From positions 26,087,001 to 26,151,000 of the forward strand of contig NC_057916.1 in the NCBI RefSeq assembly GCF_018873765.1: a stretch of DNA of 64,000 bases, written 5' to 3'. Made by a program: the position numbers and the translations under genes. Below the pieces are notes generated by a model. The model was not told the DNA's origin. It ran no database searches and saw only the letters and a list, made by a program, of their open reading frames with translations. Position 1 is the stretch's first letter. Every line of letters starts with the position of its first letter. This document shows, piece by piece, positions 1 to 64,000 of this stretch. The stretch comes from Telopea speciosissima (taxonomy: Eukaryota; Streptophyta; Magnoliopsida; Proteales; Proteaceae).

Positions 1-1
1 G

Positions 2-113
2 AGATCAGTTCTTTTGCTCGAAAAGATACTCGAAGCAGGTAAATTAGTTTTTGAGTTCAATTCTTGCTAGCTAGTTCAAATCTTTACAATCTTTCGAGCA
101 AAAGAACTGATCT
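2..113. repeat. Inverted repeat, 22-23 bp arms
   Basis: Bases 2-24 reappear as their reverse complement at 91-113, with 22 consecutive bases identical. The arms flank a 66-bp spacer. The right arm lies at the 3' end of the unidentified open frame on the minus strand. The arms could be a foldback left by a rearrangement or one end of an element that continues to the left. The window edge prevents a decision. Confidence 0.7.
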
Positions 114-359
114 GATACATTTGAAATGTATCATCGAAGGATTGATGACCCGATATGTCATCACCAAACAAATGAACCATGACATCTTTTCTTTCATGAT
201 GAAGGTACCCGCAAAATGGGCAGCGGAAAACCCCCTAGGAGGAACTTCGAACCTTGACAGCCTACAATTAAGAATGAATCTATGCATTAACCCATGAAAC
301 ACGTTGAACCCAATCGCTTCTTCAACCTCAAAACCATCAGCCATAACCTCAAACCTCAT
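84..359 (-). other. Unidentified coding-like fragment (about 90 codons)
   Basis: A frame of about 90 codons reads leftwards from 359 and stops at 84. Its composition resembles real protein rather than low-complexity sequence: mixed hydrophobic and charged residues, a Pro-Pro-Arg-Gly turn, and Cys and Trp residues. There is no convincing start; the first codon is not ATG. I do not recognise the family. The fragment directly abuts the left breakpoint of the duplicated carbonic anhydrase segment at about 364, so it may be an exon of another gene cut by that rearrangement. The last codons fall in the right arm of the inverted repeat 2-113, which suggests the frame end is secondary. Confidence 0.25.
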
Positions 360-593
360 TAATTGACCAAACTCTTCTTAACTTCATGAATCAATAACAG
401 AGATTATGATGTTTTACCGGAGACCATTAATTGTGTGTTCGAAAGGGGAATGCCAATCAATTTTCTTCAAGGTGAAGCTGTGGTCCATTCCGCCTTTCCA
501 TGGGGATGCACCAATTATTTTATTTGCTTTGCGCTGTGTTTAGGTGCAGGTATGCACCGCACCGAGCGACCAATTAGCAACCCTTTTCCCTAA

Positions 594-795
594 TAATAAT
601 AAACTATTAGGAAAACAGAGGCTTGGTCTCGTGGCTCTTGTGCCCATACATATATAGGAGAATGCAAAATTAATTACCATCTAGCCACTCCTAAAATAAA
701 AAGTACAATCTGTGTTGATGCCCATGCATGCATTCTCATTGACCTCCACACTGGAGCAAGGGCTACATGCACGACAAGGCAATAATCTCATGTCC
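594..795 (+). mobile_element. MITE, GGA-GGG type, older copy in alpha-CA intron 2 (copy 1)
   Basis: This belongs to the same family as 829-993, 13,890-14,060, 14,097-14,262 and 18,334-18,512. The family carries a central 'GATGCCC..CATTCTCATTGGCCTCCAC' type segment followed by a 'GCAAGGGCTAC' block. The flanks are runs of TAA repeats, so the exact ends and target duplication are unclear. It is shared with the corresponding site in copy 2. Confidence 0.6.
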
Positions 796-828
796 TCCTC
801 CTCCTAATAATAATAATAATAAACTATT

Positions 829-993
829 GGAAAAAGAATGATGCTTGGTCACGTGGCTCATGTGCAGGAGCACGCAAAATTAATTACTGCCTAGCCTCTC
901 CTAAAAAAAAATTCCATCCATGTTGATGCCCCTGTGTGCATTCTCATTGGCCTCCACATTGGTGCAAGGCTACACGACCGCGATCTCTTGTCC
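829..993 (+). mobile_element. MITE with 9-bp target duplication (copy 1 locus)
   Basis: The element starts with GGAAAAAGAATG and ends with CTCTTGTCC. It is bracketed by the 9-bp direct repeat TAAACTATT on both sides. The orthologous insertion is at 14,097-14,262 in copy 2, with the same bracketing repeat. A 9-bp duplication and imperfect inverted ends suggest Mutator-type mobilisation. Confidence 0.75.
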
Positions 994-1764
994 TAAACTA
1001 TTTTTATCAAAATTTTCAGCTTTTATCGGGTTTTTTTTTAGCTTGGTTTTTGGTTTTGATCAGCCCATTTGATTGGTTCGGCTTTTTTAGTCGAATTTGG
1101 TCGGTTCAACCGGTTCGGGCTGGAATAAGAAAACTCAAATATTTTTTCCTTCTAATATGAGGAGAAAGGACCATGAAGGGTGGTAGAGGGGGAGAAAAGA
1201 ATTGAATTAACGAACCCCAATACTGAAGCCATAGTTAATCAATGTAGAGTTGCTTTCTTCGTAAACTTTGGTCAAAGGTGGCGACTTGTGATTATCGACG
1301 ACATCCTTCTTCACAATGTTCACCGGAGATTGAAGCTTTCCGGTGGAACATGCGCTGAATTGTGGACTCAAGCTCCCCCAGTAGTCCGGACCTGTTGTTC
1401 CACTGTAACTAAACTGCAGAACCTCATGCTCTGTTCCAGAAAAATTCCATATAATTATAATAATTTTTCACAACCGTATAAGACCCCAAAAAAAAAAAAA
1501 TTTAATTAATTGAGAAGAAGCAGAAAAAGATGATGATCATGAAGTTTCTTACGCTGGGTTAATGGAGCAGCTATCAGTAATGCAATCCCGATGACAAAAG
1601 CCGCGACTGTGACCGCCATTAATGGGGATCGATGGAGGAAAAGGCTTGTTTTATTATCTTCGATCTCTGTTTCCCTCTCCCCTCCTGCGTATCAACAAGA
1701 AGGGGAAAACGGGTTCTTATAAATATAAAAATTTTACATATTTATAAGAAGGATATTAAGTTGT

Positions 1765-3032
1765 GGGATGAGATTCTCAATAGTACAAGTATCAAAATAT
1801 CGGTTAGGTATCCAATCGAACCGAATTACCAATACCTTTTCAAGGGATAAATTTCTTGTTCTTGTATTCTAGTTTTATGACTATAGTTTGATGTATTTCA
1901 GTGATATTTTCTGTCATGGACGTTTCAACTAATGGACTTTTAGTTCTCTTTCTATTAACTTTTTAAGTAATGATATTAAAATCATATATGAGTTTATTTA
2001 TTTTGTTCTTATTAATTCTTAATCTTCATTTTGAGAAGTTTACATGTGATCTTAGGGAATTTGAAGAAGTGCAACCATAAAATTCATCATGGTTTGTATC
2101 CTAAGGTGCTTTCTAAAGTAAAGGAACATTTTAGATCTAATAGTAACGAAAAGATTCACAACATAAATAATGGAACCATCTTGTTATGAATCATTAAAGT
2201 TATTTTTCCTTTAGGAACTGGTACCATCCCATATCATTAATAATCGGGACCGAGACCTAGGTTTTGTCCTGTTAACTAAATAAGATGGTTCTGGGATTGT
2301 GACCTTTGGTATAAATACAAACTAGTTCTGAATATCGGGAACCGTCTTAATTGACACTCTTACTTAGGGGCATCAACATGGATGGGATTGTTTATTTTAT
2401 GGGGACAGGATGGTAATTTTGCACCCTCCTATGTTTGGCAAGCTCCACGCGACCAAACAATATTCTTTTTCCCATAAACTTATTATGATAGTTTTAAGTT
2501 TTTGCCATGTAACGAATCAGATGGCATCTCTAGCTTATATGTTTAGTTTCAATTTAAATCGTTGAATAATCAAATATAACTTCGAAAATTAAAGACTACA
2601 AGAAGGTCCATGGGCATACAAGAACAATTGAAATGTACATGAATGCATATCAATATAGGGATGGGCATTTGATTAAATTAGGTCACGGAATTTGATAGGT
2701 GATTAATCCAATCCTAGATCTATCCATTTAATGGTTAGAATTATCAAAATCAACCCATCACATGGGTTAAAATTAAACAACCACGCTGGTAAGCTTGTCA
2801 AGACAATATATTTTGATGAACTTTTGCTCAATTGTGCAAAAGAGAGTGAGCAAAAGAGAAATCTTTTCCCTTGGTGAATGATCTGACCATGTGATTGGAC
2901 TTTGGGATCATAATTACACTCCCACCCCTATAGATGAAATCGAAATTATCCCTATCAAATGCAATCTGAGAGTACTTGTAGAGATTCTTCTTCACCATTG
3001 ATGGAGAAAAACTAGTCCATATATTTTAGGAT
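1765..3032. other. No gene seen
   Basis: AT-rich DNA without an open frame of note. Around 2,160-2,345 a set of short GGAACC/GGTTCC-type direct and inverted motifs suggests an old MITE, but I cannot fix its ends. Confidence 0.5.
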
Positions 3033-4663
3033 AAAATACACGTACCCCTTAAAATGCATTCAATATTCCTCATGCCCCCCTAAGGTTTCGATAAGTCCAC
3101 ACGCACCCCCTGAAAATTCCACGTACCACTCCTATTTTTCAACCTAAAATCATTTAAGTCCATACCGTTAATTTCAGGCATTAAATGCTAACGTGAAGAA
3201 GGTAATGTACAATACCCTTTCTAGGGCTAAATTACCAAAATATCTTTAAGTTAAAGAACAAAAATGATAGAAGTTGCAAAAAGGAAAATACCCAAATCGC
3301 CCGTTCCCTTTCGCGAGTTGCAGCTCTGATGGTGTTCCAATTTTCTCTTGAGCATGAATTTTCCATTTCATTTTAAGTTTCAATCGAACAAGCAAAGAAT
3401 CATTTCTTTCCCCTAATAAGCCAATACAACAATATCATTAGCACTTGAACTTTATCAAGAAAATTGCAATCTGATCGTTAGCATCATAAGGGCTTGCTTC
3501 TTTTTTTTCAATCTTGTATTTTGTTTTTGGGTTTTTGTTTTCCTGTTCCTTTCGGGTCCTGGCAATGGAACCAGTACAGAAAATGGAAGAGATTGTTACA
3601 GTCACAGCATACCCCTAATAACTAAATAGGGGAAGAAAATAAGAGAGAAGAAATCTAGTAGCCATTAAATGTTATTGGAATCCTCCACTGATTCGTTTTT
3701 TCAATCCAACCCATTTACGACCATTCCGTCGTATATCAATCAGGGAAAAATAAATGGAAAAAACAGAAAATCCATTGTGAATTGTGAGCATTCAAATTAA
3801 TACTAATAAAAAAAAAGACATTTACGAACGGCAGAAGAAAACAAATACCCGACAACGAGTCTATTTGCTCTGGTTTTAATTCCGCCATTAATCGAGTGTT
3901 TCTCTGTTCGCAACAATTCTCGTTCCTTACAATCTAATCCATCCTATCTATCCTTCTATCAGAGATACATGTTAGATCTGAACACTTATTTACCCTGCAG
4001 TTGTTCTGTTCTCTAGTGATTTTTAAGAGTTTGCACGGTGAGGAAGTTGATTTTTTTTTTATCAGAAAATTTCAAGTCAATCTGCACAAAGGTCATTCAG
4101 GTCTATCAGGAGGTATTCATTATTATTATTATTTTTTTCCAACTTCCAAGTTAAAAAAAATGAGCACCACTTGGAACTTGGAACTTGGCGTCGTTGTCGT
4201 CTCTGGCGAGTTATAGGGTTGGGAGTTGAAATCGGAGAGGATAAATCACGGGCGCCTTTGAGCTCCAAGCCTCCAACGAGTTGAATGATCGGAGAAGATG
4301 AAGGGGGCGTCGCTGAGCACCAACTAGGGTCGAGGGACTAGGGTTGAGGGAGTGTTTGATCGTGAAAGGGAAAGGGAGAAAGGGAAAGGGCAATTTGGGT
4401 ATTTTGCTTTTTCAACTTCTACCATTTTTGTTTTTTTAACTTAAGGGAATTTTGGTAATTTAACCCTATAAAGGGTATAATTATAAATTACTTTTTTCAC
4501 GTTAGCATTTAACGCCTGAAATTAACGGTGTGGATTTAAATGGCTTTAGGTTGAAAAGTAGAGGTCTGGTATGGATTTTCAGGGGGTGTATGTGGACTTG
4601 TCAGAACCTTAGGGGGGCATGAGGAATATTGGGTGCATTTTAGGAGGGGTATGTCGTATTCAC
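3033..4663. mobile_element. Long-TIR Mutator-like element (non-autonomous)
   Basis: The two ends are long inverted repeats of roughly 280 bp (about 3033-3315 and 4385-4663). They share in order a tract with CACCCCCTGAAAA, a 'TTAATTTCAGGC' block, an 'AATTACCAAAAT' block and a 'GTAGAAGTTG' block. The flanks show a degenerate 9-bp repeat, TTTTAGGAT on the left and TTATAGGTT on the right (7 of 9). The 1.07 kb core contains no transposase frame. Its right part (4,200-4,390) is GC-richer and could be captured gene sequence, but I do not recognise it. The TIR text resembles that of the Pack-MULE at 19,431-21,557, so the two may belong to related families. Confidence 0.75.
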
Positions 4664-4667
4664 TTAT

Positions 4668-4898
4668 AGGTTGTGCTTGTTATGCATTCTCAAAATAGAT
4701 TTTAGGTCTATTCCGAGACCTAAAAAAAAAAATTATAATTAAAAAAATTTATTTTAAAATTTTTTTTCCCACAAAAAAAAAAAGAATAGATATTAGGTCC
4801 AAATCTTATTCTAAAATCCGATTCTTTAATTTCTCGCATCAAAATACATTCTAAACCCAATCTAGGAATAGGAACCGGATAGATACCAAATACAACCT
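4668..4898. mobile_element. MITE-like element with 22-bp imperfect TIRs
   Basis: The left end reads AGGTTGTGCTTGTTATGCAT and the right end is its imperfect reverse complement (ATACCAAATACAACCTT). The same terminal motif, AAGGTTGTGTTTGGTATGCAT, occurs at 12,957 and 13,042. The target duplication is not clear because the left end abuts the MULE at 3,033-4,663. Confidence 0.55.
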
Positions 4899-5222
4899 TG
4901 TTTCTCTTAATTTTTTCTATTTTACTATTTTTCAATGTTAAAAAACAAAATTTAAATTAGATTTACCATACAAATTGAAGTGGGTGATATTGAAATTCTA
5001 TTTTTGGTAAACGAGATATTGGAGTATTGGATATGTCCACAAACTCAACATGGCGGTGCAGTCTTTATCCAAATGCCCACATTAATTATTAAAAGCATAA
5101 ATAAGAGAAGTCTGAGGTCTTCCAACTCCCAATCCTAATTGAACTTGTTCGTTTTACTTACTTAGACGAAGTCTGAACTACCTTAGAGTCCAAAGAGTTC
5201 CATCCAATAGTAATAAAAGTGC

Positions 5223-5359
5223 GGGAGGATGTTCTCTGTGCCGCAGCGCAGTCTGCGTCTAGGCATATGGGGATGGGTGCAATGACCACCTTGTCCCCCT
5301 GCACAAGCTGCCCATGTGCCTGGGCGCAGGCTACGTTGCGGCACAGAGAACATTCTCCC
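5223..5359. mobile_element. Mutator-type MITE, 137 bp, perfect 9-bp TSD
   Basis: The element begins GGGAGGATGTTC and ends GAACATTCTCCC, with about 50-bp inverted arms. It is flanked by perfect 9-bp direct repeats TAAAAGTGC (5214-5222 and 5360-5368). The whole element is an almost self-complementary GC-rich hairpin. It belongs to the GGG...CCC family also seen at 5531, 28825 and 40660. Confidence 0.85.
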
Positions 5360-5530
5360 TAAAAGTGCTGGGTGAAAAGATTCTTAGTTCATAGTGGGTA
5401 AAGAAAAACTCGATCTATTTTATTTTTTTATCAGATTAAATGTTTTCCAAACACATTACCTGCTTGGTAAGGCATCTTGGAGGCCCAAGATATCATATAA
5501 ATAACAAGGAAACCCATATCAATGTTTATT

Positions 5531-5703
5531 GGGAAAAGTTCTGTGGGGGAAGTGTGTGCCCTACGCCCAGAAACAGAGGGGGCGGGGGGGTCGAAATGAC
5601 CGCGGTAATGACCACCCTGTCGATGCCTCCGTGGCTCTGTACACTCTCCCATTGGTACATGCAAGCGCACAGGGGTCACACTATCCCACAGAGAACTCTT
5701 TCC
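5531..5703. mobile_element. Mutator-type MITE, 173 bp
   Basis: The ends are inverted (GGGAAAAGTTCTGTGGG against the complement of CCCACAGAGAACTCTTTCC). The flanking 9-mers ATGTTTATT (5522-5530) and ATATTTATT (5704-5712) match at 8 of 9 positions. The core is GC-rich and contains a 'GGTCGAAATGACC' stretch like the other family members. Confidence 0.75.
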
Positions 5704-6085
5704 ATATTTATTAATCCAATCCAATAATAATCGATATGGCCTTTTTCCCCATGAAAAAAAGGAAGGTACAGACTGGTAGACACGAAAAACACTCAATGCT
5801 CTGTGTGTAGTCTGCAGAAAGACAGACCCAAACCAGTGCAAGATGGGCCTTAAAATATGGCCCATTCGTGATCCACATTTCAGAAACGCAACCCAAGCCT
5901 GGATGCCTGAAGGCCCTGAACCACACTATAGGCAGGATTTTTTTTTTTTTGACATGTTAGAATACAATTTATTTTGCAAGGAATCGGAATGTAAAGAGAG
6001 AAGGAATCTCATATCAACGAACGAAAATGTGAGGAAGTGTTGTTTAATTAATTTATATATTAAATATGTCAATTTGTAATCATAA

Positions 6086-6157
6086 ATTAGAGTGGCGCAG
6101 CGGAAGCGTGGTGGGCCCATAACCCACAGGTCCAAGGATCGAAACCTGGCTCTGATA
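6086..6157 (+). tRNA. Initiator tRNA-Met (CAU), possibly slightly degenerate
   Basis: The 72-base sequence matches plant initiator tRNA-Met in all loops: D-arm GCGCAGCGGAAGCG, anticodon arm GTGGGCCCATAACCCAC with anticodon CAT, and T-loop ATCGAAA. Start A1 pairs with T72, a mark of initiator tRNA. Two positions differ from the sequence I remember: acceptor position 3 is T (a T-G wobble with position 70), and the T-stem has an A opposite G (C49AAGG against CCTGG). No intron is present. A T5 tract lies about 27 bases downstream as a possible Pol III stop. The 3' end is the complement of the primer-binding sites of the LTR elements at 43,425 and 49,347. It is either a functional divergent copy or an early pseudogene. 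Confidence 0.85.
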
Positions 6158-6464
6158 AGTGTAGGCTCCCAAGTCTTTGAATACTTTTTGAAGTTCTTTC
6201 TTTATTACTCTACGAAACGTAACTCCAAGCTTTTTTCTTGTGAGGTATAAATGTCTTTAAAAGACCCCACTCATCTCGCATGTTTCACCCAATGTTTATA
6301 AAATATTAATGATTAATTAATTTTGCTTCCTTTTCCTGTTCCATTATTCCACTACACATGGGTTCTACCCATTTAACTATTCTACTTTTTTTTGGGTCAA
6401 ACAAGGAGACACTTGGAGGGATTTGGCTCTTGTCTTACAGTGGCCGGAGCTAGAGTGTCCAACC

Positions 6465-7312
6465 TAGGGGTGTTAAACGGTCGGTTCGGCTTGATTTTGA
6501 TCGGGCTGAATTGGGTTTCGGTTTTGGAATGGTGAGACCAAAACCAAACCGTTAAGAAACTTCGGTTTTCGGTCGGTTTCGATTTATTTCGGGTTTTTAA
6601 TATCGAGTTAATACCGATTTAGATCGGTTTGCTTTCGGGTTTGAGCCACAATGAAATCTTAAATTCATGATTTATAGTGAGGAAAGATTCAATAAAAACA
6701 CTTCAATTCACCTTCCCAAATAAAAAAAAATGTATACAACCAAAAATAAGAAAAATGATTTGATATGTTCATTAGTTCATGTTTTAATTCAAACAAAGAA
6801 GAACAAATTATATGGGGAAGAATAGAAGATAATTAGTATTCAAATCAATGGATAGATAGAGTTTGTAGTGAAATCATTGTTACAAATCATATAGTTCTTT
6901 ATCATTAATTGTAAGGAGAAGGTAATTAAAATTGAAATCACAAAAAGAACCCCACTATCAAATCATTTTGGATAACCAACTAATTTTGTCCAGTAAACAA
7001 GGAGATCAGTGGAAGAAGCATGGCTACAAATCAATTTCCTTTTTTTCAACCTCATGTTCATTAATTTGTAACAATTCCCCTTACAGCCAGAAAATTGCTC
7101 ACTAATATTGAAATCAATGGGTAATCAATCTACCTATTCATAACTTTATACTCTATGTTTTTTTTATCGGTTTCATTCGGTTATGTTTTTGGTTTGTTAT
7201 CAGTCGGTCTTGCAATACCCCAGCCCAAAACCAATCCAATAAGGATCGGTTTGGTTCGGTCCGGGTTTTTTCGGTCGGTCTTAACAGTTCGGGCTAGGTT
7301 TTGACACCCTTA
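6465..7312. mobile_element. Non-autonomous hAT-like element, 848 bp, perfect 8-bp TSD
   Basis: The ends TAGGGGTGTTAAA and TTTTGACACCCTTA are imperfect inverted repeats that fit the short hAT terminal pattern. Perfect 8-bp direct repeats GTCCAACC flank it (6457-6464, 7313-7320), the hAT hallmark. The subterminal 150-200 bp on both sides are filled with CGGTT/AACCG-type words, as in hAT subterminal binding arrays. The AT-rich core has no transposase frame. Confidence 0.85.
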
Positions 7313-7354
7313 GTCCAACCACGTTAAACGACAGTAAAAACAGGGTTGGAGGAA

Positions 7355-7565
7355 TTGAGTTTGTCTCCAGGAAGCCCAACAAGCCCAGGGAGCATCCAAC
7401 CATTGGGTTGTGCCGCACACATCCCTAGGCGTGCACCGAGATGTGTGTAGCACAACCCCACCCTTGGATGCCCCTGGGCCCTGAGCTTCCTGGAGAGGAG
7501 CCGGATCTGGGTTGGGGTGGTCATTTCACAAGTGGGGTCCGGGACCCACTTGTGAAATGACCACC
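7355..7565. repeat. GC-rich hairpin cluster with a 21-bp-arm palindrome
   Basis: Bases 7516-7536 are the exact reverse complement of 7545-7565, separated by an 8-base centre. Just left of it lie further inverted pairs: TCTCCAGGAAGC near 7358 against its complement near 7487, and a pair around a GTTGTGC/GCACAAC core at about 7398-7455. The block looks like one or two hairpin MITEs of the GC-rich type found at 5223 and 40660, but I could not fix a target duplication. Confidence 0.7.
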
Positions 7566-7889
7566 TCACCCCCTATTTTTGGATGGTTTCCAAGGACTGG
7601 ACGCTCCAGCTTCCGCCACTGCAGGACAAGAGTCAAATCCCACTTGGAGGTGCAATACTGCCAAAGCCCCAAAGCTTTCTTTGGCGTTATTTTTTCTTTT
7701 TTGGTTGAAGTTTTCTTTGGCATTCATGTGCTTCTAGACTAGCTGCTACTCCAAAGCTCCGTCGGAGCACTATAGACAATCTTCTGTTAGCTTGGCCTTC
7801 TGCTTGAGCGGTGTTTGGGTGCTTACGGATACTGAACCTTTTATTATCAGATGGATTCAAGCTTGAACTGTCTATTATCAACAAGGGAA

Positions 7890-8230
7890 GCAAGTCATCC
7901 GTGAAGATATTTCTCTTTGCACGTTCTCATGCTAGTTCTTATGGATCTCTCGAAATGACCTTATTTTCTATAAGAAGGTAGAAAAGGCGTTTTTGGAGTT
8001 CAAGTAGACAAATCTTACTGTTGGGAGTATTATGGCAACAAGACGCGATCCAATTCTCACACCAACGGCCTCAAACTGGACTCCACCATCGGCAAATGTC
8101 TTGAAAATTAATTGTGATGCGGGTTGAATAGCTGATTCAACAAAAGGAGGTATTGAATATATTGGTTGAAATCACCAAGATAGACCTTCCTTCGCAGTGT
8201 CTGAGCCTCTATCATTCGACTCGCCAATGG
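7890..8230 (+). pseudogene. LINE 3' fragment (zinc-finger and RNase H-like part)
   Basis: The broken forward frames read a 'SRNDLIF' tract (the W-R-N-D-L-[IV]-F type motif at the end of plant non-LTR reverse transcriptases), then 'WTPPSANVLKINCDAG', which matches the W-x-P-P...K-x-N-x-D-G start of the RNase H-like domain. Several in-frame stops are present. It is an old, non-functional LINE or a domain remnant of one. Confidence 0.6.
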
Positions 8231-8289
8231 TGGGTGAAACATTATCTATTCACATGGCAATTATTCACATGGCAATACTCGTGGCCATG

Positions 8290-8520
8290 GTTCGTGATCT
8301 TGGTATCGATTGGATTGGGTCGGATCAGGATCGTTCAAACTCAGGCAAATATGACACTTTTGTCCCTGTTTTCTTCTTCTTTATTTTTTTTTTGCATTTT
8401 TACCCATGTCCGTACTGCTAGATCGGATCAGTATCGCGATCGGTCTCGATCGATACCGATCCAATCCAGCCAAAAACGGCCGATCCGATCCAATACCTCA
8501 AACCATGCTCAAGGCTACCT
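8290..8520. repeat. GGTATCGG/CCGATACC-type dispersed repeat
   Basis: The left part has GGTATCGATTGGATTGGG-like words and the right part has the inverted CCGATCCAATACCTCAAACCAT end. The same family occurs at about 12,181-12,570 and 15,180-15,400. It is probably a hAT-like MITE whose ends are arrays of CGATCC words. No clear target duplication is visible. Confidence 0.5.
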
Positions 8521-8539
8521 CAAAAGGTTTCGAACATAA

Positions 8540-9693
8540 CATTGTCGATCAGATAATCACGAGGTTTGCTCTTATCTTCAAGAAAACTTCTAGTCCTTGC
8601 CATTGCTCGTTTGATCAATTTTTAAAGACATCTTGCATTTGAAAACATATCTTAGGTCTCGCAATTGTCAGTTTGTACCTAGGGTGTTAAATGGCTTAGT
8701 GGATATCTTAGGGAGGGCCCTATCTTTGACATGTCTGACAGTTTGACCCATTTTTTATCCATGTATTCAGGCATAATGTGGCTCTTCATCCATGAGCTCG
8801 TCATAATTAAATTCCATTTACTAACCAAGTACATGGCTTACTCCATGAGATAGAAGACCAAACAAGCATTTCATTGGTACAGTTTTAATTTAAAATGAGT
8901 AGCAGAAGTAGCTAAAATTATAAACAAATGTCATTTGTATTGTATTCATTTTCATTTGATGGCATTTTGAAAATTTTACTAAAACTTTGAATCAAAGTCT
9001 GAGCAACTTTTTTCGTTTACTTTGAACTAAAATTTGACCATTGAGATGTATGTGAAATCCTTTATCATATAAATTAACATTATTTATAGTCAAATGGCAG
9101 ATAGTACATGAAGCATTATATTTTACTAGGCATAGTGACACCTAGGACCCTAAAATTTTTTTATAAGCGTTGTGATTTTGCAAATTTGTTGTGATTTTGT
9201 AGCCTTCCCCTATTTGTTTCTGGATGAAATTTGACTTTGAGAAGGTTCAGGGACCCATCCATAGTGGCTAGTGTGACACATCGTGATAGATATAAAATAT
9301 CACGAACAACTATTACAAACACCCCCACCCCCAAAAAGAAAAAGTTGATTAAAAAAAAAAAATAATAAAATTGTGAGGAGGGCACCCCTTCTCCCGAAGT
9401 TACGGGACTATTTTGGCGTTTCTTTAGAAAGAATTGTCTCTTGCCGCCCTTATGTATTCTCTCCCCACATGTTGGTTTTGGGTACGAGTACCTTTTGTCA
9501 AGGCAATTATAGGCCTTGAGCGGCAATTCTAATTGGTCAATAAAAATATGTTCTATAGAATTAAATTTTTTGTTTTTGGCTTAGTTTAGCCAATCTATCA
9601 TGGAAGAGAAAAACAAAATGGTAGAGGAACCTTATTTTGATTTTCTCAATGTTTCTATGGCAATATATATTTTTTTCTTTCTAGACTAGCTCT
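8540..9693. other. No gene seen
   Basis: AT-rich sequence. The longest frames are interrupted by A/T runs and show no recognisable domain. Confidence 0.5.
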
Positions 9694-10385
9694 TAGGGGT
9701 GTCAATTTTGGACCAGAACCGATAGCCAGATCAAAACTGTTCCACTAGGAACCAAAATCGACCCATCCAATAGTTTATTAGTCTGGCTTCGGATCTTCTA
9801 ATTAAGAATTGATGGAACCGGTAGAACCGAAATAAATTCACATCCTAACCTTAATTCTTAAGACTCAAGTGCATGTGAGCTAAGATCAAACCCCTTTATT
9901 TTTATAGTTTTTCAATTTTGACTGGTATCACTTGTCTCATATACTATTTTACCAAAGATTTGACTGTAAATTTTTAAGATCCATTTGGGAATACTAATTT
10001 AAGAACATACTTTATAAAAATCCTAACTTATGAGGGTGGTGGTGTTTCTACTTATTAATTAATCCAAAACAAAAGGTAATATAAACTAGTTTTGTGATTT
10101 GAGAAAGAAAAAAATGAAGCATATCTCATGTGATTGAAATTAGTGCCTTATTATAATATTATTAAATATATATAGCATGTATTAGGGATTTTTTATTTTT
10201 TATTTTTGATTGGACTGTTTGGAATCGTTCAGGAACCGGAACCGACCCACCCATTAGTTGATGGTCCTGGATCTCAAGTTTGGAAACGATTAGCTTATTG
10301 GTCCGGTTCTGCTCCTGACCCCTTAGGACTAGAACCGTTAAAAAACCAAATCGATAACCCAAAATCGGATCAATTGACACCCCTA
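9694..10385. mobile_element. hAT-like element with perfect 14-bp TIR
   Basis: TAGGGGTGTCAATT at the left and AATTGACACCCCTA at the right are perfect inverted repeats, and are the same terminal type as the element at 6465. The subterminal regions carry GGAACC/GGTTC words. The 8-bp flanks do not match, so the insertion flanks have diverged or recombined. The core is AT-rich without a transposase frame. Confidence 0.65.
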
Positions 10386-11732
10386 CCTGTAGGGCTCGGA
10401 CTCCGTACAGTAACCAACTCCCCACTATAGGACACGTTCTCCGAAGCAAGGGAAAGACTAGCTACATGCTATCACGCACACAGGAATATCTGATCAATAA
10501 AGCACTCCAATTGCCCCAACGATTCTGCAACTGCCTTATCAACTGCCCCTCCTTTACTGTATAAAGGAGGTAACATGTATGATTCATTTTAATTATTATA
10601 TTCTAACTTACTATTGTCTATGTACCTATGTACAACATCTCTTTTTCTTTTTTTTCTTTTTTGTGGATAGACTATACAGCCTCTTCACTTATATGTTGTA
10701 TTAATCTGACTTTAGCATCAGAGAGTTCTTCGAAGTCTCTGAGTCTTTTCAGTGCCATTTTCAGTAGCAACATGATATATTTATTGATAAATTATCTACT
10801 AGTAAAATTTAGGTTCCACCAAACTTGCCACATATCAAATACGCATCCGAATTAGTGAATTCGTGAAAAAGGTGGTCTACACAAATGTAATGAGGCTATC
10901 TAAAATTATAAGTTTCATAGTTTGTTGCGGTTTCTTGGTGATTATTGATTGATCAGACAATTTGTAGGGCATCGCCGAAGTCTCAAAGCATGAGAATCAT
11001 GGAATCAAATATGATATTGATGGGCTGTATTAACTAACCGGTATCAACCATATTTGACCAATCATGTATTGGTAGAATGGATCTTATGAAGGGTAAATCT
11101 ATCAAAAAAATAATTAATTTTTAGAAAAGATGAGGGTTCTATAATAAGTAGTGTGACCCCTCCATCAACGTAAAGACCAATGGAAACAAGTACAAAAACA
11201 TCAATAGATGTAAAATTTCTGCCTTGGGGCTGGGTGGTCATATTGTGCCCCTCTATATCTGACCATAGAGGGACCAATGCAGCCTCTCAGGATTTTTGTA
11301 CTGAAATTGAAGGCAAAATTGTGAAATGCTGACCGATACAATCGGTATCAGTATTGGTTGAGACGAATATAAATCCCAATATCGATATTAATAACCATGG
11401 GATTTGGATTAAAAAGGCAAAAAAAAATAAAAAATCCTACGGCTTTAATGTATTTAAATATATGAGATAAAATATATGGTTTCGATCATCACCATCATGT
11501 ATGACACGGTAGATCCATTACAAGCTTATAATAAACAATTGATGGCTAATCTCATTTCTTATATCTAAGATGTAGATTTCACCAGTAAAGCGGAATGATG
11601 ATGGCATCATGTCATGGCTCATAGATGATGGCATCATGTCATGGCTCATGGATGACATACGGCCGTACGCACCAAGGGAAAGAGGTAGTTTTTTTGTTTT
11701 TTTTGTTTTTGTTTTTTGTTTTTGGGAACTTA
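10386..11732. other. 3' flank of the alpha-CA gene; no gene seen
   Basis: No supported coding sequence. Near 11,330-11,400 there are ATCGGTATC words of the repeat family described at 8290. At 11,600-11,650 the 20-base text GATGGCATCATGTCATGGCT occurs twice in tandem. Confidence 0.5.
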
Positions 11733-14700
11733 TTAGTTTTTTCCACTGTTCGCATCGTAGAACTCAATCGAACGTCCATTAAGAGGCTGCACAGGCCTTG
11801 CGTTGTTTTTGCATGATCCATCCAATGGAGCTTTCAGAGCTTCAACCTGCTCCTTGCTAACGTCTCTCACCTGCATCACCAGCATCGATTTCCATACGTA
11901 TAAGTTGTATGGGGCCATATCAGCTCGATTCCACATAAAAAATTAACAACACCCTTTAAGTTGTCAATAGATTTATAATCTTATTTTATTACTTTTTTAG
12001 TATAATACAAATTTTTTTTTTAATGAAAGTAAATTCTATCATTTCATATGTGTTCTCGATAAGATAAATGCACAAAACAATAATAGTTTTTAAATTATTT
12101 TTAAAAATTCATTTATACCTTTAACTTAAAAAACTTTTGAAAATAAGATAAGAAGCAATTAGATGAAGGCATGGTTCGTAATCTCGGATCGGATCGGTAT
12201 CGGTCAAGGCCGATCCTGAGATTTGACCGATATAGAAAGGTTTGACTGGATCATTCCTTGGATCGGCCGATCCGGTCCGATCCTTGACTGATTTGACTGA
12301 ATATATATATATATATATATTATCTAGATCGAAATTGACCGAAACTGACCAATACCAACCAATATTGACTGATTCGATCCGATCCGGCTAATATCGGCCG
12401 ATCCGATCTCGAGATCAAAACATCCATTAACTTTGGCCGATACATGATCCGATCCATAAAAAATTGATTTTGGGGGGTTTTTTGACCGATCCTAACCAAT
12501 TTGTACCAATTGGATTCCGATCAAAAAAGGTTTTGACAATGATCGATCCTGAGTCCGATACCTGAATTTTAAACCTGGATGAAGGTGTCAATTTCTAAAT
12601 ATACCTATAAAGTGTCATTTAAAAAGTCCCATTATGTAAAGATATCTTTTACCTTGCTAAGGATGCTCCAGGTAACATTCTCTGTGCATGGAGGAGTGGT
12701 GAGAGAACCAACGTATCTGTAATACTTGACAGCTTTGCGCTTCAAGTACTTACTTCCCAGTTCAACTACAGGGATGTGAACTTCTTCATCCTCTCCACAT
12801 ACCTCCTTGGTCAATTGTGTAATCTCCTTCCTTAACTGCAAAAACCCCAAATTTAGAACAAAAAACCAAACCTATTCTAATACACACATCAAATCTCAAT
12901 TTGTATTTTTCCTACACAGTTTTGATGGTAAATAATGGCAACCTATGTTATGACACTAAGGTTGTGTTTGGTATGCATTATAGGTCGAAGAATGCAAAAT
13001 TGACTTGGAATGTATTCCAAGAATGAATATCAAACACTGTCTAAGGTTGTGTTTGGTATGCATTCTAAAATGATAATCAAAGAGCATTCATGACGTTACC
13101 AAAATAGATTGTAAGAATCGACATTAATTGGAATTGGGATCAATCAGTTTGTTTCGATTTCTAAAACCATGAGTCTACCTGAACGAGAAATGGATCGACA
13201 TGACCATAATTGTAGAGGACTGCCACCACGGAGATGTGGCCGTCATCGGAGACGTGAATTTTTTGGAGCTCCAAAGGATACCTGTTATTATCCAAAGCTT
13301 TAATGAAACTGCAAAATTTATTTCAATTACACAAAAATAAAGCGAAAGTTTCTCTTCAACGTCATGAAGAGAATCCGAACATTAGTTTGTTTTCCCCAAA
13401 ATACTCTCTTGATACCCTCCTCCGTGCATCTGAAGTCTCGCGGTGAATGAATTTTCATTCACTATAGCTTAAGGAAATTAAACTCGGTCCATCTTAATGT
13501 CCTATGACCAAACTCTTCTTAACTTCATGAATCAATAACAGAGATTATAATGTTTCGATGTTTTACCGGAGACCATTAATTGTGTGTTCGGAAGGGGAAT
13601 GCCAATCAATTTTCTTCAAGGTGTAGTTCTTGCCATCTTGAATCAACACCCCAGCGTTGTTTTCATATTGCAGCTGTCCAAAATCAATCAAAAGAAGAAC
13701 ATATATAAGTAAGTTAAAAGGGAAATAGGTTGGAGAAAAGACCAGCACAGCCGTGGTCCTTTCCGCCTTTCCAGAGGGATGCACCAATTATTTTATTTAC
13801 GTTGGGCTGTGTCTAGGTGCAGGTATGCACCGCACCTAGCGACCAATTAGCATTTCTTTTTCCTAATAATAATAAACTATTAGAAAAAAAGAGGCTTGGT
13901 CTCATCGCTCCTGTGCCCAGACATAGGAGAATGCAAAATTAATTACCATCTAGCCACTCTTAAAATAAAAAATACAAGATGTGTTGATGCCCATGCATGC
14001 ATTCTCATTGGCCTCCACACTGCTGCAAGGGTTACACGACAAGGCAATGCTCTCATGTCGTCCTCCTCCTCCTAATAATAATAATAATAAACTATTGGGA
14101 AAAGAAGGATGCTTGGTCACATGGCTCATGTGCAGGAGTATGCAAAATTAATTACTGCCTAGCCCCTCCTAAAAAAAAATCTCATCCATGTCAATGTCCC
14201 TGTGTGCACTCTCATTGGCCTCCACGTTGGTGCAAGGGCTATACGACCGGGATCTCTTGTCCTAAACTATTTTTATCAAATTTTCCAGTTTTTATCGGGT
14301 TTTTTTTTTAATCTTGGTTTTTGGTTTTGATCAGCCCATTTGATTGGTTCGGTTCTTCAATCGAATTTGGTCGGTTCAACCGGTTCGGGCTGGAATCAGA
14401 AAACTCACATATTTTTTCCTTCTATTATGAGGAGAAAGGACCATGAAGGGTGGTAGAGGGGGAGAAAAGAATTGAATTAACGAACCCCAATACTGAAGCC
14501 ATAGTTAATCAATGTAGAGTTGCTTTCTTCGTAAACTTTGGTCAAAGGTGGCAACTTGTGATTATCGACGACATCCTTCTTCACAATGTTCACCGGAGAT
14601 TGAAGCTTTCCGGTGGAACATGCGCTGAAATCTGGACTCAAGCTCCCCCAGTTGCCCGGACCTGTTGCTCCACTGTAACTAAACTGCACAACCTCATGCT

Positions 14701-14853
14701 CTGTTCCAGAAAAATGACTTATAAGACCAAAACTAAAAATTAATTGAGAAGAAGCAGAAAGAGATGATGATCATGAAGTTTCTTACGCTGGGTTAATGGG
14801 GCAGCTATCAGTAATGCAATCCCGACGACAAAAACGGCGCCTGTGAGTGCCAT
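11733..14853 (-). CDS. Alpha-type carbonic anhydrase-like protein lacking two zinc ligands (6 exons, 270 aa)
   Basis: The exons read leftwards: 14853..14787, 14700..14486, 13673..13567, 13281..13179, 12835..12653 and 11870..11733. Phases match at all five GT-AG introns, giving 813 nt including TAA. The protein starts with a hydrophobic signal segment (about residues 1-19), so it should enter the secretory pathway. Alpha-CA hallmarks follow: a GxxNWGSLSPxFSAC tract, [27 protein letters not shown] and the [12 protein letters not shown] motif with the conserved Thr and Cys. Length is usual for plant alpha-CAs and nectarin-like proteins. The oddity is at the zinc site. The first ligand of the H-x-H pair is Asp (Asp-Trp-His, 13,60x), and the third ligand in the E-L-H-x-x-H tract is Gln (Glu-Leu-Gln). 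Only one of three His ligands remains, so carbon dioxide hydration is unlikely. Storage or binding roles, as known for some alpha-CA relatives such as yam dioscorins, are possible. The frame is intact, so it is likely expressed. Confidence 0.88.
12181..12570. repeat. CCGATCC/GGATCGG-word repeat with an (AT)n core, in alpha-CA intron 5
   Basis: The left end has GGATCGGATCGGTATCGG and the right end reads as an imperfect inversion of it. The centre includes about 20 bp of pure AT repeat at 12,301-12,320. It belongs to the same dispersed family as 8290-8520 and 15,180-15,400. Confidence 0.55.
12957..13065. mobile_element. Small MITE with repeated terminal motif, in alpha-CA intron 4
   Basis: AAGGTTGTGTTTGGTATGCA occurs at 12,957 and again at 13,042, and between them lies an inverted AATATCAAACACTGTCT end. 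One 80-bp element followed by the start of a second, or one partial duplication, would explain this. The family is shared with 4668-4898. Confidence 0.5.
13890..14060 (+). mobile_element. MITE, older insertion in alpha-CA intron 2
   Basis: Same family as 14,097-14,262, directly upstream of it. The TAA-rich sequence CCTAATAATAATAAACTATT occurs at its left and, slightly expanded, at its right. The right copy in turn is the target of the next MITE. Confidence 0.55.
14097..14262 (+). mobile_element. MITE, 166 bp, perfect 9-bp TSD, in alpha-CA intron 2
   Basis: Starts GGGAAAAGAAGG and ends CTCTTGTCC, flanked by perfect TAAACTATT repeats (14,088-14,096 and 14,263-14,271). The counterpart in the truncated gene copy is at 829-993, so it was inserted before the duplication. 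Confidence 0.8.
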
Positions 14854-15179
14854 TAATGGGGGATCGATGGAGGAAAAGGCTTGGTTTATTATCTTCGATC
14901 TCTGTTTCCCTCTCCTCCTGTGTATCAACAAGAAGGAGAAAACGGGTTCTTATAAATATAAAAATTTTACAGACTTATAAGAAGGGTATTAAGTTGTGGC
15001 AACGATTCCCGAAACCTATCTGTTCCTGCTAAATTTAGAGACAATTAACCCCCAAAAGTTAGTGGTGTGTATGTTCGATCCCCTCGAATCGTCTGGAGCA
15101 ACCTTGACCATCTTCTTCGCCAAAAAAAGTTTTAGTTACCTTGGCTATGGTCCTCCGTACCCTTCATGGTTTTAGTGCA

Positions 15180-16222
15180 CCGCATCGGATCGGGTATCGG
15201 TCATCTTCAAAATCGATACGGTATCAACATGGATCAGCCGTATGAGACAAATTTACCCCTGGGTTTCCTTAAAAATGATTTTTCTTGATTATTTTACCCC
15301 TTATTTGAGCTGTTCCACCGATACGATATTGGTCACCTTCACAACCGTGCAGTATCGACTATATCGGGCGATCCGATACCGATACCTCGAACCATGGTAC
15401 CCTTGTAAGGTGTGAGCCTGCAACAAATACAAAAAATAGTGTCACGTAGGGGTATCGATCCATCGGTTTGGACCGGTTTCGGTGTGTGAATAAGTGAGTC
15501 CAAAACATAATTCAATGTAACGGTTTGGGTTTGGTTTCGGTTTGCCATGTAAATATATTCAAAAGTAAGAAAAAAAAAACATTTTTTTATGAATTTTGGG
15601 TTCGTATTGGTTTCTTACAGGGTTATATCGATTTTGGTCCGATTTTTTTAGTTAAGTTCGGTGTTTTATTTGTTTCAGTTCAATTCTGTTTGATTACCAT
15701 ATCACAAAACCCCAATCTGAAACATGATCCAATAAGCTTATAGTGGTTTCAATTTGGCTCGGTTTTATCGTATCTGTAGGTAAGGGTGGCAAGGTGGCAA
15801 AGTTTCAATTCGAACAGGTAGGATCGACATCAATCGGTTCAGTCTGGACCGTTCGAATCTTTATTGGTTTGTTTTTGAATTGAGGTTTTATGGAACTCGT
15901 AGAAACTGAAATTAAGTCAAATCGATAAAATGCACCAACCGAAACAGAAGTGCAGACTGAACCAAATAAAAATAATCCAGACTGGACCGATAGTAACCCA
16001 ATAAAAACCGAAAACCTTTAAAAACAAAAAAACAAAAAAAAAACCAGAATTTTCCCACTGTATTCGATAGTAACCTGATTACAAGTTGATAACAAAAAAT
16101 CAATTAAAAACAGGATCAAATTGAGCTCATATCGAAACCGAAACCAAAACTTCCTAGACGGTTTGGTTTTGAATTGGCCTACTAACAGATCAAAACCAAT
16201 TTATAAGTCCGACTTATACTTA
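15180..16222. repeat. Cluster of GGTATCGG and CGGTTT-word repeats
   Basis: At 15,180-15,400 the ends CACCGCATCGGATCGGGTAT and CCGATACCTCGAACCATGG resemble the family at 8290. From 15,450 to 16,222 there are many GGTTTCGGT/ACCGAAACC words typical of the subterminal parts of the hAT-like elements at 6465, with possible ends TAGGGGTATCG (15,450s) and TTAGCCCTGA (16,22x). No intact element could be delimited and no gene is seen. Confidence 0.5.
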
Positions 16223-16315
16223 GCCCTGAAAAATCTTCCTTTAAAAAGGGATTTTCTTATTGAAAATTAAAAACTCAACATTATGGTTCAATTTTAGGTC
16301 CTGTTAGCTAAACCC

Positions 16316-16622
16316 ACGCCCAGCTCAGCCCTAGGTCGGGCTGGGATATCACAGCCCAGGTACAGCCCTACCAGGCTCAACCCAATTCAACCCAGCCTAA
16401 CCCTGATTGGGCCGGGCTGGGATTGATTGACCCTGGGAACCCCTATTTTGCCATTTTAGGGCTAGGCCAGGTCGGGATAACTCTATTTTTTTTGTTTTAT
16501 CCAGGCTTAGAAATCTCAACCTTAGCCAGCTCGTGGGCTGAAAAGCCTAAATCAGATCCTGTTGGGCTCAGGAAGGGCTTGGTCGGGCTTGGGGTCGCTG
16601 GGCTAAACTTGCACCCTTATGG
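16316..16622. repeat. GGGCTGGG-word repeat (hAT-like MITE remnant)
   Basis: Dense GGGCTGGGCT/AGCCCAGCCC words on both sides of a short centre, closing with CTTGCACCCTTATGG. This is the same architecture as the CGGTT-word elements but a different word. There is no clear target duplication. Confidence 0.45.
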
Positions 16623-16762
16623 AAACCCATAAAAGAGGAAGGGGGTATGAAAAACAAAAATAAATTGTTGGCAAAATCAAGTCCTTTTCCAAATGATGAT
16701 TGTCAAATTGGCGTTTTCGAAAAAGGGTAAGGGTTTTATGAGCAAGCGGCATAGAAAGTGCA

Positions 16763-17095
16763 TTAATGGTTTCGTACATAGTGAACAAAAAGATCCATTT
16801 CATGTGAGAGGAGAAAGGGTGTTAGTGTATCGTCCACAATAGACTCAGAAAAATATTTTTCTATTTTGGAGAAAAGCTCTCTGGTTAGACGACCAGAGAA
16901 TGGGACAACATGATCTAGTGCTTCAGACCACGAAAAATGTAATAAATTTCTCCCTATTTGACGAAGTGTCTGAAATACCTTTAGAATATTGATTTCTCTC
17001 CCTTCCGTGTCCCCAAAGTATTGACCGGCAAAACATTTTCCTATCATTTCATTCATATTATTTTCATAAACAATTGGTACCATTGCTTGTGCCAT
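16763..17095 (-). pseudogene. Unidentified coding fragment, weakly cytochrome P450-like
   Basis: A frame of about 110 codons has natural protein composition: a 'NEMIGKCFAGQYFGD' tract, then an acidic residue pair, an amphipathic stretch with 'IGRNLLHFSW', and 'GRLTRELFSKIEKYF'. The order resembles the region between the D and G helices of plant P450s, but no diagnostic motif (I-helix AGxDT, ExxR or heme Cys) is in the window. Neighbouring frames do not continue it. It could also be a fragment of another enzyme. Treat the family as a guess. Confidence 0.3.
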
Positions 17096-18333
17096 TAATT
17101 GGGTATTCCTATTCCACCAAAAGAAAAAAAAAAGTGTGTAATACTATTGGTATCCAAACATATGATTAACAATTGTATATGCATCAAACATGATAGATAT
17201 TGTTTACCAAAAAAATAAAAAGAGGATAGATATAAATCGATGTGGATATTTGTCCATTCACACCATATCCAATTTGCTAATGGGTTTAGTGCCAAATCCA
17301 CTTGGTTCAACTCATTTTGGGCCAAACAATATAAGATTTGCTTGATGACATGCTAGAACACACTATGACAAAATATAATAATGAGAAAATGTTCTCTAAG
17401 CCAACCGTAGATGGTACAGTAGCACCCTCTTTCTTCATTTCTCTTCTTCTCACATGAAATGATCATTCTACCTTTTGTACTTGGAATCATTTTGTCACTC
17501 TTCATTACTGTGCTCCCTATGCCGCTTTCTCAGAGAACCCTCTCTCTACAATAATAAGTTACAATCCTTATTCCAAAAAATACAGATCTTACAAAAATAA
17601 CATATATTTATAGGAAAAAAGGTTGGGCACACTGTTGGTATACCACAAGTAGTGCCTCTGTGAAATGATTCACATGCCCCTTCTTTATGATGCCTTGTCC
17701 CATGCTCCCATTGGTGCCACCCGCTAGCTTATCGAATGCGGACATTGTGATTATCCCTCTCCCATATTTATATTTCTTCTTAATAAAACTTTCAAGAGAA
17801 AAGGTTCTTTGAACCTACACCTTCTCATAAAGTGATTTTTTATTCATCTTTTAGGATAGAAAAAATAATAACAATTTCAAATACGAGAGAGCGTAGAAAA
17901 TGCCGTAGGCTATAAGAACCTTTTCCCAAACTGTTTTTTTTTTGGTGAATCTTTTCCCAAACTTAAATAATCCTTTTTTTTTTCTTCTTGTTTTGCCCTT
18001 TATAATTGTAGAAAAAATGTGATCATTGAAGCAGATATGTGGCTCTGTTTTGCAATATTTGTTTATTTATCGAAGTATTATACATTTACCCTTTCAAATC
18101 CTTTTGTCTGGAGGTGGAAGTGAAACAAGAGAATCAGATTTAGAAAGTAATAAGTATTTTTTTTTTTTTAATAAGCATTCAAAGTTGTAAACTTCATAGA
18201 ATTATCAGGAAGAAAATTAAATTAAAGCAAACAAAAAAAAAAAAAAAAAGATGGAAAAATTCACAATTGTGCATGTTGTATGCAATAATTTGTATTTAAT
18301 TAAATGAAAATAATATAAGTTTATAAAAATATA
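17096..18333. other. No gene seen
   Basis: AT-rich sequence with poly(A)/poly(T) tracts. Around 17,620-17,760 a GC-richer stretch with GGTTGGGCACACTG is similar to the starts of the GGG...CCC MITEs, but I could not find its partner end. Confidence 0.45.
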
Positions 18334-18512
18334 GGGAGAAAGAATGTTGTTTGATCACGTGAATCTTGCACCCAAACATAAAAACACATGACATTATCAC
18401 CCCACCTCCCATGAAAAAAAAAATTTCCATCCATATTGATGCTCTTATGCACATGCTCGATCATTGGCCTCCTGCTGTTTGGGCCATGCGACGAGATAAC
18501 AATCTTTTGCCC
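18334..18512 (+). mobile_element. MITE, 179 bp, 9-bp TSD (7 of 9)
   Basis: Starts GGGAGAAAGAATGTTG and ends with the imperfect inversion CAATCTTTTGCCC. The flanks AAAAATATA (18,325-18,333) and AAAAATGAA (18,513-18,521) agree at 7 of 9. It is the same family as the two intron-2 MITEs of the alpha-CA gene. Confidence 0.7.
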
Positions 18513-18600
18513 AAAAATGAAGTAAACAATAATTAAATTTAGAGTATGTTTTTCAATCAAAATTATCATTCCGAAATCAAAGTTTCATAGACGGAAGGAC

Positions 18601-18772
18601 ATCTCGCTGTCGCCTGCTCGTGCGGCTGACATGCGGCCTCACACAGGTAGGGGCAAAATGACCGCCCTACCCACTACCCGAACACCCTGCCCAGATGAGG
18701 TCCATGTGAGGTCCACATCCTACCTGTGTGAGGCTACACGCTGGCCACATGGGCAGGCGACAGCAGAGGATC
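18601..18772. mobile_element. GC-rich MITE-like hairpin
   Basis: The left arm holds CTCGCTGTCGCCTGCTCGTG and the right arm its imperfect reverse complement (GGGCAGGCGACAGCAGAGG). Internal pairs of CCTCACACAGGTAGG and CCTACCTGTGTGAGG extend the hairpin. The target duplication is not clear. Confidence 0.6.
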
Positions 18773-20011
18773 CAAATGCCTGAAGGAGACTCCAATAAAA
18801 TCTTCCAAAGTACTATGTGAAATAGGTAGAATTTCATTAATCCAAGTCACACAAGTCACAACTCACAAGACTCGACCAAATAAAAAACCAAGAAAATTTG
18901 TCCTTGGCGGTGCCGGCCAACCATTAAGCAGACAAGTGTCGTTGCATAATCATGTGCCATGTCATCCAACCATGGTCCCCAATGCATCCAATATGTCCCA
19001 ATTAATCTAGAAAGTCAAAAAGTACTCCAAAGGGGCACTTCCATATTGAACATGAAAGGCTCATTTTTTCCAAGTTGTTGCAGACAAAAGGAAGGGAAGG
19101 GTAGGGAAGGGAATACAATGAGAAGGGAATTTGGGATTCCAAATAAAGTAATACTCCTTTTCACTGTGGATTCAAGAATCAACTTTTTATTGGCTTTTCA
19201 TTTACTTCCACTAACAACAATAGCATACCTTTCACCCAACCTCTTAAACACTATAATTAAGATTCAAAATAATCATGATTATGATAGATAGCGACATAAT
19301 GGTAGGCGTTAACAGTGTTTGGCCAGCATATGTTTATAATTAAATACGATAGTTAGATAAGATACTGCTCTAGAAGAACAATATAGCTCCAAGATACTGA
19401 GAGAAGATAAGATTTCTTTCTTTTTCTTTTGGGAAAATTACAGTGCTACCTCCTAAGGTTTGTATAAATTATAGCATGACCCCCTGTGTTTTCAAATTAT
19501 ACAGCTACACCCTCTCAGTTTTGATGATTTGTTACAGTCAGCCCCATTCCGTTATATCATTCCTGTTATGTTGTACGGAGATGGTAATTCATGACCTAAA
19601 ATGATTAATTTACCCCTAATAGTCATTTGAGCTTCCCACACCCTTCCCTGCCCTGTTACTCGAACTAAGGAGCTTCCCTCCCCGTTCTAGTTCTCAGCAA
19701 CTTCAGAAGAGGGCGATGCATACAGGGAGGGTTCATCGCCATCCCATCCCTGCTACACAATTTGAGAAGTGTGCGACCACCATAGCTACGTGAATCCATC
19801 TCTGAGAACTACGACGTTGGAAAGCCATCATCGAGATCTGCAACCTGCGACCACAACCTGCAACGACAACCAGCGACGAAAGTCACTCTAGTAGGTAGGA
19901 GTAACTCCACACACTCTGATCAAGTTCTGATGGTCAGATCTGGAGTTTTAATATTTAGGTTCCCGCAATAGTAATAGGAGGGATTAATAATTGGTTTCAT
20001 CGAACTCAGCT

Positions 20012-20938
20012 TCATATACCAATCTGCATATCCTGATGACCACCACCACCACCACCACCCATCACTTTATTGGTTTCATCGAACTCAGCTTCATATACCT
20101 CCTGGGCTCTCTTTTCTTGCTGTAATGGTTGCATCTCTTCCTGCCTTGGAGGCTCAAAGGGTTCAACACCACAAGCACCCCACATGAGATTCTCATCTAA
20201 AAACCCAAACCCAGATGGAATTATTGGAGATGAGGAGATGGGTATGCTCTGATCAATAGAAGATCGACTAGCAAAATCAAAAGAAACCTGCAAGTTTTGG
20301 CCTTTAACATTCCAAGCAAGATTGGGATTTTGGTATTCATCTGAGGGATTAATAATTGTCATGGTTTCATGAAATGGAGTATGAATTTGAGTAGAAGCAA
20401 TATCTGCAAAAGATGGATGAGGAGGAGGAGGAGGAGGAGGAGGAGGTGGTGGTGGTGGCAATGTGATAAAAAGTGAACTTGTGTTCATTGGTCCATCTAT
20501 CATCTGAAAATTGAAGTGGGTTCTTGGTAGATATGAAGATTATTGCATGCATTGTTATTTTTATTGCTGGTAATGAGAAGGGAGGAGATTGTGAGTTTTT
20601 GGATCCAATCCTTGTGCAATAAGCTTTTTCTTAATGCATGAGTTTCAGAAATTCTTCACCTCATTATCTGTTCTTCCTGGTAGATGCTTAGCTATTTGGG
20701 CCCATCTGTGAAAAATGAATAAATTAAGGAACTTCATCTGATGAGAAATCGGAAATGCTGAGAAATTTGATGGGTTGGGATTTTAAAGAATTTGACCACA
20801 CAAACAAACCTGTTGCCTAGAATTCTATGAACATCAGTGATGGTTCTTTCTTCTTGTTCAGAAAAAGAACCCCTTTTCAGCTCTGGTCTTAGGTAGTTAA
20901 TCCATCTCAGTCTGCAACTCTTTCCACACCTTGCAGCC
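20012..20938 (-). pseudogene. Captured R2R3-MYB gene fragment (exons 2 and 3), disrupted
   Basis: Exon 2 (20938..20810) encodes the end of R2 ([16 protein letters not shown]) and the start of R3. It joins exon 3 (from 20705) at the usual GN-R|W site, giving [20 protein letters not shown] and later CIKKKL. This resembles the MYB26/MYB67-type subgroup (my recollection). Exon 1 with the start Met and first R2 helices is not found. Exon 2 is 129 nt where 130 is usual, which fits a one-base loss near GGGCTGCAAGG. The R3 codon expected to be the conserved Trp after Asn-Phe is TGA (20,645-20,647), and three further TAA stops follow. The tail (20,503-20,012) is an open frame with long Pro and Gly runs. 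It is a pseudogene inside a Pack-MULE. It could still make antisense or chimeric RNA. Confidence 0.85.
20419..20457 (+). repeat. GAG/GTG trinucleotide repeat
   Basis: About 13 GAG/GTG triplets; on the minus strand they encode the poly-proline run of the captured MYB tail. A second GGT/CAC triplet run lies at 20,038-20,060 (poly-glycine). Confidence 0.8.
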
Positions 20939-21704
20939 CTGCAACCTCAAATCAATTAAACCCCTTAATTTATTAGAGCTAGCTAGAAGAAAATTATTAA
21001 CTAACTAGATAGCTAGAGATGATTGAGAGGGGAAGTTTATTTCTCTAGTTCTGAGTTCTGACCTGCTTGTTTTGGAACATATTTTTTTAGGGTTAATAGC
21101 AAATGACTGAGAGAAACGAAAAAAAATCGGAGAGAGCAAGCATAGAGGGAGAATAGATGAGAGAGAGAAATAGATGTATACCTGTACAATGGAGTTGTAG
21201 TTCACCAATGGGGATGGAGGCAACTTAACATTTGGATTTGCAGGTCAGTGATGGAGTTGTAGTTGCAGGTCAGCGATGGATTTGTAGGCCAGCGAGGGAG
21301 GCAACTTCACATTTGGAGAAGAAAACGGTAAAAGGGTTTGGGTTGTAATCTTACATCAGGGCAAAGATCAGGGCAAAGATGGAATTTCCACTAACTTTAA
21401 ACAACATATTAGACGAGGGCAAAGTTGGTATATAAAATATATAAGTTAACACCATCCACTTACCGTCAGCTGAGGGGGTGTAGCTATATAATTTAGAAAC
21501 ACAGAGGATTGCACTATAATTTATACAAACCTCAAGGGGTGGCACTATAATTTACCCTTTTCTTTTTGGTTTCTTTTAGCCAACATTATACCTTCCCACT
21601 TAGCTAATTAAATTGTGTAACAATCTAATTGGTGGAATGGTGATCATCCATTGCCACGTATGTGATATCGATCAAACAATCTTCTTGTCTCCCAAAAGGA
21701 TAAA

Positions 21705-21807
21705 AAAGGGTGTATTCTATACGTAATCTCACTTTGCGAAGAGACTACTTCTCAACTCGAACCCGCAACCGTTAAGTTGCAATAGAGCAACCTTATCGTT
21801 GAGCATG
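21705..21807 (-). mobile_element. Au-type SINE, 3' truncated
   Basis: Read on the minus strand it has the tRNA-like head (CAACGATAAGGTTGCTCTAT), the B-box-like GGTTCGAGTTG (a variant of GGTTCGAATCC) and the following CTCTTCGCAAAGTGAG part of Au SINEs. The 3' part with the GGGAGCCTCGTGCA block is missing. Confidence 0.7.
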
Positions 21808-23020
21808 AACAATGGTTGGTGCTTTCACAATCTAATGCTCACTTAAGAAATAGATCTTACCAATTCTTTTACTTTAAGCAAGATTTTCTTTCACAAAATG
21901 ACTTTACATTATTGAGAAAATGATGTCAACCGGTGCTACAATTAATCAGATTGGAACTAACTAACCACTTCATCGATCTGCGAGTTTTTACACAAATTCC
22001 TTTAAATTTTAGATAAATAACCGGTCTAAAAAGTTAGGTTATACTCATTAACTCATTGACACAGACACACTATGATAGAGATCGAGGAAAAAATAATTTA
22101 GAATTACTACAAAAAAATGTTGATTAAAATAGGCAAGACCTCCTCTTCTTATATAAGAGAGAAAGAAACACAACCAAAGGGTGTCTCCAAATTGCACATC
22201 CAACAAAAAAAAAACACAAACGTATATTCAATATATATTTAGTATTAAAAACATAAAAAAATTCCAACAATCCCCCATAGATTCAAAATACTGATAAAAC
22301 AAGACGTTGAATTAATGAATATATTAAACATAGTAGGATACATCATTATAGGTGTCTTTTAGACTCTAACCTACACTAGATTTTGTAGGCGTAATCACAT
22401 TTGGAGTGTTGCTTTCTGTGATTAAGAGTTGTTTTATCTTAATGGTGACAAAGTACGGTCAACTCGGTCTGCACAAATTCAATACATTCAAATACCTTAA
22501 ATATTTTAATACGACTCAACTCCATTATACGTACATCAAAGCTTTGCTAACTTAAGTGATACAAGAGGCCATACATTGATGTTATCAACCCTTTCCCCAA
22601 CTCCATACATATTATATTTTCCGACACAGGACAAAAAGGAATGATATAATAGACCATGTTTATATTAGAATTTCTCCTTACTAGAATCATTATATCATTG
22701 TTTTACATAGTTTTTCTACGTCTCAGTCGTCCACTACTGAAACGCATAACACATTCCTTGGTCAGTCATGCGTGATGACAACGTCACTCACGCACTAAAC
22801 TCCTCTCTCTTTCTCTCTCTACCAGTGAAAACGTGTAATACTTCTCAGCTCCTTCTCCACAAATCGTGTATAATCTCTATTCTCGAGTGGGTCCCATTCT
22901 TAATTTCTCTTTCTTGCTTGGAAGTGATGAACTGATCCATGACCTCATTTAAATGATTCTCTCTCCCTTAAACGACCAAAACTATATTCCAAATTACAAT
23001 AGACCCACCAAGATTTTGTT
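21808..23020. other. No gene seen
   Basis: AT-rich DNA. At about 22,260 the text TCCAACAATCCCCCATAG suggests a decayed LTR-element end, but no partner LTR or coding region is visible. Confidence 0.4.
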
Positions 23021-23708
23021 CTTCTAGGGTTGTCAATCGGTCGGGCACGGTCATTCTTGGTCGGAACTTAATCGGTCCCACTAATTTAAGGTCTTAAGTT
23101 GTAAGCGGGTCTCGTGAGTCAGAACATGGTTTTCGGTTCATAATCGGGCTCAAAATAATTTGGTTAGAATCAAGATTTAAACAACTATTAACTAATTGAA
23201 TTATTAAAGATCCCTCTTTTTGTTTTTTTTTGGGTAAAAAGAGCAGAAATATTATTAAGGAACTGTGTAATATATTAAGATGTGGAAAAAATCATTCCCA
23301 CAATCTCAGAATCGGAAATAGGTTAAACAGTCGTACACGTCAACAAGGCCCTTGCCAGGGAGTCAACAAAGCTATTTTGCTCCCTTGAAATATAACAGAA
23401 AATACAAGACCTAAAAGAAGAAGATAATTGTAGAATATCTTATAAAAGGTCCTTAAATGGGTCATAACCGGTCTTTGAATGGGCTATAATTGGATTAAAT
23501 AGACTTAAAAAAATTAATCAGGCTATAACTGATCTTTTATTGGTTGGGCGACTATTGAACCACTACCATGCACTGGGGCCACCCAATTATTAATCGATCG
23601 GTGCTTAAATTTGACACAACTAGTAATCAATCAGACCGATCTCAAACTTCAACTAATCGATTCAGATCAGGCCTACCGGTGCAGGCTAAATTTTGACATC
23701 TCTAGAAG
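23021..23708. mobile_element. hAT-like element with a nested LINE fragment
   Basis: The left end TTCTTCTAGGGTTGTCAATC and the right end AAATTTTGACATCTCTAGAA are inverted repeats of the same terminal type as the element at 6465. Subterminal CGGTC/ATCGG words fill both flanks. No matching 8-bp duplication is visible. A LINE 3' fragment (23,215-23,410) interrupts it. Confidence 0.6.
23215..23410 (-). mobile_element. 5'-truncated LINE 3' end (RNase H tail)
   Basis: On the minus strand it reads ISREQNSFVDSLARALL, the V-x-R-E-x-N-x-x-A-D-x-L-A-R pattern at the end of the RNase H-like domain of plant LINEs, then a stop. The T-rich left edge may be its poly(A) tail in reverse. Confidence 0.6.
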
Positions 23709-24224
23709 AATAAAGGTGGCATAGTATTTTTGTTTTTAGCTTTGATACGGAAAGCAAGGGATGGAATTAAGAATCTCCAACAAGGTTTCTCACCAGAAGA
23801 ATTTCAAGATAGAGATGCGTAACTAATTGAGTTAAAGCACATTCTTGACCTGTGGATTAATGGTTTTTCCTTTAAGCATGCTATCAAAGCTTTTGACTTA
23901 AGAGGATTTTAGGTTAAGCGTGCTATCAATCTTTTGACTTAAGATGATTTCAGATTCTTTAGAGGTATGAAACAAAAAGGGGCGGGTAAACTCATGAGTT
24001 TGCAGTGGTTTTGATCTTCCTGGAATAAAATCTTGTTTGCAAGCAAATTAAAACAGTACTTTCTTAATTAATTGAGGTTAATTAGTGCATGAAACACATG
24101 CAAAATCCAATTAAATCTGAATTATACCATGGTAAATATGCATTTAATTCTAATTAAGGACTCAATTAGTTCCCCTATAGATTTCTTCCTAGCTAGCTTA
24201 AATATATAGAGCTTATAGATAGGG

Positions 24225-24410
24225 ATCCAGATCCTCTATGGTGCGCTGCCCATAGCGGTCTGAGCGGCATAGATTGAACCGTATGTGCAAAGACCACCTT
24301 ACCCTGCTCAAACGCTTTGTCCGAGCAAAGATAAAGCGGTCATTGTGTGCGTGGCCAGTCTGCACCGCACAGGCCACTAAGGGCAGCTGTGCCGTAGAAG
24401 ATCTGATTTG
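24225..24410. mobile_element. GC-rich MITE-like hairpin
   Basis: The left arm AGATCCTCTATGGTGCGCTG pairs with the complement of CAGCTGTGCCGTAGAAGATCT at the right. The core holds AAGCGGTCATT-like text seen in the GGG...CCC MITEs. The target duplication is not resolved. Confidence 0.55.
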
Positions 24411-24989
24411 TATAGGTAGACATATGAGTCAATGTTATAGGAAGAAAGTCAACAAATGAAACCTACCCAAAGGGACATCTCAGGGGATGAATCACAAATC
24501 ATCATAGTTTCAGTGGTCCTACACAGTGATCTAAATAACTTTACTTCACTACAACAGTTAGGTCGGTTGGTACTCCACTCAACTCACACCATTTAGAGCC
24601 ACATAAGGCTTGAAGTTTCTAGGGTTCTCACATAATAATAACCAACCGACCCAAGAAACAAAGGGCAAACTTCTGTCAGCTTCCTGAACTTAAATCTTTT
24701 TCTGATCCCCCAAAGTGAACTTTCATCACATTCCTTTCTCACAGCTTTTAAAATACCTAATTTGTCTATTACACACATTTTCATTATTTTTTTACTTCAG
24801 TTTTTAATCTATCTCTTAAGTATGTATTGGGATGATTTAATTACATATTGTGCAATTATTAATGCTATATTATCCTTTAGTATCTTTATTTAATTTTAAC
24901 ATCTGCAAGAACACATTCAATCATTTCTAATTTTTTTTCACCATTAATTAGTGGATTAATTAAAGCATCAAATTATTTTAATACATACA

Positions 24990-25052
24990 TTATGATCCTC
25001 CCTAGACCTTACAGAGGCGGGAGCCTCGTGCATTGGGTACGCCTTTTCTAAT
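24990..25052 (+). mobile_element. Au-type SINE, 3' part only
   Basis: Contains the diagnostic 3' block CCTCCCTAGACC...GGCGGGAGCCTCGTGCA..GGGTACGCC. The tRNA-related head is missing. Confidence 0.75.
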
Positions 25053-25540
25053 ACATACTTAGACTAAATTAATATGTGACCAGAGGATGGTCATGTAGGC
25101 ATTATAATAGAATATATATATTGAAGTGAAAATACAACATTAATAGTTATATAAGGGATTTTTTTCTTATTGAAAAATTGAAGTTGACAAATAATTTGTA
25201 ACACTCAAAATATGTACATGACAATGACATGATGATATGTCATTTTTAAATTATTTTTAAAATCTTTTTTTTTTTTTTTTAAGAATTGAGAGCTTTTATA
25301 TATATCTTACTTTTTTAGGGAGGAATAGGGAGGGGTCAAGGTACCAGCTAGGAGATTCGAACTCGAAACCTTCTAGTCACCATAGCTCATCATCTGCACT
25401 AGACAGCTGTTGGTGTTATTTTGAAAATCCTCGTATACCCTGAACTTAAAGAACTTTTAAGAATAAAACAAGTGGTAATTAAAAATAGTTGTCCTCAGAC
25501 ACTCCCACTATATAATATCTAATTAAGTCTAACTTAACAT

Positions 25541-25626
25541 ATGGAATTAAGGGGTAGTCTAAGTCTAAGTATTTTAAAAAGCTATGGAATTAAGGGGTAG
25601 TCTAAGTCTAAGTATTTTAAAAAGCT
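25541..25626 (+). repeat. Perfect 43-bp tandem duplication upstream of the DUF4228 gene
   Basis: Bases 25541-25583 are repeated without change at 25584-25626. It lies about 270 bp before the DUF4228 start codon, in likely promoter DNA. Perfect identity suggests a recent event. Confidence 0.9.
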
Positions 25627-25892
25627 AAGGAAAAAGAGATAAAAGTTTGGGAGTTTTGGTAAATATAAGTAAGTTAAGAGGGGAAGGGAGAGTCACAGAA
25701 ATTTCCTACAAATTTACGAAAGATCAATAAGGTGGGGTCAAGAATAAATGATTACCATCCTTCGTAATTTTAAAGGATTTGTGAGGGTAATTTTATTGTC
25801 TTCAACCTTTAAATATACATCCCTTCTCCTTGCAACCTTAATCACCAAAAAACCAACTTGTCCTCCCACTTTGATAGAGCTGAACACCAACC

Positions 25893-26411
25893 ATGGGGAA
25901 CTGCTTGGCTTCTTCACAAGAGAAGGTTATCAAAGTGATGAAGACGGATGGTAAGGTCCTTGAATACAAGCAACCATTGAGAGTCCATCAAGTTTTATCT
26001 GAATTCGCCGGCCACGCAATCTCCGACACTCTTCCGGTCTTCCGGCATCTTCATCCCAACACTCAAATGCTTAGCGGCCGTCATTACTATCTTCTCCCAC
26101 CACCCTTACCATCTTCCTGCAGTGATGACAGCAGCAAGTTACCGGTTGCATCGAATCCAACCCCGGCAGAGCCTGCTGGGCATGGAAGTAGTGGTGGTGT
26201 TGCTGTGAGGGTTAAGATAGTCATCACCAAACAGAAACTAGAGGAGATTTTAAGTAAGGGAGTCCTCTCAGTTGATGAGATTATTTCTCACCTTCAAAAT
26301 GGAAAAAGCAAAGATGTTGTTGGTATTAATGATGATGAAAGTAGAAGTTCAAGAGTTTGGAAACCTGTGCTGGAAAGCATACCAGAAGGAAATGATCATG
26401 TAAACTATTGA
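25893..26411 (+). CDS. DUF4228 (PADRE) protein, 172 aa
   Basis: A single-exon gene. The first ATG is in good context (CCAACCATGG). The protein begins MGNCLASS, the typical start of this plant family, and Gly2 makes it a likely N-myristoylation target. It continues with the family core: KVMKTDGKVLEY, the VHQVL-SEFAGHAI part, then HLHPNTQMLSGRHYYLLP near residues 50-70. A Ser/Pro/Gly linker follows, then RVKIVITKQKLEEILSKG near residue 110 and a basic/acidic tail. Family members are small plant proteins whose expression often responds to pathogens and abiotic stress; their biochemical role is unknown. A TATA-like TTTAAATATACAT lies about 80 bp upstream. Nothing is broken, and the length is normal. 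Confidence 0.92.
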   Translation: MGNCLASSQEKVIKVMKTDGKVLEYKQPLRVHQVLSEFAGHAISDTLPVFRHLHPNTQMLSGRHYYLLPPPLPSSCSDDSSKLPVASNPTPAEPAGHGSSGGVAVRVKIVITKQKLEEILSKGVLSVDEIISHLQNGKSKDVVGINDDESRSSRVWKPVLESIPEGNDHVNY

Positions 26412-26535
26412 AACCCTTTTTTGATTTCTTTCTGTTTACTATACGAAGAAGAGTCACTCCATACAAAAACCAGATTCTAGAAAAGTAGATCGAGAAAATA
26501 ATGAAAACAAAAAAAAAAAATGTTTTACAGTATAG

Positions 26536-26799
26536 ATGAAGTGGCTTGTAGTATTGTTTTCTCTTATCTTTGCTTTTCAGCAAGAAGAAGCGAACCCACC
26601 AAAGAAAAAGATATTGTTGTCAGTTATAGTATTTATAGTCTTTTGGTGCCTTTTGCTTCAAGTGCTTGTAATTATATATACTAATGGAGATTCAAAGAAT
26701 CAACAATCTCTTCTCTCCACCCATAGTCGTGCTCTTGTTGTTGTTGGTAGTGGTGATGGTGGTGGCAACTGTGCAATTATACAAACTTTGAATTTTTGA
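26536..26799 (+). CDS. Hypothetical small membrane or secreted protein, 87 aa
   Basis: This ATG-initiated frame lies 124 bp after the DUF4228 stop on the same strand. It has a hydrophobic N-terminus (MKWLVVLFSLIFAF), a short charged stretch with PPKKK, a second hydrophobic segment (about residues 26-48) and a Gly-rich end. I know no family. It may only be 3' UTR sequence of the DUF4228 transcript. The two hydrophobic segments are the only support for a gene. Confidence 0.25.
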   Translation: MKWLVVLFSLIFAFQQEEANPPKKKILLSVIVFIVFWCLLLQVLVIIYTNGDSKNQQSLLSTHSRALVVVGSGDGGGNCAIIQTLNF

Positions 26800-26973
26800 A
26801 AGCTTGAACTTAGTTCTTGTTTGTCTTGATTATGTTCATGAGAGTTCCTACAACTGCCATTATGTTGAAAACGGATGGGAATCTCAAACAAACAATTACA
26901 CAATCGCGTATAAAGATTTGTGTCGTGAGATGAAATATTCTACTTCACTATCAATGTAGAATGGGGTCAGAAT

Positions 26974-27243
26974 TAGGGTTGTAAACGGATCGAATTCGGC
27001 TTGGATAGTGCTATATCCGCATCTGCATCTGATTAGCTATAAGACGGATTCGGATAGTGCTAAACGGATACAGACACTGATATGGATTGGATATTTTATC
27101 CATTTACATGTAAATATAGCTTTTCGAATAGTTATAGCCTATCTGTATCCGCATCCCTTTAGCTTTCGAACGGATTCGGATAGTGTTAAACGGATACGGA
27201 CACAGATACGAAAACGGATTTTGACTATTCATTTACAGCCCTA
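26974..27243. mobile_element. hAT-like MITE, 270 bp, 8-bp TSD (7 of 8)
   Basis: TAGGGTTGTAAACGGAT at the left is inverted in ATTTACAGCCCTA at the right. The flanks GTCAGAAT (26,966-26,973) and GTTAGAAT (27,244-27,251) differ at one base. Subterminal words are CGGATACGGA-like, repeated in both halves. Confidence 0.8.
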
Positions 27244-27251
27244 GTTAGAAT

Positions 27252-28824
27252 CGCTTGTCTTGACAACTCTCTCAGATTATAGAGAATACCATCTCAGTAT
27301 AAATATATAACGAAACCCTACATAGACACATATTACGGAAATATCCAAAATGTCCATACATATATATCACTAATGCAAGCTTCGGTTCCTATGCCCTGAT
27401 AACGGCTCTTTGAAATTAGCCCACAAATGCAAGGAATGGAATACAAGACATCATACTCTCTGATACCTTAAACTCAATCTCTTGGATAGTGGGGAGGCCA
27501 TTATACAAGTAGTTGACTTAGGTCAGCTCGTCAATTTGGTAGTTGGATCTGGTTCTGATACCTGTTCATGTCTATTCTCCCTAAATTGAGTCTTCCAAAG
27601 CTCAAACTCTCGGATTAGGCTCCTACTCAGTGAATAATTATCACCTCCGGCCAATTCTTCTACTAGGGGGCAGTGACCTCACCTTGGGCAATGTTTTCGG
27701 GCAGTAGATGGTATGGTCATTTTTGCTTCTATGTGAGAAATTGGAGGAATTAAAGGGGGCAGCGAATTGGAGGAGATAACGATTCCCTCCTCAGCACAGT
27801 ATGGTTTGCAGCACATTCAACGGCTGTATGATTTTAGGAATGGAGTGTGGGTCGCACTATATATTTTCCTCTACATATCTTTTCAATTCAAATCTTTTTG
27901 ATAAATATAAGAACTTGGGACATTTTGGTCATTTTATCATATATAAAAACACCTCCTTAAAAAAACATTAGGTAAATTAATGTAGTTACCTTAAATATTG
28001 GATACCCTTGGTGTAATTTTCCGTTTTCTTTTTCTTTCCCCCGGGCGTTAGTTAGTGTGTGGATACTAAAGACAATTTATTATGGGGAAAATTGTATCAC
28101 TTCTCTTGGCCTACATTCACTCGAACTCCCTCAAATTTCTTTTTGATTCCCTAAAAAATCCACCTTTCTCTTTCTCTCATTATAATGCAAAATTTCTAAA
28201 CTACCCCCGAGCATCCTACGCAGCATCCCCTCCCATGGTACCCTTTTTTGGGGGTGCCTAAATGACATTTATCTTGATTAAGAAAAGTTCATATGTATAA
28301 AAACAAAAAAAAAAAAACTTAAGGGCCCAATGGACCCATTAAGAAATATAGAAACAAGTCCATCAATGGAGTTGGGAAAGAAAAGTCCAGGTCGATCTGC
28401 CAGGATCCAAACATTGTCATTTATAAGCAAAAGAATGGATGTCATCATTCCAAGAGCAATAGTCAATAACCAAGTTGGCCTTTCAATTTGAATATTCTGA
28501 AAGCATGCTTTAATGGAAACCACTATAGGGTTATAAGAGTATGCTTGACCAAAATCAAAGTCTTAGTTCCAAAACCTTAAACCATAATAGATCAAAAAAT
28601 TTAGGGCACTTCCATTATTCTCCCTTAGTTTTTTTTTTTTAAAAAAAAAAAAACTCTATTGAAGCTTACATTCCATGTGTATGCACATCCATGGCTGTCA
28701 ACAGGTAGAGTAGGGTTAGTTAATGCCGTATGGGTCTTTACCTTTACCCTATAGGATACAGGTAAAATTGCATTACCCAGAGGTAAACAGGTAAGGCAGA
28801 TAAAGATATAAGTATATTCTTTAG
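27252..28824. other. No gene seen
   Basis: Repetitive and AT-rich DNA. Around 27,640-27,870 GC-richer text with a 'GGTCATTTTTGC' centre recalls the GGG...CCC MITE cores, but the ends are not clear. Confidence 0.45.
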
Positions 28825-28984
28825 GGGAGAAGGATAGGTACACTGCCTGCGTGTGGTAAGCTAGCGGGCCACACCAATACGGGTATGGGATGGGGCATAA
28901 CACAGGAGAGGCAGGGAGTCATTTCAAAGGAGAGAGAGAGAGACAGCAGGCGCTAGCTTGCGGAGGTGTGTCCAGCATTTTCCC
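28825..28984. mobile_element. Mutator-type MITE, 160 bp, perfect 9-bp TSD
   Basis: Starts GGGGAGAAGGATAGGTACAC and ends GTGTCCAGCATTTTCCC, with internal inverted CTAGCGGGCC/GCGCTAGC arms. Perfect ATTCTTTAG repeats flank it (28,816-28,824 and 28,985-28,993). The core holds GTCATTTCAAA, a motif shared by the family. Confidence 0.85.
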
Positions 28985-29303
28985 ATTCTTTAGTCTTCTG
29001 GTTGGACATTTCTATGGGGAAAGTTAAGAATGCCTCACTCTGTTGAGCTTTTTGAACTTGAGGCCTGCTGAACTAAGGCCAGCCAGCCCTTCTGCAACAA
29101 AAGGGCAAGTTTCTTCCCAAGGCAATTATACTATGGTCCCAAGAGTCAACATGAATGGTGAATCTAAAATGATAAAATTCATCAACTGTTCCCAAAATAA
29201 GAGAAGTTCTGCAAAATGAAAATTGTAACTAATTGCTCCATGAGGAATACAAGTTTGAAAAGAAACCAGATTTGGAAGCTAGGCCTGTCATGAGGGCCCA
29301 GAT

Positions 29304-29513
29304 CTATGGATCAAGTGCATCTGCATACATTTGAGGTTGGAGCAGTGCCCCTGGCACATACCCAAAAGGTGTTCCAAGAATAAAAATGTCTTCCTCGCAT
29401 GGCTGGTGTGACAGTATTTCTCTGTGAACATTGCCAGCAACCCCTAAACTGCCGAGGCCTCCTGCTCTTTGTGCCAAGCAAACATCATCTATGTAAGCCA
29501 AGTCACGTCCAAA
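29304..29513 (-). CDS. Unidentified terminal exon (70 codons, ends in TAG)
   Basis: On the minus strand an acceptor (AATTTAG at 29,514-29,520) opens a 70-codon frame that begins FGRDLAYIDD and ends PQMYADALDP before TAG. The sequence has strongly protein-like composition (VCLAQRAGGLGSLGVAGNV, then FILGTPFGYVPGALL). A possible preceding exon ends at 29,862 with a good donor (CTG|GTACGT) in the same phase and reads YYRLEIDEELMIVQQFL, but a TGA stands in frame just before it and no acceptor is found. No further exons were found. I do not recognise the family. It may be the last exon of a gene whose 5' part was lost, or a pseudogene. Confidence 0.45.
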   Translation of the reverse strand, partial: FGRDLAYIDDVCLAQRAGGLGSLGVAGNVHREILSHQPCEEDIFILGTPFGYVPGALLQPQMYADALDP

Positions 29514-29649
29514 CTAAATTACAGCATTTAGGTACTTCCACATTAACAGGACGGTGTTCTGATTGGAAACAAAATACATGAAACAGAGGGGCCTGCATCC
29601 AATGCCCCAGGTATCTCAAATGCCGTCCTGGGCCTTCTGGAAGTCCCTT

Positions 29650-29794
29650 TAAAATACTGTTGTTTATAGAATTCAATGTGAAAGTATTTATCTCAGGAAA
29701 CAGAAAAGAGATTTAGAAGTTTAAAACACTGTTGTTTATAGCAATCCATGTGAAAGCATTTATATCAGGAAACAGAAAAGATATGTTAGAAGTT
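29650..29794 (+). repeat. Imperfect tandem duplication, about 70-bp unit
   Basis: The text ACTGTTGTTTATAG...CAATGTGAAAG...ATTTAT.TCAGGAAACAGAAAAG occurs twice in a row, starting near 29,650 and 29,720, with scattered differences. Confidence 0.8.
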
Positions 29795-29899
29795 TGCAAC
29801 TTGATGTAGGAAACATAGGAACATGAACAAAATCGAGGAGACAGAATCACAAGTTACGTACCAGAAATTGCTGGACAATCATGAGTTCTTCATCAATTT

Positions 29900-30717
29900 C
29901 TAGCCGGTAATAAGCATGTAGCCACAATCAAATCCCTTTGAAAGAGAGAAATAGTGCAGCAATCTATAGAAATTCAGTGTAAGGTCACTTTTAGGAGGAT
30001 AGAAAGTGCACTTTCAAATAAGTTATCAAATTATAAATTCACTGGCAAGGTTTCAGGAGGGAAACATCAGTTTAGTAGGTTATGGGCCACCGTGTTCTGA
30101 AACATATTGATAACTCAATTGCACAAATTGCATTGATTGAAGCATTCAGGTCAAAGAGTTCCATTCTGTGATTCTGATCACATAATCCTAAAATGGAAAA
30201 GATACATGGGTTGATTTTGATACAACGGCTCACTGCATATGTTTTCAATCATAAAATCGTTAGAGGATTTCACCTGATACTAGTGATGTACTCTCATAAA
30301 GAATTACATCATTAACATTGTCATGCCTTAAAAAGTCAGCAGATGCATATTATGTAGTATGGGTCAACTAGTTTCTGTGCCATTAAATAGTCAGGTGTAC
30401 ACTGATAAATCATAAAACAGTCATACAACTTATATTGAACAAAGCATGTAAATAATAAGAGTTTAATTGGACATCATCTGGTCTTATCACATGATCATGG
30501 GTTGAGATTAATCCAGTGGCTCAATGCAGAAATTGGCTAAGGACATCCTCATTAATAGTATTATAGTAACACACTCCTGAGTTCGTAAAATGTCTGTTTC
30601 TAATTATTGGCACTGGTCTACACCCAAAGCTAGGGAGACTTGGCAATGGAGTAATAATATTTCAAATTAATTTACTTCAAAAATTGTTCCATTTCCTTCA
30701 ATGTTAGTGGCTACTTA
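29900..30717. other. No gene seen
   Basis: AT-rich, no frame of note. Contains repeated short phrases such as GGGTTGAT/GGGTTGAGAT followed by CGGCTCA or CAGTGGCTCA (30,210 and 30,500) that suggest an old duplication. Confidence 0.4.
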
Positions 30718-31540
30718 ATGCAGTACAGTCCAAGAAGAAGAACCAGATCAACCCAACAGTGAAGAACCAGGCCCAACAGTAGGCCCACGATTTAAGGACC
30801 AGGCTCTACAGTGATCCACAGTTTTGGTTCTTGTTCTAGAAGACATATATGGGCTCTGGTGTGGAGACAAGTTGCTGGAATATCTTCTAGAAGTTTCTGT
30901 TTTGCTTAGTTCCTAATTTTGAGACCAGTTTCTATTTTTGCAATAGCTACTAGGCTGTAGTCAATAGCTACTAGTAGTTGCTATTTTGGTTCCTTCCTTT
31001 TTATGTGGTAGTCATTAGATCTCCCTTCTAGATGGGTTACTAATTTTGGGTTGCTTATAAGTCAAGTACTCTCCTACACATGGAGAGTTACTAAATTTTG
31101 TATTCCTCTATTGAGTTCTCTTTGTGAGATGCATGTAACTCTGGTGATTTAGCAGCAAACCCAAGGTGGTGAAGCCTCCCGCAGGCCTTGATGGTGAAGC
31201 CAGGTCATACCTTCTTCCCTCTCCATCCCTCCATCTTTACTTCAGTTTCAGCAGCTTACATAGTGTTTGCATGGGTGATATCCAAGGTAATCTAAAATCC
31301 GAACTTTGTGGGATTGATTTTACCCTTGTTATTTCCGTTCTCATTGGTTTAGTTCAGTCATTACTCACTCCATATTTCACTAGTTTCATTTCTCAGTTTC
31401 AGTCCTTGCAATAGCAGTTTCTGCCCTCTTTTATAAGAGACTTGTGATTCTTCTCTTCTCTCTCCCCTTTCTTTATACTGATTACATGTTCTTGATATTG
31501 TTTTGAACTAAAATAACCTTCACACTACCATACACTTTTG
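30718..31540 (+). mobile_element. Likely LTR/leader remnant of a gypsy-type element
   Basis: This stretch precedes the gag fragment in the same orientation. It is rich in AGTTTCTATTTT and CTACTAG phrases and has a promoter-like TATGTGG...CTTATAAG section before a leader. No second LTR was found, so the assignment is by position only. Confidence 0.35.
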
Positions 31541-31541
31541 A

Positions 31542-32159
31542 GGACAATGCTCGTGCCTACTTTGAGGCAGGTACTCCTAACCACCATACCGACGATTCGC
31601 ACAAAGTGCACTTGGAGTTGAAGGAGTACAAAAGCAAGCACGACCCACAGGTACTCTATGATTGGTTTTCTTGTTTAGATGACTATTTGGATTGATATGA
31701 CTTGACAGAGCCAAGGAAGCTAAAACTAGCATAAACCAAGCTAGTGGGACTAGCCCGAGAAAGATAGAGCAATTATGAGAGGAAACTACAGCAAAGAGGG
31801 GCAGCCTGTATTAAGTGATCGAGATGAAAGAAGAGTTAAAGAGCAAATACCTTCCATCCACCATCAAAGAACAACTGCACGACCAGCTCAACTCGTTATG
31901 GCAAGGACCACTATCAGTGACAGACTACATGCAACAGTTTGACGCCCTTGTCTCATGTACCGGAGTTGACAAGGATGATGACCAACTGATGTCCCAAATC
32001 AAATTGGGACTGAGGCATGAAATCCGGATGGAGATGGGAGTGACAAACATCTACGACCTTCGAGACTGCTTCCAAAAGGCTCTGCGAGCAAAGGAGTTAC
32101 AAAAGCCTCTTATGAGACAATTTGTCTTTGAAGCCGGGGAGGATACAAAGACAAATTGA
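31542..32159 (+). pseudogene. Ty3/gypsy gag fragment
   Basis: Two overlapping parts in one direction: EDNARAYFEAG..., with stops, then an open frame from 31,815 with KEELKSKYLPSTIKEQL, SLWQGPLSVTDYMQQFDAL and QIKLGLRHEIRMEMG. This order (K..Y.P......L...L..L.QG..SV..Y...F..L) is the Retrotrans_gag domain. Upstream stops and the absence of protease, RT or integrase downstream mark it as a dead remnant. Confidence 0.75.
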
Positions 32160-33798
32160 AATCAGTGTTATCTCGGATAGGCCTACAGGTTGTGCTATAA
32201 CAAAGCTCTGCTTCTTCACTGCATACAATGCAGTATGTGACGTCTGGCGAAGTGAAGAAAGGTCATTCTCAGAAACAGTAGCATGCCAGGAATCCAAAGA
32301 ACCATGAAGACTTTGAATCCTCATTTTGTAGCTGTCATAATATCAGATTGAAATCCAGGAAGAAGATACCTGTGAGATGGCTACAAAGGAATTCGTATCA
32401 TAAATCTAATCCACAACTGTTTGGGTTCCCTTGTAGATGTTAATTAAGTCACTGACATGAAGGAAACGATCTATGGTTTAAATCTATGTATGATTCTTTT
32501 TTCATTTAAAAAAGATTGTCAATTAGCGTTGTTTCAAAATGAAAGTATCCTTTAATTGTTTAATTGAATATTTAATTTAAAGCTAACTTAGACTGAGGAA
32601 TTTCTTGAATTAAAATTTCAAAAAGGGAGAAATAATCTAGAAATTATTGCTCTGCAGAATTTGGTATAGGATCCTCCGAACTTGAGATACATATAAAGGA
32701 GGAGATAGAGTAGTCTGTGAAATCAAGTTTATTTTGGGGGAAGAAAATAATCATGTTGACTGCAAACTTTTATGTTATTTTTTATCTTCTGCATGATATA
32801 CTTCGTTCTTGAAACCATTATCTTGCAGTGAAGACATTTGAATTCTTGACAATCAAACAAGGATACATAATGTACACTCTTAAAAGCTTATACATTCATC
32901 AAACAAGCTCTTCATCCATATATTATCAATCTATAACCCCAGAGGTCCCTTAATAAATTAAACCCTTGAAACCCTATCATCCTCTACTCTGTTACTTGAA
33001 TTTAGCCTAAGAACTCCTATCAACCAGCCCCAACCTGCATCCTTCTAGGACATCCCACCTGTTTTATATCTCACCAATTCAAGCACTAAAAGATTTCACA
33101 AAAATTTTAAATGTCATCAGCACAGCACAAATATAAACAAGCTAATAAGATTTTAAACAAACATCCTCATGAAGACTCCAAATATTTATAGAGCTAGGTA
33201 CCTTTAAAGTCATCATGTTTCCTTGTTCATGATAGTAGTGAGGTCCCTTACCAAAAAATGATAAAAGATAGTAGTGAGGTCGAAATAACCTCAATAGTGA
33301 GGATTCAAACGTTGGTAACTGAAGTAGATTCAGAGTCAAGGAAATCTATTATACTCAGTCCAGCTGCTACACAGAACCAATAACCTAGGTTATGTACAGA
33401 AAGTTATATGACTAGACATACTTGGGAAAGATAAAGTGAAAAACAGAAACATTAGCACATTTACCCCTACTTCACATATCACAACTAAAGTTGTAATAGC
33501 AGTACAGGCATTTCATCAAACACGGTAGATGCATTCCGTTTGTACCTGCAAAACACCATTAAAAGAAACGTTAGAGAAGCTGAAGAGCAAAAGCAGACTT
33601 GGAGCTGCGTTTTGAGAAGCTCCCTGGACCTGGAGTCGTTAAGGGAGAAAATTCATATTTCGCCGACGAGGGGTATTTTTGTCAGGACAAGCAATAGCCA
33701 CTCAAAATGGATTACTAGTGCCCTTATAAGAACGCTGGCTCATTTTCTTGAGAGAAATACTACTCGAACCATCCTTCAAGGCTTCAACGCTCCATAAA
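32160..33798. other. Intergenic; 5' flank of the PPR gene
   Basis: No gene seen. Short frames here lack domains. The last 300 bp should contain the PPR promoter, but I see no strong TATA element. Confidence 0.5.
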
Positions 33799-35280
33799 AT
33801 GGTCTTCAGAAAACTGCCAAAACCTATGACCATGTTGAAATCTCTACAGACTCCCTCAGCTATAATCTCTGCAAAAGAAACCCCTAATCTCATCAAACCG
33901 CCAACAAACTATATTGTCCCTCTCCCAAGTGTCTCTCTATCCCTCACTTCTCAAGAGCAGCTCCTGCAATTCCTTAAAACCTATCTTAAACCCCCTTTCA
34001 CTCCTCACGACCTTCTTAATTTCCTCAAGAAAAAGCTGCACTACCACCCCAAATTCACGCAATTTGACCTCCACATTTTCCAATGGGCTTCGGAGATTGA
34101 TTCTTTCCGCCATGACCACTTTACTTATGAGTGGATGATCAAAACACTAGCAATCACCGACAGGTTTAATGATCTCCAATCTGTCCTAGAAGGTATGATA
34201 TCAAACCCATGTCCATGCTCCGATGGAATATTTTCATGCCCTAGGACAGAACCCATCTTCAGATTTGTTATTAATTCTTACTGTAGATCTGGACGGTTAG
34301 CTGAGGCGTTGTTTGCGTTTGAGAATATGCGGAAATTAATCGATGGAAAACCTAGTGTCGTTATCTATAATATATTGATCAATGGGTTTGTGAGATCAAG
34401 ACAACATGAGAAAGCTTTAGAATTATATGGTAGGATGCTTAAGGATAAGGTTAAACCGGATGTAGTCACCTTCAATATATTGATAAGTAGCAACTGTCGG
34501 AATTCGCAGTTTGAGCTGGCTCTGGATGTGTTTAAAGAAATGAGAATTAAGGGTTGTAACCCTAATGTGGTCAGTTTCAATACTCTGATTAAGGGATTTC
34601 TCAGAGAGAAGAAGTTCAAAGAGGGAATTAGTATGGCTTATGAGATGCTTGATCTGGGTTGCGGGTTCTCAAGTGTGACTTGCGAAGTTCTTCTTGATGG
34701 TCTCTGTAGAGAAGGTAGAGTTTTGGAAGCTTGTGATCTCTTGATTGACTTCTCAAGAAAAGGAGCTGTACCTGATGAGTTCGACTTCTTAAATGTTATT
34801 GAGGGGCTCTGTGTGAAAGGCAAGGTTGATAGAGCGCTGGAAATGGTGGATGAGTTGTGGGCAAAAGGAAAGTTCCCGAGTCCGGTTGCTTGCACTACAT
34901 TGATAGAAGGTCTGAGGGGAGCAGGAAAGATAGAGGAAGCGTTCACATTGATGGAGAGAATGCTAAAAGAGGAGATTGTACCAGATAGTGTAACATATAA
35001 CTGTCTTCTCCAAGCTCTCTGCAATGCAGGAAGAACAGCAAATGCAAATAAATTGAAGATATTAGCTTCAAAAAAGGGTTTGGAGCCTGATGGTGCAACA
35101 TATAATATATTGGTTTCTGGGTATTCCAGAGAAGGTAGAAGGAAGGAGGGGGAAGTGTTGTTGGAGGAGATGTTGGATAAAGGATTTATTCCTGATCTTG
35201 CTAGTTATAACAGGCTACTGGATGGGCTTTGTGATGGAAAGAAATTTGTTATTCACCAAAGAACCGTCAGGGGTGGGTGA
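33799..35280 (+). CDS. P-type pentatricopeptide repeat protein, 493 aa
   Basis: A single-exon gene. I chose the ATG at 33,799 because the frame upstream has no other ATG. The N-terminus (MVFRKLPKPMTMLKSLQ) is basic and Ser/Thr-containing, as expected for a mitochondrial or plastid transit peptide. A leading helical part follows (about 50-150). From about residue 153 there are nine tandem 35-residue PPR motifs, for example YNILINGFVRSRQHEKALEL, VTFNILIS...ALDVFKEM and YNCLLQALCNAGR. No E, E+ or DYW domain follows, so it is P-class: RNA stabilisation, splicing or translation in an organelle rather than editing. Length and layout recall the Arabidopsis At2g36240 type (from memory). The C-terminus ends inside a last partial motif. 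No frameshift is present. Confidence 0.92.
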   Translation: MVFRKLPKPMTMLKSLQTPSAIISAKETPNLIKPPTNYIVPLPSVSLSLTSQEQLLQFLKTYLKPPFTPHDLLNFLKKKLHYHPKFTQFDLHIFQWASEIDSFRHDHFTYEWMIKTLAITDRFNDLQSVLEGMISNPCPCSDGIFSCPRTEPIFRFVINSYCRSGRLAEALFAFENMRKLIDGKPSVVIYNILINGFVRSRQHEKALELYGRMLKDKVKPDVVTFNILISSNCRNSQFELALDVFKEMRIKGCNPNVVSFNTLIKGFLREKKFKEGISMAYEMLDLGCGFSSVTCEVLLDGLCREGRVLEACDLLIDFSRKGAVPDEFDFLNVIEGLCVKGKVDRALEMVDELWAKGKFPSPVACTTLIEGLRGAGKIEEAFTLMERMLKEEIVPDSVTYNCLLQALCNAGRTANANKLKILASKKGLEPDGATYNILVSGYSREGRRKEGEVLLEEMLDKGFIPDLASYNRLLDGLCDGKKFVIHQRTVRGG

Positions 35281-37584
35281 ACAGAAAAAAAAAATCTGCA
35301 TTTGTACTGCACTAACCATTTTGGAGTTTGGACATTAATGGGTTCTGATGAAGTGGAATTGGTCTGCAGCAGGCTACTTTGCCTCTTATATATGTAACGT
35401 TTAATATGAAGAAGAGATCTTACGAGGAAAAGACACACAATTGAGTACTTATTTAGAGGTCTATTTGATCCTTGGAAGGTGATGAATCAAAATAACAGGG
35501 AAACAGAGAAAGTCAATAGGAGTCCATTCTTGTCGTTCATTCTAAATGAGGTATGTTCTTACGCGGTTGTGGCCTTCTTTCAGTGCCATTCGTATGATGC
35601 AATTGTAACCATGAATAACCTGGACTTATAGAATGGTCTATAGATTGTAAAGCTGAGGGAAAATGTGAAGTTTTCCTCATGGGTTTTGGAACCATTTGTT
35701 GGTGGAGAGAAGGTAACAGCATAAGCAACAACAGCACATGTTCTTGAATATGACTGGGAAGTACTCTATATAGAATGATCGAACAGTTGAACTCATTCTT
35801 TCTGTGAATTGGAGCTGCATTTGCTTGGGTCACCCAGGTAGCTCATTTGTTCCTGAAACTGAAGGAAATTTCTGATTGAGGCGCGATGGAAATGTACTTA
35901 ATGTCATTAAGAGTGCCTGGGGAAGTGGTGTTTATTGAATCTCGTGTTAATGTATTGCTTAGAATTGTCCTTGTTGACTGTTGAGTTTGTCCATTACAAA
36001 TGTATAGATTTTCTCTTTGATAATTCCTCGAATATGTGATTATTTTTTGAATAAATACATATTAGAAAATCCAATTGGTCTTGAGTGATATGGTAGTGTG
36101 GGTACTTGCAGTTATAAATTTGAGCACAAATCCAGCAAAAAGTTTGTCCGACTGAAATGGATGCTTTGTAGAAGAAAGTTAAAAAAGAAAAACAAAGTAA
36201 TGGAAAAACAAAGTAACGCCCATGTTTATATGCAAGTATGGAAAAACATTCCAGTACACAACGTGGAATGGTGATTTGGAAAGTCTGATCATTGGATGTT
36301 TAGGAAATATATGGATTGGCAAAATATCCGCTTTCAGACTAAGATTCAATATATCCTTTCATATGTAGGCATATCATCCCGGCTATGTCCATACACCCCA
36401 TTGCAGTTCCTTGGTAGTTCCTGGTTTTCTCAATACCTTGTCTTGCCAATATGCAAACTCGAATAGAGCTGAAACTTCACAAATCAGCAAAAGACCTTGG
36501 GTCTACCTATACACAAATTTTCAGCTCCACCTGAATTGCTAAGTGACATTTATTAAAAGGGCTTATTGTTTTACTTCTGACCGAGGGCAGAGCTCCCGCT
36601 CCCATAAGTTTTAACTTATAATGTAACAAACAGTAGAGAAGTACCTATACCCCTCGTATACAGTATACCTAGCCTGAAAAAACCTACTGTTTTATATATC
36701 CATGGGACTTATCAAAGTATGGGAATGGCTATTTCAATTCAGTTTTCTTAGTTATTCCTCTTCAAGTTTTTAAGCACTGAAATGAAATCTTTAGCCTAAA
36801 TCAAGCAAAGCAGAGGTGGGATTCAAGTGCCAGCTATATCAGTTGGTAGTCCTACGCATGTTGCTGTTGGCTAAACCTGGGATCAAATTCTGCCTTCACT
36901 TTTCACAACTTGTGCCTCTCCTCTCCCCATCTTGTGGTGCGCAATGTGTCTTCCTCTCCCACTTGGCTGCAACGAAACAAATAAGTGAGAATAAGCCTTT
37001 CTTACCAGGTACTTCATTTTCTAATTTGGAATTTTGAAACTTACTTTGGGATGTTAAAGATCTAATTCTAAGAATTCAATATGTTTGTTTGTGATGCCTT
37101 TTTGATATAATTCATGTGAGATCAGAATTAGCTATATTAATAGTTCGTGTTCCATAAACCAGAATTAAAAGTAAGGTACAATCAATTGATGTTTGTTTAG
37201 TGATTCCTTATATTGATAGTTTGTGTTCGGTGCAGTGTTAATACTTATCTTTGGATCATTCCTCTTCCACTTTGACTTCAAGAAAGCAGTCAGGTTTGGT
37301 TCTATGCAGTTCTTTAGATCTGATTTGAAGTGAGAGGATTAGAAGATTGGGCTAAAAGCTATATAGAGCTTAAGCAGATGAATGAAAAACCAGAAGGTCA
37401 ATTGCCAATCTTTTTCTCAAGGTGCAGTGATCATGTGGTGAATTTTGGAATGCTCACAACTGATTTTTTTTTTCTTTTCAATACAATTTTTGTGACCCAT
37501 CTCATATAATTTAAGGGTGAAAAGCATCATGATTGTTTGTACCTTTAGAATACAAGGAATGGTGTTGCTGTTCATTGTTCTCTT
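35281..37584. other. 3' flank of the PPR gene; no gene seen
   Basis: Only short frames without recognisable domains. The first few hundred bases are probably the 3' UTR. Confidence 0.5.
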
Positions 37585-38035
37585 GCTCCCTTTGGGGTAT
37601 TTGAAAATTAATGTTGATAGGGGCTAAGAATGGTAAGGAGCTGCTGTAGCTGTGATCAGAGATGACTGATGATAATTTTTGAGGGCCTTGGAGGAGTTGT
37701 AGATCTGAATCCCCTGAAGAAATTGCAGCTCTAGCAATTAAGATTGCTCTGCATATTTGTGTAAGAGAAAATCTAAGGTGACATTGGAGAGTGATGCTTT
37801 GACAGTAGTAGAAGACATTTAACAGTTGAGATGTTGATCCACCTTGGAAAGCAAGACATCTAGTTTTGGATTTTGGGAGCTTCTAACAAAGTTGCATGAT
37901 GTACAAGTTTCCTACAAATCCATGAAATCAAATGAGTGTGCTCAACGGCTTGCAAAGTTAAGTGTAAAGAATTGTAATCGGAACTCATCTTGGTATGATG
38001 TAACTTCATGGTTATCCTCAGCATTGCTTGATGGT
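37585..38035 (+). pseudogene. LINE RNase H-like domain remnant
   Basis: Broken forward frames read 'LKINVDRG' (the K-x-N-x-D-G start), 'VTLESDALTVVEDI' (the L-E-S-D-A-x-x-V motif) and 'SNECAQRLAKLS' (the N-x-x-A-x-x-L-A-K end). These are in the order of the RVT_3 RNase H-like domain, with several stops between. It is directly followed by a MITE. Confidence 0.65.
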
Positions 38036-38500
38036 AACTTTTATTCGGAAAAAAGAATGTTGCCTGGTAGTAGTGTGGCTTTGTGCTCACACGCACAAAA
38101 CTACCATTCATCCTTGTGAAATTAAAAATCTCATTCATGTTGATGCCCGTATGGGATTAAAATCCTCTCCAACTCTTGACATGTGCAGTGTGGTGCAGTT
38201 TGGGGGTAGGATATCGCCACCTGGCAAGCGTGACATCTAATGGTTCGAGCTCAATTCAACCAGTTTTTTTTTTTTTTTTTTTTTTTCTTTCTTCTTGAGC
38301 TTGGACTGTTGGATGTTGCACCTACCAGGTGGGTGACATCCCAACCCCAAATTGTACCGCACTGAACTGTACCGCATTGCATTTTCAAAGAATTGGAGAG
38401 GATTTTTTTTCTGCCTATACGTACACTCTCATTGGCCTAGCCCTGGTGCAAGGGCTACACGACCAGACAGCGATTTCTTGTCTTTTTTTTATTTTTGCAT
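38036..38500. mobile_element. MITE of the 14,097 family, split by a second MITE
   Basis: The left part (TTGCCTGGTAGTAGTGTGGC...TCATGTTGATGCCCGTATG) and the right part (ACACTCTCATTGGCCTAGCC..GGTGCAAGGGCTACACGACC..) are the two halves of one family member. The 260 bp between them are a nested hairpin. Confidence 0.7.
38153..38412. mobile_element. Nested hairpin MITE with poly(T) loop
   Basis: The left arm AAAATCCTCTCCAACTCTT, continuing through GTGGTGCAGTTTGGGG and ATCGCCACCTGG, pairs with the right arm that runs backwards from GGAGAGGATTTTTT. The loop contains a run of more than 20 T. The arms are about 100 bp. The flanking 9-mers GCCCGTATG and GCCTATACG agree at only 6 of 9. Confidence 0.75.
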
Positions 38501-38620
38501 TAAATATTAAAGGTGGTAAGCATTACTTTACCAAAAAAAAAGGTAAGCATTGTCCAATCTTCAGCCCGCGATTGTAGAAGGGTAAATCAATAAATTGAAC
38601 CATAGAGCATCTCCTGTGAC

Positions 38621-38670
38621 GGTGTGAGAGTGTGAGAGTGTGAGGGTGTGAGAGTGTGAGAGTGTGAGAA
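38621..38670 (+). repeat. Minisatellite, 8-bp unit GTGTGAGA
   Basis: Six imperfect units of GTGTGAGA/GTGTGAGG about 260 bp upstream of the At5g03900-like start codon. Confidence 0.9.
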
Positions 38671-38898
38671 TGAGACACATGACTCGCGAAATGGAATGGA
38701 TCCGACGCGTCCGTTGTGTAGAATTTTGTTGGTTACCGGGTGAGTTTGATAGCGTCGCTCGCACCAGATCCCGAATCCAAAAGAGAGAATTTTCAAGTCA
38801 AAAGACATCCAAAAACCGAAAACTTGAACCACTCGATATCAAGGAATCTTGATAGAAGGCTTCTCCCTCTCTTCCCCTATTCACTCGAAGTCTCATCC

Positions 38899-38913
38899 AT
38901 GTCGAAATCTTGA
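38899..38913 (+). promoter_or_regulatory. Short upstream ORF (4 codons) before the At5g03900-like start
   Basis: ATG TCG AAA TCT TGA ends 14 bases before the presumed main ATG at 38,928. If it is in the mRNA it could reduce or regulate translation. The transcription start is unknown. Confidence 0.4.
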
Positions 38914-38927
38914 AACTCTTATCAGTG

Positions 38928-41900
38928 ATGGCCTCCATAGCCACCTGTTTCTCGGTGACAGCGAAGACGAAGTCCAGCCATAGTTCTTGTCACACCCTCT
39001 CTTTAAAATCTTCGATATTTTGTAGTTCTCTACGTTTTAATTCTTCGAGCTTTCAGACTTCAATTCTGCTTCAGAATGCCTATAGATTTCAGAACCCGAG
39101 AGTTCCATTTCCTGTTATTAGAGCAGGCATCGAAATTCCTGATGCAATTAAACCTGGTAATTCTGTCGAAACCGATAAGCTGCCGTCAGATGTTCGAAAT
39201 CGAGCAATGGAGGCTGTTGATTCCTGTGGAGGCAGAGTTCCTATCGGAGACGTGGCAAGTAAAGCAGGTCTCAAGTTGAATGAAGCTCAGAAAGCATTGC
39301 AGGCGCTTGCCGCAGATGCTGGTGGATTTTTGGAGGTACTTCTTGGGAATTATGTACTCCCCCGTTCGTATTTTTCTTAGTTTTGAGCTGGAACGGAACT
39401 TGTTTTCATGGTTTTCTATATGGAGATCAATTTTTCGTTCCTACGAATTTATGCTATTCTTTTGCAGGGGCTGATTTTGCCAATTTGAAAAGGGGGAAAA
39501 TATAATTTAAACTACATTAGATAATTTTCTTATTTGAAGACTTGGTTTTGCTGCGTTTGCTACTTTGAATTATTACTTCCACTAGCATGCTTTGAACTTC
39601 ACGGCGGGAATAAATTAATAATGGCTGCAAAGAAGCTTCAAATAAAGAATTGAACTTCACAGTACAAAATGGAAGAGTTTTAATTTAAGTATCAGAATTT
39701 GAATACACACGTCCATTTAAGAAATATTACCATGACTAGAAGCTAATGGATTCTCACGACTTTGGCGAAGTGAGCTATTCAAAACTTGGAAACAGCTGTG
39801 GTTACGTGCGTTTATTTTATAGCACTAGTACGGGTAGAAAATTATTAAATGGACAAATGGTATAACTCTACACTTGGGATGAGATTTTGTTGAGTTTAAT
39901 GGCGTCTAATTTGTTTTTATCGTTACAACTCTGGCTAATGGAAGAAATAATTCCTGACAGTGTAAACTATTAGTCACTGATCTCTGTGAAGATGCTCCTT
40001 GTTATGTTTGCAATGTACTGCAAATAACTTATTGATCGTTCCAAACTATTGAGAACTTCCTTGTAATAGATTTATAGGGCAGAATGTGAATAGCAATAGA
40101 AAATTCAAGAGCATTAGTATGAATAACAGCAGAAAATTTAAGAGCATTTTTTATGTTATTTTTCTTCTTGGATGAAATTTTATTAACAGAAGAGAAATTA
40201 CATCTATAATGGTCTAGCATGACGAAGTTTGGTTAGGCGCAACTGAAAGGCTACTACTGCTGAAAAGAACAATCTAATAATGAGCATAACTCTAGGGACT
40301 TTCTTCTTCAGTGCCTGTAGTTAGCTTTAGGCAAGTACCGAACAAAACGATGTAACATTAAGCTAGTCACTATCACTTGTGGAAAAGCCTAAAGCCATTA
40401 TAGTTCGTCACTTCGTCTGTTGGAATTTGATGCTCTAGCCAAGCTTTAGAAAACCTTAAAAACCTCTTCTTTGAATTTTTTGGGAACTTGTCTGATACTA
40501 CCAATAACAGAATCTTTTGCCAGAAAAAAAAAATAAAAATAGCAGAATCTCTATGAAAGTTCATTTGAATTGAGGTCCAAGCAATCATTCTCTGGCTTTT
40601 CTTAATATTTCATAAATGGAGTCATGAAATGGCAAAAGAAATAATTGTAATAAATAAATGGGAGAGGGTTGGGCACGCTGCTGGCTTTCCTGGAGCTAGC
40701 GGCCGTGCCCAATAGAGAGGGTGGGAAGGGGAGGGCAGGGGGGTCATTTCCATAGGGGGTGGTAGAGAGACAGACTCAGGCTGGGCACAGCGCCAGCCGC
40801 CAGCGTGCCCAGCCTTTACCCTAAATAAATAAATATGAGGAACATACAATGTCGATCATTCACAAAATAATGTCTGGGAAGAAATAGCAATGTTGTATGT
40901 GGATACACACTGAACAAGATGTTTTGAACCATATGTTCAGCAAAAAGTTCCAAAGCACAAATGTTTTTAATAATGTGGGGAAGTTTTAGGAATTTCCCTC
41001 TTCTTCACCCTGACTACTAGCATTGCTTGAGGCCGATTCTACAAGGATAGGATCCTAGAAGTCTTTTTAAGTTCCATTCAATTGATAAGGGCAGGGGCCT
41101 CCTTATTGTTAGTCAACATACCTGCATGTTCAAAGAGAATGTAAATATTCCTACCTTTTTTATGATTTCTTTTTAATTTCTCTCTGAATTCCCAATGTAA
41201 AATTTTGAAATATTTGAGTTTTTTGAAGTTTAGAACCCATTCTATAAGCATAATCTCTATACTTTCCACAAACTTGCTTTGTGGGCCTAGGTTTCTGTGA
41301 ACCAGTCTCCAGTTTCTTTCTTGATTCCTCCAAAGAAACAGTACTGAAAACATTTACAGAAATTTACTTCTCTTTCTTCCATATGTATCATCTGTGCATC
41401 GGTTGACCAAATACACCAATTTCTGTGGGGAACCCTTTGACTGCCTTCAAGGGATAGCAAATATCTCCACAGTAACCTCAAGTTTGCAATGTATGATATT
41501 TTGAATCTTCTCCTCATCTTTTGCCAGGATGATGGGCATATTTTTCTGGATTTTAATGTTACTGTGAACCAAATGGTCCTGGTCCACCATAAAATAGCTA
41601 CTAGGGGCCTGAAGTTTATTTTCCAGTACTCTCAATTAGGTTGATCATTTGGTTTATCATCTTAGATTGGTTTCTGTTATTGCTAAGGAAGATGAACAGT
41701 TTTGACATGCAATATTAGAAGCATTCTTTATCATGCCATTCAAAATTTAATGCGACTTCACGTCATTTATTTCCGTGTTCATGCATCTAGAAACTGATGC
41801 ATACATTATGACCCTCCCCAGACCCCACAGTGGTGGGAGCCTCGTGCACTGCATACGCCCCTTTTTATGCATCTAGAAACTGAAGAATTTGGATTTCATA

Positions 41901-44900
41901 GGTCAGAGACCTTTTTCGAATGGCAGCATTTGAAAGGATAGGCTACATTTTTGTGTTTTTAATATTCTTTGGGTCTTTGTAGTTCTTGATTTCGTAAGTG
42001 CAATCCTTTTTAAGATCGTGTTGACAGGTTTCAGATGAAGGAGATGTACTTTATGTTTTCTCAAAGGATTATCGCTCAAAGCTTTATGCCAAATCTTTCA
42101 GGATGAGAGTTGAACCTTTGCTTGGAAAAGCACAGGTATTGATAACTCCTTAAATGTTACTTAGACATTAATGAATACTATGAGTTTTATTCTTCTTATT
42201 AAAATATATGATGGAGGCTGATCTGTCTTTTTACAGTCTGCAGTTGAGTACTTAATAAGGGTATCCTTCGGGACAGCCCTGATTGCTTCAATTGTTCTTG
42301 TCTACACTACAATCATTGCTCTTCTATCAAGTAGAAGGTATATTGTTTCGGCCTAAATACTTATGCTCCTTGCACTCTTTTAGCTGCATTTGGATTCAAT
42401 GAAGATTTCAAGATTTGAGATCTGCTAAGCTCCATATTCTGGTATTAGAATATGATTTCTGGGCTTATTTTGGGAATCAGCATTATTTGGAATAGATAAT
42501 TGTAAACCTTTATTCATAAAAACAGACCTTCAACCAGACAGTTGGAGGTTTTAGTTTGGGGTTTCAACTGGTGACTGGTAATCGATGATCAGTGATCAGC
42601 ACTCCGCGACCAGTGACACCAGACAGTGGGAGGTTTGGGTTGGGATAGGTTTTATCAGGAGAAGGCTGCTATCTCCAAATCCATCTCAGGGTGTATATTG
42701 AAATAACAATGGTGTATGTGAATTCAGAACATTTTATTTGAGGGGTTAAAATGCTGTCGTCAGTTTAGCAAGGAATCCTGGCATTCTATTTCCACCTGCA
42801 CTCCTCCGCAAAGCTATACGAATGGTGGTACTGGGGCCAATCCAAACAGTATCTTCATCTATTTCATAGTTGTCCCAGTGTCTAGGCGACCCTAGATGTT
42901 GGAGGGGGGCCTGGACGACTTGACAACTACGATCTATCATGTATTGATGGCGCATCTTGATCTTTCCCTTTTCTCTAGTTATCTCATGTTAATATTTTTA
43001 GTTTCTTCCCCCTTTGAACCAAATGTAACAGGAAGATATTGGCTACATGAACTTTTTATATCTTTCGTTGGTGACAGTGAAGAAGACAACCATGGAAGAC
43101 GTGGTGGCAGGTCATATGATTCAGGCTTCACTTTTTTCTTTCGTCCATCCGATTTGTTTTGGTAATATTTTCTAAGTCTGACATAATCTTGATTTCTAAT
43201 TTTTTAGCATCTATCAGTTTTAACTATATGTGGTAACTCCTTAAGCATGTGTTATATGTAGTGGTCATTTTTTGGCCTATTCCTGAACATTTAAGTGAAG
43301 TTTCTTTATAGAGTAGATAAAAAGATCTGAAAATTTTTAGAATGTTTTTGAAAGAGTGTTGATGTATACATTGACGCTGCCCTTCCCCAACAGTTCGAGC
43401 TTTTAGGTGAAACGGTAGCGAACATGGTATCAAAGCAGGGAGGTCAAATGTTCGACTCCTGGGAAATGCATCGGGATCTTGGCCTGCACGTGCAGGGGAG
43501 TGTTGATAGATACATTGACGCTGCCCTTCCTTAAAAGTTCAAGCTTTTAGGTGAAACGGTAGCGAACAAAGAGTAACCTATAAATCTCAAACTATTTTGT
43601 TTGATCTCCCTATACTTTGAGAAGAGATCCAGGGAATTGATAATCGCCCATAGATTGCAATAATTATAACTCAAAAAAAATAAAAGTAGGGGCGGATCTT
43701 AACTCAAGTGAAACTGGACGTTGATTTTCAACTTCTATTATTTGATGAGTCAAGAATAAGATTTTGTAAGATAAGTTGTCTAGTGGGCGAGCCTTGGCGC
43801 AACGGTTAAGTTGCGCTATTGCAACCATCAAGATGAGGGTTTAAAACATAGAAACAACCTCTCTGCGAAGTGGGGTTAAGCCTCTCCTAGACCCTGCAGT
43901 AGCAGGAGCCTCGTGCACTGGGACTCTCTCTTTTAAGTGATCTACTATACTGTTGAGGCCTAAAAGATCTCATGCAGACACTAGCTTGCAAGAAAAGGTA
44001 GACCAGTTGGATCTCATGTCAGAGCTTCTGACATTTGTGAACTTGTTACCAAGAGAAGGCTAGAGAATAAATTTATCTTTGGCTCTTTAGCAAACTAATA
44101 GGAGGGGTCACAGTAATCAAAGGCCCTCACATTCTTTCTAACTAGATGTTCCATAGAGTCACCGGGAATGTGATCTCTTGTCTCTACTATTGAACCGAGG
44201 GCCCTTCTAGCATCCAACATTTTAGGTCTTGGTTTCGCCAGGCCATGAAACCAAGTTCTGCTGAGATCTCGGTGAGTTGGTGTATTTTTTTCCCGTCTTG
44301 ACTCGGTGGTGGGTTTCAGTGGCCATATGGCCAAGATAGGTTCTGAAACTTGACATCCACCCTATTTTAGGCCTTCTAAACACAATGGAAACATTAGTTT
44401 TTACAAATTCAAACCCAAAATGGTACTTTGACTTCGGACCCTAGGTTGGTAGTCTACGGCGTAGGTGAGCTCTACCCTAGGCTATTCCACACAATATTTA
44501 CAACACATATAATTAAAGTAGAGGTGTAAAACAACTTAATTAAGCATTAGGAATTAAAAAAAAATCAAACCATAAACCATTTAAGCATTAGGCATCATAT
44601 TCATAATCATACATGGTGATGGTTTGACGGTTTGTTAATAATTGTTAGAAACTTGGAAAGAGACATAGATTAAACAAATATAAGTGTTAGTGTGTAACAA
44701 GTCCTACCATGCAAGAGTAGCTAGTACTGAAATGAGTGTTGGGCTGGATCATCAAAACGACCATGTTGTTGTCAAATCAAGCTCTGCTCTTCTGTTTTAC
44801 CTAAAACTGTTCTTGAGATGCAATCATAGTTGTCATGGCGTCGCCATGGCGTCCTGGCGTTGGGAGAGGTGGCATATCGAGCTACGCCATGGTGGATGTC

Positions 44901-47900
44901 AATATATCGTTCGATATGGCTTCCATGGCGACGCCATGGCGTCGCCATGGACGCCATACCACGATATGTTGGCATATCGGTCGATATTTGTACATATAAA
45001 AGTTAGATTAAAATTTTTTTTTTTTTAAACCATTTAATAGCTTAGATGCTTTGCTCCAAATCACATACACTAAAGAAAGACTATTGCTATCAAGCTTCAG
45101 TAAACAGGTTAGCCTATCATTTGATTTTTACTATTGCTTTAAATTATTTGATAGGTTAATCTATATTTTCAATTTTTCATACTTTCATATACACTAATGG
45201 ATATTAGTTACACTTTCATGAATTAAACCATAGTGGCATAGTATATTAGTAGTAGTGTAGTACACTTTCATGTTGATTTTTGATGTTATAGGACATATAT
45301 TATAGCATACTAAATGACATTAAAAATACAGAAAATAAAAAATTAAACATGGTCGACATGCTCGCCATGGCAACGCCATGGCGGGCGACATGTCGATATA
45401 TCGACGTGACACCCTTCCACCGACTTGGATCGCCGTGACGCCGTGACAACTATGGATGCAATGTGGCTCCCTCTCTTGATGTTGAAGCTTCAATCTTGAA
45501 TCTCCAAGCTTTAATCTTCAGTTGAGGTGAGATTTGCCAAAAAAAAAAAACAGTACCCAAACCCTCACCTCCAAGTGTTTTTCCTTCACAGCAGAGTGAG
45601 AGAGGCGAGATTTGGAGTTTGAGGTCGAAATCTTGCCAAGAGGGTGCCTTTTTATAGCTTGGTTTGGTCCTGAGTCAAACCAAGATCGAGATATACCACG
45701 AGATCTCAGAGAGATACCGAAGATCTCGACTGAGATCTTGCACAAATCCTGTATCGCCTATCGTCTCGTCTTGAGACTTCACAAAACCGAGATATTTTCG
45801 AGATCTTGGTGAGATCTCACCGAGATCTTGTACTATGCTAGCATCCCAATAGGCTAGGTGAGGTGGATGTCATTACCTGGTTCATACCAATTTTCAAAAT
45901 AAGCAAGGTCTATTCTTCAAAGTGATGCGGAAGCTAACCAGTCAATGGTGAACCGTTTCAGCATCTTGCAAACAGAAAAAGCGACATTTGGGAATGCATA
46001 AACCTCCAGTCATTAAGTGATTTACTGCCAGAATGCTGTCCAGACAATATATGTGGGGAATAGGCTCCTTTTGGTTGATGGAATCGAAATGGAATTTTAC
46101 TGTAAAGGATCCTGAGTTTTGTTTGACCCAACTGTGCTATTATGAGCACCATCAGTAATTCTATACTCTTGAAAGCAGATCTAATAACTGTTGAAGCTTC
46201 TGTATTTCTTAGTCATTAAGATTTCTTCTAAGGAAGAGGGCCCATATTGCATGTGTCTTTGATTTGCCCATAAGCCACCCTTGCATCCCTATTATATGCC
46301 ATGAGAAATTTGTCTGCTGAAGCATATAAATAGGGAATATGTTCAGGCACTATTTGTACATCTAAAATCTGATATTTTTATCATTGCTGACAGCAGTTCA
46401 GATGTTTTCCTTGAAAGCTTCATCTGTGGATATGAATATGATGCGTTTTTCACCTCTTCTGAGCAGTTTCTCATGAGCTTGCTTGACCACACGTTGCAGA
46501 AATAACCTGTCTCCCGTATTCTGTCAGTCTCAATGTTGAAGAACCAGAGCCATTACGGGTGAAGCATTATTTAGAGGTGTGATTTTCCTAAGACGCACTC
46601 CACCTGAGCTAATGAGCTGGCAAACTTGACCCCGCTCAACTACATGAAAAATACGCTGGTTTCTCCATCCATCCATCCCAATTAGAAAAAAATGAGTTGA
46701 ATCTTATCCAATTTCTTGTCAACATAAGCACGCATTATAAAGAGAGATAATAAAAGGAACATTGGACAGGGTTGCTTTATTGAGAGCGAGATTCTTCCCT
46801 TTGACAGTTAACATCCTTTCCATGAGGTTAATTCTCTTTCGTTCTGATGGCAGGACAAATAGACCTGCTTGTAGGTAGCTCCACGGGCCATACCCAAATG
46901 GAAAGAGGCAAGATTTCCAACCCCATGGTCCAGGTTAGAAGCAAGCAGATATATGTTTTGAACATCTCGTACTACAATGATCTGACTTCTGGAAAAGTTA
47001 ACTTTCAGCTACAGCCTCAAGGCATCTCATTATGCAACTCAAATATCTGCATAGGTGATGAGAGCAAGGTGTCAAGTATCGGTATAGGGCAGCATATCAG
47101 AAGCTGGTTTTAAAAGATGTGTATCGGAGAGACGCTAGATACGCTTTCCAATGCATAGATATTCTTATGATGCATGCAAAACAAGTGCTTTTAAGCATTG
47201 TGCACCATAAATAAGCAATAAATAATGGTATCCAACCAATGTTAGTTAGCTCTGTCTTCACAACATCTATGTGATTCAAATCTTCATTGGCAAGTGCAAT
47301 GTTGAAGTTACTAATAATTAATAAGAAGAAATTAAACGAGAAGTTTTTAAAAAGAAAATTCTATTAGTGTATTATGACCCTCCCCAGACCCCGCGGTGGC
47401 GGGAGCCTCGTGCATTGGGTACGTCATTTTTTGACCCTATAAGTCCAAACGAAGCAAGCAATATATAAGTATACACATACTGCGAAGTATTAAGTCACAT
47501 ACATTAAGTATATATGCTACAACTCTACTAGTAACATTTTTTTTTTGGTGAATTACAAGTAACATATTAAACAAACATGGTATGTAACTATTAATAATAA
47601 GTATTTAACAACAAACATAATTATACATTATAAATCGCAAAGCATTTAAGATTATCCAAATCTAGGTCATTTTTCCAATTTAGATGTGATACTTGACAAA
47701 TGCAAGCAAGAAAAACCAAGACTCAAGCAAAAAAAATCAAACTTCTTTAACATATTTCAATCCACGTCTTTGATGATCGATCTCCACTTTGATGAGCTTT
47801 AATACAAACTTTTGCTTGTTTAATTAATCCTCATAGTTATTTTTGAGTGTAAATGGGATCCACTTAGGTTTTGACAAAACCAGTCAGAGTATGAAGTTCT

Positions 47901-50900
47901 CTTTCAAAAACTGGGATTTTTGGGTTTTGGAAGCTTGTGTACCAAGTGCATCGGTCCATATCTGTATTGTATCGGTCTGTGTCAGTTCTGTACATAATTT
48001 TATGTATATCAACATGGCCAATCTTGATAACTAATGGAGTGATACAGCCGATACATATCGATACTTGATACCATGGATGAGAGGCACCCCAAAAGATTAG
48101 AGTGTTATCAACAGAATGTGCATGTCATGGGTTAGGAATGGAGAAACCCTCAATGGTTCCAATCTCCACTGCTTCAGAGAATATGGTGCTTAGCACCTCC
48201 ATACCAAGGATACAGAGGAAAGGGAAAATTGGATCCCCCCCTTTTACTCGAAAGAAAAAAAATGATACCATCAATAAGTAAAGAAAAGCCTGCCAAAGAG
48301 TAACAAAGTTCCATTAACTTGTTTCTGGTGTTGATTGCTTTTTGTCAAGAAGTATAGGAACTATTTATTTTTTGAGAATTGAGATAATTAAATAAGTTTG
48401 AAATAAACATTGGAATTGGAGCCAATGTCTAATATTCTCACCTGCTTTGTAGTATATAACATTTGAAGTTTGTTGCTATTTGCCAAGTATCTTGACTTCC
48501 TGTATGATACATTCCATAATACCAAAATCGGTATAGCAAGCTGTATTGCATTATCGTTGTGGTGCTGATACAATAAATACTACAATGGTATGATATGCTA
48601 TGGGTTTTTAATCCATTCGGACTCAGATCTGACTCAACATGTTCTCATAGAACTAAACAGCAACTTGAAGCTTGGAAAGGATCATATAGGTTTTTATTTT
48701 AATTTATTCATGTTGTCAGATGGATTATAGTATAACATTTTACCATTATGCATGTGTGTGTATCTCTAACAGATGTGCATTTGGTAGGTATTGGGATCCA
48801 TACTACTATAGGAGGCGGCAGATAAGAACAGAAAATGATGGCATGAATTTTATTGAATCTGTAATGTGAAAGATTGGCTCATTTTATTACACTTTTCTGC
48901 TTTGGTTTCCCAACTCTGAAGTAATATCATTTTTTGGTGCTAATTCCGTGTAGGTTTTCTCATTTGTATTTGGTGATGGTGATCCGAATCAAGGAATTGA
49001 AGAAGAAAGGTGGAAGTTGGTAATTCCTTGAGCATATTTTTTGTACAATTTTTGTCAAACTGATGTACCCCTTTCACTAATCTCCGCATTGCTTTTAATG
49101 CATGTATTTGCTCATTGTATGCACGGCTGTGAGTATTATTGCTTGTTGAGTTATGTAACCCTAATACCCTATGAGGGTATTTTTGTGTTTTTTACTTGTT
49201 TCTGTGTGTTTATTCCCTGTTACTAGTACAGTCAGCTGTACAGGGTATTCTTGTAATTCTGCCTTATTATTGGAAGATGTAAATGAAGGGGCTGAGTGAA
49301 CAAACTATTCTCTCAAGCCATTTCCCTAATTTCTGTCTTGCTAACATGGTATCAGAGCAGGACCCAAAAACCCTATTCTGATCTAAGTCAAAAACCCACC
49401 TCCTTACTTCCATCGTGTTCCTTTCTTCCCCCCTTTTCTTCGATCTTCTTTCCCTTCACCTAAGGGCAGCACTAATGAGGTGATCTTATGATCTAGTTGC
49501 TGCCCTTAACACCACCTCATCTTCTTCATGATGTAATCCATCTCTATGCCCGATAGTTGCTGCTCTTCCCTTTGAGATTTTGAAGTTTTCCATGTTTTGA
49601 TGTTTCAGCCTCGAAACCTGCTGTAGGATGATCTTCCTTTGATTGGAGCTTCCCTTGCAACCCTAATCAGCAACTATCAACCTTTCCCATCTCTCCTTTG
49701 CAGCTTCTACCCTCTAATCAATTTTTCTTTTCAGTTTTTCTGTCCAAAAACCTAACTCCAATCAATTTTTGGTTTAGGGCTGCTTAGATGCCTATTATTG
49801 CTGCTTCTTTTGGTGCTAATTCCTACAATCACAATCTTCCCTCGAACTCAGTTTCAGCCCTTATTTGTGCATCTTTCGAGAGATCTCTTTTTCCCCTTTT
49901 CTTGAGATCGATTTTCTCTCATATCGATCTCAAGGTTCTTGGTTCTTTGTGGCTGACTCCATTGGGTCATTGCTTGTTCCCTTCATCATTTGGCTGGACC
50001 AATGACAGGTTCAGACTCTTCTTCAGCAACCTCTGGGCTTGATAGCCAATCTCGGACAGAATTTCTTCCCTTGGCTGCTCCTATCAAACTCGATGGCACA
50101 AATTACCTCAAGTGGTCTCGGACTACCTACTTGACCATTGCTGGTCGTGGCCTTACAGGCCATATCCTTGGTACTATCCCCATTCCGGCTGAAACTGGTT
50201 CTCCGCAAGAAAAGTGGATGTCACATGATGCTATGGTGATGTCCTATTTGATCCACTCTATGCAACCAGATCTGTCCGACAATTTTTTGCTTCTGGAGAC
50301 TGCCCATCAAATCTGGACTACCGCCAAGGAGACTTATGGACACGTTGGGAATGATGCTCAGGTGTATGAGATTCGAAAGAAGGCTCATGACACCACTCAG
50401 AAGGAGCAGTCTGTTTCGGCGTACTATGCTGCTCTCAAAAGCTTGTGGCAGCAATTGGACCATTACTCCGACTATCAGCCATCTACACCTGCTGATATTG
50501 CTGCCTATCGGAAACACGTAGACAAAATCCGTGTATACGACTTCTTGGCAAATCTGAATGTAAGTATGACCCTATTCGCGTGCAAGTGCTGAGCCGCTCT
50601 CCCTTTCCTACACTAGAGCAGTCCTCTTTGGTTCATGCCAAGGAGACTCGCCGCGCTGTGATGCTACATACTCCTACTGTTGAAAGGTCTGCCCTCTAGA
50701 TTACTTCCAGCCCCACTCCCATTACCATTAATGATGGTGGTAATGCTGCCTCCAAGGAGCCTGTCAAGTGTGAACACTGCAACAAACCTTATCACACCAA
50801 GGCTTAATGCTGGAAGTTACATGGGAAGCCTGCTGATTTTGAGGCCAAACGGGGCCGTGTGAAGTCCAAGCCCAAGGCCCATCTTATGGAGTCTTCTGCT

Positions 50901-53900
50901 GCCGTTGCTGCTGCTCCATCTACTGACGTTGGGCTTACTCAGGATGAACTCTTGGCTTTCCGTCGCATGCTACAGGCCTCTTCCGCTACACCTATTACGG
51001 CATCTGTACCTGCTACCCCTTCTGGTTCTCACTTTGCCTCAAGTGTTCCAGTCAGTAGTCATTGTGCATTGGCTGTCTCTGTTCCTTAAATTATAGACTT
51101 TGGTGCCACTGACCACATGACTGGTTCTTCCCATGTGTTTCACCAGTATTCTCCCTCTTCTGGCAAAGATAGTGTTCGAGTAGCTAATGGTTCTCTTTCT
51201 CCTATTAATGGAAAGGGTTCCATTCGTTGCTCTTCTACCCTTACATTAAATACTGTTTTGCATGTTCCTTCCTTGTCTACCAATCTTCTTTCCATTAGTA
51301 GTCTAACTAAAGATTTGAACAGTAAAGTAACTTTCTTTCCTTCTCATTGTGTCATACAGGATCTGGTGAAAGGACACACGATTGGGGGTGGTAAGGTACA
51401 TGGTGGTCTCTACATCCTTGATACGGGTCAGACTTGTCCATCATCAGCTTCATCCCTTGCTCATCAGTTACATTCCACCACTTCTTCAGGTCTCCATCTA
51501 TGGCATTGTCAGCTTGGTCATCCTCCTATTCGAACTTTGGCTTTTTTGTTTCCTTTGTAAAAAGGATGAGTTTTTATGTGAAGCCTGTGTTTTGGCTAAA
51601 CAGACTCGTTCCACTTACTCTCCATTAAATAAAAGAATTATTTCTCCCTTTGCTTTAGTTCATATTGATGTGTGGGGCCCTGCCCGTTGTGTTTCCATTT
51701 CTGGCCATAGATGGTTTCCTTTATTGATTGCTTTACTAAGACCACTTGGGTATATATGATGCAACACAAAAGTGAGGTTTTTCGACGTTTTTAGCTATTT
51801 CATTGTATGGTTCAGACCCAATTCAATACCACCTTAAATATTCTATGGAGTGACAATGGCATCCTTCATTAGACCAGCTGTGTAGACACCCGGGCCCAGA
51901 ATGGAGTGGCTGAAAGACAAAATAGGCACCTTTTGGAAGTGGCTCGGGCAATTATGTTTGCACGGCAGGTCCCTCCTCAATATTAGAGTGATGCTATCCT
52001 TATAGCTGCCTACCTCATTAACCGCATGTCTACTCCTGTTTTTGATGGTCGTGCCCCTGTTGCCTTCTTCAAGGTTCTTCCTCGTTTGTAGTTCCCCCAA
52101 AAATATTTGGTTGTGTTTGCTATGCTCGCTACCATCATCTTCACGGCAAACTTGATCCTCGGAGCATTCGGTGTATTTTCTTGGGCTACTCCGCCACCCA
52201 GAAAGGTTACAAGTGTTATCATCCGCCCACTCGGCGTACATTTGTTACCATGGATATTATCTTATATGAGGCCCTGGCATATTATTCACAGCCACCTCTT
52301 CAGGGGGAGCATGATCCAAGGTTCAAAGATGTGTCTGCTCTCCTACCGGCTCCTATTCAGGGGGAGCCTTCTTCTCCAGTACCTTCCACCTTTGTCTCCC
52401 GTATGATTCCTATTCAGGGGGTGAGTAGATCTGTAAGTCAGAATCCTGTTGATCAAGTCTATACTCGGAAGCAACAAAGAGCAAGTTGAGACTACCACTA
52501 CTGTACCACTTCTCCAATCGTCAGAACTTGATCTAGATCCAGCCTCTGCTATACCACCCAGTAAGGATCCTTCTCTTGATTTACCTATTGCTACTCACAA
52601 AGGCATTAGGTCTTGCACCCAACATCCCATCTCCAATTTCGTTTGCTATGATGCTTTGTCTCCTTCCTATTGTGCATTTGTGTCCTCTCTTTCCTCTGTT
52701 TCTATTCCTAAAAAATGGCAGGAAGCAATTGCACATCCAAAGTGGAAAGCAGTCATGATGGAAGAGATGACAGCTTTATCCAAAAATGAGACGTGGGAGC
52801 TGGTGGTTTTTCCTTCAGGTAAGAACCAGTTAGTTGTAAATGGGTGTTTGTTGTCAAGCAGAAGCCAGAAGGAATTGTGGACAGATATAAGGCCAGACCT
52901 TTTGGCCAAAGGCTTTACTCAGACCTATGGGATTGACTATCAGGAGACGTTTGCTCCAATTGCAAAGTTGAACACTGTTTAGGTTTTGCTTTCATATGCT
53001 GTCAATCTAGGCTAGGATTTGCAGCAATTGGATGTGAAAAATGGATTCCTCCATGGAGAGCTGGAAGAGGAGATTTACATGGAAGTTCCTCCGGGTTTCT
53101 CTTGTGACAAGACTAATGGGAAGGTTTACAGGCTGAAGCGGGCATTGTATGGGCTGAAGCAATCCCCTAGGGCTTGTTGGTAGGTTTCATAAAGCAATGA
53201 TCTCTATAGGATACAAACAGAGCAATGCCTATCACACCTTATTCATAAAGTGAAAAGGGGAGAAGGTTACTCTTCTTATAGTCTATGTTGATGACATAGT
53301 TGTGACTGGTAACGATTCAGCAGAAGTTTCCCACCTGAAGACCTTCCTGAGTCGAGAATTTGAAATAAAAGACTTAGGACAGCTCAGGTACTTCCTTGGG
53401 ATTGAAGTTGCCCGTTCTCCCAAAGGCATTTTTCTCTCCTAAAGGAAATATGTTCTAGATCTACTCTCAGAGACTGGTTTGTTAGGATGTCATCTATGTG
53501 ACACTCCTTTGGAAACTACTACTCGCCTGCAGGAGAAGGATGGTGATCCGGTAGATAAGGGGCGATATCAACGGTTAGTGGGAAAACTAATCTATCTCTC
53601 CCACACTAGACTGAACATTGCATCTGCCGTAAGCTTGGTCAGTCAGCTCATGCATGATCCCTACTCCACTCATATGGCTGCTGTCCTTTGTATTTTCCAT
53701 TACTTGAAGTCAGCTCCAGGAAAAGGGATTCTCCTGTCTCTGCATGATCATCTTTGCATTGAGGTGTACAAAGATGCTGACTGGGGTGGTAACCTTGACA
53801 GGAAATCCACTTCAGGTTATTGTACTTTTGTAGAAGGTAACATTGTCACATGGTGAAGTAAAAAGCAAAATGTGGTGGCAAGGTCTAGTACTGAAGCCAA

Positions 53901-56900
53901 ATTCCGTGTCATGGCCTAGGGTATTAGTGGTTCTGTTAATCTTCCAATGATGTTGTACTGTGACAACAAAGCAACAATCAGCATTGCCCACAATCTAGTG
54001 CAACATGATCGTACCAAGCATGTGGAGATCGCCAAACACTTTATCAAGGAGAAGTTAGAAAGTGGGCAGATTAGTAGACCTTTTGTGAAGTCTGTTGATC
54101 AACTTGCTGATGTCTTTACAAAAGGGCTAAGTGGAAAGTTATTTCATCCTAGTCTAGTCAAGTTGGGCATGTGTGATATCTATGCCCCAACTTGAGGGGG
54201 AGTGTTGAGTTATGTAACCCTATAAGGGTATTTTTGGTTTTTTACTTGTTTCTACGTGTTTATTCCCTATTACTAGTATAGTTGGCTGTACAGGGTATTC
54301 TTGTAATTCTGCCTTATTGAAAGATATAAATGAAGGGGCTGAGTGAACAAACTATTCACTCAAGCCATTTCCCTAATTTCTGTCTTGCTAACATTGCTGT
54401 TTGATCATGTCCCATTGTAAATACATGATTATGAGGGTAAAGTTCTTAGCCAAGATAGAGCAAGCTTAAAATATGATATGCAGACGTGTCTTTATGTGTA
54501 TAATGGTAATGGTACCGGGAGGTGGCAATCACCTATGTGCAGCCATAGTTATGTTTTGTGACACTGGGCGACTCCCTTGACCTTAATAATGAGTATTCTG
54601 ATGCATGTGATTTCGTCCATTAATATGTTAACATATCATATTTAACCCCTTGTCCTTTATCTTTGATTAATAATCTCCAAATAGGAAAAGGTTAATACAT
54701 TCCTTGTAGTTGATAAATTAATTTTGTTATAAGAGATCAATGTCTTCCTCATTCATCATTATTCTGGAATTTTCTTTGCAGATTGGACAATACATAGCTT
54801 CAAATGGGGGAGTTATCACAGCAGAAGAGCTTGCTCCATATCTTGATGTTCCACCAACAGCAGAAACTCTGGTAGTTCTTCTGCTAGTTTTTCAAAGAAG
54901 ACACAAATTTGTTGTTTTGCTTTTGCATCTGGATTGTTTGTTTGCAACGAGAATTGCTCAGGATACAAGCTCGTGAAGAGTATTGATCTTTTCCAAATTC
55001 CAAAATGGGGCTTCAATTTTTCTCTTAGATTGTAATGGGAAAGACAACCAGAATTTTACTATTGATACAAAATTTTTTGAACTAATTTCAATAATTCAAT
55101 TCAGTGGTACCTTTCTACTTCATGAGTTCCTCTCTATGTGCAACTGAATGTGCCTCAGTGTTTTGTCTGTTCTGCATTATTTGGCCAAAGATCTTGCAAA
55201 TCTACATTTTCTGTTACAATCACTGAATTCTGACACATTCCAGGTATGTTGCCAAACCGGGGCTTCTCATAGTCATGGCCTCCCAGAAAATTGATCCTAA
55301 CTTCTTTCCCTCCTATATGCCTTTCTGCAGCTTCATTAATAATTCAAAACGGAACTGTCCACACCATAGTTGTCATGGCGTCTAGGCAACCCAAGGCGTT
55401 GGAGAGGGTCCAAAATCAAGGTGACACCAACTAGTCGACCAAGGCGCCTAGGCGACACCTTGACAACAATGGTCCACACTCTTCATGCCCTCCACACTTA
55501 CATCTTCATTGGTGCTACCCTTCTTACCAATCTCTGCCTTGTGAGAATTCTCATTTCACACCCTCAGCCACAAGGTGACCTATCTTAGGTAACCCTTCCA
55601 TCCTAATCTTTAAGGTGATTCCTATAATATTAGTAAACAGTATATTTGCTGGTGTGGAAAAAGACTTTACAACACTTGCTGTAATAAGAATACATTTCAC
55701 ATATGGAGAATCCGAAGGAATGAAGAAACAACAGACGAAGACGCAATGTTAGGGTTTTGAAATGTGAGAACTAAAGAGAAGATAAAAGAGACTAATCAAA
55801 CCAACTCAGAAGATATGCATACTTCACTACATTCTCGCTGTAGACCAGCAAAACTAAAATCCTAATGAGAAGGTTCAGTTCAAATGACAAATGGGCCGCG
55901 AAGAGTGATCAATAGGATGTAAGAATGAATGAATACTCCTGCAAATCTAAGTGATCACTTGGAGAATAATTGCAAGTTTTCTCTCATTGATGTGGATAAT
56001 ATATGCTGTCAATAGAAAAGTTAAAGAAACCCAATAAACTGAATGAGCTGAAAGGAAAATGTCTAAACAGGGCTTAAAGAATAACAATTGAGAGAAGAAG
56101 ACGAAAAAGAAGAGTAACATTTGGAATCCACCTAGCAGACAAAAATTCAATTTAATGCATTGATAATTAATGAACTAGATTTATTTATAAATTTTTGAAA
56201 TATTCCTATTCCTACTAATAATAGCATTTTCCTAATAAGAAACTAAAAGGAAAAAGCAAAGAAACAAATGTCTCCCCTTATATAGTGTGAAACTTCACGA
56301 TATTCAAGTTCTATTGGAAATAGGACTGCTGCAATGAAAGAAAGAGACTAAATAACAACTTAAATGGGCTCCTAGCACGACTAAGAATGCCCAAAAATTA
56401 AGGTAAGGAAAGGAAGAGTCAAACATCTGTCCCTGTCTTACGTGTCTGGTCCACCAATCTTCAAGGCTACCCAAGCCGTTGAACCCTTTTCCTTGGCTTC
56501 TAAGGCTCACATCAACTTGTCTTTTGGTGCTGCAATCAAGTTGGGGCATAGGACGGGGAAAAGTAATTGGAGCTGGTTTTTGCCTGGATTCTTCAGTCAC
56601 TCCACTTTGGATATCATCCATCATTTGCTCCTCAAGCTGCAATGACACTGTAATTATTGGATTAACCAATAAAAGAAAATCAACATCCATGCCCCTAGAG
56701 GAAGCGAACTCCAAAGAATGCCAAAAGTTTTTTTCCCCTACCCCGCCCAAAATAACTGCTGCAATGTCAGAAACCAAACCTGGATTTGGGTTAGAAATGG
56801 TATAAATGATTTGTACAAGCTTCTAACAACTTGTTCCATCAAGAATCGGAAGTGTGATGGGCAAAATCTACTTAAAATTGTGGATTTTAGGCTCATAGCA

Positions 56901-59780
56901 GGTTTCACACGAAACCTATCAAAATTTCAGTCTACGTCGATCAAAAGTTCAAACCAGTCACTATTTTGATTGAATTTAAGCTTTTATATAACGTGGTCGT
57001 GATGTTTCGGCAAATGAAACGGCACAACCGACTCAGACCAAGATTTCGACCGAAACTTTGCTAGCCATCTATCCCCTACCTCCTCCTTTTATCCTTCTTT
57101 TCCCTTCTTCCTATTTCCCCTTCTCTATTTTTCTGTTTTGTTCTACTTTCTATTATATTGTGCTGTGAGTTAATCTTTCATCTAAGATAAAATCGAAGCT
57201 TCATTGTTGCTGCTGGTTAGAAGATCTATAAATTGGAAAATACCACTGATTTGTTCATCATTCAACTAGAGATCATTGTTGCTAGAACTACTGTTGGTTT
57301 ATCATCGAACTTACTGTAGAGTGGTTCTTAGTTGAACTGACATCTACATTACTAAGTCTTGGTTGGAATTAATTGATCTCTTTTCCAGCACACATGCATT
57401 AATTACTCTTGATCCATCTTGACTGGAGTTACCTTAAACTTGGGCTAGAATATGTAGGAGTGGAGGGTCTGGCCTGAACCAACTAAACTTTAGTTTAGGC
57501 CTGGTTCCTCCCGTCTTGCAATGGTACTGTTTGGAGTAGAATTTGTTTGCATCAGCTCAGCTTAAAAACATTAGACTCCGAGGGAATGTAGAAAAGGCAT
57601 ATAATGCTCATAAAGGTCCGGGTTGATGCACTTGAAATCATCTCCATGAATCCATGTATAGTCATGTCTTGGTCAACCCTTCCATTTGACAATGAAAGAG
57701 TGACAGCCGCCTCCTTTCCGCGTCATGGTAAATTTGCCGACGATGTCTTCAATCTCATCCTCCTTTGATGAAGCAAGTTGAGGCAATCAAAAGGCATGTT
57801 CTATATCACCTTCATTGGAATGATGTCCCACATATAGAGTTAGATCAGCAACATAAAAAAATGTTGTTAATAGAAATGTTTGGCGGTAACTTGAGTATGC
57901 ACGTATTGGGTCCAATTCGCTTCAGCACCTTAAATGGATCCAACTTCCGATGGTGTAACTTTTTATTGGTTCCTGGTGTAAATCTCTTCGGAGCAATCCA
58001 TACAACGACCATGTCTCCCGGCTGGAACTCAACGAACCGGCGATGATGATCAGCTGCAGCTTTGTATGCATCATTGCTGATTGCAATGCGTCGGCGTTCG
58101 TCGGTGTGAACATCGGTGATGTGCCGTGTGAATTCATCAGCCTTTACACTAACTTGCACATGAGGAGGGAAAAGTATTAAATATATGGGCCTCTTAGGCT
58201 GAATTCCAAGTACATCTCAAAAGGCGTACGGCTTGTGGTGCAGTTGATGGAACTGTTGTGAGCAAAGTAGCAAACTCAGCAATGTCGAGTATTGATGGCC
58301 AAGTCTTTTCGTAATATTGTACAAGACACCTCAAGAGATTGCCTAAACTTCGATTCACAACTTCCGTCATCCGTTTGTGGGTGAAAAACCTTAGAAAATT
58401 GCAACTTTGTGTTTTTCCTTAACCACAAAGAATTCCAAAAGTAACTCATGAACTTAACATCATGATCGCGGACAATCGATTCCGGCAGTCCATGTAGTCA
58501 CACCATTGCTTTGAAAAATATGGCTGGCATCATAAGTCTTTTGACAAGGTATGAAGTGAGCCATTTTTGAGAACCTTTCCACCACTACAAATATGAAGTC
58601 GTGCTTTTCCCTAGTAGTGGGAAGTCCAAGCACAAAGTTTGTGCTGATATGCGACCATGGTGCATGAGGTACAGGCAACAAGGAGTACATTCCCGTATTT
58701 TGCTTCACTCCTTTAGCAAGCTGACATACACGACACCTCTTGATGACGTGTTGGACATCTAGTGGAAGATGTGGCCAATAGTAGAGATCAGCCACCTGTG
58801 CATAGGTTTTATCCTTCCCAAAGTGATCTCCTAATCCACCTCCATTCAACTCCCGTATAAGGTATTGTCGTAAGGATGTTTCGGAAATACATAGCCGAGT
58901 TCCCAAATATAGAAAGCCATCATGTAAAGAGTACTTGGCATCAGTACCGCCTTGCTGTAAATTCTGATACACAATAGCAAAATCAGCATCAGTCTTGTAT
59001 TCTTCTTTTATGTGGTCAATGTCAGTGCCTTGGGCTGAAAAGGTGTGCAATGTACACACCTTTCTACTTAATGCCTCAGCAACCTGGTTCTCCTTTCCAA
59101 CCTGGATATTTAGCATATCCATAAACTCCTTACTGATTAGGTAGTGCTTCCAATGCTTATAAATCACCAATCTGATGTCAACTAACCCTATTCCACAATT
59201 CTTACTTCTTCATAATGACAACTTCGGGAAAGTGAGATGGTTTGGTGTAGTTCCAATATACCCAAAATAATATAGGACTTGGGGAATGAATCATGGATAT
59301 GCTAAATATGGAGAACTGTGTGACCTTGTGTCTGACTCAATGTGTAAAATGGCATCCTTGAATGTGTGCCTTCTGCAACACCTCATATGATTGGCTACTT
59401 CAAAGCTTATACATACAAGTCGTTAGTGATTCTTTTTTATATGCAGATTTTGTCTTTTGTGCTTCCATTTATGTTGGAAAGCTTGCTAAAATAATTTTAT
59501 TTCATATAATCTGGGCATTTGGCCTTCATTGGGCTACTTTTAAAAAAACATCTTCTTTTTCAATCTGGAAGGGACGTAACTTGACATTGTTCTTTGAGCT
59601 TGCTATGTGCCTATGTCACCAACAAAAGTTTAAGTGACTCATTAACTTTTATTATTTTTTAATCCTTATGCTCCATTCAATTTTAACCTTATTTCCTTTT
59701 CATGGTGGTTACAGAATGATGAATCTTACATTTTGCCTGTGTTATTACGGTTTGATGGTCAACCAGAAGTAGATGAAGAG
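38928..59780 (+). CDS. Plastid membrane protein of the At5g03900 type, exons 1-8 (3' part outside window)
   Basis: The exons are 38928..39335, 42028..42135, 42237..42337, 43078..43161, 48788..48860, 48954..49019, 54782..54871 and 59715..59780. All have GT-AG borders and matching phases, giving 332 codons. The N-terminus is Ser/Thr-rich (a plastid transit peptide). Residues after it contain [19 protein letters not shown] and a winged-helix-like [18 protein letters not shown] part. Exon 3 encodes a transmembrane helix ([19 protein letters not shown]). Later exons read [61 protein letters not shown] and [20 protein letters not shown] recognise this order from the uncharacterised chloroplast protein At5g03900 of about 520 residues, described in Arabidopsis as iron-sulfur cluster biosynthesis-like. 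About 190 residues should lie right of the window. Introns 1, 4, 6, 7 and 8 are 2.7 to 5.8 kb and full of transposons. No exon is damaged. Confidence 0.9.
40660..40821. mobile_element. Mutator-type MITE, 162 bp, perfect 9-bp TSD (intron 1)
   Basis: Starts GGGAGAGGGTTGGGCACGCT and ends with the inversion AGCGTGCCCAGCCTTTACCC. Perfect TAAATAAAT repeats flank it (40,651-40,659 and 40,822-40,830). The GC-rich core contains GGGGTCATTTCC as in its relatives. Confidence 0.85.
41798..41866 (+). mobile_element. Au-type SINE 3' part with 17-bp TSD (intron 1)
   Basis: The insert has the Au 3' block GGGAGCCTCGTGCACTG followed by a short T run. Perfect 17-bp direct repeats ATGCATCTAGAAACTGA flank it (41,781-41,797 and 41,867-41,883). 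This is a complete insertion event of a 5'-truncated SINE, with LINE-type long target duplications. Confidence 0.9.
42865..42931. mobile_element. Tiny hAT-type MITE, 67 bp (intron 3)
   Basis: CATAGTTGTCCCAGTG at the left is inverted in GACTTGACAACTACG at the right. The flanks ATCTATTT and ATCTATCA agree at 6 of 8. It is the same family as 44,825 and 55,365. Confidence 0.7.
43357..43568 (+). mobile_element. 212-bp TRIM/SMART-like LTR element with 68-bp LTRs
   Basis: Two direct repeats of 68 bp (43357-43424 and 43501-43568) start TGTTGAT and end GCGAACA and differ at about six positions. Directly after the left one stands TGGTATCAAAGCAGGG, a primer-binding site complementary to the 3' end of initiator tRNA-Met. 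Directly before the right one stands the purine tract GCAGGGGAG. The element is flanked by the 5-bp duplication AAGAG (43,352-43,356 and 43,569-43,573). The 76-bp inside codes for nothing. All features of an LTR retrotransposon are therefore present in miniature. It sits in intron 4 of the At5g03900-like gene. Confidence 0.9.
43786..43942 (+). mobile_element. Au-type SINE, nearly full length (intron 4)
   Basis: It has the tRNA-like head with box A (TTGGCGCAACGGTTAAG), a degenerate box B, the CCTCTCTGCGAAGTGGGG middle, and the 3' block AGCAGGAGCCTCGTGCACTGGG followed by T-rich sequence. The target duplication is not clear. Confidence 0.85.
44220..44500. repeat. Dispersed repeat A, copy 1 (intron 4)
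   Basis: Shares with 60,740-61,030 the ordered phrases GAGATCTCGGTGAGTTGGTG, a T-run, GGTTTCAGTGG, CTATTTTAGGCC, AACACAATGG, TTGACTTCGGACCCTA and CTATTCCACACA. Both copies have the same orientation. The family is unknown to me. Confidence 0.7.
44825..45454. mobile_element. hAT-type element, 630 bp, perfect 8-bp TSD (intron 4)
   Basis: CATAGTTGTCATGGCG starts it and CGCCGTGACAACTATG ends it. The 8-bp repeat GATGCAAT flanks it perfectly (44,817-44,824 and 45,455-45,462). The subterminal parts are unusual: dense CCATGG/GGCGTCGCC palindromes and CGATATATCG words in both halves. The AT-rich middle has no transposase frame. Confidence 0.85.
45455..47371. other. Intron 4 sequence, no gene seen
   Basis: Holds GAGATCTC-rich text at 45,680-45,840 (related to repeat A). 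A frame of 88 codons at 46,847 starts with ATG but shows no domain or homologue that I know. Confidence 0.45.
47372..47432 (+). mobile_element. Au-type SINE, 3' part (intron 4)
   Basis: Contains CCCTCCCCAGACCCCGCGG and GGCGGGAGCCTCGTGCATTG followed by GGTACGTCATTTTTT. The head is missing. Confidence 0.8.
49144..49346 (+). repeat. 5' LTR of the copia element
   Basis: 203 bp, TG...CA ends; slightly longer than the 3' LTR because of small insertions near 49,165 and 49,270. Confidence 0.95.
49990..54195 (+). pseudogene. Copia gag-pol polyprotein, broken by stops and frameshifts
   Basis: Gag (49,990 to about 50,590) has the LDGTNYLKW start and a YEIRKK/ALWQQLD part, then a zinc-knuckle-like [10 protein letters not shown] with a stop. 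The protease signature reads D-F-G-A-T-D-H at 51,096-51,116, where the catalytic motif normally has Ser after Asp. Integrase follows with the H-x-x-x-H and C-x-x-C parts ([19 protein letters not shown]) and the first catalytic Asp in DVWGPA. Reverse transcriptase begins near 52,700, has [17 protein letters not shown], and keeps YVDD at 53,284-53,295. RNase H ends it ([30 protein letters not shown]). At least six in-frame stops and several shifts are present, so it cannot move by itself. Confidence 0.9.
54203..54393 (+). repeat. 3' LTR of the copia element
   Basis: 191 bp. Divergence from the 5' LTR (a few per cent plus gaps) indicates the insertion is not recent. Confidence 0.95.
55365..55471. 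mobile_element. hAT-type MITE, 107 bp, perfect 8-bp TSD (intron 7)
   Basis: CATAGTTGTCATGGCGTCTA at the left is inverted in CACCTTGACAACAATG at the right, and the core has CCTAGGCG-type pairs. The 8-bp repeats GTCCACAC flank it (55,357-55,364 and 55,472-55,479). Same family as 42,865 and 44,825. Confidence 0.85.
56304..56777 (-). other. Uncharacterised open frame, 157 codons
   Basis: Long for AT-rich intron DNA, and with mixed composition: [21 protein letters not shown], then acidic stretches, [19 protein letters not shown], and a hydrophobic end. It lies 3' of the gypsy integrase fragment on the same (minus) strand, so it may belong to the 3' region of that element. I do not recognise it. 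Confidence 0.25.
57845..59165 (-). pseudogene. Ty3/gypsy RNase H end and integrase fragment (intron 7)
   Basis: Read leftwards: a short [12 protein letters not shown] piece fused to [13 protein letters not shown] (RNase H start and end with the middle deleted), then the H-H-C-C zinc part of integrase ([20 protein letters not shown].., [13 protein letters not shown]), then a core start where the usual W-x-x-I-S-M-D-F reads ISTNF, so the first catalytic Asp is Asn. Frames then shift. The C-terminal part (57,845-58,159) has FQPGDMVVV and LKLPP as in the integrase tail of the Tekay/Reina type. No LTRs were recognised. It is a dead internal fragment. Confidence 0.85.
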
Positions 59781-60284
59781 GTGCGTTCAGTTAAGTTTGT
59801 TTTAGTAGTTGAGACACAATACATGAGGTTAAAATCAACAGTGTTCTTTCAAAATAATTGGTCTGTCCTTGTTCAAGGATTTTATCATGTTTACTAAGCA
59901 CAATTCGTGGTTTGCTCCTGATATGCTACGAGCTCCTTACTGTTACAAATCCCACCTGTTTAGGGGAAAGCGGAACTATTCCCCCTCCCCCTTTATGTAA
60001 TTTGGTCACACAGTATGATATTTGAATACCGATAACTAGATCTTTCCTACTGCTTCCTGTGATGCTTGGTCTTCTTTGCTTGATGTTCTTCTGCTTATGG
60101 TTTGGTCCGAAACTAAGTTTTCTCAAATCAACTTTGAACTAGATAAATGTGTAACCTTATCATGTTTGGTTTTGTTAATTTACCACATGGGTATTTTGGG
60201 TATATGGTTATTGTTTTAATAGTTCATAGTTACTTGAACATAATGTTATATAATCTACCCATACATGATAACTTATCATGTATG

Positions 60285-60592
60285 GGAGTAGCTCCGATAC
60301 ATGATAAGCTACGAGAAAGTCGTTTGAGGTAGCATGGCCATGTTCAACGGAGGCCTTTGGATGCTCCAATATGGAGTAATTTGATTCAGATTGAAGGAAC
60401 TAAAAGAGCCAACGGCAGACCTAAAATGACCCTAGGAGAAGTAGTGACAAATGACTTGCATTGCTTAGACCTTGTATCAAGTACGACCTCAAATAGAGCT
60501 GATTGGAGGGCAAGGATCCATGTAGCTGATCCCATTTAGTTGGGATAAGGCTGAATTGTATTCTTGTTGTCGTTGTTATTGTTGTTGTTGAA
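60285..60592 (+). mobile_element. RTE/L1-type LINE 3' end with TTG-rich tail (intron 8)
   Basis: Frames read RLR..HGHVQRRPLDAPI, GRPKMTLGEVV, DLHCLDL and RADWRARIHVADPI, which is the C-terminal text common to plant LINEs (R-W-x-G-H-V-x-R-R-P..., V-A-D-P at the end). The tail is a GTTGTTATTG-type repeat, typical of RTE elements. 5' truncated. Confidence 0.85.
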
Positions 60593-60739
60593 TGTTATAT
60601 AATCTACCCTAATGCTCATGGTTTGGTATGCTGGCCAAACCGTGAGTCTCTTTTTCTCTTGAGACTTGTGGCTCCCCTTCTCCTCTTCTTATTCTTCCTT
60701 CTCTTTCTTCTCTTGTGCTAACATTGGTTTTCTGTGCTA

Positions 60740-61030
60740 GCTGCTGTTTCATGCATGGTTTGAGAACTCGGTTTCAGTACTGGTTTCACCCAGATAGAAA
60801 ACCATGTTGGGCCGAGATCTCGGCGAGTTGGTGCATTTTTTTTTAAACTCAGTAGCTGGTTTCGGTGGATTTTTGACCGAGTTTGGTCATGATACTTGGT
60901 ATACAACCTATTTTGGGCCATTTAAACATAATGGCACTATCAGATTGTCCAAAATCAAAGTCCAAATAGGAGTTTGACTTCGGACCCTATGGTAGGCTAC
61001 GATGTATCCTATTCTACACATAATTTAGTA
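60740..61030. repeat. Dispersed repeat A, copy 2 (intron 8)
   Basis: Counterpart of 44,220-44,500: GAGATCTCGGCGAGTTGGTG, a T run, GGTTTCGGTGG, CTATTTTGGGCC, ACATAATGG, TTGACTTCGGACCCTA and CTATTCTACACA in the same order. Confidence 0.7.
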
Positions 61031-61102
61031 ATAGAAAGCAATCAAATCATACAATTAATATAAAACAACTTAAATAAGCATTAAAAATATAAAAGCGTAA
61101 AA

Positions 61103-61309
61103 TGCATCAATCTTAACTATTAGCATAACAGATTTAATGCTTTAATGCTTGAGTGATCAATGTGACCAGCCCAAGTTCTTTATTTATAATAAAATCTCAA
61201 GTGGAAAAATTACATATCTGCCCCCTCACTAACCAACTCTACTAGTTAGAGTCGGTGCAGGGGGAAAAACCCAAATATGCCCCCCATGGTACATTCTTAC
61301 AATTTAACA
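61103..61309 (-). repeat. Probable 3' LTR of the inverted copia element
   Basis: It starts TGTTAAATTG directly after the purine tract. The end TTGATGCA is inferred from the 191-203 bp size of the related element. Confidence 0.5.
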
Positions 61310-63881
61310 CTCCCCCTCAAGTTGGAGCATAGATATTAGACATGCCTAACTTGAACAAAAAGGGATGAAAATTTTTTCCTCCCAACCCCTTAGTGAACAC
61401 ATCAGCCAGTTGATCACCAGACTTCACAAAGAGTACACAAACCAATCCACTTTCAAGCTTCTCCTTGATGAAGTATCGGTCATTCTCCACGTGCTTGGTG
61501 CGGTCTTGCTGCACTGGGTTATGGGCAATGCTAATTGCAGCTTTATTATCGCCGTATAACATCATTGGAAGAGGAGTAGGTACACCAAGGTCTTGGAGTA
61601 AACTTCGAAGCCATAACAACTCACAAATTCCTTGGGCCATTGCACGGAACTCTGCCTCAGCACTTGATCTAGCAACAACATTTTGCTTCTTGCTGCGCCA
61701 TGTGACTAGATTGCCACCAACAAAGGTGCAATACCTTGTAATAGACTTTCGGTCCGGAGAACCAGCCCAATCAGCATCGGTGAAGGCTTCAAGCCGAAAA
61801 TTATCATGAGGAGATAAAAGTATTCCCTTTCCTGGTGCTGACTTTAAGTAGCGGAGAATATGAAGGACAACATCCATATCGATGGAATAAGGATCATGCA
61901 TAAACTGGCTTACCAAGCTTATGGAAGAGGCAATGTCAGGTTGCATATGAGAGAGATAAATCAGCTTTCCTACTAACCATTGATAAAGGCCCTTGTCAAC
62001 TGATTCACCATCACATTCCTCTAGCCGGGTATTAGATTCCAAAGGTGTGTTACTAGGATGAGAGCCCAATAATCCTGTTTCTGATAGGAGATCTAGGATG
62101 TATTTTCTCTGGGAAAGAAATATGCCTTTGGATAACCAGGCAACCTCAATCCCAAGAAAATACCTTAGCTTTCCCAGATCCTTTATTTCAAATTCTCATC
62201 TCAGAAAATCCTTGAGACGAATAATCTCACCATTGTCATTCCCAGTGACCACAATGTTGTCAACATATACATGAGAATAGTAACCTTGTCACCAGTCCGT
62301 TTGATGAACAAGGTGTGATCAACATTGCTCTGTTTGAATCTTACAGAGGTCATGGGCTTGCGAAATCTGCCAAACTAGACTCAAAGGGACAGTTTCAGTC
62401 CATATAACACACGCTTCAGCTTGTAGACTTTGCCATTGGTTGTATCGGTCGAAAAACCAGGAGGAACATCCATGTACACCTCCTCCTCAAGCTCTCCTTG
62501 AAGGAAAGCATTCTTCACATCAAATTGTTGAAGATCCCATCCCAAATTTACAACACATGATTATTAAGCTTTGCTGCTGGAGCAAAAGTCTCATGGTAAT
62601 CGATTCCATATGTTTGTGTAAACCCTTTAGCAACCAGTCTTGCCTTGTATCTATCCACAGTACCATCAACCTTCTGTTTGACCATAAAAATCCCCTTATA
62701 TCCAACCAGTTTCTTCCATGGAGGAAGAGTCACAAGCTCCCATGTATTATTTTTCCTCAAAGCCTTCATTTCTTCTACCATAGCTACTTTCTACTTTGTA
62801 TCTGCAATAGCCTCTTGCCAATGTTGAGGAATGCAAACAGAGGAAACAGAGGAAACAAAGGTATGATAGGAATTAGGAAGTGGATAATGAATCATAAGAA
62901 ACAACATGAGATATAGAATGCTGAGTGCAAGTCCTGGTACCTTTACAAAGAGCAATACGTAACTTAGGAGAATACTCAAGAACAGACTCAGGAAAAGAGA
63001 TATTACCAGGAGAATTCAGTTTTGGTTCAAGGGACTCCAATTGAATAGGTACAGGTGCTTGAGTGGTGGTGGTCTCAACTTGCTTGTTTCTGGCGCGACT
63101 CCTCTCATAGGTTTGAATATTTGGATCATCAATTTTCAATAGGAGCACGTGCATCCAAAATGCAAGTGGGCATACGATTTATAAGGTAGGCAGCGGTAAG
63201 GACAATATCACTCCAATACTAAGAGGGAACATGACGGGCAAACATGAGCGCACGAGCAACTTCCAATAAATGGCGGTTCTACCGTTCGGTCACCCCATTT
63301 TGAGCAGGGGTATCTACACAATTGGTTTGGTGAACTATCCCATGATCAGCAAGATACTTCTGGAACTAACCCTCTATGTATTCCTTGTCGTTATCACTTT
63401 GAAGAATTTTGACGGTAGCTTGATACTGAGTCTGAACCATTTTATGAAACAGTTGAAAGCACTGGGATACTTTCACTCTTATGTTGCATCATGTAGACCC
63501 ATGTATTTCGAGAGTGACAGTCTATGAAGGTCACAAACCACCTATGACCAGAAGTGGATACTCAGCGAGAAGGACCCGCACATCAGTATGCACCAAATGA
63601 AAAACAGAAATACTTCTTTTATTAACTGGTAAATAAATAGACTGAGTCTGTTTGGCCAAAATACAGGCCTCACAAAAAAACTCGTCTTCATTACAATGCT
63701 GGACTAACTTAGGAAAAACACAGGACAAAGTTCCCAAAGGTGGATGACCAAGTCGGCAGTGCCAATGATGGAGATTTGAAGAAGCCGAATGAAGCTGATG
63801 TAATGGAGAGGGTAATGCTGCTAGTGTAGTAGGAGAACCATCTTCAAGCAAGTAAAGACCACCATGCACCTTATCCATGGT
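61103..63881 (-). mobile_element. Second Ty1/copia element, inverted, 5' end cut off (intron 8)
   Basis: On the minus strand: integrase start (CEACILAKQT near 63,640), reverse transcriptase ([16 protein letters not shown] near 62,780 and [17 protein letters not shown]), a YVDD position that reads YVDN with a frameshift near 62,270, RNase H ([33 protein letters not shown]), then the purine tract at 61,310-61,322 and the likely 3' LTR (61,309 to about 61,103, starting TGTTAAATTG; its other end is a guess by size). Protein text is close to that of the copia at 49,144, so both are of one lineage. The element stops abruptly at about 63,881, before gag and the 5' LTR, where a TTTCGGTATA-type repeat starts. 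Confidence 0.85.
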
Positions 63882-64000
63882 ACAAAATTTCGCGATATAT
63901 CGCCAATATATCGCGAAATTTCGGTATATTTCGGTATATTTCGTTATATTTCGTAGAAATACTGTGTATTGAGCAGTATATTTCGGTAAATTTTGGTACA
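63882..64000. repeat. TTTCGGTATA/CGATATATCG-word repeat at the right edge
   Basis: It has ATTTCGCGATATATCG directly followed by its inversion, then four TATATTTCGGTATATTTCG-like direct units. It resembles in design, not in words, the subterminal parts of the hAT element at 44,825. It continues beyond the window. Confidence 0.7.

Follow-up and report, generated by a model that had tools for sequence, protein, structure and literature searches.

A 212-bp LTR retrotransposon in Telopea speciosissima looks like one internally deleted copy of a 291-bp TRIM/SMART-type family

Introduction

The locus described here raises the question of whether an LTR retrotransposon of only 212 bp represents a mobile family of that size or a single shortened copy of a larger one. 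It lies in a 64-kb stretch of Telopea speciosissima DNA, hereafter the window, in which a sequence-only reading had described an extremely small LTR retrotransposon, below a remembered lower limit of about 290 bp. Such a limit corresponds to the SMART element FRetro129 of grasses, which, with 292 bp and 85-bp LTRs, was the smallest reported in 2012 (PMC3281118), and it has since been overtaken by CcaRetroS9 of pigeon pea, a 233-bp TRIM with 52-bp LTRs and 10 complete copies published in 2016 (PMC4717578). Among the titles, abstracts and text passages covered, no TRIM shorter than 233 bp was seen; within the same coverage, neither a paper on TRIMs in Proteaceae nor one on this particular family was found, and a full-text search with sequence words of the element returned no paper.

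Results and Discussion

Structure of the element

The following features were assigned at the locus (PBS, primer-binding site):

43352-43356, plus strand: target-site duplication AAGAG, left copy (direct read of the sequence)
43357-43424, plus strand: 5′ LTR, 68 bp, TGTTGA..GAACA (repeat alignment; family LTRs elsewhere in the genome)
43404-43459, plus strand: possible split Pol III promoter, with an A-box-like motif at 43404-43415 (LTR) and a B-box-like motif at 43449-43459 (internal) (box scan, shuffles)
43425-43436, plus strand: PBS, 11 of 12 positions complementary to initiator-Met tRNA (12-mer comparison)
43425-43500, plus strand: internal region, 76 bp, with 79 bp missing relative to L040, a family member of 291 bp (alignment to L040)
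43483-43496, no strand: perfect palindrome of 14 bp, CCTGCACGTGCAGG, running into the beginning of the purine tract
43494-43500, plus strand: polypurine tract AGGGGAG adjoining the 3′ LTR
43501-43568, plus strand: 3′ LTR, 68 bp, differing from the 5′ LTR at 6 positions (repeat alignment)
43569-43573, plus strand: target-site duplication AAGAG, right copy

Two direct repeats with TG..CA ends, spaced by 76 bp, thus make up the 212 bp, and their gap-free alignment shows 62 identical positions out of 68. The coordinates, length, LTR size and terminal dinucleotides given by the sequence-only reading proved exact to the base, and the initiator-Met primer site, the purine tract and the AAGAG duplication that it had named were all found in place. 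The PBS was scored against the 3′ end of initiator-Met tRNA with CCA added, and the duplication is perfect at both borders, where a 5-bp match at fixed positions has a chance of 0.0013 given the base composition of the window. Sites within one mismatch of the 12-mer complementary to the tRNA occur only twice on both strands of the 64 kb, at 43425 and, as an exact match, at 49347 inside a Copia-type element. Close direct-repeat pairs of at least 40 bp (12-base seeds, spacing 90-1500) numbered five in the window; none exceeds the pair at 43357 in length, and no other pair has such a PBS behind it. A second pair, at 13998 (43 bp), also happens to have TG and CA at its ends.

A dispersed family in the Telopea assembly

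Only one copy of the element is present in the window, as would be expected if it were no transposon at all, merely a local duplication with LTR-like ends arisen by chance. Further copies were sought in the window's own assembly (822.9 Mb, 1287 contigs). A search with the element gave 74 matches from the best 40 of 563 candidates, and the junction of LTR and primer site was found at 277 genome sites at up to three mismatches, against none for the reversed pattern. In total, 120 loci were examined, namely the window and 119 fetched loci (the element search supplied 39, an LTR search 20 and the 100 listed junction sites 60); since these were selected by likeness to the window copy and by the junction pattern, the lengths and counts given below are biased and represent lower bounds.

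Two LTRs were present at 99 of the 120 loci, more than two at 5 and a single one at 16. Among the two-LTR loci, the 5-bp duplication was exact in 39, carried one mismatch in 25 and more mismatches in 35, while a control in which flanks of different loci were paired gave 0.23% exact matches and 2.6% with one mismatch. The 39 exact duplications comprise 37 distinct sequences. Against this background and the 277 junctions, the reading as a chance local duplication is refuted and retains practically no probability. The expectation of the sequence-only reading that multiple copies with different 5-bp duplications would exist was thus borne out, and the contrary outcomes it had named, a single copy or copies sharing their flanks, are ruled out by the dispersed family. 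Segmental copies, with both flanks in common, were seen in the pairs L010/L012 and L119/L120, and two further pairs have a few words in common on one side.

The element has direct LTRs with TG..CA ends, a PBS beside the 5′ LTR and a purine tract adjoining the 3′ LTR, and the family shows duplications of about 5 bp that differ from site to site. The exact PBS 12-mer occurs in 55 of the 99 two-LTR copies and the variant of the window copy in 11. With 201-314 bp, these copies fall below the limit of about 1 kb used for non-coding TRIMs and are too short for gag or pol. The junction count, together with the varied exact duplications at two-LTR loci, identifies the element as a TRIM/SMART-type non-autonomous LTR retrotransposon belonging to a dispersed family.

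Solo 68-bp LTRs, also anticipated by the sequence-only reading, did not turn up in clean form among the 20 loci from the LTR search, nor among the 16 single-LTR loci, all of which also match internal sequence; the loci from outside the LTR search had been selected through their internal sequence, so that solos could not appear among them. Two loci showed unusual arrangements: L026 (G000:C2:22298931-22299885) is a tandem array of the family with five LTRs, and L031 (G000:C7:24780145-24781123) holds two adjacent members, one flanked by an exact CATTC duplication and the other by an exact CTTTA duplication.

Length of the window copy and of the family

The length of two-LTR copies ranged from 201 to 314 bp with a mode at 291 bp (18 of 99), and the window copy was the second shortest, after the 201-bp copy L009, which is without a clean duplication. 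Alignment to the 291-bp L040 placed the difference in one block, positions 119-197 of L040 (79 bp), with the junction in the window at about 43473-43475 and a 2-bp GG microhomology by inspection. Among the 99 aligned copies, this deletion is present in the window copy alone; L011 (223 bp) has the same left breakpoint in pairwise alignment and a different right end.

These data bear on the reading that the 212-bp form is itself a mobile subfamily, and hence the smallest known LTR retrotransposon family. It draws on the presence of every cis signal within 212 bp and on mildly shortened forms of 275 bp and 252/253 bp, which seem to have moved. However, a 30-mer spanning the deletion junction had a single genome match at up to three mismatches, the window itself, while control 30-mers from undeleted parts fitted 50 and 67 of the 99 copies under the same rule, so that a 212-bp subfamily of several copies would very probably have come to light (this recovery rate is perhaps somewhat high, the 99 copies having been chosen by similarity). 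Likewise, a pattern running from the PBS to the purine tract at the short spacing matched one site, again the window, compared with 17 sites at a spacing of 90-120 (exact matches only). A separate mobile 212-bp subfamily is therefore very improbable and largely refuted in this assembly. The record size looks like the property of one privately deleted copy, and the claim of an extremely small LTR retrotransposon holds for the element as a real insertion and not for its size as a family trait.

A junction search with a 16-mer at two mismatches was uninformative, with 1231 matches against 148 for the reversed control; its second exact match (L129) and eight fetched one-mismatch loci (L130-L137) had no similarity to the element.

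Shortened copies and timing of the deletion

Other copies have lost internal sequence as well. Exact duplications combined with deletions in the internal region, each with its own breakpoints, were found in L011 (223 bp), L013 (224 bp), L110 (250 bp), L108 (253 bp) and L015 (261 bp), and the deletion junctions of L009, L010 and L011 sit at repeats of 2-5 bp by inspection. Four copies of 275 bp, each at another site (L019, L033, L042 and L070), have a 16-bp deletion in common, and a 252/253-bp layout is common to three (L060, L068 and L088, whose duplications have one or two mismatches). Mildly shortened forms of the family may well have moved, although both layouts could also recur at internal or short repeats; for the 212-bp form, there is no indication of such movement.

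In a further group, L051 (242 bp), L073 (248 bp) and L106 (262 bp), the duplications are exact and gaps run past the 3′ LTR border, suggesting loss after insertion; in L073 (duplication CTATC), the end of the purine tract and about half of the 3′ LTR are missing. L094 is also gapped over this border.

With regard to the window copy, its deletion might have occurred during reverse transcription, by strand transfer at a short repeat, in which case a 212-bp cDNA would have integrated as such, cleanly and with its 5-bp duplication. The intact ends and exact duplication of the window copy, the exact duplications retained by the five internally deleted copies and the short repeats at the L009, L010 and L011 junctions are consistent with this course of events. 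Nevertheless, a loss after insertion would leave an identical picture, and such losses do occur in the family, as illustrated by L073 and by the gaps in L051, L106 and L094. We thus regard integration of a 212-bp cDNA produced by slippage as possible, at clearly less than even odds. If it did take place, the lower size limit for integration of plant LTR cDNA would lie below 233 bp, and the packaged RNA may still have been the 291-bp form.

Age of the insertion

The LTR difference of 6 in 68 corresponds to a Jukes-Cantor distance (JC) of 0.094 with a 95% interval of 0.034-0.209 and gives no sharp age. Across the 64 copies whose duplication has no more than one mismatch, the LTRs differed by a median of 9.7%, compared with 8.8% for the window copy, and 29 of the 64 (the window copy itself counted) were no more divergent. 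The age of the window copy is hence typical for the family, and its earlier description as moderately old, from about 6 differences in 68, was a fair one. Rates of 1.3e-8 to 2.5e-9 per site and year would spread the point age over 3.6-19 million years, and no date is claimed for this reason.

Copying route and candidate helper

We consider it highly probable (about 0.93) that the locus holds one copy of a TRIM/SMART family of modal length 291 bp, presumably mobilised in trans, most likely by Copia-type machinery, and that this copy additionally underwent a private 79-bp loss. In such a cycle, RNA would be made from the LTR, initiator-Met tRNA would prime reverse transcription at the PBS, the purine tract would prime the plus strand and the target would be cut 5 bp apart by an integrase, with a Copia-type element as the most likely outside source of these enzymes. 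The window copy appears to have lost 79 bp at the 2-bp repeat, either through template slippage while it was being reverse-transcribed or at some point following its insertion. A helper of the Copia type is suggested by the terminal sequences, the PBS, the purine tract and the length of the duplication.

The window contains one such element:

49144-54393, plus strand: Copia-type element, 5250 bp, LTRs of 203 and 191 bp, target-site duplication TTGCT

It is located 5.6 kb from the 212-bp element and begins shortly after an exon-like stretch near 48970. Its coding region is broken over several open frames, and in a profile scan of four pieces, three were matched and the fourth gave no match; a gag and a Pol beta-barrel family scored above the curated cut-off, and gag-pre-integrase and reverse transcriptase below it. 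Both elements have TGTTGA..AACA ends, a PBS for initiator-Met tRNA (TGGTATCAGAGCAGG in the Copia element) and a GGGGAG/TGTTGA border at the 3′ LTR, but they differ greatly in size, and their LTRs align only over the first bases. The border 12-mer and the PBS are common to many plant Copia elements, so the neighbouring element is a candidate helper only. After the PBS, no similarity between the two elements continues beyond 15 bases. In the 25 bases upstream of the common purine tract, 12 match the Copia element, a score reached by 999 of the 127950 25-mers of the window, so that a relation of the internal 3′ end to that element is no more than suggested.

The autonomous partner with similar LTR ends that the sequence-only reading had proposed to look for was not found in the best 40 of 753 LTR candidates, since the window and the 39 other loci are all family members; those single-LTR loci that diverge early appear to be truncated or interrupted, and none of them represents such a partner. 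At 61317-62195, a minus-strand Copia fragment was observed in which ..IYAPT precedes the purine tract, as in the plus-strand Copia element.

Possible RNA polymerase III promoter and RNA folding

The family might be a variant of the proposed TRIMp3 group, with a tRNA-like promoter for RNA polymerase III divided between the LTR and the adjoining internal region. The A-box-like and B-box-like motifs have one mismatch each and start 45 bp apart, as in tRNA genes; a box pair of this kind appeared in 14 of 5000 shuffles, and the same box scan of the window picked up the genuine tRNA gene and a single further position. This stretch can likewise be aligned with the sense T arm of the tRNA (82 of 2000 shuffles did as well). 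Across the family, conservation of the B-box stretch is 0.91, compared with 0.874 for the remaining internal region, although the values for the A-box (0.942) and the B-box barely differ from that of the whole 5′ LTR (0.919), and the loci were partly chosen by a pattern near the boxes. Moreover, a search of Rfam with E up to 10 returned no tRNA, a TTTT run lies over the start of the A-box in the 5′ LTR, and the B-box-like site could instead provide extra pairing with the primer tRNA (40 of 2000 shuffles equal). A split promoter predicted from consensus boxes is therefore faintly suggested, and transcription of the family by RNA polymerase III appears unlikely.

The 212-nt RNA folded with a z-score of -3.8, and neither 200 shuffles nor 300 repeat-keeping shuffles contained one as good. 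By part, z was -2.2 for the 5′ LTR (11 of 300) and -3.9 for the 3′ LTR (1 of 300), and the internal region was unremarkable (137 of 300). Since GC-matched sequences of the window fold equally well (21 of 500 212-mers; 185 and 60 of 3393 68-mers for the 5′ and 3′ LTR, respectively), no claim is made from RNA folding.

Relation to known elements

Seen as a whole, the family is an ordinary TRIM family. It resembles FRetro129 in its length (291 versus 292 bp), non-coding nature, TGT..ACA ends, 5-bp duplications and tens to hundreds of copies, and differs from it in its 68-bp LTRs, in a comparison by structure and size only; for FRetro129, eight solo LTRs are reported along with a candidate autonomous partner, and the loci sampled here contained nothing of either kind (PMC3281118). 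CcaRetroS9, compared here by size, is likewise a very small TRIM, yet its 233 bp is a family size, whereas 212 bp in Telopea is the size of a single copy of a 291-bp family (PMC4717578). The same survey records 156 plant TRIM families in 43 of 48 genomes, with 278 of 289 subfamilies lacking an identified autonomous partner and TRIMs often located in or near genes, a picture which the present family matches in structure, tandem arrays (L026), absence of an identified partner and genic location (PMC4717578). Its Table 1 and the five TRIM-less genomes named there include no Proteaceae.

Helenus/TRIMp3 elements (311-1263 bp) are small TRIMs with a tRNA-like sequence and thus share with this family the possible tRNA-like Pol III boxes; in Helenus, however, that sequence lies within the LTR, whereas the boxes of the present family lie on either side of the LTR border and fit no tRNA model (PMC10886601). 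The 5S rRNA-like LTR sequence characteristic of Cassandra and Ajax gave no match, Rfam search included, and the hammerhead ribozyme found in Retrozyme LTRs gave none in Rfam at E up to 10; Rfam includes hammerhead families. In prokaryote and virus collections, pattern scans of viral and genome contigs and BLAST against plasmids and phages returned nothing, as expected for a plant element.

The analysis adds a TRIM family from a Proteaceae genome, with at least a few hundred junction sites and a length on a par with the smallest grass SMARTs. The ladder of internal deletions, from 201 to 291 bp, indicates that much of the sequence between PBS and purine tract can be absent from insertions in which both LTRs and an exact duplication are retained. 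The case also calls for caution, in that a single copy of record-small size should be compared with its family before a size limit is deduced. Standard settings conceal elements this small, as in PlantLTRdb, where the minima are 100 bp for the LTR and 1000 bp for the LTR distance and no TRIMs are reported (PMC10025401).

Genomic surroundings

Two further features of the window concern the setting of the element:

43162-48787, plus strand: host intron carrying the element in sense (GT at 43162, AG at 48786-48787; junction read by eye)
6086-6157: initiator-Met tRNA gene (T-stem mismatch by inspection)

The element starts 195 bp into the intron, in the same orientation as the gene. The flanking exons join in one frame across GT..AG, the upstream exon ending in ..PSDLF-W (junction by eye), and the host is putatively a conserved chloroplast protein gene like At5g03900. 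The 3′ end of the tRNA gene matches the PBS of both the 212-bp and the Copia-type element.

SINE-like repeats (..GGCGGGAGCCTCGTGCACTGGGTACGCC..), presumably tRNA-derived and Au-SINE-like, are present at 43784-43935, 24981-25056, 41797-41872 and 47363-47438. An origin of the LTR from such a SINE was considered and rejected as chance: with the better of the two LTRs taken as the observed score, 1 of 1000 shuffles was as good for one of the four nearby copies, and 19, 181 and 724 of 1000 for the others. Finally, a block at 364-1766 is repeated at 13505-14999, about 13.2 kb apart, in pieces that are 89-98% identical.
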